31,050 nucleotides of DNA from a virus. Made by a program: the position numbers and the translations under genes. Shown piece after piece: positions 1 through 31,050 of the stretch. Numbering within the stretch: position 1 is the first letter of the stretch; the number at the start of each line of letters is the position of its first letter. The DNA is taken from IMG/VR virus record IMGVR_UViG_3300008050_007157, positions 1 to 31,050 of that record. The stretch is one strand, 5' to 3'. Below the pieces are notes generated by a model, which was not told where the DNA came from, ran no database searches, and saw only the letters and a program-made list of their open reading frames with translations.

Positions 1-52
1 AAGCGGCGTCGAGGTTGGCGGAGGCGGCGGCGGCGTCGATTGCGTTGCTCAT
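1..52 (-). CDS. Truncated gene, N-terminus only (unknown, leaderless start)
   Basis: Only the first 17 codons lie in the window; the gene runs off the left edge on the minus strand. The visible N-terminus reads MSNAIDAAAASANLDAA, which is alanine and asparagine rich. No Shine-Dalgarno precedes the ATG; instead TATAAA lies six bases upstream, as expected for a leaderless transcript. The N-terminus resembles the small proteins at the right end of the window (AAATNLNA against AAASANLD), which also follow a promoter-like element with no ribosome binding site. Function cannot be judged from so few residues. Confidence 0.5.
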   Translation of the reverse strand, partial: MSNAIDAAAASANLDAA

Positions 53-58
53 GGGCTA

Positions 59-88
59 TTTATAGGGGACCGCTTTAATCAGCGCACC
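59..88 (-). promoter_or_regulatory. Candidate promoter for the left-edge gene
   Basis: On the minus strand GGTGC (84-88) is followed after exactly 19 bases by TATAAA (59-64), and the ATG at 52 comes six bases later. The same GGTGC-N19-hexamer-N6-ATG geometry occurs at both promoter modules at the right end (30112 and 30802). TATAAA matches the bacterial -10 consensus at five of six positions. The element overlaps the end of the upstream gene. The inferred transcript would start at or next to the ATG. Confidence 0.4.
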
Positions 89-503
89 GACTTTCTTCGG
101 GGTCGGCGAAATTAGTCGCCAGTCGCTGCGCCCACTCGTACCAGACGACCCCTGCCAGGAGCTGTCGGACGTCGGGCTCGTCGTCGGCCGTGATCCCGAG
201 CTCCGCAGCGCGGGCTCCCCACGACCGCGCCGACGCGGGGAGATCGATCTCGTGCGCCCTGATGGCCAAGGCTGCTGCCAGGAGCGCCCTGTTCCGCGCC
301 AGCGTCGCGGCGATGAGCGCCTTTGTGGGCGGCGTCCAGGGGGCGGCAAGGGGCGGCTCTTTCAAGCCCCGTGCGGACAGCGACACCGCGTTTCCGTAGA
401 TGCGTGACGCCCATCGGCCCCACTCGATCTCGGTCCAGGCGGCAGCTGCCAGATCCGGACGCCCGATCTTGAGGATGCGGGCCAGGACTTCGCCGCCGGT
501 CAT
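75..503 (-). CDS. Hypothetical protein, last gene of the early leftward operon
   Basis: This 142-residue protein is not recognised. It is alanine rich and predicted largely helical, with a Trp-containing stretch near residues 24-32 and no transmembrane segment, signal peptide or cysteine motif. Its ATG at 503 overlaps the stop of the helicase gene as ATGA, so it is translationally coupled and belongs to the same replication operon. It could be an accessory to the helicase or initiator, but that rests only on position. Confidence 0.7.
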   Translation of the reverse strand: MTGGEVLARILKIGRPDLAAAAWTEIEWGRWASRIYGNAVSLSARGLKEPPLAAPWTPPTKALIAATLARNRALLAAALAIRAHEIDLPASARSWGARAAELGITADDEPDVRQLLAGVVWYEWAQRLATNFADPEESRCAD

Positions 504-1780
504 CGCCAGTCACCCGGGGGGCTCTGGACCCACTTCCCGATCTCGTAGTGACAGAAGGCGGTGCCGGTCCTGCCGTTGCGCTGCTTCCGAACGATGGCCT
601 CAAGCTCGTGCGGAGCGATGGCGGCGCTGTCGTAGTACAGCGGGCGAAAGAGCATCACGACGGAGTCCGCGTCCTGTTCCAGCGCCCCCGACTCTCGAAG
701 GTCGCTCATCAGCGGCCGCTTATCGGGACGCGCCTCGACACCGCGGTTGATCTGCGCGAGCAGGACGAGCGCGATACCCGTCTCCTTCGCCAGCGCCTGG
801 AACCTCCTGGACGCCTCCGCGATCTGCCGCTCCCGCGACGGGTTGTAGGGCATCTGGACGATCTGGATGTAATCGACGGCGACGAGCTTCACACCGTGCT
901 TGAGCACGTGGAGGCGGATGCTGGAGCACACCTCGTCAAGGGTCGTGGAGGTGTCGTCAATGTAGAGCGGGATCCGGTCCCACCAGCGGATCGCCTCTTC
1001 GCGGTCCCGGTCGGCGGTCATGCTCTCCGCGTCCACGATCCGCTGCGCCAGGGACTCCCGGTCCATCTCGATCGAGATCAGGAGCGACGGGGTCCCTCGA
1101 CCGGCAGCGTTGCGGAGCGCGGAGAACGCGGCCTGCGTCTTGCCCATCGACGGGCGAGCGGCCCATACCGAGTAGTGCTTCGGCTTGAGCTTCAGGATGC
1201 GATCGATGGGACCGATGCCGGTTCGGATGGCCGTGTCCTCGATCTCGCCGCGCAGGACGGCGTCGTGGTGGTCCCACGTCTCCCCGACCAACTCCCCGAG
1301 CCGCGCGAAGCTGAACCCCGTCCTACGGCTCTGCGCCGCCGCTAGGAGCCCCTTCTCCGCTTCCTGCATCGCCTCGCCCGTCTCGCCGTTCTCATCGATC
1401 AACGAGGAAACGAGCGTCGCCATCTCCAGCAGATGGACCCGGGCGCGCTGCTCGGAGAGGCGTTGGACGTACCCCTCCAGATGCTTCGCCTTCGGGCGCG
1501 AGGTGCGGAGCGCTCGGATCGAGTCGCTGAGATCCGCCAGGGTGGCGAACGGCATGCCGCTGCCGACGCTTCGCTCGTGACGATCGAGGAGCGTCGTCTC
1601 GTCGGGGCCGAAGCCGGCAGAGCGATCAAGGACCATCCCCGACCAGAGCGCCTGATGGCCGCGCGTGGCGAAGTGCTCCGGAAGCACGCCGAGGGCGAGG
1701 GAGCGGTCGACCATCATCGGGTCATGCAGAGCGAGCGCCAGGACGGCGCGCTCCGTCTCTGTCATCTCGTGGGTGCTCAT
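500..1780 (-). CDS. Replicative DNA helicase, DnaB type
   Basis: This 426-residue protein is a hexameric replicative helicase that would unwind the phage replication fork. An N-terminal DnaB-N-like helical domain (about 5-105) is followed by a linker and a RecA-fold DnaB_C domain. Walker A is ARPSMGKT (208-215), the canonical DnaB form. A glutamate follows in SIEMDRES (about 236-243). Walker B is LVAVDYIQ (299-306), then LLAQINR (340-346), with an arginine-finger region around 398-406 (RKQRNGRTG). Length is close to that of phage and bacterial DnaB proteins. The start ATG at 1780 forms an ATGA overlap with the initiator gene and has GGAG upstream. Initiator followed by helicase is the classic phage arrangement for origin recognition and helicase loading. 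All motor motifs look intact. Confidence 0.95.
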   Translation of the reverse strand: MSTHEMTETERAVLALALHDPMMVDRSLALGVLPEHFATRGHQALWSGMVLDRSAGFGPDETTLLDRHERSVGSGMPFATLADLSDSIRALRTSRPKAKHLEGYVQRLSEQRARVHLLEMATLVSSLIDENGETGEAMQEAEKGLLAAAQSRRTGFSFARLGELVGETWDHHDAVLRGEIEDTAIRTGIGPIDRILKLKPKHYSVWAARPSMGKTQAAFSALRNAAGRGTPSLLISIEMDRESLAQRIVDAESMTADRDREEAIRWWDRIPLYIDDTSTTLDEVCSSIRLHVLKHGVKLVAVDYIQIVQMPYNPSRERQIAEASRRFQALAKETGIALVLLAQINRGVEARPDKRPLMSDLRESGALEQDADSVVMLFRPLYYDSAAIAPHELEAIVRKQRNGRTGTAFCHYEIGKWVQSPPGDWR

Positions 1781-2775
1781 CGCGTCTCCAGCCAGGAAAG
1801 AAGCTCGCCGGCGGTTTGGGGGTTGGGGATGGCCCGATGCGCCGAAGCTGCGCGATCGATCAGAGTCGCCTCGTCCAGCGCCGTCCCGTAGGACGTCGCC
1901 TGATCTCGGAGGCGCAGGAACCAGTCAGCGTTGGAGCCGAGCCACGAGGTCGCGGTCGCGGGGTCGCCGTTACGAGCCTCGGGAGCACCGGCCTGGGCCC
2001 ACTCCCTGGCAGCTTCGACCCGGTCTGCGAACTCCGCGGCCTTCGTCTTCCGCATCCACGAGATCGGGCGCTTACTGAACAGGTCCGTATCAGGGCCTCC
2101 CGACTGCCGACCCCGCCACCAGGAATCCTGAGCGAGGTGGCGGATCATCGTCTCGATCTCGCCGGCGGCGTGGTCCACCAGGTGCACCTTGAGCGCGGCG
2201 ACGAGTGCGGCCCGAGCCTTCCCCCGAGGGGCGATGGATCGATCTGCGAGATCGAACCAGAAGTCGAGGAGAGCAGACGCATCCGATCGCCGCTTCTGAT
2301 CACGAGCCCGCTGTCGAAGCTGAGGATCATGATCCTGATCATGAGATCCATCGCGCAGCGGCGCGCGCGAGGGCGGGATGATCCCGGGATGATCCCGGGG
2401 GGCGTTGACGTCTCCCCGATTCGGTCGGTCGCTGGACGCTTTGGGCGGGGGAGGCGGGAGATCCGACTCGGGCTCGCGGTTGTAGGGGCGTTGATGCACC
2501 ACCCACCAGTCGGGGTCGATCGCCGCGAGCGTGCGAGGGCCGGAATCGTACCTCGTCATGAGGTTGACGCCCGAGAGCTCCAGGAAGAGCTCATCCAGGT
2601 TGACCTCGTCCAAGGGGAAGACTTGCCCCTCGATGTACTTCGGGAGCCAGACCAGCCGCCCCTCGCGGTCGGCGAGGCCCCAGAGCCCAGCGAACAGCCA
2701 GCGAGCGGGGAAGCTACAGCGGGCGAGTCGTTGGCTCTGGAAGACGGTCGGGGGGAGGGTTCTTTTGCGCGGCAT
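1777..2775 (-). CDS. Phage replication initiator (winged-helix N-terminal domain)
   Basis: The N-terminal part of this 332-residue protein (about 20-100) has the pattern of phage initiators and replisome organisers with a winged-helix fold: ARWLFAGLWGLADREGRL, then FPLDEVNLDELFLELSGVNL, then WWVVHQRPYNRE. Residues about 100-160 form a charged, proline-rich, probably disordered linker, followed by a helical C-terminal domain (165-332) likely to contact the helicase. It sits directly upstream of the DnaB-type gene and overlaps it as ATGA. The linker-coding DNA carries clustered repeats (2324-2396), reminiscent of lambda O, where the origin lies inside the initiator gene. It may bind the origin and load the helicase. 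The exact family is inferred from pattern only. Confidence 0.75.
   Translation of the reverse strand: MPRKRTLPPTVFQSQRLARCSFPARWLFAGLWGLADREGRLVWLPKYIEGQVFPLDEVNLDELFLELSGVNLMTRYDSGPRTLAAIDPDWWVVHQRPYNREPESDLPPPPPKASSDRPNRGDVNAPRDHPGIIPPSRAPLRDGSHDQDHDPQLRQRARDQKRRSDASALLDFWFDLADRSIAPRGKARAALVAALKVHLVDHAAGEIETMIRHLAQDSWWRGRQSGGPDTDLFSKRPISWMRKTKAAEFADRVEAAREWAQAGAPEARNGDPATATSWLGSNADWFLRLRDQATSYGTALDEATLIDRAASAHRAIPNPQTAGELLSWLETR
2324..2396. other. Candidate replication origin: clustered dyads and GATC sites
   Basis: Inside the initiator gene are GGATCATGATCC (a perfect palindrome, 2324-2335), the adjoining dyad TGATCATGA (2336-2344), and two abutting copies of GGGATGATCCC (2375-2385 and 2386-2396), each an inverted repeat about a central base. 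Six GATC sites lie between 2325 and 2394, with two more at 2285 and 2298. The stretch encodes the presumed linker of the initiator, where protein sequence is least constrained. Lambdoid phages place origin iterons in the same part of gene O. The origin role is inferred. Confidence 0.4.
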
Positions 2776-2779
2776 GGCG

Positions 2780-2971
2780 CTACCCGTCGCGACGCGCGGC
2801 GATGTACGCCTCGACCTCCGAGGGCTTGAACCGGCGAGCCCCCTTGAGCTTGTACGACGGCAAGCCGCCGCTCATGTGTTCGTAGACCGTCCTCGTCTTG
2901 ATCGCCATCCTGGCGGCGACCTCCTCGATCGTCCACATCGGTTCCGGCATAGCTGCTTCCTGCTCGTCCAT
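2780..2971 (-). CDS. Excisionase-type helix-turn-helix DNA-binding protein
   Basis: This 63-residue protein matches the MerR/excisionase HTH_17 pattern: WTIEEVAARMAIKTRTVYEH (helix-turn-helix, about 13-32), then a short wing with GGLPSYKLKGARRFKPSEVE (35-54). Such small proteins bind DNA as excisionases, repressors or activators. The start at 2971 is supported by GAGGAG about eight bases upstream. It is the first gene of the leftward replication operon and is divergent from the recombination operon, with an inverted-repeat site between them. It is the best local candidate to bind that site. No integrase is present in the window, so a regulatory role is more likely than excision. Confidence 0.8.
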   Translation of the reverse strand: MDEQEAAMPEPMWTIEEVAARMAIKTRTVYEHMSGGLPSYKLKGARRFKPSEVEAYIAARRDG

Positions 2972-3021
2972 GTCCCACTTCTCCTCGTTGTGTTTGGGGG
3001 ATCTAGGATCATGAATCTGCG

Positions 3022-3050
3022 GGAAAATGCAATCGGACCTTGCATTTTCC
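3022..3050. promoter_or_regulatory. Operator-like perfect inverted repeat in divergent control region
   Basis: GGAAAATGCAA (3022-3032) and TTGCATTTTCC (3040-3050) are perfect 11-bp inverted arms separated by seven bases. The site is AT-rich in a very GC-rich genome and lies between divergent operons starting at 2971 and 3138. Each arm contains TTGCAT, which could serve as a -35 element pointing outward on either strand. A dimeric repressor or activator binding here could control both operons. The HTH protein at 2780-2971 is the obvious candidate. Confidence 0.6.
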
Positions 3051-3137
3051 GGGGCCGGCGATCATGCTCATTGGGCAGAGCGGATCCGGAGTCAACAGGC
3101 TCCCGGTGATGCGAACTCTGTTCGGAGGTTCGGAGCA

Positions 3138-3353
3138 ATGTTGAAGTTGATCAAGCGGCTCGCCGCTGAATTCCAGACGAAGCCGCACGTCTGCTCGACG
3201 TGGGGTTGCCTGCTCCAGGTGGGAGCGGGTTCGATGTGGGGACCCGGGCCGGTTTGCGTCCCGTGTCGGATGCACCTTCGATCCGTGGCGCACGACGACA
3301 AGAACTGGACCCGACCGTACGAACTGGCCACGCGCTCCCGGGGGTCCGAATGA
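3138..3353 (+). CDS. Small Cys-rich, putative zinc-binding protein
   Basis: This 71-residue protein is basic and carries four cysteines arranged C19-x4-C24-x15-C40-x2-C43, which fits a zinc-binding fold. No family is recognised. The start at 3138 is chosen because GGAGG lies nine bases upstream, whereas a longer reading would cross the inverted-repeat control site. It is the first gene of the rightward recombination operon, and its stop overlaps the exonuclease start as ATGA. It may be a regulator or DNA-binding accessory, but that is inferred from position and the cysteine pattern only. Confidence 0.65.
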   Translation: MLKLIKRLAAEFQTKPHVCSTWGCLLQVGAGSMWGPGPVCVPCRMHLRSVAHDDKNWTRPYELATRSRGSE

Positions 3354-4579
3354 GCCCCCGGCTGGAAGTCCTGACGAACACGATCTTGAACCGCCGCCGG
3401 CGCTGCGAGGAGTTGTTTCGGCTCTCCGTCCTGGAGCGCCTGGAGCGCCCCTCTACGCGCCCTGCCCGCCCCGTGGGGTCCGCGTTTCATCATGGCATCG
3501 AACACCGCGACCCCACCGCCGCAGGGGACTATCTCCGCAAGGCCGCGGCGGGGCAGCTGTGGACCAACGACGAGCGCGAGGGCCTAGAGACGTGGGTCGC
3601 GATCGTGGAGGCGATGGTCGGCGGCGCGCTCGCGTTGTGGACGGACTGGCCCACGGTGCAGGAGAGCGTCTTTGAGACGCCGATCGTGAACCCGGCGACG
3701 GGCGCTCGCTCCACGCGGCATCGTATGTCGGGTCGCATCGACGGGGAGTGGGACTTCCTGCCCCACGCCATCGGCTCGCGCCACATCGAGGTCGCGTCGT
3801 GGCCGGAGGCTGGATGGGACTACGAAGACGGCACCCCCGCGCCCGCCGCCATCCTGGAGCTTAAGACCACCGGACGGCTCGACCGCGACTTCATCCAGCG
3901 TCTGAGCATCGCCGCGCAACCGACCTCCTATCTGGAAGCGGCCAGCTACGACCGGGGCCGCGACGTGCGGGTGGCGGTCTACCGCATCGCGAAGAAGCCC
4001 GGGCTCCGTCCGCATCGGGGGGAGACGGACGAGGAGTACCGGCAGCGGTCGCTGGATCGGAAGCCGCTGGCCCCCTTGAAGCCGAAGACGCTCAAGAAGG
4101 CCCCCGCAAAAGGGATCGACGTCCTGGACGTGGACGATCTCGGATTCGTAACCAGCTTCCGGCGCGGAGAGCTTGTCTACGGGCTCGTAGAGGGCCTGGG
4201 CTACGTCGAGTCCGATGAGTCCATTAGGACGCGGGAAACGGCGCGAGAGCGCGACAGGGCCCCGCTCAGGCGCAAGGTCGCGGAGGCCCCTGCGGACTTC
4301 CGCGAGCGAATCCGCGCCGACTACTTGGCGCGCCCTGAGTTCTACTTCGCGGAGGTCATCGTCACCCGCACCGAGGAGCAGATGGAGCGGTGGCGGCACG
4401 AGGCCTGGGAGGAGCACCTCCGGATCCTGCGAATCGAGAACGGTGGAATGACCGTTCGCAACGACAACAGCTGCCTGGATTTCGGGCGCTGCGACTTCCT
4501 CGACCTCTGCACGGGGCAGGTCGGGGTCGAAGTCTTCAACGTGCGGCCCCACGTCAACCCTGAACTGGAGAACTCATGA
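3350..4579 (+). CDS. PD-(D/E)XK exonuclease with Fe-S cluster (RecB/Cas4-like)
   Basis: This 409-residue nuclease has the core residues of the PD-(D/E)XK RecB/Cas4 superfamily. GSAFHHG (about 43-49) holds the conserved His region, D131 lies in GRIDG, E170 and K172 lie in ILELKTTG, and Q190 and Y194 form the QxxxY motif. A lone cysteine near the N-terminus (C19) plus C375, C381 and C387 at the C-terminus match the four-cysteine iron-sulphur arrangement of Cas4 and AddB-type nucleases. It would resect DNA ends for phage recombination. The start at 3350 gives an ATGA overlap with the preceding gene; a longer upstream reading would overlap that gene completely. It directly precedes and overlaps the Sak4-like gene. 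No other CRISPR genes are present, so a Cas role is unlikely. Confidence 0.88.
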   Translation: MSPRLEVLTNTILNRRRRCEELFRLSVLERLERPSTRPARPVGSAFHHGIEHRDPTAAGDYLRKAAAGQLWTNDEREGLETWVAIVEAMVGGALALWTDWPTVQESVFETPIVNPATGARSTRHRMSGRIDGEWDFLPHAIGSRHIEVASWPEAGWDYEDGTPAPAAILELKTTGRLDRDFIQRLSIAAQPTSYLEAASYDRGRDVRVAVYRIAKKPGLRPHRGETDEEYRQRSLDRKPLAPLKPKTLKKAPAKGIDVLDVDDLGFVTSFRRGELVYGLVEGLGYVESDESIRTRETARERDRAPLRRKVAEAPADFRERIRADYLARPEFYFAEVIVTRTEEQMERWRHEAWEEHLRILRIENGGMTVRNDNSCLDFGRCDFLDLCTGQVGVEVFNVRPHVNPELENS

Positions 4580-5382
4580 GCATCCTTCCCACGGGCATCA
4601 AGCGCCCCAAACGGACCACTGACGGCGCGTCGATGGTCATCTTCGGACCACCGGGGATCGGCAAGACGACGTTCGCAGCTGCCGCCGACCGTCCCCTGTT
4701 TCTGGAGACGGAGCCCGGGACCGCGTTCCTGGACGCCGAGATCGCCCCCCCGGTGCCGATCGGGTCGTGGCAGGACTTCAAGCTGGTCCTCGGCGCTCTG
4801 GAGGGCGGGGAGCCGCACGAGTTCCGCACGATCGTCGTGGACACGATCGACCGCCTCTACAAACTCTGCTTCGCGCACATCTGCGCCGCTCGCGGCGTGG
4901 AGCACCCCTCCGACCGCAAGGACTTCGGCGCGGGTTGGACGGCGATCAACGTCGAGTGGACCAGCGCGATCGGGCGTCTCCGGAACCTCAAGGACAAGAC
5001 CGGACGCCCCGTCCTGGCGGTGTTCATCAGTCACGAGCGCCGGTCCGAGATCACCGAGAAGCGCGGCAGCGGCGTCCACAACACCGGGCGGTTCCTCGTG
5101 ACCTCCGACTTGTCGGGGACGGCGCGGGACACGCTCCACGGGGCCTGCGACTTCATCTTCCACGCCTACCTCGACGGCGACGTTCGGATGATCCGAACGC
5201 AGCCCATCGACTCGGGCGCGGAGAAGGTGGAGGCAAAGTGCCGCGTGAAGCGGCTCCCTGACACACTGCCGCTGGATTGGACCACCATGATCGAGGCGTT
5301 CAACGCGGCCTGGGCCGTGAAGCCGCCGCCCACCCCGAAGAAGAAGTCGACGCCCCCGCCGACGCCAGGAGCAAAAGCATGA
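4576..5382 (+). CDS. Sak4-like RecA-fold ATPase (single-strand annealing/recombination)
   Basis: This 268-residue protein belongs to the phage nucleotide-binding AAA_24/Sak4 group, small RecA-core ATPases that promote strand annealing or recombination with SSB. Walker A is GPPGIGKT (24-31), and Walker B is in TIVVDTID (85-92). FISHERR (about 148-154) corresponds to the strand and conserved polar residues after Walker B. The C-terminus (about 248-268) is a Pro/Lys-rich tail with repeated PPPTP. The gene overlaps both its neighbours by ATGA, between an Fe-S exonuclease and an SSB. This gene set is known in Sak4-encoding phages. A RAD55-like label would describe the same fold. Confidence 0.85.
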   Translation: MSILPTGIKRPKRTTDGASMVIFGPPGIGKTTFAAAADRPLFLETEPGTAFLDAEIAPPVPIGSWQDFKLVLGALEGGEPHEFRTIVVDTIDRLYKLCFAHICAARGVEHPSDRKDFGAGWTAINVEWTSAIGRLRNLKDKTGRPVLAVFISHERRSEITEKRGSGVHNTGRFLVTSDLSGTARDTLHGACDFIFHAYLDGDVRMIRTQPIDSGAEKVEAKCRVKRLPDTLPLDWTTMIEAFNAAWAVKPPPTPKKKSTPPPTPGAKA

Positions 5383-6179
5383 GCAAGGAAGCATTCAACA
5401 ACGCGCCCGCCACGGGAGGTGCTCGTCGCGAGACGGACACGGTTCCCGATGGGCAGTACGACCTCAAGGTCGTCGCCTTCTTCGTCAACGAGAAGAACGG
5501 CGTCTACTACGGCAAGGCTGGCCTGGAGGTCGCCACCGGGCTTCTGCGAGGCAAGTTCATCGAGGTCTTCGACGCGCTGGAGGGGCGCGGGGCGCAGTGG
5601 TTCCGCACCTTCCTGACGATCGCCGCCGCCCGGTCCGCTGATCGTCTGCCGACGTGGGACGACATCTTCGACGCGGAGACGGGGCGCACCGGTCCCATCC
5701 GTCGCGAGGTGCTTGGTGCCGTCGTCGCCTGCAAGGTCGCGACCAACCGCGGTCGCACGAAGGACTTCGTGAACGTCTTCGTGAACGCGCTCGTCACTCC
5801 GAACGGCCAGCAGCAGTCCAACCTGGACGACCTCGCGGGCGACGACAGCGACGACAGCAGCACGTCCGCGCCCCCGCCGGCACCGCCCGCCGAGGTCGTC
5901 TACCACCACTGGAGCAGCGCCGGCGACGAGCAGCGCGAGGATCTGACGATGCCCCAGCTCCTGGCGGCGATTGCCGAGGCCCCGACCGCCGATCACCGCG
6001 TCTGGCAGCGTGGCTGGTCGGGCGACTGGAAGTCGTTTGAGGACGTCCCCGAGATCGTCGCCGCGATGGCGAAGGCGAGCCCCCCCGCGCCGCCGAAGCC
6101 GAAGCAGGCCACCCCGCCGCCCACGCCGAAGCCGGCGACGGACGTGCCCTACAGCGACGACGAGGACATTCCCTTCTAG
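5379..6179 (+). CDS. Single-stranded DNA-binding protein with GYF_2-like domain and DEDIPF tip
   Basis: This 266-residue protein is probably the phage SSB. Residues about 20-142 look like a DUF669-type OB-fold: DGQYDLKVVAFFV, then an aromatic-rich region and GAVVACKVATNRGRTKDF. A linker (143-172) is Asp/Ser/Pro rich. Residues about 173-230 fit a GYF_2 domain (VVYHHW, MPQLLAAIAEAP, RVWQRGWSGDWKSFEDVPEI). A second Pro-rich linker leads to the terminal YSDDEDIPF, almost identical in kind to the acidic tip of bacterial SSB (DDDIPF) that recruits repair and replication proteins. The start at 5379 has AGGAG eight bases upstream and an ATGA overlap with the Sak4-like gene. The OB assignment is weaker than that of the tip. 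Confidence 0.8.
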   Translation: MSKEAFNNAPATGGARRETDTVPDGQYDLKVVAFFVNEKNGVYYGKAGLEVATGLLRGKFIEVFDALEGRGAQWFRTFLTIAAARSADRLPTWDDIFDAETGRTGPIRREVLGAVVACKVATNRGRTKDFVNVFVNALVTPNGQQQSNLDDLAGDDSDDSSTSAPPPAPPAEVVYHHWSSAGDEQREDLTMPQLLAAIAEAPTADHRVWQRGWSGDWKSFEDVPEIVAAMAKASPPAPPKPKQATPPPTPKPATDVPYSDDEDIPF

Positions 6180-6242
6180 AGCTTCCCAGGCGTGTAGCAA
6201 GGCGATCTAAGCCTCCTGTGACCACGTTGAGAAGAGTCCCCC

Positions 6243-6268
6243 GGCGGGAGGGACGGAAGAGTCCCGCC
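6243..6268 (+). terminator. Stem-loop after the recombination genes
   Basis: GGCGGGA (6243-6249) and TCCCGCC (6262-6268) form a perfect seven-base stem with a 12-base loop in the 108-base gap after the SSB gene. The following ACATTT is only a poor U-tract, so it may be a weak terminator, an attenuator or an RNA-processing site. The next gene starts 20 bases downstream. Confidence 0.35.
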
Positions 6269-6287
6269 ACATTTCAACGGAGATCCG

Positions 6288-6638
6288 ATGGCCGAGCGAC
6301 CCCTTGACGAACAGATCCGATCCTTGGAGCACAAGCTCGCCGCAGCCCTGGCGCTCGCGCAGATCCGGCTCGACGTCTACTCCACCCTCCGCGAGGCGAT
6401 CCGAGCGGTGATCCACCTGGACGAGGGAGCGTGGGAGCACGTCCAGCGCCTCGTCGCCCCCGACGATTGCGACCACGGGCGTCCGATCCCCTGCACCGAG
6501 TACGCCCGCGAACGGCTGGAAGACGCCATCGCCGTCGGCGATGTGGATCACGAGATCGAGGCGGCGATGGCGGAGGAGCAGGCGCTCGCCCGGAGCAGCT
6601 GCGCGGCGTCACCAGCGCTGACGGAGTGGATCGGATGA
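6288..6638 (+). CDS. Hypothetical protein
   Basis: This 116-residue acidic, mostly helical protein is not recognised. It has cysteines in DDCDHGRPIPC (about 59-69) and one later, too few for a clear zinc site. There is no membrane segment. The start ATG has GGAG seven bases upstream. It follows a 108-base gap with a stem-loop, so it may start a second transcription segment. Its stop overlaps the next gene as ATGA. Codon use resembles that of its neighbours. Confidence 0.7.
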   Translation: MAERPLDEQIRSLEHKLAAALALAQIRLDVYSTLREAIRAVIHLDEGAWEHVQRLVAPDDCDHGRPIPCTEYARERLEDAIAVGDVDHEIEAAMAEEQALARSSCAASPALTEWIG

Positions 6639-6769
6639 AACCCCGCGAGATCCTCTGGAGTCCCGGAGACGCGATCCTCGTGCTCCGCATCGCCCTCGCG
6701 CTCTGCCGAAGCGAGCCGCGCCGGGTTGAGATCCGAGTCGCAATCGCCTACCTAGAGGCCCAGTCGTGA
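6635..6769 (+). CDS. Small hypothetical protein (44 aa)
   Basis: This short coupled gene starts with ATG inside the ATGA overlap with the preceding gene and ends in a GTGA overlap with the methyltransferase gene. The 44-residue product (MKPREILWSPGDAILVLRIA at the N-terminus) has a hydrophobic central helix flanked by charged residues. No family is recognised. The precise overlaps on both sides are the main reason to call it real. Confidence 0.6.
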   Translation: MKPREILWSPGDAILVLRIALALCRSEPRRVEIRVAIAYLEAQS

Positions 6770-7344
6770 CCGACGCGAACACGATCAAGGCCCTCACCTC
6801 GACCGGCAAAGACGACTGGATGACCCCGCCGGCTGTGCTGCGCGAACTCAACGCGGAGTTTGGGTTCACCCTGGACGCGGCGGCGGCGAAAGAGACGTTC
6901 CCTGGGGTGCCCTGGCTCGGCCCCGGCGGGCTCGTCAAGGACGCCCTGGAGGACATGAGCGCCTGGGCTCGCGGCTTCAACCACAGCCACAAGGTGTACC
7001 CCGGCGCAGCCGTCTTCCTGAATCCGCCCTACTCGCGGGCGGCAGGTCGAGGCAAGGGCGTGAGGGCGTGGCACCGTATGGCGCGGCGCGCGGCGTGGCT
7101 GCTCGATCTCACGGTGGTGGTGTTGTGCCCCCCGCACCCGGGCCGGGGCTGGTTCCACGAGCACGCTGTCTGCGCCGACGAGATCCGCGTCTACAAGAGC
7201 CGGCTCGCCTTCGTGGATCCGGCAACGGGGCTCGCGGTCAAGGGGAACACGCAAGACTCCTGCCTCGTGATCTACCGGGGGCACGTCCCTGTCAGCGGCT
7301 GGCCCGGGGGTCCGCGGTGGTCGTGGATCGACGTGCCGCGATGA
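6766..7344 (+). CDS. dam: Phage DNA N6-adenine methyltransferase (Dam family)
   Basis: This 192-residue protein fits the compact phage Dam family. DDWMTPPAVLRELNAEFGFT (16-35) followed by LDAAA is the family's characteristic N-terminus, and the catalytic NPPY motif is at 86-89 (FLNPPYSRA). Downstream strands TVVVLCPP and the Gly-rich segment fit the methyltransferase fold. It would methylate adenine in phage DNA, for protection from host restriction or for replication control. Related enzymes are generally assigned GATC specificity, which cannot be confirmed here. It starts with GTG, coupled to the preceding gene by GTGA, and ends in an ATGA overlap. No restriction partner is nearby, so it is an orphan enzyme. 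Confidence 0.88.
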   Translation: MTDANTIKALTSTGKDDWMTPPAVLRELNAEFGFTLDAAAAKETFPGVPWLGPGGLVKDALEDMSAWARGFNHSHKVYPGAAVFLNPPYSRAAGRGKGVRAWHRMARRAAWLLDLTVVVLCPPHPGRGWFHEHAVCADEIRVYKSRLAFVDPATGLAVKGNTQDSCLVIYRGHVPVSGWPGGPRWSWIDVPR

Positions 7345-7724
7345 AGCCCCCCGAGATCGAGCGGCTCAGCGCCCGCTTGAGGGCTCGGATCCCAGGGCTC
7401 CAGGTTCAGGTCCATCGGAGCGCCCCTGCTGCGGTCAGGGGGCTTCCGGGATGGCGACCGGGCACGCCCTATCCCGCCATCATTGCGGGGGCCCCAGGGC
7501 TGCGAGGGGCCGTCGTCCTGAGCGATGGGCGCTGGATCGTGGAGGGCGACCGGAGCTACCGGCCCCGCCAGGATGAGGTCGACGCTGCTGCTGCTGCGAT
7601 CGTGGAGGTAATGCGTCATGTCGACAAGGACGTCCCGGTGGTCTCTGTTGGACGAGAGTTCGCCCTCCGGTTGCGCGCTCTTTCGGTGCCTCTCGTGCGG
7701 GATACGGACGAAGGCCCCGACTGA
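7341..7724 (+). CDS. Hypothetical protein
   Basis: This 127-residue protein has no recognised family. Strands around GAVVLSDGRWIVEGD (about 57-71) suggest a small alpha/beta fold, followed by a helix rich in alanine. It starts in an ATGA overlap with the methyltransferase gene. Its last 107 bases overlap the next gene in a different frame, and both readings look protein-like there (this frame reads VPVVSVGREFALRLRALSVP). If the next gene started later, the overlap would shrink. Confidence 0.6.
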   Translation: MKPPEIERLSARLRARIPGLQVQVHRSAPAAVRGLPGWRPGTPYPAIIAGAPGLRGAVVLSDGRWIVEGDRSYRPRQDEVDAAAAAIVEVMRHVDKDVPVVSVGREFALRLRALSVPLVRDTDEGPD

Positions 7725-7905
7725 ACGCTGTCGCCGACGAGGTTGCTTCAACGGCACGAGCGTGGAGCGTTTCGGGTGGCGGTACCTTGAGATCGGACGC
7801 TCCGCTCGACGGGGCATCGAGACGGTCGTGGTGGCCGTCGATCCGTGGGGCGGCTCGCTTCACGTGCGCGAGTTCGCCCGAACGTATTGGGAGGCGATGA
7901 CATGA
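7618..7905 (+). CDS. Zinc-ribbon-like small protein
   Basis: This 95-residue protein has five cysteines: C19, then C24-x2-C27-x10-C38-x4-C43, which fits a rubredoxin-like zinc ribbon. The rest is a beta-rich tail (about 50-80). The ATG at 7618 is preceded by GGAGG with good spacing, which supports this start although it lies 107 bases inside the preceding gene. No precise function is recognised. It is the last substantial gene of the rightward operon before a convergent junction. A 16-codon frame at 7902 overlaps its stop but is too short to call. Confidence 0.6.
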   Translation: MSTRTSRWSLLDESSPSGCALFRCLSCGIRTKAPTERCRRRGCFNGTSVERFGWRYLEIGRSARRGIETVVVAVDPWGGSLHVREFARTYWEAMT

Positions 7906-7980
7906 AGGACCCTCACGGACTCGCCGCAATCCCCTCGGTGCCGCGCTCGTGATGGTGGCGTACTGGCTGTTGTTCGGCTT

Positions 7981-8478
7981 CTAGGCCTTCGGCTTCGCGC
8001 GGCTCTTCCGCTTCCGCTTCCGCTTCGGCTTCGGGGCCTCGGCCGCGATCTCCGAGGCGCGTCGGGCGACGACGTTCTCCAACCTAGCCACGCGACCCGC
8101 GACGATGTCCTGCCGCCAGCGCGCGTGCTTCACCACCGCCTTCGCGATGTAGGCCGCGTCTCGCAGCTTCGGATCGGATCGGCGCTGCGAACAGATCGCC
8201 GCGATGGCGAACCCGATCACAGCCGCGACCGCGTCGGCGGCGGTGTCAGCCGGCTCCGGGAGGACGAGGAGCGGATCCAGCGCGCGGGACAGCCGCAGCC
8301 CGAACTCGCCGGCGTCGATCAACTGGCCGCAGGGGCCGTCGGCCGCGTCCTCGTCCAGATACTCAGCCCATTCGATGGCCGCGGCGGCGGCGATCTCAGC
8401 CGCCTGTTCGACGGCGACGACGGACGCCAGGTAGAGAACCTTCGCGCGCTCAAGGCGCTGTTCGGGCGTCCGGATCAT
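7981..8478 (-). CDS. Hypothetical protein, end of late operon, basic C-terminal tail
   Basis: This 165-residue alanine-rich helical protein ends in a strongly basic tail (KPKRKRKRKSRAKPKA, 150-165) that could bind nucleic acid. A hydrophobic run near 82-96 might be a buried helix rather than a membrane segment. It is coupled to the upstream membrane protein gene by an ATGA overlap and closes the late operon just after the lysis genes. No family is recognised. The convergent rightward operon ends 76 bases away with no obvious terminator between them. Confidence 0.65.
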   Translation of the reverse strand: MIRTPEQRLERAKVLYLASVVAVEQAAEIAAAAAIEWAEYLDEDAADGPCGQLIDAGEFGLRLSRALDPLLVLPEPADTAADAVAAVIGFAIAAICSQRRSDPKLRDAAYIAKAVVKHARWRQDIVAGRVARLENVVARRASEIAAEAPKPKRKRKRKSRAKPKA

Positions 8479-8687
8479 GTCGGCTCCTTCTCGTGGTCGC
8501 GGTAGCTGTACCCAGCGACGCCGAGCCCGCCCATCCCGCCGATGAACTTAAGCAGCAACTCCAGCAGCTGCTTCCCCTCCGCGAACGAGATCCCATCGAA
8601 GGCGACGGCGGCGAGGAGGATGATGGCAGCGGCCAGGGCGCTGCACAGCACCACGAGCATCAACTTGAACCTGGACGAGCTTGCCAC
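8475..8687 (-). CDS. Small membrane protein, possible holin
   Basis: This 70-residue protein has an N-terminal transmembrane segment (about 8-30, LMLVVLCSALAAAIILLAAV) and a second hydrophobic, glycine-rich segment (about 40-61), ending in a charged tail. Two short membrane segments next to an endolysin suggest a class II holin, which would permeabilise the inner membrane and release the amidase. It starts with GTG at 8687, ten bases after the amidase stop. The call depends on context and topology, because holins share little sequence. Confidence 0.55.
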   Translation of the reverse strand: MASSSRFKLMLVVLCSALAAAIILLAAVAFDGISFAEGKQLLELLLKFIGGMGGLGVAGYSYRDHEKEPT

Positions 8688-8696
8688 GCCCCGAGC

Positions 8697-9245
8697 CTAT
8701 GCCAGCAACCCGAGCACGTCCACGATCGACTCGGCGACCGCGTCCGCGAGTTGCCCCCGGCGTTCGAGCAACCGCTCTCGGTCGCCCGGGTTGGTGACGA
8801 ACGCCGACTCAAGGATCACGGTGGGAGCCCGCGTCCGTCGCAGCAGGGGGGCTCCGCGGTCGTTGGCGAGCCTGGGGATGGCCCCACGGTCACGAAGCCC
8901 GAGAGCGGCGGCTACGCGCTCCGACAGCGTCTCCGCGAGCTCCCACCCGATCTGCGAGCCGTTCCAGAAGAGGGCACAGGTCCCCGAGGGTCCTGGCGTC
9001 GAGAAGGCGTTCAGGTGGAGGGACACGATCAGCTCTGGCCCCAGATTGTTCAGGATCCCTGGCAGTTGCTCGTACCCGCTCCCGTCGTCGGGTCGCTCCA
9101 CGACGACCCCCTGGACGCCGGCGGCGCACAGCCTGGAGGCGACGAGGGGGGCGAGGATTGAGTTGTAGGCCCACTCGGTCATGCCTCCACCGGAGGCCCC
9201 CTGCCTTCGGGCGCGGTGCCCAACAACGACTGCGACGGTCTTCAT
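8697..9245 (-). CDS. Endolysin: N-acetylmuramoyl-L-alanine amidase (Amidase_3)
   Basis: This 182-residue protein is a zinc amidase that would cut the bond between muramic acid and the peptide stem at lysis. The Amidase_3 residues are in place: H10 in VVVGH, E24 in MTEWAYN, H77 in SLHLNAF and the catalytic E146 in VILESAFVTNPGDRE. The protein is a bare catalytic domain with no cell-wall-binding module or signal peptide, so it needs a holin for export. The start at 9245 (MKTVAVVVGH) is two bases after the stop of the preceding membrane protein gene; a longer reading would overlap that gene. It lies between two small membrane proteins, forming the lysis cassette. Confidence 0.92.
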   Translation of the reverse strand: MKTVAVVVGHRARRQGASGGGMTEWAYNSILAPLVASRLCAAGVQGVVVERPDDGSGYEQLPGILNNLGPELIVSLHLNAFSTPGPSGTCALFWNGSQIGWELAETLSERVAAALGLRDRGAIPRLANDRGAPLLRRTRAPTVILESAFVTNPGDRERLLERRGQLADAVAESIVDVLGLLA

Positions 9246-9247
9246 GA

Positions 9248-9580
9248 TCACTCTGTAATGCTCTTGACGAACTGGACGAAGGCCCATCCCGCGCCCGTCA
9301 GGATGCCAGTCAGGAAGGCGGGGATCCCCCACTTGATCAGGGTCAGGCGGGCGATGCTCCACAGGCGCGCGTCGAATTCGTTGGCGTAGTTCGTCGCGAT
9401 CGTCTCCATCGAGCGGGCTTCCTCCATGTCCGCGATCCGGCCAGCGTTGCGCTCGGACAGTTGTCGGAGCTCCCGGATCTCGACCGGGAGCGGCTTCTTC
9501 TGTTCGGCGGCGCTGAGACGCTTCGCCGCCTCCAGGACAAGGTCGCGCGTCTCATCGTCCAGTTCATCCGGCGGCGACAT
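9248..9580 (-). CDS. Membrane protein with N-terminal coiled coil (holin- or XhlA-like)
   Basis: This 110-residue protein has a charged helical N-terminal part (about 5-60) with coiled-coil character and one C-terminal transmembrane segment (about 84-105, WGIPAFLTGILTGAGWAFVQ). This layout resembles XhlA-type lysis proteins and other accessory holins. It lies directly upstream of the amidase gene, and its start overlaps the response regulator gene by 17 bases. The Shine-Dalgarno is weak, so coupling is likely. The membrane topology is clear, but the lysis role is inferred from position. Confidence 0.6.
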   Translation of the reverse strand: MSPPDELDDETRDLVLEAAKRLSAAEQKKPLPVEIRELRQLSERNAGRIADMEEARSMETIATNYANEFDARLWSIARLTLIKWGIPAFLTGILTGAGWAFVQFVKSITE

Positions 9581-10013
9581 AGGACAACCCCAGCCGCGCA
9601 GCGATGGCCGCTTCGGTGGCGAGGACCGCCGCGAGGCTTCGTCGCCTCATTCGCTCGCGGTGCTCGTAGCCGACGAGCAGGGCGTTGCCGACCACCTCGG
9701 CGCGCGCTGGCTTGCTAACGACCCCGTCCGCGCCCGCCAGGAGGCACTCGCGCTTGACCGCGTCGTTGCCGTTGCCGGTGTAGACCACGAGGACGACGCT
9801 CGGGGCAATCCTGTGGACGATCTCGACCCCATCCGCGCCGTCGCTGTCGGGCAGCTTGAGATCGAGGACCACGGCATCGAAGTCGATGGTGCCGAGCGCC
9901 TTCACCGCCGCCGCGAGCGACACCGCGGTCGACACGACGTGGGAATCGCGACTCAAGAGGTCGGCCAGGAGGCGCGCTTCTGTCGGCTCGTCTTCGACAA
10001 GAAGGACGCGCAT
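9564..10013 (-). CDS. Stand-alone CheY-like response regulator receiver protein
   Basis: This 149-residue protein is a complete receiver domain (about 1-118). It has the acidic pair E7/D8 in LLVEDEP, phosphoacceptor D51 in AVVLDLKLPD, T79 in VVYTGNG and K101 in VVSKPARAE, all the conserved catalytic positions of the response regulator family. Residues about 118-149 form an extra C-terminal helical tail with no recognised DNA-binding or enzymatic domain. The start at 10013 follows a GGGGA stretch; in-frame upstream codons look less natural. It overlaps the lysis membrane protein gene and sits between the tail-tip and lysis genes, after a 121-base gap. No histidine kinase is in the window, so a host kinase or small phosphodonor would be the partner. 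Confidence 0.9.
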   Translation of the reverse strand: MRVLLVEDEPTEARLLADLLSRDSHVVSTAVSLAAAVKALGTIDFDAVVLDLKLPDSDGADGVEIVHRIAPSVVLVVYTGNGNDAVKRECLLAGADGVVSKPARAEVVGNALLVGYEHRERMRRRSLAAVLATEAAIAARLGLSYVAAG

Positions 10014-10134
10014 TGAATCCCCATCCATACGTTTGCTGGCGGTGTGCCGGCGCGTGTTCTGTTTTAGCCGGTCCCGGTGCCGCCTGGGGCGGGTTTCAAG
10101 CCAGGAGCCCGTAAATCGCCGCACAGCGCGGTTT

Positions 10135-11748
10135 CTAGACGCCCGTCTTCCCGAGGATGCGGATCCCGAGCCCGACGTGCTCCTGTGAGGTCAGTACGAC
10201 CGTCTCCACCAGGGCGACGGCTCCGGAGAGCCCGAGCTCGGCGTCGTTGACCGTGACGACGTCGCCGGGAGTCAGCCAGCCGAACTCCCAGTCGGCTTCG
10301 TAGCGGACGAGGCGACTCAGGATCCCGAAGCGGCGGGTTAGGTGCTGGATCACGAGGTGCGCCGTTGAGGCCTCCACGATGACGTCGGACCGCAGTCGCA
10401 TCTCCCGAACGCGGAGCCGGTCCCCCCTCGCGTAGCGCTGGAAGCTCGCCTCCATCCGAGGGTCCACGACAACGCCGTTCGCCGGGTCCCCTCGCTCGAC
10501 GTCCCACGTGTAGGTCAGGGAGGCGGCGTGGGCGTTCGCGCGGTAGTCCTTGAGGTAGTCGAGCCGGATCTCCTGCGCCAAGTCGTCGCGGTCGCTCTCC
10601 TCGACGGCCCCGACGCGCGACGCACGCTGCTCGTCGGCGTTGATGATCGCGACGGAGTCCTCCGCGACAGCGTCCCAGCGCCACTGCTGGTAGTAGAGCC
10701 CGTCGTGGCTGACCCGGGCCGACACCGGCAGGATGGGCAGGAGGTGTCGTTCGATCCACTCGATAGGGGCCACCCGCTCCGAGTCGCCAGGAACGATGGC
10801 GGCATCGAGCAGGTAGCTCGCAAGCTGCACCTCGAGCGCAGCCATGCGGCCGTAGTCGATGCGCGCGCCCGACCGCTCCATAAGCCAGAGCATGATCTCG
10901 CCGGCCCCGCGCATCGGAACCGACGGATCCCGCGTCGACGGAATCCCCCCCGCACCGAGCGCCTTCGTCCAGCGAAGGTAGTAGGGCACGTTTGAGGTCG
11001 CCGTCAGTGGCGGATCGGTGACGTCGATGGCTGTGCGGAGCGCGCCCGCTTGATTGTTGTCGCGCTCGATCTGAACGGCGACGGTCATCGTGCTGTCGTC
11101 GTCGTCGTTGACGACCAGCACGTTGCCGGGGATGCAGGCGTAGGCCCCGACGACCATCGAGCCATTCCCAACGAACCACGAGTCATGCTGGAGCGCCGGC
11201 GAGCCCCAACCGCTGGGCCCGCCTGGGTATCCGAAGATCACCGGATAGTATTGCCCCAGCACGCGGGGGCTCAGGTTGTCGAACTCGCCGGGGGCCAGGA
11301 CGCGATGGAGCTCGGAGGGGACGCGGCCAGGGGATCGAAGGGGGGCCTCCTCCAGCGTGATCGTGACGGGTTCGTCGGCGTCGCCCCACTCGACCTGACG
11401 CACCTCGCCGTCCAGGAGGAGCACCGGCGGGCTTTGCTCGTTCCAGACCCACAGCTTCGCGGACGCCCCGCCGAGATCGTGCCCCTCGGCGACGCGCGCG
11501 GGCACGTCGACCAACTCCTGAAGGTCCAGCGTCAGCGAGATCGATCGATGGTTCGGGGAGATCGCGAAGAGATCAAGGCCGTCCGTCCAGGAGCCCGAGA
11601 AGCTGAGCCCGTCGCTGTAACGGAAGACGTTGTCGTTGACGTCGGTCACGTCGCGCTCGCTCGTGGAGACGCGGTAGGTCGACCCGCTCCAGAGGAGGTC
11701 GATGAGGAAGTGCGTCGGCGCTTGCCTCAGATCGGAGTCGGACGGCAT
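10135..11748 (-). CDS. Tail-tip/baseplate-hub-like structural protein
   Basis: This 537-residue protein is rich in beta strands and Trp/Tyr, as in tail-tip or hub proteins of siphoviruses. The N-terminal part (1-160) carries repeated strand patterns around YSDGLSFSGSWTDG and VTITLEEAP. The middle contains a helical insertion (about 280-350), and the C-terminal part (430-537) ends in strands around FGWLTPGDVVTVNDAELGLS. It is encoded after the tape measure and a very large adhesin, the position of tail-tip complex genes. No exact family is recognised. The start ATG has GAGGAG upstream and lies just after the stop of the large protein gene. Confidence 0.65.
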   Translation of the reverse strand: MPSDSDLRQAPTHFLIDLLWSGSTYRVSTSERDVTDVNDNVFRYSDGLSFSGSWTDGLDLFAISPNHRSISLTLDLQELVDVPARVAEGHDLGGASAKLWVWNEQSPPVLLLDGEVRQVEWGDADEPVTITLEEAPLRSPGRVPSELHRVLAPGEFDNLSPRVLGQYYPVIFGYPGGPSGWGSPALQHDSWFVGNGSMVVGAYACIPGNVLVVNDDDDSTMTVAVQIERDNNQAGALRTAIDVTDPPLTATSNVPYYLRWTKALGAGGIPSTRDPSVPMRGAGEIMLWLMERSGARIDYGRMAALEVQLASYLLDAAIVPGDSERVAPIEWIERHLLPILPVSARVSHDGLYYQQWRWDAVAEDSVAIINADEQRASRVGAVEESDRDDLAQEIRLDYLKDYRANAHAASLTYTWDVERGDPANGVVVDPRMEASFQRYARGDRLRVREMRLRSDVIVEASTAHLVIQHLTRRFGILSRLVRYEADWEFGWLTPGDVVTVNDAELGLSGAVALVETVVLTSQEHVGLGIRILGKTGV

Positions 11749-11752
11749 GGAC

Positions 11753-14700
11753 TCAGCGCTCCTCGCGGACCGCGATCGTGTTCATGCGCTCCAGTTCGGT
11801 CTTCGCCTCGTCGCCGGTGACGTTGTCGGTTCGTGGATTCGTCTCCAGTCGTCCGTACACCCACTCCCTCCAGTCGGTCAGCGGGTGCGTCGCGTCCGTG
11901 TCCGTGGGGACGCGCGAGAGGTACGTCACGAGGCCCACCGGACCGTCCTGCATCTCGTGGATGCCCTCGACGGTCCGCAGCGTGTCGAACGGGGAGCCGA
12001 TCGCCAGCGCGGTTCCCGTCTGTCCGATCACGTAGTTCGGATCGGGCTGCGAGTCCTGGACGCGGCTGGCGTCGATCGCGGTGTCGCTCCAGGCGATCTC
12101 CACGAGGCGACGGGAGGGCCCCCGCTTGCGGGCACGACGAGTGCCCCCGCGCCGGCGGAAGACCTCCGAATCGAACTCCCGGATGGTACTCCACCCGCTG
12201 TCGTACTCGTGCGCGAAGGCGGCGATGGGTCCGATGAAGACCTGACCGATCCGGTAGTCGTCGTCGGCGGTCTGCTGGATCGGGATCCGCAGCCGCAGGA
12301 ACTGGTAGTCGAGGTTATAGCCGTGGACGATCGCACCGAAGTCCTTGCGGCGGATCTTGCCGGTGCCGAAGGCCTGCGCGCCGAGGGCTCCCGGCATGTT
12401 GTCGTCCGCGAGGACGATCGTCGGCTTCTTCGTGCTGCTGTTGTTCCCGAGCCATGCCCCCTCGGTGTTGCGGGTGATCTTGTGGAGATTCCCCGACTCG
12501 CCCCCGGCCAAGTCGAACGTGTCGCCGACGTGGGCGGTGTGCCAGAACCAGCGCTCACCGGTGGTGCTGACGCCGGCGCGGGGAATGACCGTGCGCCCGC
12601 GCCGGTCGTACGCGAGCGAGGTCCAGTCGTCCGTCGCGTCCAGCGTCACGATGGATTGCCACGCGGCACCGTCCCAACCCTCCACCTCGATCGTTCCGAG
12701 GTTGCTGTTCTGGACGAGTACCAACAGCGAGTGGTTCATCTGGCGCGCCGAGCCGAAGTCGGGATCGAGCTCCCACGGGATCAGCTGCTGCACACCGTCC
12801 CCGAGGTTCCGCCAGCCCCGCCGAGGGGACGGGTTGCTCTGCGGGTGCAGGTTCTCGATCCCGAATTCGTACTTTGGACGGATCTGCCACGTCTCAGCGA
12901 TGAACGAGGGACCGTCCTTCGCCGCGAGTCGCACGTCGTCCTCCAGGAGGCGCGGCCAGACGCTGTAACTGATGGGATGGAGGTCATTGTTGTTCCAGGC
13001 CTCCGCGAGGCGCTGGTCAGGGTCGTCCAGCGCGGCCCATCGGTACGGCCAGAGGTTGTAGCCGAAGAACTCCCAGTCGCTGATCTCGGACCCGACCGCC
13101 GTGGCGATATGCCCGAACTCGACGCGGTTGTCGTTGGCGGTCGCGCCTCCGTTGACCAGCGAGCTTGAGGGCCCCCGGGTCCAGCGACGCACGTGGCCGA
13201 CGTCCGTCGACTCGGCGTAGAACGACAGGACGTCGCCATCGATGCCGTCGCCGTTCAGGATGATCGCGAAGTAGAAGGTGCCCGTCGACAGGTCCAGGCC
13301 CGTGACGTCGGCGATGGTCGCGGCAGCTTCGTCGTCGTAGAGGCGGAAGCCCGTGTCGTCCAGGCGCACCGTCACCGTGTACTGGTACCCGCCGTTGTCC
13401 GCGAGGCGCACCTTGGCGGCGATCTCCTCGGTGGCGAGGTCCCCGTCGCCGGCGTTCAGCTGGACCGCGAACATCACGATCGCTCGCCGGAAGTCCCCCG
13501 CCGCCTCCCGATAGAAGCTCCTGGCGTCGCCCGACGTTGTGATCCGAAGACGCTGGTCGGACTGGATCGCCTCGACGCCCGCGCCCGTCCCGGTCCATCC
13601 GACGTTCTGGGGCTCCTCGATGGAGATCCAGAGCCCTCCCATCTTCCCGTTGTCGTCGCTCTGCGACCACGGGATGAAGGCCGTGTCGGGGAAGTTGGTG
13701 GTGACCGTCGGGACCCCGCCGACCGCCTCGTCCGTCGCGGGGACGGTCATGCTGGAGTACCCGCCCATGAACAGGCAGACGACGGCGCTCTCGCTCTCGG
13801 CGTCGTTGCTGGCGAGGTAGCGGCTGACGAGCAGCGCCCGCCCGCCGACAGAGGTCGCAGCGAAGTCCAGCAGCTGGTTCGTCGTCTTCGCCGGATCGAG
13901 CTCTGCGACGGGGCCACCCCACTGATCCCACGAGTCGCCGCGGTTCAGGGTCCGCAGGAGCCGAGTCGCCGCAGACGCGCCGCCGTCGCTCATCTGCGCG
14001 TAGGCGTACACGATCCCGTCCTCGTCCTCCCACACCGAAACGGTGGGCGTCGTGCCGGCGTTGTCCGCGATCATCACGACAGGGGTCGTGTCCTGGACGT
14101 CTTCGTAGGCCGAGCCGATCCGTGTGGACTGGTACCGCGACGGGGTCGCGCCGTCCTCGTAAACGAACATGAAGCCGCCACCCTTGAGCGCCGTCAGGGA
14201 CATGGCGTCGGGGTTCGCGCTCGCGGTCCACGTCAACGAGATCAGATCGAAGTGGTTCCCGCCGTCGCGACTCGCGTACTGCGCGATCTCGTTGGCCCCG
14301 CCGGTGTCGTACATCACGAACAGCGCGATCTGGTCGCTGCTGTAGGCCGCGCGAACCTGGTGGATGGTCGCGCCCACCGGAAGGTCGCTGCGGAGGACGT
14401 GGACCCCTCCGTAGTTGAAGGCCGAGAAGTCGGGCTCGGCCTTCACCGTGATCAGGTTGCGGCCGTCGTCGTTCACGAGGAAGACGAGCACCTTCCCGTC
14501 GCTCATCTGGGCGAGGGCGGGGCAGGGCTGGTCGTGGGACGTCCCCAGGGGGCTTAGAGCGGCCACGAGCACGCTCCACGCACCCGTGGCCGGGTCGTAC
14601 TGCTGGATCTCGACTCCAGAGGCGGCAGACGCTTTCTGGTGCGCCATGAGCACGGTCTTGTCCGCGAGGCGCAGGACGTCGGGGAGCGAGCCGCCGGTCC

Positions 14701-15064
14701 CGGTGCCCGGGGAGCGAAACAGGGACTTCACCCCGGTCACGACCTGATAGCCGTCGCCGCCCAGCTTCTGGCTCGCCGTGTCCCCGAGCGTCACGTTGCG
14801 GAAGAGGTGCCCACCCTCTTCCAGCCCCGGCCCGCCGCCGCGCAAGGTGTAGACCTCAAGGTGGCCCTTGTCGGATTGCGCGCCGCTGGCTTCCAGGACC
14901 ATCGCGGACTGCTGATCAGGCGCGGGGACCCCGGCGCTTGCTCCCGCTTGCGTGAAATCGGCATCGGTGGAGCCGGCTCCCTGATCGGTGATCGTCTCCT
15001 CGCTGATGCGGTGGTCGTGGGTGGCGAACCCCTGGATCTTGTCGGTGGCGATGACTGCGGACAC
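11753..15064 (-). CDS. Large tail protein with sialidase-like propeller and lectin-like region
   Basis: This is the longest protein in the window, 1103 residues. Residues about 125-500 have the recurrent beta-strand and Asp-box-like pattern of a BNR/sialidase-type propeller, for example SRDGGNHF (265-272) and LNRGDSW (373-379). Residues about 500-690 look like a concanavalin/LamG-type jelly-roll (YTVTVRLDDTGFRLY and GTFYFAIILNGDG). The C-terminal third is beta-rich and ends with a basic patch and a charged helix. It probably forms the tail tip or adhesin that contacts the host envelope, perhaps binding or processing glycans; sialidase catalysis is not shown. It begins with GTG after TAGGAG, in which the tape measure stop is embedded. 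Confidence 0.7.
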   Translation of the reverse strand: MSAVIATDKIQGFATHDHRISEETITDQGAGSTDADFTQAGASAGVPAPDQQSAMVLEASGAQSDKGHLEVYTLRGGGPGLEEGGHLFRNVTLGDTASQKLGGDGYQVVTGVKSLFRSPGTGTGGSLPDVLRLADKTVLMAHQKASAASGVEIQQYDPATGAWSVLVAALSPLGTSHDQPCPALAQMSDGKVLVFLVNDDGRNLITVKAEPDFSAFNYGGVHVLRSDLPVGATIHQVRAAYSSDQIALFVMYDTGGANEIAQYASRDGGNHFDLISLTWTASANPDAMSLTALKGGGFMFVYEDGATPSRYQSTRIGSAYEDVQDTTPVVMIADNAGTTPTVSVWEDEDGIVYAYAQMSDGGASAATRLLRTLNRGDSWDQWGGPVAELDPAKTTNQLLDFAATSVGGRALLVSRYLASNDAESESAVVCLFMGGYSSMTVPATDEAVGGVPTVTTNFPDTAFIPWSQSDDNGKMGGLWISIEEPQNVGWTGTGAGVEAIQSDQRLRITTSGDARSFYREAAGDFRRAIVMFAVQLNAGDGDLATEEIAAKVRLADNGGYQYTVTVRLDDTGFRLYDDEAAATIADVTGLDLSTGTFYFAIILNGDGIDGDVLSFYAESTDVGHVRRWTRGPSSSLVNGGATANDNRVEFGHIATAVGSEISDWEFFGYNLWPYRWAALDDPDQRLAEAWNNNDLHPISYSVWPRLLEDDVRLAAKDGPSFIAETWQIRPKYEFGIENLHPQSNPSPRRGWRNLGDGVQQLIPWELDPDFGSARQMNHSLLVLVQNSNLGTIEVEGWDGAAWQSIVTLDATDDWTSLAYDRRGRTVIPRAGVSTTGERWFWHTAHVGDTFDLAGGESGNLHKITRNTEGAWLGNNSSTKKPTIVLADDNMPGALGAQAFGTGKIRRKDFGAIVHGYNLDYQFLRLRIPIQQTADDDYRIGQVFIGPIAAFAHEYDSGWSTIREFDSEVFRRRGGTRRARKRGPSRRLVEIAWSDTAIDASRVQDSQPDPNYVIGQTGTALAIGSPFDTLRTVEGIHEMQDGPVGLVTYLSRVPTDTDATHPLTDWREWVYGRLETNPRTDNVTGDEAKTELERMNTIAVREER

Positions 15065-15073
15065 GGGAAACTC

Positions 15074-17218
15074 CTACCAGACCCGCGCGCTGCCCACGGG
15101 CTGCGGTTGCAGCGAGCGGATGGCGCTGGAGAGCGGGGAGTCGACCCGTCGTAGGGCTTCGTGGGTCTGCACGTCGGTGGTCCGGTTGTTCGTCTTGCTG
15201 ACGACGACGACGGTCTGGACGCCGCCGCCTCCACCCTCGCCGCGGTTGAGCCCAGCGACGCCGGCGGGGCCACCGGCAGCTGCGACCCCCTGCTGCGAGA
15301 GCACGCCCTCGCGCTCGCGGACCCGGATGATCGCTTCATCGCGAGAAAGCCCGCCGCTGTGCATCGACGCAACCATGCCACCACGGTGGAGCCCCTGCGG
15401 CGGCGGTGACGCAACGATGGCGGCGACCTGAGCCAACCCCGTCGCCAGCGAGATCCCGGCCAGGATGGCACCGATCACCGGGTTGCCCGCGCTGGCGAAG
15501 GCGTTCGACGCCGCCAGGAGGGCGTTGACGCCAGCCTGCGCGACCGCGACCCCCTTCTGGATGTTGAACTGCCGCTTCGCCAGCTTCTCGCGCTCTGCGG
15601 AGCCCGCTTCGGCGTTCTGCACCTCGGCGTCGAGGAGCGTGTTCGACAACGACGCCAGGGCCGAGAACAGGCCTTGCGCGCCGGAAAGCTGCTGGTCGTT
15701 GGAGGTGGCATGGATCGCGGAGCGGCGCTCGGCCGACTGCTGCTCCAGGAAGACCGACCGATCGCTGTTGGTCGCGAGGGCGTCCGCGAGGCGCTGCTCC
15801 TCGTTGATCATCCGGTCGATCGCGATGGCCCGAAGCTGCGCCCGCCGTTGCCCGTTGACCTCCTCCAGGGTCGCAACCCGCTCGCCCTCCATCTTGACGG
15901 CGTCGCCCACCTTCCCCGCGTCTGCGGCGGCGTCGTCCGCGAACTGCTTCCGCAGGAAGGCGAGCCGCGCCTCCTCCCGCCCCGCCTCCGAGGCGGCGGT
16001 CGCGCCGGCGAGAAGCTCTGTCGTCAGGCGGGACTCGCCGGTGGAGAGCTCCGAGGTGGCAAGTCGGAGGTCGCTTTGGACCTGCTTCCGCCGATCCTCA
16101 ATGTCGGCCAACCCCTCTTGCGCCACCGCGAGCGAGCCGATGCCCTTCGTGGCCGCGTCGACCACCCCCTGTTGTCGCTCCTGCTCCGCGCTGAGATCCA
16201 CCAGCGCCTGCTCGAGCTCGCCAACGGACTCAAACGCGCGGTTGTACTGCTCGGTCGCGCTTTCCTGGCCCTCGCCGGCCTTCGCGACCTCCTCGCGGAA
16301 CTCCTTCACTTCGGACGTCAGCCCGAGCATCTTCTCTGCGACGAAGGCGACGGCACGACCGAACGCCTGCGGAATGCCGGTGTCGAGGAAGGCGTTCGTC
16401 AACTCCGTCACCTTGAGCACGACGGCGGTGACGATCGGGATGAGCGGCTCCAGCGCCTGCCCTCGCAGCGCGATGAAGGTGCGGGAGTTGTGAAGGATCG
16501 CGTCCTGGAGGGCTTCCGACTTCAGCGCGAGCTCCGCAGTCACCGTTGACGACTCGCGCGCTCGCTCGATCGACGCCCCCAGCGCTTCACTACCCTTCGC
16601 GAGAGCAGGCGCGAGCGATCTACCCGCGCGACCGAATAGCGACATTGCGACTTGAGATCGATCTGCCGCCGACTTGAGATTCTCGAAGCCGTCGGCGACT
16701 GCGATCATCTGCTCGCGAAGCGGCAGATCGATCACATCATCGACGCTGATTCCGAGCTTCGCGAACTCCGACGCAGCCTCCCCCGCCCCGTCAGCGACGT
16801 CGGCCATATTGCGCTGGAAGTCCTGAACGACACGAGCCGCGCGGAAGCCTCCTTTTGTCAGCTCGTCAAGAGCGCCCTGTAGCAAGTCAAGCTCATCGAC
16901 GTCGACGCTGATCTCCTTCGCTTCCTTGGCGAGGTTGTTCATGTCGGAGGTGAGCCGGATCACGGACGTCGAGGCGTTCTTGATCGAGTCGATCGCCTTC
17001 TTCCCGAGGCCATGGACAATGTCGGCTACGAGCGAGCCGATGGCGACGGTGGCGGCTCCTGCGGCCGCACTCATCATCCCGAACCCGGAGGAGCCCGCGT
17101 CGGCGGCGTCCTCGACGGCGGCTCCAGTCTTGTCGGCCCCGCCCCGGATCTGGCCCATCGCGCGATCGAGGTCGCGTGGGTCGCCCTTGAACTGGAACTC
17201 GATGACGCGGCTTGTCAT
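15074..17218 (-). CDS. Tape measure protein
   Basis: This 714-residue protein sets tail length and is ejected during infection. The N-terminus (VIEFQFKGDPRDLDRAMGQI, from residue 5) is typical of tape measures. A hydrophobic region follows (about 43-68), then long helical coiled-coil segments (about 290-500), a second hydrophobic block (about 560-615) and a Gly-rich C-terminal region with RGGMVASMHSGGLSRDEAII. It lies directly after a tail-chaperone pair, as in most siphoviruses. The usual relation of about 0.15 nm of tail per residue suggests a tail near 105 nm. The start ATG overlaps the frameshifted chaperone stop as TGATG. Confidence 0.9.
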   Translation of the reverse strand: MTSRVIEFQFKGDPRDLDRAMGQIRGGADKTGAAVEDAADAGSSGFGMMSAAAGAATVAIGSLVADIVHGLGKKAIDSIKNASTSVIRLTSDMNNLAKEAKEISVDVDELDLLQGALDELTKGGFRAARVVQDFQRNMADVADGAGEAASEFAKLGISVDDVIDLPLREQMIAVADGFENLKSAADRSQVAMSLFGRAGRSLAPALAKGSEALGASIERARESSTVTAELALKSEALQDAILHNSRTFIALRGQALEPLIPIVTAVVLKVTELTNAFLDTGIPQAFGRAVAFVAEKMLGLTSEVKEFREEVAKAGEGQESATEQYNRAFESVGELEQALVDLSAEQERQQGVVDAATKGIGSLAVAQEGLADIEDRRKQVQSDLRLATSELSTGESRLTTELLAGATAASEAGREEARLAFLRKQFADDAAADAGKVGDAVKMEGERVATLEEVNGQRRAQLRAIAIDRMINEEQRLADALATNSDRSVFLEQQSAERRSAIHATSNDQQLSGAQGLFSALASLSNTLLDAEVQNAEAGSAEREKLAKRQFNIQKGVAVAQAGVNALLAASNAFASAGNPVIGAILAGISLATGLAQVAAIVASPPPQGLHRGGMVASMHSGGLSRDEAIIRVREREGVLSQQGVAAAGGPAGVAGLNRGEGGGGGVQTVVVVSKTNNRTTDVQTHEALRRVDSPLSSAIRSLQPQPVGSARVW

Positions 17219-17613
17219 CAGCCACCACCCTCTCGGATCTTCTTCGTCCAGAAGTCAGCGGCGGGACCGCCGCGTGCTGCGAGGATAGCGGCGAACTGCT
17301 CCGCGCCCGATGTTTGATGTGGGTCAACCGAGGGACCGGGACCGCCAGGGCCCTTCGGCATCATCATGAGGCGGGCGTGGAGGTAGTCCCCCTGCGTCAT
17401 TCCGCCCATCGACAGCAGCCGTAGATCCTCCTGCGTCGCGCGACGACCGCGACCGCGCACCTCGGCGCTGATTTGCTCGTTGGCGAGGAGCGTCTCCCGG
17501 AAGGCGAGAAGGTCGATCTGGTCCTCGCGGGGGAGCGCCAGGAGGCCCCAGGGATCCCCGAGCCAGTGGATCCCTACGTCGATCGCGACCCAGTCGTTGA
17601 AGTCCTCAGTCGC
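17218..17613 (-). CDS. Tail assembly chaperone, frameshifted C-terminal extension (gpGT-like)
   Basis: This frame is open and protein-like (ATEDFNDWVAIDVGIHWLGD, then a helical and Gly/Pro-rich tail) but has no ATG, GTG or TTG between the upstream stop and residues deep inside the conserved-looking part. It lies in the +1 frame relative to the preceding 165-codon gene and ends exactly at the tape measure start. In lambda and most siphoviruses the two chaperone products here come from one start by programmed frameshifting. A shift at TTT-C (17617-17614) would join 163 residues of the first frame to 131 of this one, giving 294 residues. An AGGAGG at 17638-17643 could alternatively support a rare CTG start. 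Confidence 0.65.
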   Translation of the reverse strand, partial: ATEDFNDWVAIDVGIHWLGDPWGLLALPREDQIDLLAFRETLLANEQISAEVRGRGRRATQEDLRLLSMGGMTQGDYLHARLMMMPKGPGGPGPSVDPHQTSGAEQFAAILAARGGPAADFWTKKIREGGG

Positions 17614-18103
17614 GAAACGAGGCAGCGCGGCCAGCCACCTCCTGCGAGGCCGGCAGCAGGGACTGGACAAAGCGCGAGACGACCATCTCCAGGATGGCGC
17701 GTACCTCGTCGTCGGAGTAGTCCGCGTCCTCAAGCTCGTCCATCACGGAGGAGCCGTAGCTACGAAGGCCGGCGAGATCGTCGGGGAAGGCGTGACGGTC
17801 CGTGTCCAGGGCCAGGAGCGGGTGCCGCCACATCGAGCCAACGATGGCCCCCATGCCTTCCTCGGAGGCTCGGATCTTCGCCGCGGTGGTGGCGTCGCCC
17901 GCTTCCAGGCGGCGCACGATCTCAGCCTCCAGCTGATCCTTCGGGATGGTCCCGAAGGTAGTCGAGCCGAGCAGCGCCTGGAGCTCCCCGGCAACGACCG
18001 CGCGCGGGAGCCGGAAGACGTGCGTCGTGCGCCCCTCGATCTCGTGCGTGAACCAGTTGGCGCGTCCGCTTGGGATGCGGAGGGGGACGTCTCGATTGTG
18101 CAT
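17606..18103 (-). CDS. Tail assembly chaperone, short form (gpG-like)
   Basis: This 165-residue helical, acidic protein begins MHNRDVPLRIPSG and contains FRLPRAVVAGELQALLG and a C-terminal helical region. It is not recognised by sequence but has the right size, position and overlap for the short tail assembly chaperone that binds the tape measure. Its end overlaps a second open frame in +1 register that runs to the tape measure gene. The start at 18103 is two bases after the upstream stop and has a weak ribosome binding site, so it is probably coupled. Confidence 0.65.
   Translation of the reverse strand: MHNRDVPLRIPSGRANWFTHEIEGRTTHVFRLPRAVVAGELQALLGSTTFGTIPKDQLEAEIVRRLEAGDATTAAKIRASEEGMGAIVGSMWRHPLLALDTDRHAFPDDLAGLRSYGSSVMDELEDADYSDDEVRAILEMVVSRFVQSLLPASQEVAGRAASFRD
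17612..17620 (-). other. Candidate +1 programmed frameshift site (TCG TTT CGC)
   Basis: On the minus strand the first chaperone frame reads TCG TTT CGC GAC TGA. Slippage of the Phe tRNA from TTT to TTC moves the ribosome +1 into the long open downstream frame. UUU-C is a known +1 shift-prone site, and the context resembles the UCC UUU CGU site of influenza PA-X. An AGGAGG lies about 20 bases upstream, and the zero-frame stop is six bases after the TTT. Confidence 0.5.
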
Positions 18104-18105
18104 AG

Positions 18106-18357
18106 CTATTCGCCCGGTGTGCCGGCGTCTACCGGCGTTTCGGGGTCTTCCCCATCCTGCCCCCCTCGGGAGCGCCTGCGGCGGCGCTCGGGGCGAGTGG
18201 GGCGGTCGTCTCGCGACCATGCCGTGAACATCGGGCGGGACTTCATGATGACTCGACCGATCCGCGCCTGCTTTCCAGAAGACCCGGGCTGCGCGCAGGC
18301 CTCCACGAACTCGCAGAGGAGGTCGTGGAGATCGGGCGGCAACTTGTCGAGCTTCAT
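18106..18357 (-). CDS. Small hypothetical protein of the tail module
   Basis: This 83-residue protein has a helical N-terminal half (LPPDLHDLLCEFVEACAQPG, about 6-25) and an Arg-rich then acidic C-terminal tail, probably disordered. No family is recognised. It lies between a tail protein gene and the tail chaperone gene and overlaps the upstream stop by one base (TGATG), so it belongs to the same operon. The basic region (about 48-64) might contact nucleic acid or a partner protein. Confidence 0.6.
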   Translation of the reverse strand: MKLDKLPPDLHDLLCEFVEACAQPGSSGKQARIGRVIMKSRPMFTAWSRDDRPTRPERRRRRSRGGQDGEDPETPVDAGTPGE

Positions 18358-18872
18358 CAGGTGGCGAGTCCGAGGACGACGATCTCATAGGTCACGGTGT
18401 CGACCGTGGCCTCCATGAGTAGATCCTTCGCGCCGGCGGCGACGGCTCCTCCGGCGGCGGTGGGGGCCGTCCAGAGCAGCATCCCCCCGGGCTGAATGTC
18501 GATCTTGCCGGTGGCGACCTGGAACGGCGTCCCCGCGCCATCCCACGGGTTCGCGCCCGCGCCGCCGATGGACAGGATGCCGGTCGCGGAGGTGTTCTTG
18601 ATCAACAGCGCCTTGACGCCGTCAAAGGAGATCGAGGACCGAAGCGTCGCGCCGGCGTCGTCCAGCTGCGTCAGCGACTGGAGGTCGTGCGTCTCAGTGC
18701 CCACGGCGAGCGAGCGGTCATCGGACCAAACCTCGTCGGCCTGATCAGCGCCCACGCCATCGGCCCATGACTCGTCGGCGCGCTTCGCGTGCTTCTCGTT
18801 GGCCGAGGAGCCCGACATTGCGACCGCACGGAGCGCGGAAAAGGAAAGGGCGATGGAAGTCGTGATGGCCAT
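18357..18872 (-). CDS. Probable virion structural protein (tail region)
   Basis: This 171-residue protein is small-residue rich and beta-strand rich, especially in the C-terminal half (LRSSISFDGVKALLIKNTSA, about 77-96, then GKIDIQPGGMLLW). The pattern resembles small phage beta-sandwich structural proteins. It follows the putative tail tube gene and precedes the chaperones. It may be a tail tube decoration or minor tail protein. The ATG has AGGAG eight bases upstream, formed from the stop of the preceding gene (TAGGAG). Confidence 0.6.
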   Translation of the reverse strand: MAITTSIALSFSALRAVAMSGSSANEKHAKRADESWADGVGADQADEVWSDDRSLAVGTETHDLQSLTQLDDAGATLRSSISFDGVKALLIKNTSATGILSIGGAGANPWDGAGTPFQVATGKIDIQPGGMLLWTAPTAAGGAVAAGAKDLLMEATVDTVTYEIVVLGLAT

Positions 18873-18881
18873 ACGAGGCTC

Positions 18882-19466
18882 CTAGGCGGCGATGCAGTTC
18901 TCGACGCGGTCGTGAATGACCGCCGAGAGGGAGATGTTGTTGAAGACGTCCTCGCCGATCTGGGGCACGCCCAACTCCACGAAGTTGAAGGCGAAGAGCT
19001 TCGTGTGCGCCACGTCGCCCTCGTCCAAGATGGTCCACTTAGCTGCGACGGTGCGAACGTCGGCGTCGCCGGCGCCGAGCGTGGAGGCCGAGGTCGACTC
19101 CCAGTGCGTATTGATGCTCGACGCGATCGCCATCCCCGCCGCCCAGAGCAGGAGATCGACCAGCGTCTCATCGACGGCGTTCGCGGAGTCGCGGTGCTTC
19201 GCGGAGAAGGTCAGGGAGCCGAGCTCGTCTTCCCCGTAGCGAAGGGTCGGCGGGTTCTTCGTCCTGGCGCGCGTCTTGTAGTGCGCGACGGTGCGCCGGG
19301 GGAACGTGACGCCGAGATCGCCGTCGTCGAAGTCGACCTCATACTCGTGCGGACCCTGGAGAGCGCCCGCTGCGCTATATCCACCGTTGCCGGCAGCGAC
19401 GCCGCCGCCATCGGCGAAGTTGAGGGTCCCGTCCTGCTGCGTGAAGAGGCGTACTGCTTCGGCCAT
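18882..19466 (-). CDS. Probable major tail tube protein
   Basis: This 194-residue protein has features of siphovirus tail tube subunits: a beta-rich N-terminal half with alternating strands (YEVDFDDGDLGVTF, then ELGSLTFSAKHRD), a central helix (AVDETLVDLLLWAAGM, about 97-112) and C-terminal strands (KLFAFNFVELGVPQ). It lies between neck/terminator-like genes and the tail chaperones, the standard tail tube location. The start ATG follows TAGGAG by a normal spacing. The family is inferred from pattern and order, not from a signature motif. Confidence 0.65.
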   Translation of the reverse strand: MAEAVRLFTQQDGTLNFADGGGVAAGNGGYSAAGALQGPHEYEVDFDDGDLGVTFPRRTVAHYKTRARTKNPPTLRYGEDELGSLTFSAKHRDSANAVDETLVDLLLWAAGMAIASSINTHWESTSASTLGAGDADVRTVAAKWTILDEGDVAHTKLFAFNFVELGVPQIGEDVFNNISLSAVIHDRVENCIAA

Positions 19467-19475
19467 GATCTGCTC

Positions 19476-20039
19476 CTATCGGCTTCTCTGGCGGAGCCGC
19501 TGGCGGAAGCGTACCAGCACCCCCCCGAGTTGCGCGAGAACTGTCCTCGGCTGCGGGTTCCCGATCGGGCTCCCGAACATCTGGACCTGCCGCTCGCGGC
19601 CCCCGCGTCGCTGGAACGCGCGAGTCTGAGCCGCAGCGAGTCCGTCTCCCATCTGCTGCGGCGCACCCACGAGACGAGCGGGGACGGCGAACCCTGTGGA
19701 CGCGCGCTGCTCGGACTCGATCACGATCCGCAGAACCCGGCCCCGCACGTTGGCGAGGAGTCGATCGAGCGCCTCCTGCATGAACACGCCCGAGGCCCCT
19801 TCCGACTCCCCAGGGGGATGAACGAATTCGGCGTAGTCGACGGGGTTCGTGATCTCCAACGTGAAGCCCGAGACGCGGGAGGTCCACTCGGAGAAGGACA
19901 GGCCAGTGTCGCGGGGCCATGCGTCCTGGAGGATCTCGCGCCATGAGAAGACCACCTCCCACAGCACGCCCTCAAGCTCTCTGACCCCGTCGGCGTCGAG
20001 CATCGTGGATGTGATCCCGAACGCATCTGCTGCGTCCAC
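19476..20039 (-). CDS. Hypothetical neck/tail protein
   Basis: This 187-residue protein is not recognised. The first half contains tryptophan-rich helical segments (GVLWEVVFSWREILQDAW, about 24-41) and NPVDYAEFVHPPG (about 65-77). The C-terminus is strongly basic (RFRQRLRQRSR). The NPxxYAxxVHxxG-like element resembles a motif of minor tail/neck proteins of the HK97 gp10 type. It is set between two neck-type genes and the tail tube. The start is GTG at 20039 with a poor ribosome binding site, so an internal ATG at 20003 is possible. Confidence 0.6.
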   Translation of the reverse strand: MDAADAFGITSTMLDADGVRELEGVLWEVVFSWREILQDAWPRDTGLSFSEWTSRVSGFTLEITNPVDYAEFVHPPGESEGASGVFMQEALDRLLANVRGRVLRIVIESEQRASTGFAVPARLVGAPQQMGDGLAAAQTRAFQRRGGRERQVQMFGSPIGNPQPRTVLAQLGGVLVRFRQRLRQRSR

Positions 20040-20053
20040 CGAGAGATCGAGGC

Positions 20054-20539
20054 TCAGAAGTCCTCCAGGATGGCGGCTTCAATGACGTCGGCCATCTGCT
20101 CGGACGCCTTGTTCACGAACTCGTCCACGAAGGCGTCAAAGGCGTCGTCTACGGCCTTCCCTGCCGGCTCCCCGGCGAAGTGGGTGAATCCCGCGTAGGC
20201 GTTGCGACGCGCATCCACAGCCGTGTTCGTCGCCGTGACGTTGAGGCCCTTCTGCGCGAGGTCCCACCCCGCGAGTGAGCGTCCGCTGTCGCGACCTCGC
20301 GAGTCCCCCGGTTGGACGTAGCGCTCGCTCGACTGACCGAGGTCCACGATGTTGCCCACCGGCCAGATCCCCTCGCCGGGAGATCGGATGGACGGCCCCT
20401 TGAGGCGCAGCTTCCACGCGATCCCTCGCTCGGCCAGGACGTCAGCGAGTTGGTTCTGCGTGGCGCGCTTCAACTGGAACCCGCGCCCAAGGAGCTCCCT
20501 GAGTCGGCTGGCGTCAAACTCGACGGTGCGGCGGGTCAC
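20054..20539 (-). CDS. Neck or tail-completion protein (HK97 gp10-like context)
   Basis: This 161-residue protein carries an N-terminal helix, a central segment GKSL-like in context (SGRSLAGWDLAQKGLNVTAT, about 83-102) and AYAGFTHFAG (about 113-122), followed by a long amphipathic C-terminal helix. The combination of a loop, an xxYAGFTHFG-like element and a terminal helix recalls phage tail-completion proteins. The start GTG at 20539 makes a GTGA overlap with the preceding gene, which favours it over the longer upstream reading. It would help join head and tail. The call relies on context. Confidence 0.6.
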   Translation of the reverse strand: MTRRTVEFDASRLRELLGRGFQLKRATQNQLADVLAERGIAWKLRLKGPSIRSPGEGIWPVGNIVDLGQSSERYVQPGDSRGRDSGRSLAGWDLAQKGLNVTATNTAVDARRNAYAGFTHFAGEPAGKAVDDAFDAFVDEFVNKASEQMADVIEAAILEDF

Positions 20540-21012
20540 TCCAGCGCCGTCGCGGGCTCGTTCGGGTCCATGAGCTTGAACTGGACGAACAGGACGATCG
20601 TCATCGCGATCACGATCCATTCGCCGGTCGGGTCGACCCCCTCGTCAACGTCGAAGGACTCGCAGCTGTACTCAGCGGTGTGCGGGGAGTCGCTGTTGCG
20701 GAGGGCTCGCTCGATGGCGTCGACGTCGTCCTCGGCGATGCCCCGGTCCGTGGAGACGTCGTGCGCCGTCCCGAGTCGCTTCGCATACTTCAAGGTGACG
20801 GTGTGCTGCTTGAGCACGTGGGTGTCCCGCCGCTTCCGAGCGCGGTCGTCCCGCGACCTGAACGACTCCAGGGCGAAGCCGCGGTCAGCGATCCCTTGCG
20901 GAACCGCCTCGATGTGAATGTGCGCCACCTCCTCCACGCCGGGGAGGGCCTGGGCCAGGATCTCGGTCAGTACCCCTCGGAGGGCTCGCCGGGAGAGGGT
21001 CCCGATGCTCAT
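20536..21012 (-). CDS. Probable tail terminator/neck protein
   Basis: This 158-residue protein has a compact alternating strand/helix pattern: an N-terminal helix, strands around IHIEAVPQG and HTVTLKYAKR, a helix (EDDVDAIERALRN, about 94-106) and a long C-terminal strand pair (EWIVIAMTIVLFVQF, about 131-145). This is consistent with the gpU/gp17 type of tail terminator folds that cap the tube. It lies between the connector-like gene and the tail genes. Its start has no Shine-Dalgarno and lies three bases after the upstream stop, suggesting coupled translation. Confidence 0.55.
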   Translation of the reverse strand: MSIGTLSRRALRGVLTEILAQALPGVEEVAHIHIEAVPQGIADRGFALESFRSRDDRARKRRDTHVLKQHTVTLKYAKRLGTAHDVSTDRGIAEDDVDAIERALRNSDSPHTAEYSCESFDVDEGVDPTGEWIVIAMTIVLFVQFKLMDPNEPATALE

Positions 21013-21015
21013 CGA

Positions 21016-21774
21016 TCAGCCGCGCCAGCGCTTCACGCCGACCATCAAGACGGGCACACCGCTTCGGCGCTGCTCCTCGACGGCGATCTGTCCGTCGCCG
21101 TTGGCGTCGTAATCGAGCTTGAGGCTGTTCCAGGCCTTCTCAAACTTCTTGTCGTAGAAGGCTCCGAGTTCCCCGAGCTGACCGCCGCTGTTCAGCGAAC
21201 TGGCCGCGTCCAGGAAGGCATGCCCCATCGCGCCCCAGATCACCAGGTCGTAGAGGTTGTGGAGGGACATGATCCGTTCGGGATCACGTCCCGCGTGGAT
21301 GATGCGGCGCAGGACCGTCTCCCACGTCACCGTGATCGACTCGGCCAGCAGCTGTCGGTTCGTCTTCGTGCGCGTCTTGAGCGTCACGAGGGTCTGGTGA
21401 CGGGCGTGAAGGTCGGTGACGATCACCGGGGCCAACGGCTCGCGGCGGGCGACGTGGGCCAGCGACTCAAAGTCGTAGACGATCCCACCGATCGTCACGC
21501 CCCACCGCACGACCCAGATCGCGGAGAGCGCCTCGGTCGCAGGCACGGCAGTGGCGAGGACGGTGTAGGTAACGAGGTTGGTCGCGGAGACGACGGCTGC
21601 GATCTCGTCCACAACGGCGGTGCCGTCAGGCTTGAGCAGCGAGACGACCGCCGAGGTGACCGTCGCAGCCTCGCCGGTGGTCGCGTCGAAGATGCTGACG
21701 TTGATCGACGTATCTCGCTCCCGCACAAGCCAGTACGGGAGCGAGAGGTCGGTATGGAATCGCGCCTGGGGCAC
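21016..21774 (-). CDS. Head-tail connector-like protein with EF-hand-type loop
   Basis: This 252-residue protein combines an N-terminal beta-sandwich-like region (about 1-115, with INVSIFDATTG and VTSAVVSLLKPDGT) and a helical C-terminal region (about 120-215) like a head-tail adaptor. Near its end DANGDGQIAVEE (223-234) fits the 12-residue EF-hand calcium loop, with D1, N3, D5, G6, I8 and E12 in register. The start GTG at 21774 is preceded by TAGGAG, where the TAG is the upstream stop. Gene order after capsid and decoration genes supports a neck role. Calcium binding is inferred from the motif alone. Confidence 0.65.
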   Translation of the reverse strand: MPQARFHTDLSLPYWLVRERDTSINVSIFDATTGEAATVTSAVVSLLKPDGTAVVDEIAAVVSATNLVTYTVLATAVPATEALSAIWVVRWGVTIGGIVYDFESLAHVARREPLAPVIVTDLHARHQTLVTLKTRTKTNRQLLAESITVTWETVLRRIIHAGRDPERIMSLHNLYDLVIWGAMGHAFLDAASSLNSGGQLGELGAFYDKKFEKAWNSLKLDYDANGDGQIAVEEQRRSGVPVLMVGVKRWRG

Positions 21775-21782
21775 GGAGGCTC

Positions 21783-22349
21783 CTAGGAGAGGCCGACACC
21801 GTCGTTGCCGACGATCTGCCAGCGCAGGGCACCCGCCTCCTGGACGGCCTCGAGCGCCACGAACTCGCCGGCAGCGCCGAAGGTCATGATCGTGTTCGCG
21901 GCGACGTTCACCTTCGACGCGGCGGTCACGACGCGATTGCCGACGTAGACGTCGCAGACGATGACGAGCTTCTGGCCGGCGTAGGCGGGGTCCGCGAGCG
22001 TGTTCGTCTCCGCGCCGGCGGTGGTGATCGCGAGCGACCCCCACGGCATGATCACGGGAATCGCGGCGGCGTCGCCAGGATCCGCGACGACCGTGGGGCC
22101 GGCGGCGAGCGCGATCCAACCCGTCGACCCATCGACGTTCTGATACACGGAGGTGACGGCGTCGCCATCGTCGCGGAGGTAGATCGAGCCGAGCGGCGCG
22201 ACCATCGCGGGAGCGCCGGCACCGGACAGGATCGCGGGAGCGGCCTCGGGATCGGCGTCGGCGGTCTCCAGGACGTGGAGGCCGAGCGCGGCCATGAAGC
22301 GAAGGATGCGGGGCTGAATGTCGCCGCGGTTGGTCGATGGGGTCGCCAT
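21783..22349 (-). CDS. Putative capsid decoration or head-fibre protein
   Basis: This 188-residue protein has an N-terminal part with LGSIYLRDDGDAVTSVYQNV (about 53-72) and STGW, a pattern frequent in phage fibres and decoration proteins, and a beta-rich C-terminal domain (about 105-188) with strands around KLVIVCDVYVGN and RWQIVGNDG. It lies between capsid-region and neck genes, where decoration proteins are common. The start ATG at 22349 has GGAG seven bases upstream; an earlier TTG codon lacks one. Function is inferred. Confidence 0.6.
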   Translation of the reverse strand: MATPSTNRGDIQPRILRFMAALGLHVLETADADPEAAPAILSGAGAPAMVAPLGSIYLRDDGDAVTSVYQNVDGSTGWIALAAGPTVVADPGDAAAIPVIMPWGSLAITTAGAETNTLADPAYAGQKLVIVCDVYVGNRVVTAASKVNVAANTIMTFGAAGEFVALEAVQEAGALRWQIVGNDGVGLS

Positions 22350-22444
22350 GGTCGTCTCCAAGCTGCGCGAGCAGCAGCTGCATCGGCAGCAGGGTTCGGG
22401 GCGAGTCTACCCACGTGATTCTGGCCCCGTCGAGGGAAAGCCCC

Positions 22445-22645
22445 TTAGCCGCCGTTTGCGGGCTTTTCCACGTCGCGGCGCTGCGTGCCCCCGGGAAGGT
22501 CCCCATCGTCGCGGAGCGCGCAGTCTCGGGCGATTCTCCGCGCCTTTACGGGATCCTCCCCGCCCTCGATCAGCTGTCCCGCCATTTCCCGCATCCGCAT
22601 CCGGTTCTTCGGGTTCTCGCCGCCGCGGTTCTTGTTGCCGCTCAT
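22445..22645 (-). CDS. Small basic hypothetical protein (66 aa)
   Basis: This 66-residue protein is charged, Asn/Arg/Gly rich at the start (MSGNKNRGGENPKNRMRMRE) and probably partly disordered, followed by a helix and a hydrophilic tail. It starts in an ATGA overlap with the upstream gene. No family is recognised. The 95-base gap that follows holds only the ribosome binding site of the next gene. A small head-associated or assembly protein is possible. Confidence 0.6.
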   Translation of the reverse strand: MSGNKNRGGENPKNRMRMREMAGQLIEGGEDPVKARRIARDCALRDDGDLPGGTQRRDVEKPANGG

Positions 22646-23583
22646 GCTTCGGGAGATCCGTCGGTCGCGTTCGGGTTCGGATCGACGGGCTCGATGGCGC
22701 GCTCGATGGCCCCGACGTACTCCCGGATCCGTTCGATGTTCGCGAGCCCGGGACGCCTCCTGCCGATGATCGCCTTGTAGACGTCGGCGTGCGTCTCCTT
22801 GAACGCGGCCAGGTAGGCGCGCGCCTCGGCGAGCTCCTGCTCGATGGGGCTCAGCGTCAGGGCGGGCGTCGCATCGACCTCGGCGGCGTCTTCGACTTGA
22901 AGGGCGGCGCGGGCCTCCGCACGGATGAGCGCGACAGCGTCGGCGGTCGGGATCTTGTCCCGCATGGCGCGGTGGGTCGCCTCCGCGACCTCCAGCTGCG
23001 TCTTGAGCCCGTCGTGGGCGGGGTTGCGACCGAAGCGCTTCCGCAGATCCTCGACGGCTCGCCACTGGATCTCCATCCGGCGCTGGCGCACCCGGGGGTG
23101 GATCGCCGTTAGGATCTCCGTGTCCAGAAGCAGCAGGCAGAACTCGCGGTACTCCTCGGCGTTGTGGTCCCACCAGACGTCGTCGCCGATGAGGTCGTAG
23201 CTCTCGAAGATCGTGTAGTTCACGTCCGCGCCGGCGTCGTTCTCGACGCGCTGCTGGTAACCGCGGTACTTGCCCAGCCGCGAGTCGGAGGGGTCGATCA
23301 GGGTGCCGCCCTTGCCGGTGAAGTGCGCCCGCGACGCCGCCGTATTCATGCGCGGGCGACCGTCAGGGCCGGCGCGGCCCGCGATGGTGCCCTGGACGCC
23401 CGACATGAACGTCAGGGTCGTCAGCTGCGGCAGGAAGCGCCCGAGGTCGTCGTCCCAGTCCCAGCGCTTCGGGAGGTGTCCGAGCAGGAAGGGGGCGCGG
23501 TGGGGGGCCTTGCGGCGCGGGAGCGGACGAGCGTCGGGGCTGTCCGTGGTGGGATCGAGACGCTGTCCTTGAATCTTAAGCAT
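22642..23583 (-). CDS. Head-region protein of unknown function
   Basis: This 313-residue protein has a hydrophilic Pro/Arg-rich N-terminus (1-35), a middle region rich in aromatic residues (VNYTIFESYDLIGDDVWWDH, about 121-140, then helices with EYREFCLLLLDTEI), and a long helical, Ala/Glu-rich C-terminal third (about 190-300) likely to form a coiled coil. It follows the major capsid gene after a 193-base gap with a strong stem-loop, so it is translated at a different level. It might be a minor head, neck or assembly factor. It is not recognised. Confidence 0.65.
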   Translation of the reverse strand: MLKIQGQRLDPTTDSPDARPLPRRKAPHRAPFLLGHLPKRWDWDDDLGRFLPQLTTLTFMSGVQGTIAGRAGPDGRPRMNTAASRAHFTGKGGTLIDPSDSRLGKYRGYQQRVENDAGADVNYTIFESYDLIGDDVWWDHNAEEYREFCLLLLDTEILTAIHPRVRQRRMEIQWRAVEDLRKRFGRNPAHDGLKTQLEVAEATHRAMRDKIPTADAVALIRAEARAALQVEDAAEVDATPALTLSPIEQELAEARAYLAAFKETHADVYKAIIGRRRPGLANIERIREYVGAIERAIEPVDPNPNATDGSPEA

Positions 23584-23711
23584 GGCGCGAGCCTACTCGA
23601 TTCATCGACCCCGCGCATCTACTGCTCGCAGCAGCGCTCCAGGCGACCCCTCTTGTCTTCGACGTCCTTGTGGCAGACGGCGACGCGGCGAGGGACGCCT
23701 TCCCAACGACA

Positions 23712-23745
23712 AACCGGCCCCCCCCGCGAGCGAGGGAGGCCGGTT
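23712..23745 (-). terminator. Strong stem-loop after the major capsid gene
   Basis: On the minus strand AACCGGCC (23745-23738) pairs with GGCCGGTT (23719-23712), and the stem can extend by TCCC/GGGG to about 12 pairs. TTTG follows the stem. It lies 32 bases after the capsid stop within a 193-base gap. This is a probable partial terminator or mRNA-stabilising structure that would keep capsid expression above that of downstream genes. Confidence 0.55.
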
Positions 23746-23776
23746 CAGGCGGGAGTGTCGGCGCACTCCTGACGGA

Positions 23777-24700
23777 CTAGCGGTCGCTGATGATGCCGAC
23801 CGCGCGCTCGTCCTCCAACTCCACGACCCCGTCGTAGTAGTTATAGACGGCGTCCATCGTGGCCTCGGCGGGCATCCGCTGAAGCTCGATGAACGCAGGC
23901 GAGAACTCGGGCACCGGGACAAGCTCGGAGCCGGCCGCGCGCAGCATGGCCGCAGCGGACGCCTCCTTGTAGCCGAACGCGCCGGCAGCGAACATGCAGC
24001 CGTTCGAGTCCGCGCCCGCGTTCGCGGTCGGAACCTGATCGCTGGACCAGAAGTCGATGTTGTGCCAGGAGCCGGCGAACCCGGGACCCTTCGCGCCGAG
24101 CATGGCAGCGGAGGCGGCTTCGAACTGCACCGCACCGGACTCGCCGCGCAGATCGTTCTGGAAGTTGTTCAGCTGCTCCGGGAACAGGACGCACGCGAAG
24201 GGCGGGCGGTTGCGCTCGGTCTGCAACTGGAACATCGCCTGATAGATGTTCGTCACGGAGAGGTCGACGGTGGTCGTCCCCACGGTGTTCGCGACGGTGC
24301 TGAACAGCGTCGCGATCTGGGCCGTACGTGCGATGACGATCGAGTTCGCGGCGTCGCGGGCCAGGAACTCCTGCGTCAGCGAGAACATCGAGGACGCCCC
24401 CGTGATGCGGAGGAGATCCGTCTCCTGCCGACGCAGCGCCTGACGGGCGATGGCGACGGTGACGTTGCTGGTGGTCGGGTCCGTCACGGCGACGGCCGCG
24501 CCTTCGGCGGGGGTCGTCATGGCGTCATCGAGGTCGACTCGGGACACCTTGTCGGTGGTGGATCCGCGGCCGGCCTGATCACCGAGGTTCGTGCAGAGCG
24601 CGAACAGGTCGGTCAGGTCAACCAGGATGAGGTGGAGCAGCGCGTTCGCGGTTTCGGTGATCCGAAGGTCGCCACCGTTCGCGGCGTAGGTAAGGGCCAT
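23777..24700 (-). CDS. Major capsid protein
   Basis: This 307-residue protein is the likely major capsid protein. It follows a portal and a coiled-coil scaffold protein and is flanked by untranslated gaps with stem-loops, typical of the most highly expressed phage gene. Recognisable elements are the N-terminal helix (ITETANALLHLILVDLTDLF, about 14-33), a P-domain-like middle (NIYQAMFQLQTE, then FACVLFPEQLNNFQNDL) and a C-terminal strand region (DFWSSDQVPTANAG, then FIELQRMPAEATMDAVYNYY). The HK97 fold is assumed for tailed phages. No protease gene was seen, so head maturation would rely on the scaffold. GGAGG lies eight bases before the ATG. Confidence 0.8.
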   Translation of the reverse strand: MALTYAANGGDLRITETANALLHLILVDLTDLFALCTNLGDQAGRGSTTDKVSRVDLDDAMTTPAEGAAVAVTDPTTSNVTVAIARQALRRQETDLLRITGASSMFSLTQEFLARDAANSIVIARTAQIATLFSTVANTVGTTTVDLSVTNIYQAMFQLQTERNRPPFACVLFPEQLNNFQNDLRGESGAVQFEAASAAMLGAKGPGFAGSWHNIDFWSSDQVPTANAGADSNGCMFAAGAFGYKEASAAAMLRAAGSELVPVPEFSPAFIELQRMPAEATMDAVYNYYDGVVELEDERAVGIISDR

Positions 24701-24856
24701 GGTTCAAGCCTCCAGGCTCGATACCAGCCTCTTTCGCCCGTGATCCTCGGCGGCGACCCGCTGGCTGGCGGGGATTTTGGTGAACCCGGCGACGGTTCGG
24801 AAGCGCCCGATGGGTCAAGCTACGGCCCCCACCGGGGAGGTGTCAAGAACGCAGAA

Positions 24857-24893
24857 GCCCCCCGAGCGGAGGACTCGGAGGGCTCTGGGGGGC
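24857..24893 (-). terminator. Stem-loop between scaffold and capsid genes
   Basis: GCCCCCC (24857-24863) and GGGGGGC (24887-24893) are perfect arms, extended by GAG/CTC across a single-base bulge. On the minus strand the hairpin is followed by TTCTGCGTTCTT. It lies in the 232-base gap after the scaffold gene. It may reduce readthrough from the portal and scaffold genes or mark a processing site ahead of a separate capsid promoter. No promoter can be named with confidence in the rest of the gap. Confidence 0.5.
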
Positions 24894-24932
24894 GTTGGGC
24901 GCGAAGGTCAGGCGTCAGCGCCCCAGGCAGAA

Positions 24933-25631
24933 CTAGCCGTGGCGCTCGGGGTTGTTGAGCGTCAGCCCGTGCTTCAAGGCGAAGGCAGCGGGGTTCTCCT
25001 TCGCCGCACGGAGCGACGATCCGGGAGCCCACGCACCCGCGCCAGGATCGGCAGACGGCTTCACGCCGGCCTCGGTGTCGGGCAGCGTCGAGGACGGCGT
25101 CTCGGGGGCCTCCGGGGCCTCGGGGGCCGCATCGGCGGCGGGGGCCGGCGCGAGCGGGGGGACCTCCTTCATGACGCCAGCCGCCTCGCCCTTGAAGGCC
25201 TGAGCGACGGGATCGTCGGAGAGCCCCTCCAGGAAGGCATCGAAGGCGGGGACCTTGTCGCCCAACTCGACCATCTGCGCCTCGTACTGGAACGCGAAGT
25301 AGTCGCGCGCCTTCGCCGGGAGGCCGCTGTCGGCCATCGCGAGATCGCGCTGGGCCTTCGCCGCCGACGACGACAGCTTCGCCTCAAGGTCCTTGATGGT
25401 GGCGTCCTTCGCAGCGGAGGACTCGGTGATCGCGTCGAAGCCGGCGGACTTCGCCTCCAGCGCCTTGAGCGACTTCGCGGACTTCGCGGTGTCGGTTTGG
25501 AGGGTGGCGAGCTCTGCGCGGACGGCCTTCGTGGCGGCGTCGGCCTCCTTGCGGCCGGTCCTGACTCGGGTCAGTTCCTGCTCCAGGCCGGCGATCTGCG
25601 CGGCCTGCTTCTCTTCCAACTCAGTCGACAT
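24933..25631 (-). CDS. Scaffolding protein
   Basis: This 232-residue protein has a long N-terminal coiled-coil region (about 1-110, MSTELEEKQAAQIAGLEQEL and onward), an Ala-rich helical middle and a Pro/Ala-rich linker (about 165-200), ending in a short C-terminal helix (about 203-232, WAPGSSLRAAKENPAAFALK). It lies directly between portal and major capsid genes, the standard location of the internal scaffold that guides procapsid assembly. Its composition (Glu, Lys and Ala rich, almost no aromatics) fits. The ATG is preceded by AGAGG. Confidence 0.8.
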   Translation of the reverse strand: MSTELEEKQAAQIAGLEQELTRVRTGRKEADAATKAVRAELATLQTDTAKSAKSLKALEAKSAGFDAITESSAAKDATIKDLEAKLSSSAAKAQRDLAMADSGLPAKARDYFAFQYEAQMVELGDKVPAFDAFLEGLSDDPVAQAFKGEAAGVMKEVPPLAPAPAADAAPEAPEAPETPSSTLPDTEAGVKPSADPGAGAWAPGSSLRAAKENPAAFALKHGLTLNNPERHG

Positions 25632-25639
25632 CGGTACCT

Positions 25640-27268
25640 CTACGGGGTGGGTTCATCCCCCGGGACCTCGTCACCTTGCCCTGAATTCCCGCCCCCGCGC
25701 AACCCCGAAGGGAGCGGCGCTCGTTGCGCCTGGATGAGCGCGCGGGCGGCGACGACCTCGTCGGGCGTCAACTCGCCGGTCACGTCGACGCCTTCCTTGG
25801 CGAGGCGCTCGTCCAACTCCTGCTCGTCGCGCTGCCATTGGACGACGATCTCGATCGCGTTGTCGCGGTCGACCTGCTCCAGCTGCTGAACCTGCCAGAC
25901 TCGGGACGGCGCGAGATTCAGCTTGTCCAGCGCCTCGACGCGCTCCAGCGCCGCGTGCCGCTCCTCGGGCGACATGGGCATCGTCGGGTACGTGACTTCC
26001 CAGTCCTCCTCGGGGGCGCTCCTGGTGATGCCGGCGCGATTCGCCATCGCCGCGGACTTCGCCAGCAACTCCTCGTCGCCGCGTCGGAACTGCGGTTCGA
26101 ACCGGCGCTGAGCCTCGCGCACCGCCTGCCGCTTGATCGAGAGCGCGTAGCCCGACTCAGCCCCGCCGCTCGCCACGAAGTCGCTGGGGGCGAGGTTGAA
26201 CTGAGCCGCCGTCGCACGCTCAAAGCTGCTGATCGCGAGTTCCAGGGCGTTCGGATCGGCCCCGGGCACCCACTGCCCGAAGTGCGCCGCCTGCATCTCC
26301 GAGGAGTAGAACTGCATGATGGACGCGGGGTCGGCGGAGACGCTGGCGAACTTCTCAAACCCCTGCCCACCGTCGATCGCCTCGCCACGAAGGATCGCGT
26401 TCAGGACGTAGCGCTGGGGCCAGGAGGCGTCCTTGACGTCGTGGAGCCAGAAGGTCCACAGCGTGGCCGTGTCGAGCGTCCCGTCGATGAGCTCCGCGCC
26501 CTCCCACGAGTCGAAGAGATCGCCGGTCCGCTCCGCGTGGTACCAGACGTTGGGCATGAAGGCTTCGTCGGTCTTGTACCGCCACGGGTAGGCGTCCCCC
26601 GTGAAGCTCGCGCCTGGGCCGAACACGTCGGGATGCTGCGTCAGGTCGTCGGCGACTTCGAAGGGATCCTGGCCGGCCTTGACGGTGGTCGGCTTCATCA
26701 CGGCGTACCGGGGCTCCTTGCCAAGCTTCCACCCCTCCCAGACCCACTGATCCTTGCCCCCGATCACACGACGACGACCCTCGATGAAGCGGGCCGGTTG
26801 GTCGGGGTTGTCAGGGTCGGCGTCAGCCCACACCCGATCGAGGTTGATATGCCTGTAGAGGAGCCGCTTCCGATCCTCAGGCCCCACAGTGGCGATCCCG
26901 CGAACGCCCTCCCGGATGAGCATGGTGCGCTGCTGGAGCCGCGTCCCCAGCTGCCAGACACCGGCCTTGTGCGCGGCGTCCAGGAGCGCGTCGGTGTCGC
27001 CACCCCGCTGTTGGTTGCGCTCGACGGGGCTCTGGTCGTAGAGCACCGACAGTTGCCGGATGACCGTGCGCGCCAGGTTGCGGGCCATCGTGGGGCGACC
27101 GAGCGTCTGCTGGCGCACATCATCGAAGTGCTCCGCGATCCGCTGGGTCAACTCATCGAGCCAGTTGCCCGACATGAGCCGGCGACGCAGGAGGTTCTCG
27201 CGACGACGCGCCTCGGCGTCGGCGTCGCCAGGGAGGACGAGCGAGTTGCTGTCGTTGGGTTGGGTCAC
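25640..27268 (-). CDS. Portal protein
   Basis: This 542-residue protein would form the dodecameric DNA entry ring. Its N-terminus has SGNWLDELTQRIAEHFDDVR (about 33-52) and then NLARTVIRQLSVLYDQSP, a pattern seen in phage portal proteins. The C-terminal third is helical and highly charged (WQVQQLEQVDRDNAIEIVVQ, then DELTPDEV-like acidic tail). Size, position before scaffold and capsid, and the GTG start at 27268 after a six-base gap are consistent. No terminase gene precedes it, which is unusual. The tail ends with a disordered Pro/Gly/Asp-rich segment. Confidence 0.8.
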   Translation of the reverse strand: MTQPNDSNSLVLPGDADAEARRRENLLRRRLMSGNWLDELTQRIAEHFDDVRQQTLGRPTMARNLARTVIRQLSVLYDQSPVERNQQRGGDTDALLDAAHKAGVWQLGTRLQQRTMLIREGVRGIATVGPEDRKRLLYRHINLDRVWADADPDNPDQPARFIEGRRRVIGGKDQWVWEGWKLGKEPRYAVMKPTTVKAGQDPFEVADDLTQHPDVFGPGASFTGDAYPWRYKTDEAFMPNVWYHAERTGDLFDSWEGAELIDGTLDTATLWTFWLHDVKDASWPQRYVLNAILRGEAIDGGQGFEKFASVSADPASIMQFYSSEMQAAHFGQWVPGADPNALELAISSFERATAAQFNLAPSDFVASGGAESGYALSIKRQAVREAQRRFEPQFRRGDEELLAKSAAMANRAGITRSAPEEDWEVTYPTMPMSPEERHAALERVEALDKLNLAPSRVWQVQQLEQVDRDNAIEIVVQWQRDEQELDERLAKEGVDVTGELTPDEVVAARALIQAQRAPLPSGLRGGGNSGQGDEVPGDEPTP

Positions 27269-27274
27269 GGGCGG

Positions 27275-27982
27275 CTACGCGGGGAAGTAGGTCAGGGTGC
27301 CCGACTCGATGGTGATGATGCCGGCATAGGAAGTCCAGTTGCCGACGATCAGGCCAATCTTCGCCACCGATCCGACGACGTCGTCCTCAGCGGATCGCAC
27401 GGTCGTCCACGTGACACCGTCGGCGCTCTCCGAGTAGATGATGTCAGCGCCGAGTCGTTCGCATTTGTAGTACCAGGAGCTGGTGGGGTCGACAGAGGTA
27501 GCACCGTCCGTCTCTCCAACCTGCTCGGTCCCGACGACCGATCGGCCCCGGACCTTGGTCGAGTTGTCGTTCGCGGTCGTCAGCAAGAACGCGGAATCGT
27601 CTCCCCTGGGCCGACAGGCTCCAGGGCCGGCGAACAGATGCGTCGTGGACGCCGAGGTCGTCTCGTACTTCATTTTGAGCTCGACGGTCCAGTCTCCGGT
27701 TGAGTCGCGGGTCAGCGCGAAGCCGTAGTCATCGAAGCGGGTGCCGTTTTCGTAGGCGGGCCGGAAGTAGCCGCTGGCGACCCCGGTGTTCACGACGGAC
27801 TCAGCGCCGTCTCCAACGATGTTCGTGAACTGCCCATCGGGGTCGAACAGATCGAACCCGTCCCACATTCCGCCGACGACCTTCCCGCCAGAGGCTGTGA
27901 AGGTGCCCGAGCCAGGGGTCAGGCTCAGAATCGTGGGCGGCGTAGGCCCGCCACCGCCTCCCGCCTTCGGGACCAGCCGCAC
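27275..27982 (-). CDS. Concanavalin-like (LamG/DUF1349-type) virion protein
   Basis: This 235-residue protein has a short basic start and Gly/Pro linker (1-20), then a jelly-roll-like domain (about 25-235). The typical strand motifs are WTVELKMKYETTSAS, a central GDDSAFLLTTANDN, then SWYYKCERLGADIIYSESAD and GVTWTTVRSAEDD, as in lectin-like LamG/DUF1349 domains. It is probably a head- or fibre-associated adhesin that binds a carbohydrate. The start GTG at 27982 follows the upstream stop by four bases. It is unusual that such proteins lie upstream of the portal. Confidence 0.6.
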   Translation of the reverse strand: MRLVPKAGGGGGPTPPTILSLTPGSGTFTASGGKVVGGMWDGFDLFDPDGQFTNIVGDGAESVVNTGVASGYFRPAYENGTRFDDYGFALTRDSTGDWTVELKMKYETTSASTTHLFAGPGACRPRGDDSAFLLTTANDNSTKVRGRSVVGTEQVGETDGATSVDPTSSWYYKCERLGADIIYSESADGVTWTTVRSAEDDVVGSVAKIGLIVGNWTSYAGIITIESGTLTYFPA

Positions 27983-27986
27983 GACG

Positions 27987-28307
27987 CTACGCCCGCGACC
28001 GCGTGACCAGCGTCGCGTCCTCGTCGCCGCCAGCGCCGTTGTCGTGCCACACCGCGTAGCCGTGCGCCGGCCCGACGATCTCGCCCGCTTCGAACAGGAC
28101 AACCTGCTGTCCACCTTCGACCACGTAGGGCGCGGGCACGATGCCGGCGTTGTTGATCTCCAACAGCTGCACCCGCAGCGAGCGATCCGCGTCGAAGAGG
28201 GTCAGGGAGATCGGGCCGACCGAGCCAGCCGGGATCGTCATGTTGACGGCTCCGGGGTCCGCGTCGGGAACGTCGACGTTGATGCTGGAGCTCTGGATGG
28301 TCGGCAT
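27987..28307 (-). CDS. Small beta-rich virion protein
   Basis: This 106-residue protein is acidic and beta-rich, with strands around SSINVDVPDADP, VGPISLTLFDAD and VQLLEINNAGIV (about 48-59). It ends in HDNGAGGDEDATLV. It looks like a small structural domain, perhaps a partner or trimer base for the downstream lectin-like protein. No family is recognised. Start ATG at 28307 has only a weak ribosome binding site. It lies 44 bases after the 392-residue gene. Confidence 0.55.
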   Translation of the reverse strand: MPTIQSSSINVDVPDADPGAVNMTIPAGSVGPISLTLFDADRSLRVQLLEINNAGIVPAPYVVEGGQQVVLFEAGEIVGPAHGYAVWHDNGAGGDEDATLVTRSRA

Positions 28308-28351
28308 GGTCGTGACGGTACCCCGCGTCCTGGAGCCCGTCCAGCGTGGGG

Positions 28352-29530
28352 TCAGCCCGGGACGCCGCCGAAGCGACCGTGCGACACGAACACCGCGTCG
28401 CTCGGGTCGCTCAGATCGGTCGCGTTCCCGCGCACGATCACCGAGCCGCGTCGCATGAGGTTGTCCTTGATGCGCTGCTCCACCTCGGTGTAGTGCCGCG
28501 CATAGGCGTCCTCGGCGTCGGTGAAGTTGTTCCAGACCTCCTGGCCGTAGCCCACCGCGACGAAGTCTGTCGTCGGCGACAGGTAAATCTGCTGGATCGT
28601 CCAGTCGTTGTTGCTGACGTTCTGGAGCGTCCCAGAGCCGTCGTCGTACTTCGTGGGGTCGATCTCCGTGCGCTGCGCGGTCGTCGTCGTGCCCCCAACG
28701 CCGTCCTGATAGATGTACGAGAACTCGACCGGGTCGATCGCGGAGGAGGCGCGCGTGTTCGGCGCGATCAGACTGTTCACATAGTTCGCGGAGGCCCGGA
28801 ACGCCGAGCCTGCGGTGCGGAGCATCTCCATCGCACCGCCCGCTTGGGCTGGCCGGAAGACGTTGCCGCTCAGGTTCAGGGGCCCGACAGCGTCCAGCAG
28901 CTCGCGGGGCGCGCCTGAGCTTCGCGCGAGCCACTGCTCATTGGAGGCGTTGACCGCGGCGACGCCTCCAATCTTTCCGATGGAGCCGAGTCGTACGCGA
29001 GAGCCCGACTCGGTCCATAGGTACGGCGTTGTTCGCTGGACCACCTTCCCCTTCCAGGGCGCGTCGGGCAGGGACGAGTCGCGGCCAGCGGCCACGTCGA
29101 CCTCGACGCTGATGTAGGTGAGGAGCGCCGCCGGGAATGAGTCCACAACATCGCTCGCCGCGTCCAGCGTGGCGATGACGAACCGGTGCGACGTCTCGTC
29201 CAGCACGATGAACTGCCCCGCGCTGACGCTGAATCGCCCGTTCGTCGGGCCCGCGCTGATCACGCAACCGTGGAGGATCCCGGTCTGAGCCGTGGCGAGG
29301 AGCACGGCGCTGTCGTCGTTGCCGAACGCCTTCTGGTGTAGGTACAGCGTCCGCATCGGGCCGTCGGTCGCGCCGGTACCGTCGATCGTCTTGTAGTACT
29401 TGGTGTCGAACCCGCCGTCGTCGCGCTCAGTCGCGCGTGCCGACAGCTGCCCCGTCTGGGCAGAGCGGTCGACCGCGTACTGGAGGCGGGAGCGCTCGTT
29501 GGCTCCGACGACGACGAGGAAGGTTGCCAC
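28352..29530 (-). CDS. Virion structural protein of unknown type
   Basis: This 392-residue protein has a beta-rich N-terminal half (about 60-175, with HGCVISAGPTNGRFSVSAGQ and FIVLDETSHRFVIATL) and a mixed C-terminal half with aromatic strands (VEFSYIYQDG, about 270-279; DWTIQQIYLSPTTDF, about 308-322) and a terminal helix. The first domain resembles phage fibre-type beta domains. It starts with GTG at 29530 and is encoded upstream of the portal, so it could be a head fibre or tail spike displaced from the usual position. No family was recognised. Confidence 0.6.
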   Translation of the reverse strand: MATFLVVVGANERSRLQYAVDRSAQTGQLSARATERDDGGFDTKYYKTIDGTGATDGPMRTLYLHQKAFGNDDSAVLLATAQTGILHGCVISAGPTNGRFSVSAGQFIVLDETSHRFVIATLDAASDVVDSFPAALLTYISVEVDVAAGRDSSLPDAPWKGKVVQRTTPYLWTESGSRVRLGSIGKIGGVAAVNASNEQWLARSSGAPRELLDAVGPLNLSGNVFRPAQAGGAMEMLRTAGSAFRASANYVNSLIAPNTRASSAIDPVEFSYIYQDGVGGTTTTAQRTEIDPTKYDDGSGTLQNVSNNDWTIQQIYLSPTTDFVAVGYGQEVWNNFTDAEDAYARHYTEVEQRIKDNLMRRGSVIVRGNATDLSDPSDAVFVSHGRFGGVPG

Positions 29531-29542
29531 GCGCCGACCCTA

Positions 29543-29959
29543 TCAGGAGTCGAGGATGACGCCGGTCTTCCGTCGCGCCGCGATCTTGTCGGGGTCCTGC
29601 TCCTGGCGGGCAATGTCGACAGCCTGCTCGACCATCGCCCGGTACATCGGAGCGCGGAGCGGATCGATCTCGCAGATGGCGGCGAGCATGGCGCGAGTCC
29701 GCGCCTCGTTCGCCAGGGCGATGCCTTGCAGCTGCTTGACCGCGGTCCCCAGCTGCTGGAACGACGCCAGGATGGTTCCCGGCCCGCCAGAAGACAGCCC
29801 CGCAGCCGAGAGGCGCGGCGTCGGCATCCCGAGCGCCGTCGACAGGGCCGCGATCTCCTCGTAGAGCGCCTGGACGTGGGCGGGCCAGCCCTCGGCCTCT
29901 ACGGCGTCGAGCAGGCGCTGTTCGGCCTCTGTGCGGGTCGGCAGCTGCGACTCAGCCAT
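29543..29959 (-). CDS. Hypothetical helical protein, early in late operon
   Basis: This 138-residue acidic helical protein (MAESQLPTRTEAEQRLLDAV, then several amphipathic helices ending AARRKTGVILDS) is not recognised. Its start overlaps the stop of the microgene at 29952-30032 (ATGGCTGA), so it is translationally coupled. It could be a small terminase subunit or an assembly factor from its size and position before portal genes, but no DNA-binding motif is evident. Confidence 0.6.
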   Translation of the reverse strand: MAESQLPTRTEAEQRLLDAVEAEGWPAHVQALYEEIAALSTALGMPTPRLSAAGLSSGGPGTILASFQQLGTAVKQLQGIALANEARTRAMLAAICEIDPLRAPMYRAMVEQAVDIARQEQDPDKIAARRKTGVILDS

Positions 29960-30032
29960 CCTCGATCACCGCGATGATCTCGTCGCCGCGCACGACCAGC
30001 GTCGGCCCACGGGTCAGGGCGTGCATCAACAT
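29952..30032 (-). CDS. 26-codon microgene opening the late operon
   Basis: ATG at 30032 is preceded by AGGAGG at 30043-30048 with ten bases spacing, and a TTG two codons earlier would have shorter spacing. The 26-residue product reads MLMHALTRGPTLVVRGDEII and continues AVIEDG. Its stop overlaps the start of the next gene. The pattern LVVRGDEIIAVIEDG looks like a beta hairpin rather than random sequence. It may be a real microprotein or a leader that feeds ribosomes to the next gene. Confidence 0.55.
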   Translation of the reverse strand: MLMHALTRGPTLVVRGDEIIAVIEDG

Positions 30033-30111
30033 CTTCAACGTTCCTCCTGCACCGCCTCCAGCGGCGACGGCGTCCACCCTGCCATATTTCTGAGGGGACG
30101 AGCAAATTCCC

Positions 30112-30144
30112 GGGTGCCATCGTTCAGCGACCCCGCGATACTTT
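30112..30144 (+). promoter_or_regulatory. Promoter module copy 1 (leaderless start)
   Basis: GGGTGCCA (30112-30119) is followed after 17 bases by GATACTTT (30137-30144), and the first ATG follows at 30149, six bases after GATACT. No Shine-Dalgarno precedes the ATG. The same GGGTGCCA-N17-GATACTTT layout occurs at 30802-30834 with a largely different spacer sequence, which indicates functional constraint on the two blocks. The spacing is that of a bacterial -35/-10 promoter. TACTTT also fits the TANNNT -10 form of actinobacteria. Confidence 0.6.
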
Positions 30145-30170
30145 GATCATGATGACGAACACGAACAACA
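30137..30170 (+). repeat. 34-bp direct repeat, copy 1 (-10 and N-terminal codons)
   Basis: Bases 30137-30170 are identical to 30827-30860. The repeat covers the -10-like element, the double ATG and the codons for MMTNTNN. The two downstream genes diverge right after it. Confidence 0.95.
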
Positions 30171-30442
30171 TGACCGCCGCCGCCACCAACCTCAACGCGC
30201 CGATGATGACCCTGACCGCTGATTACATTGACCTGCTCGTGTCCCGGTGTACCAGCACCGCCCCCTGGCAGATCCGTGGAATGTTCACGAACTACGCCGA
30301 CGTCCTGCTCGCGTCCACCGTGGTCGCTCGGGGATTGCTAACCCGCGACCACAACGCCGCCGCCGAGGTCGCGATCGTCTCATTCGGGCCAGACGGGTAC
30401 GTCAAGACCGACGTCAAGACCGCAGCCGCGACGACTTGGTAA
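30149..30442 (+). CDS. Small protein with repeated MMTNTNN leader
   Basis: This 97-residue protein begins MMTNTNN, identical to the peptide encoded at 30839, then MTAAATNLNAPMMTLTADYI. The rest is mixed helix and strand with one cysteine (about 33), ending GPDGYVKTDVKTAAATTW. No family is recognised. Two adjacent ATGs (30149 and 30152) are possible; no Shine-Dalgarno is present, and the promoter-like -10 is six bases away. An internal ATG in frame (30173 or 30203) could serve if the leader is removed. The next gene overlaps its stop by one base (TAATG). Confidence 0.6.
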   Translation: MMTNTNNMTAAATNLNAPMMTLTADYIDLLVSRCTSTAPWQIRGMFTNYADVLLASTVVARGLLTRDHNAAAEVAIVSFGPDGYVKTDVKTAAATTW

Positions 30443-30711
30443 TGCCCGCAGCAGCCAAGAAGACCCTCCACGAACTGCGCGTCGAGTACCGGCACCAGCA
30501 GGAGCGCTCGGACCTGGACCGTGGCACGTTCCGTGCCGAGGTCGATGCCATCATGGCGAGCCCCGGCGAGCTTCCTGGGATCACCTACGCCGAGCAGGTC
30601 GCCTTCGCGGCGTGGATCGCCGCGACCGTCAGCCTCAACCCCGACGACGAGATCGTGGATGACCTCGACGGGGGCTGGGACCGGCGCATACACGAAGCCC
30701 TCGCCTCCTAG
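30442..30711 (+). CDS. Hypothetical acidic protein
   Basis: This 89-residue protein begins MPAAAKKTLHELRVEYRHQQ and ends in an acidic stretch (NPDDEIVDDLDGG, about 67-79) and a short helix. No family is recognised; there are no cysteines or membrane segments. The ATG overlaps the upstream stop (TAATG) with no Shine-Dalgarno, so it is translationally coupled. It is followed by a strong stem-loop, which ends this two-gene unit. Confidence 0.6.
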   Translation: MPAAAKKTLHELRVEYRHQQERSDLDRGTFRAEVDAIMASPGELPGITYAEQVAFAAWIAATVSLNPDDEIVDDLDGGWDRRIHEALAS

Positions 30712-30728
30712 CGCCTCGCGCTCATCCC

Positions 30729-30768
30729 CCGACAGCCCGGTTCGGCATTCGCTGGACCGGGCTGTCGG
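30729..30768 (+). terminator. Strong stem-loop terminator after the two-gene unit
   Basis: CCGACAGCCCGGT (30729-30741) and ACCGGGCTGTCGG (30756-30768) form a perfect 13-bp stem with a 14-base loop. There is no clear U-tract. It starts 18 bases after the stop codon at 30711 and separates the unit from promoter copy 2. Confidence 0.65.
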
Positions 30769-30801
30769 CGTGCATGAATCTGCACCTTTCTGCGATTTGG
30801 A

Positions 30802-30834
30802 GGGTGCCAGAGTTCCGAGGGGACTGGATACTTT
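30802..30834 (+). promoter_or_regulatory. Promoter module copy 2 (leaderless start)
   Basis: GGGTGCCA (30802-30809), a 17-base spacer and GATACTTT (30827-30834) repeat the layout of the module at 30112. The first ATG is at 30839. There is no Shine-Dalgarno between the -10-like element and the ATG. The module lies between a terminator hairpin and a short leader gene, as expected of an independent promoter. Confidence 0.6.
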
Positions 30835-30860
30835 GATCATGATGACGAACACGAACAACA
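30827..30860 (+). repeat. 34-bp direct repeat, copy 2
   Basis: This is identical to 30137-30170 and again covers the -10-like element, the double ATG and the first codons (MMTNTNN). Confidence 0.95.
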
Positions 30861-30919
30861 CCGCCGCCGCCCTCTCCCCCCTCGCCGCCGCCCTCACCCC
30901 GATCACCCCCAACCGCTAG
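30839..30919 (+). CDS. 26-residue leader peptide
   Basis: The peptide starts MMTNTNNTAAALSPLAAALT and ends PITPNR; it is Thr, Asn, Ala and Pro rich. It begins in the second copy of the 34-bp repeat with no Shine-Dalgarno. Its TAG stop is part of TAGGAG, the ribosome binding site of the next gene at 30931. It could be a leader that couples or regulates translation of that gene, with the N-terminal codons serving leaderless initiation. A functional microprotein is the alternative. Confidence 0.55.
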   Translation: MMTNTNNTAAALSPLAAALTPITPNR

Positions 30920-30930
30920 GAGAAATCCAG

Positions 30931-31050
30931 ATGAACCTCGGAACCAACATCACCTTCCCCGCCGACCACCGCGACCTCGTCGGGGAGCCCTCCCCCCTCC
31001 GGGGGCTCACCGCGCGCGTCGTCGCGGACCACGACCACGGGGGGTACACC
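30931..31050 (+). CDS. Truncated gene, N-terminus only (unknown)
   Basis: Forty codons are visible before the right edge. The start ATG at 30931 has AGGAG (30918-30922) eight bases upstream, made from the stop of the leader peptide gene. The visible part begins MNLGTNITFPADHRDLVGEP and continues with a beta-strand-like segment and DHDHGG. No family can be assigned. The leader arrangement upstream suggests translational coupling. Confidence 0.65.
   Translation, partial: MNLGTNITFPADHRDLVGEPSPLRGLTARVVADHDHGGYT

Follow-up and report, generated by a model that had tools for sequence, protein, structure and literature searches.

A repeated leaderless-type start module in a phage genome and a coding start tag shared with other phages

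Which part of a repeated phage gene start is the unit that is reused, the promoter, the first codons, or both? The question is raised by two modules lying 690 bp apart in a virus record, analysed here over its entire 31,050 bases (the window). Most of the window is a leftward gene block that includes the tape measure protein and, at its far end, a DnaB-like helicase, a replication initiation protein, a Sak4-like annealing protein and an exonuclease. Both modules are located to the right of this block, where the gene direction turns rightward (Table 1).

Table 1. Features of the two modules and the adjoining genes (window coordinates).
Feature	Position	Strand	Basis
Copy 1, -35-like block GGGTGCCA (hexamer GTGCCA 30114-30119)	30112..30119	+	exact match in copy 2, at equal distance to the -10-like block
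Copy 1, -10-like hexamer GATACT, 17 nt past the -35-like hexamer	30137..30142	+	sequence; position agrees with published leaderless signals
Copy 1, 34-bp identical block, -10-like hexamer through MMTNTNN codons	30137..30170	+	sequence
Gene 1, 97 aa: 18-residue tag MMTNTNNMTAAATNLNAP in frame with a 79-residue body (MMTLTADY...)	30149..30442	+	81% identity over residues 19-97
Internal ATGATG at the start-codon position of SD-led homologues, here without SD	30203..30208	+	sequence, comparison
Gene 2, 89 aa; start overlaps gene 1 stop (TAATG)	30442..30711	+	sequence
18-bp perfect hairpin 3' of gene 2	30729..30768	+	folding prediction
Copy 2, -35-like block GGGTGCCA	30802..30809	+	sequence
Copy 2, 34-bp identical block	30827..30860	+	sequence
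Copy 2, leaderless-type mini-ORF, 26 aa, MMTNTNNTAAALSPLAAALTPITPNR	30839..30919	+	51 nt identical to the L128 tag
Mini-ORF stop TAG overlapping the SD AGGAG of the following gene (TAGGAGAAATCCAGATG)	30917..30923	+	sequence
Downstream gene MNLGTNITFPADHR..., truncated by the contig end	30931..31050	+	sequence; starts with ATG at 30931

The modules share the layout GGGTGCCA-N17-GATACTTTGATC-ATGATGACGAACACGAACAAC, and GGGTGCCA occurs nowhere else in the 31,050-nt window. Their 17-nt spacers are alike in 7 of 17 positions and are followed by 34 identical bases, comprising GATACTTT, GATC, ATGATG, the MMTNTNN codons and the first base of the following codon. Both copies read MMTNTNN from ATGATG. 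The duplication claimed in the preliminary description, with its distance, its mostly different spacer of constant length and its 34 identical bases, is thereby confirmed in the sequence. The same holds for the position of the ATG, six nucleotides past the hexamer GATACT (four past GATACTTT) in both copies, and for the absence of a Shine-Dalgarno (SD) sequence from the 15 nt upstream of either ATG. The first base of the -10-like hexamer lies 12 nt 5' of the ATG (30137 to 30149 and 30827 to 30839). A search with ATGACGAACACGAACAA, allowing up to three mismatches, yielded two matches in the window and no more (0.00 expected from shuffled sequences), and at this tolerance the start tag was absent from the rest of the window.

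Taken by themselves, the two promoter matches are weak or divergent, because GTGCCA (scored against TTGACA) and GATACT each agree with the sigma-70 consensus in 4 of 6 positions and a stringent consensus scan with a 9/12 cut-off called neither. GATACT departs from TANNNT in its first base. The 17-nt spacing between the hexamers is kept in both copies though the spacer sequence differs. The codons after the start are A/C-rich (ACGAACACGAACAAC), and no structure is predicted for the first 36 nt of either putative transcript (0.0 kcal/mol; window mean, -9.4). An 8-bp palindrome, ATCATGAT, extends over the start codon in both copies.

Copy 1 opens gene 1. The body of this gene is 81% identical to proteins of L003, L004 and L005, which represent one phage, and 83% identical to its counterpart in L041; it is recognisable in L128, where the homologue (12653-12860) appears frameshifted, tblastn coverage taking two frames. 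The homologues in L005, L041 and L128 begin with (M)MTLTADY, lack the 18-residue tag, and stand behind a repeated unit of a hairpin, CAGCCGCCGAGGTGYAACCCTAG and an SD sequence, which was not found in the window. In gene 1 of the window, the promoter and an in-frame MMTNTNNMTAAATNLNAP stand in place of this leader, and the former start has become the internal ATGATG at 30203. In L128, a tagged 67-aa gene lies immediately upstream of the gene-1 homologue, so an in-frame deletion joining both would be a simple route to the window fusion; we infer that the fusion may have arisen in this way. The unit with the GC-rich hairpin precedes several genes of L005 (about 2998-3063, 3970-4028 and 4320-4376), L041 (about 905-970) and L128 (about 12595-12660). 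It seems to be a leadered start module exchangeable with the leaderless one. The small gene itself appears to have been exchanged recently between the window phage and L005, because window positions 30202-30452 and L005 4376-4626 share 89% DNA identity over 251 bp, whereas identity between their tape measure proteins is only 29%.

Gene 2 had no match in PHROG in an in-frame search. The 71-nt stretch 30720-30790 has a predicted fold of -44.5 kcal/mol, mostly due to the stem of the hairpin 3' of gene 2, which is probably a terminator without a T tail. Copy 2 heads a short open reading frame instead of a fused gene, and the end of this mini-ORF overlaps the next SD sequence, the arrangement of a leaderless bicistronic unit. 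The same overlap (TAAGGAGAAAAGCAATG) is present in L017, where TTGACA-17-TACATT-N6-ATGATGACGAACACGAACAACGACTAAGGAG leads a mini-ORF of eight residues that terminates on an SD sequence. A long pentapeptide-like repeat array (GCCAATCTGAAG...; about positions 1-500 of L017) lies 3' of this tagged mini-ORF and its next gene.

The part that is widely shared with other phages is the start tag, ATG(ATG)ACGAACACGAAC; the promoter sequence is not shared. In relatives, the tag follows either differing leaderless-type promoters or a hairpin plus SD. L005 has four genes starting with ATGATGACGAACACGAACA, two of leaderless type and two SD-led. The leaderless-type pair comprises a DNA ligase (Pfam) behind TAGACA-17-TACGAT-N6-ATG and a 74-aa gene behind TTGTGC-17-TAATGT-N6-ATG. 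In L020, a stretch of about 1 kb contains four tagged genes; TANNNT precedes the ATG by 6 nt in each of them, and three have TTGACA or TTGACG. L128 has TAGACG-17-TTTAAT-N6 before its tag; 51 coding nucleotides are identical to window copy 2, while the promoter is different. L017, L128 and L041 have one leaderless-type tagged start each. When promoter-like sites were listed in L005, L020, L017 and L128, nearly all those with an ATG six bases downstream carried the tag; the few untagged cases with GTG or gaps of 5, 7 or 8 nt may be due to chance. The proteins headed by the tag are unrelated, a DNA ligase and several of no assigned function. The tag is the shared unit, since it is conserved between phages while the promoters differ. 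It is not exclusive to leaderless starts, since two of the four tagged L005 genes are SD-led. The repeat had been described as promoter and codons in one piece, which holds within the window; between phages, the tag is kept and the promoter is not. The element GGTGC-N19-(G/T)ATA, named there as the pattern by which further copies might be recognised, was not found in L005, L003 and L004, nor was the window motif.

The tag was counted in a scan with the 16-mer alone, which is blind to promoters and gave 46 non-redundant occurrences, 27 of them at high GC. TANNNT stood 6-7 nt before the tag in 9 of 46 cases, against a background of about 0.5 for each other gap (p 5e-7), and in 8 of the 27 high-GC cases (p about 3e-11); these p-values are approximate because some occurrences come from one phage. 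Many of the occurrences are not preceded by a promoter and represent coincidental or internal matches. Among 82 tagged starts with TANNNT, a -35 hexamer at a spacing of 16-18 nt scored 6/6 in six and 5/6 in eight, as opposed to none and three at control spacings of 10-12. Tag-independent starts were compared at codons 2-6, using 32 untagged leaderless-type and 360 SD-led starts from shared loci. The A content was 0.444 versus 0.333 (p 5e-5) and the Asn plus Thr fraction 0.294 versus 0.167 (p 0.001). After correction for the later codons of each gene, the A excess was modest (p 0.012) and no C excess was detected in the leaderless-type starts (p 0.81). The earlier suggestions of a leaderless promoter geometry, of start codons without SD and of first codons belonging to the start signal all gain support, as the tag recurs behind other promoters of the form TTGACA-like/TANNNT/N6/ATG in unrelated contigs.

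The probable explanation, favoured with moderate confidence, is a cassette for leaderless initiation that can be reused and in which the unstructured, A/C-rich first codons aid initiation. A promoter of the sigma-70/SigA type would direct transcription to begin on the ATG or no more than one base from it, and would be followed by the fixed, unstructured and A/C-rich start tag ATG ATG ACG AAC ACG AAC AAC. A 70S ribosome would then bind at the AUG forming the 5' end of the RNA, with the A/C-rich codons promoting initiation by leaving its entry site unpaired. The recurrence of these codons behind different leaderless-type promoters suggests such a help for ribosomes starting on leaderless RNAs. 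Two uses would be found in the window. In copy 1, the cassette is fused in frame and extends by 18 residues a protein beginning with MMTLTADY in relatives. In copy 2, it would serve as a leaderless fore-cistron of 26 codons whose end falls on the SD sequence of the next gene, and terminating ribosomes could restart there.

The two starts might also be ordinary leaderless genes that arose when a single gene start was duplicated recently; the identical codons would then have no function of their own and would only have escaped divergence so far. The proximity of the copies in one phage would fit, leaderless phage genes are known, and a similar TAAA... sequence continues past the 34 bp in both tags. 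However, the spacer has diverged while both flanking blocks are intact, and one recent duplication cannot yield a tag behind unrelated promoters elsewhere in synonymous variants. Promoter-backed MTNTN starts, synonymous codons allowed, were present in contigs of 32% to 68% GC, with ACA AAC ACA AAC in AT-richer and ACG AAC ACG AAC in GC-rich contigs, which speaks against a common origin in one recent element. A duplication is considered unlikely.

The synonymous variation is compatible with a constraint on A/C-rich RNA as well as with a role of the peptide, by which an N-terminal MTNTN would serve protein stability, N-terminal processing or localisation and the leaderless promoter would be incidental. 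MTNTN is indeed kept with different codons in different phages, heads leaderless and SD-led genes of L005 alike, and is about four times more frequent than MNTNT, a control of equal composition (21 cases, 11 with a strong -35, versus five cases, one with a strong -35), a comparison that also counts in favour of the cassette. Its occurrence on unrelated proteins speaks against this role, as do its presence as a free peptide of 8 (L017) or 26 residues (copy 2) with no downstream protein carrying it and the tagless gene-1 body in three relatives; a peptide function is judged distinctly improbable. Very improbable is an operator, bound by a phage regulator from the -10 into the first codons, which would explain the identity from -10 to +22 and the palindrome on both start codons, but the ATG is preceded by a different sequence in all other tagged phages, so the palindrome is not shared, and the tag itself has no dyad.

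The leaderless-initiation cassette may extend beyond this phage. Tentatively, and with more doubt than confidence, it is proposed to be transferable among phages, probably of actinobacteria or other hosts using leaderless genes, with the tag (MTNTN, ACN AAY ACN AAY) as a selected ribosome-entry element; the cassette could take the place of hairpin-plus-SD leaders, be joined to any gene or serve as a mini-cistron. If true, the MTNTN tag would be a coding-side counterpart of the SD sequence for leaderless mRNAs. The efficiency and specificity of such mRNAs without an SD sequence are an unsettled question, and they are common in Actinobacteria. A short tag that recurs on the leaderless starts of phages makes an obvious candidate for a downstream signal, one open to direct testing with reporters, and the cassette provides compact start elements for gene expression in bacteria of high GC. 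For annotation, the N-terminal extensions and mini-ORFs of tagged genes could escape SD-based gene finders.

The GC content and the leaderless geometry suggest an actinobacterium or similar host. The tape measure protein of the window has weak matches, to Vibrio phages, and a phage collection searched by DNA and by the gene-1 protein yielded no relative. The 15-mer was a leaderless-type start in one of 199 genomes of the phylum of Streptomyces, that genome being the search centre, picked because it holds the tag. Examples in GTDB are mostly from Streptomyces and relatives; the tag is thus present in hosts, though not common. One Streptomyces gene family (L049, L062, L067, L076) starts with TTGACCT...TACGTT-N7-ATGACGAACACGAAC or closely similar sequences; an inverted repeat, TTGACCTCAA...TTGAGGTCC, lies immediately 5' of the -10. 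Its members are apparently leaderless-type host genes sharing the tag. Matches of a 30-mer in BLAST were mostly internal to coding sequence. The relaxed motif GTGCCA-N17-GATACT...ATG had five hits in viral contigs (four at 30-45% GC, one at 55%), none tagged, and these were judged to be chance. A lone GATACTTTGATCATGATG hit in L006 lay within an unrelated short ORF, directly behind an SD and ATG, and was rejected as coincidence.

Leaderless genes, enhancement by CA repeats and phage start-associated repeats are already known. A recurrent MTNTN tag was not found in the open-access papers searched, an absence that is no proof of its being unreported. Pairing with 16S rRNA was set aside as a function of the tag, as complementary 'downstream boxes' for leaderless mRNAs were proposed and then refuted. 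Short repeats at the starts of non-structural genes occur as SAS/ESAS in cluster K mycobacteriophages (PMC3203893). SAS is a 13-bp sequence, GGGATAGGAGCCC, upstream of the ATG with an SD core; in contrast, the window repeat reaches from the -10 to codon 7 without SD, and no such 13-bp SAS was found upstream of either window start, which places the modules outside SAS/ESAS. Cluster O mycobacteriophages such as Corndog have predicted SigA promoters whose +1 is the first base of the start codon; these lie in a divergent intergenic region, and no shared coding tag is reported in the portion of that source considered (PMC4351075).

Leaderless (TA-led) genes are common in Actinobacteria and Deinococcus-Thermus (PMC3160421). 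TA-like signals around 12 bp upstream of bacterial starts were read as leaderless in a 2011 survey, and in M. smegmatis an ATG or GTG at +1 suffices for a leaderless start (PMC4633059). The window modules resemble such genes in the -10-like hexamer from 12 nt before the start, the missing SD and the ATG at the expected +1. They differ in GATACT, which is not TANNNT, and in the repetition of a fixed 20-nt coding tag. In E. coli, CA repeats placed behind the start codon increase the translation of leaderless as well as leadered mRNAs (Martin-Farmer and Janssen 1999, as cited in PMC9031893). The A/C-rich, unstructured window codons are similar, and both are found with leaderless and SD-led starts; the tag is a natural, specific Thr-Asn repeat (ACG AAC ACG AAC), whereas the enhancer is a synthetic CA multimer. 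The effect was measured in E. coli; enhancement in the host of the window phage is putative. In an engineered design for C. glutamicum, a leaderless fore-cistron ending on an SD sequence supports expression of the next gene (PMC10367133). Unlike this design, copy 2 and L017 are natural phage sequences with putative coupling; they share with it the order of leaderless promoter, short fore-cistron, SD and gene.
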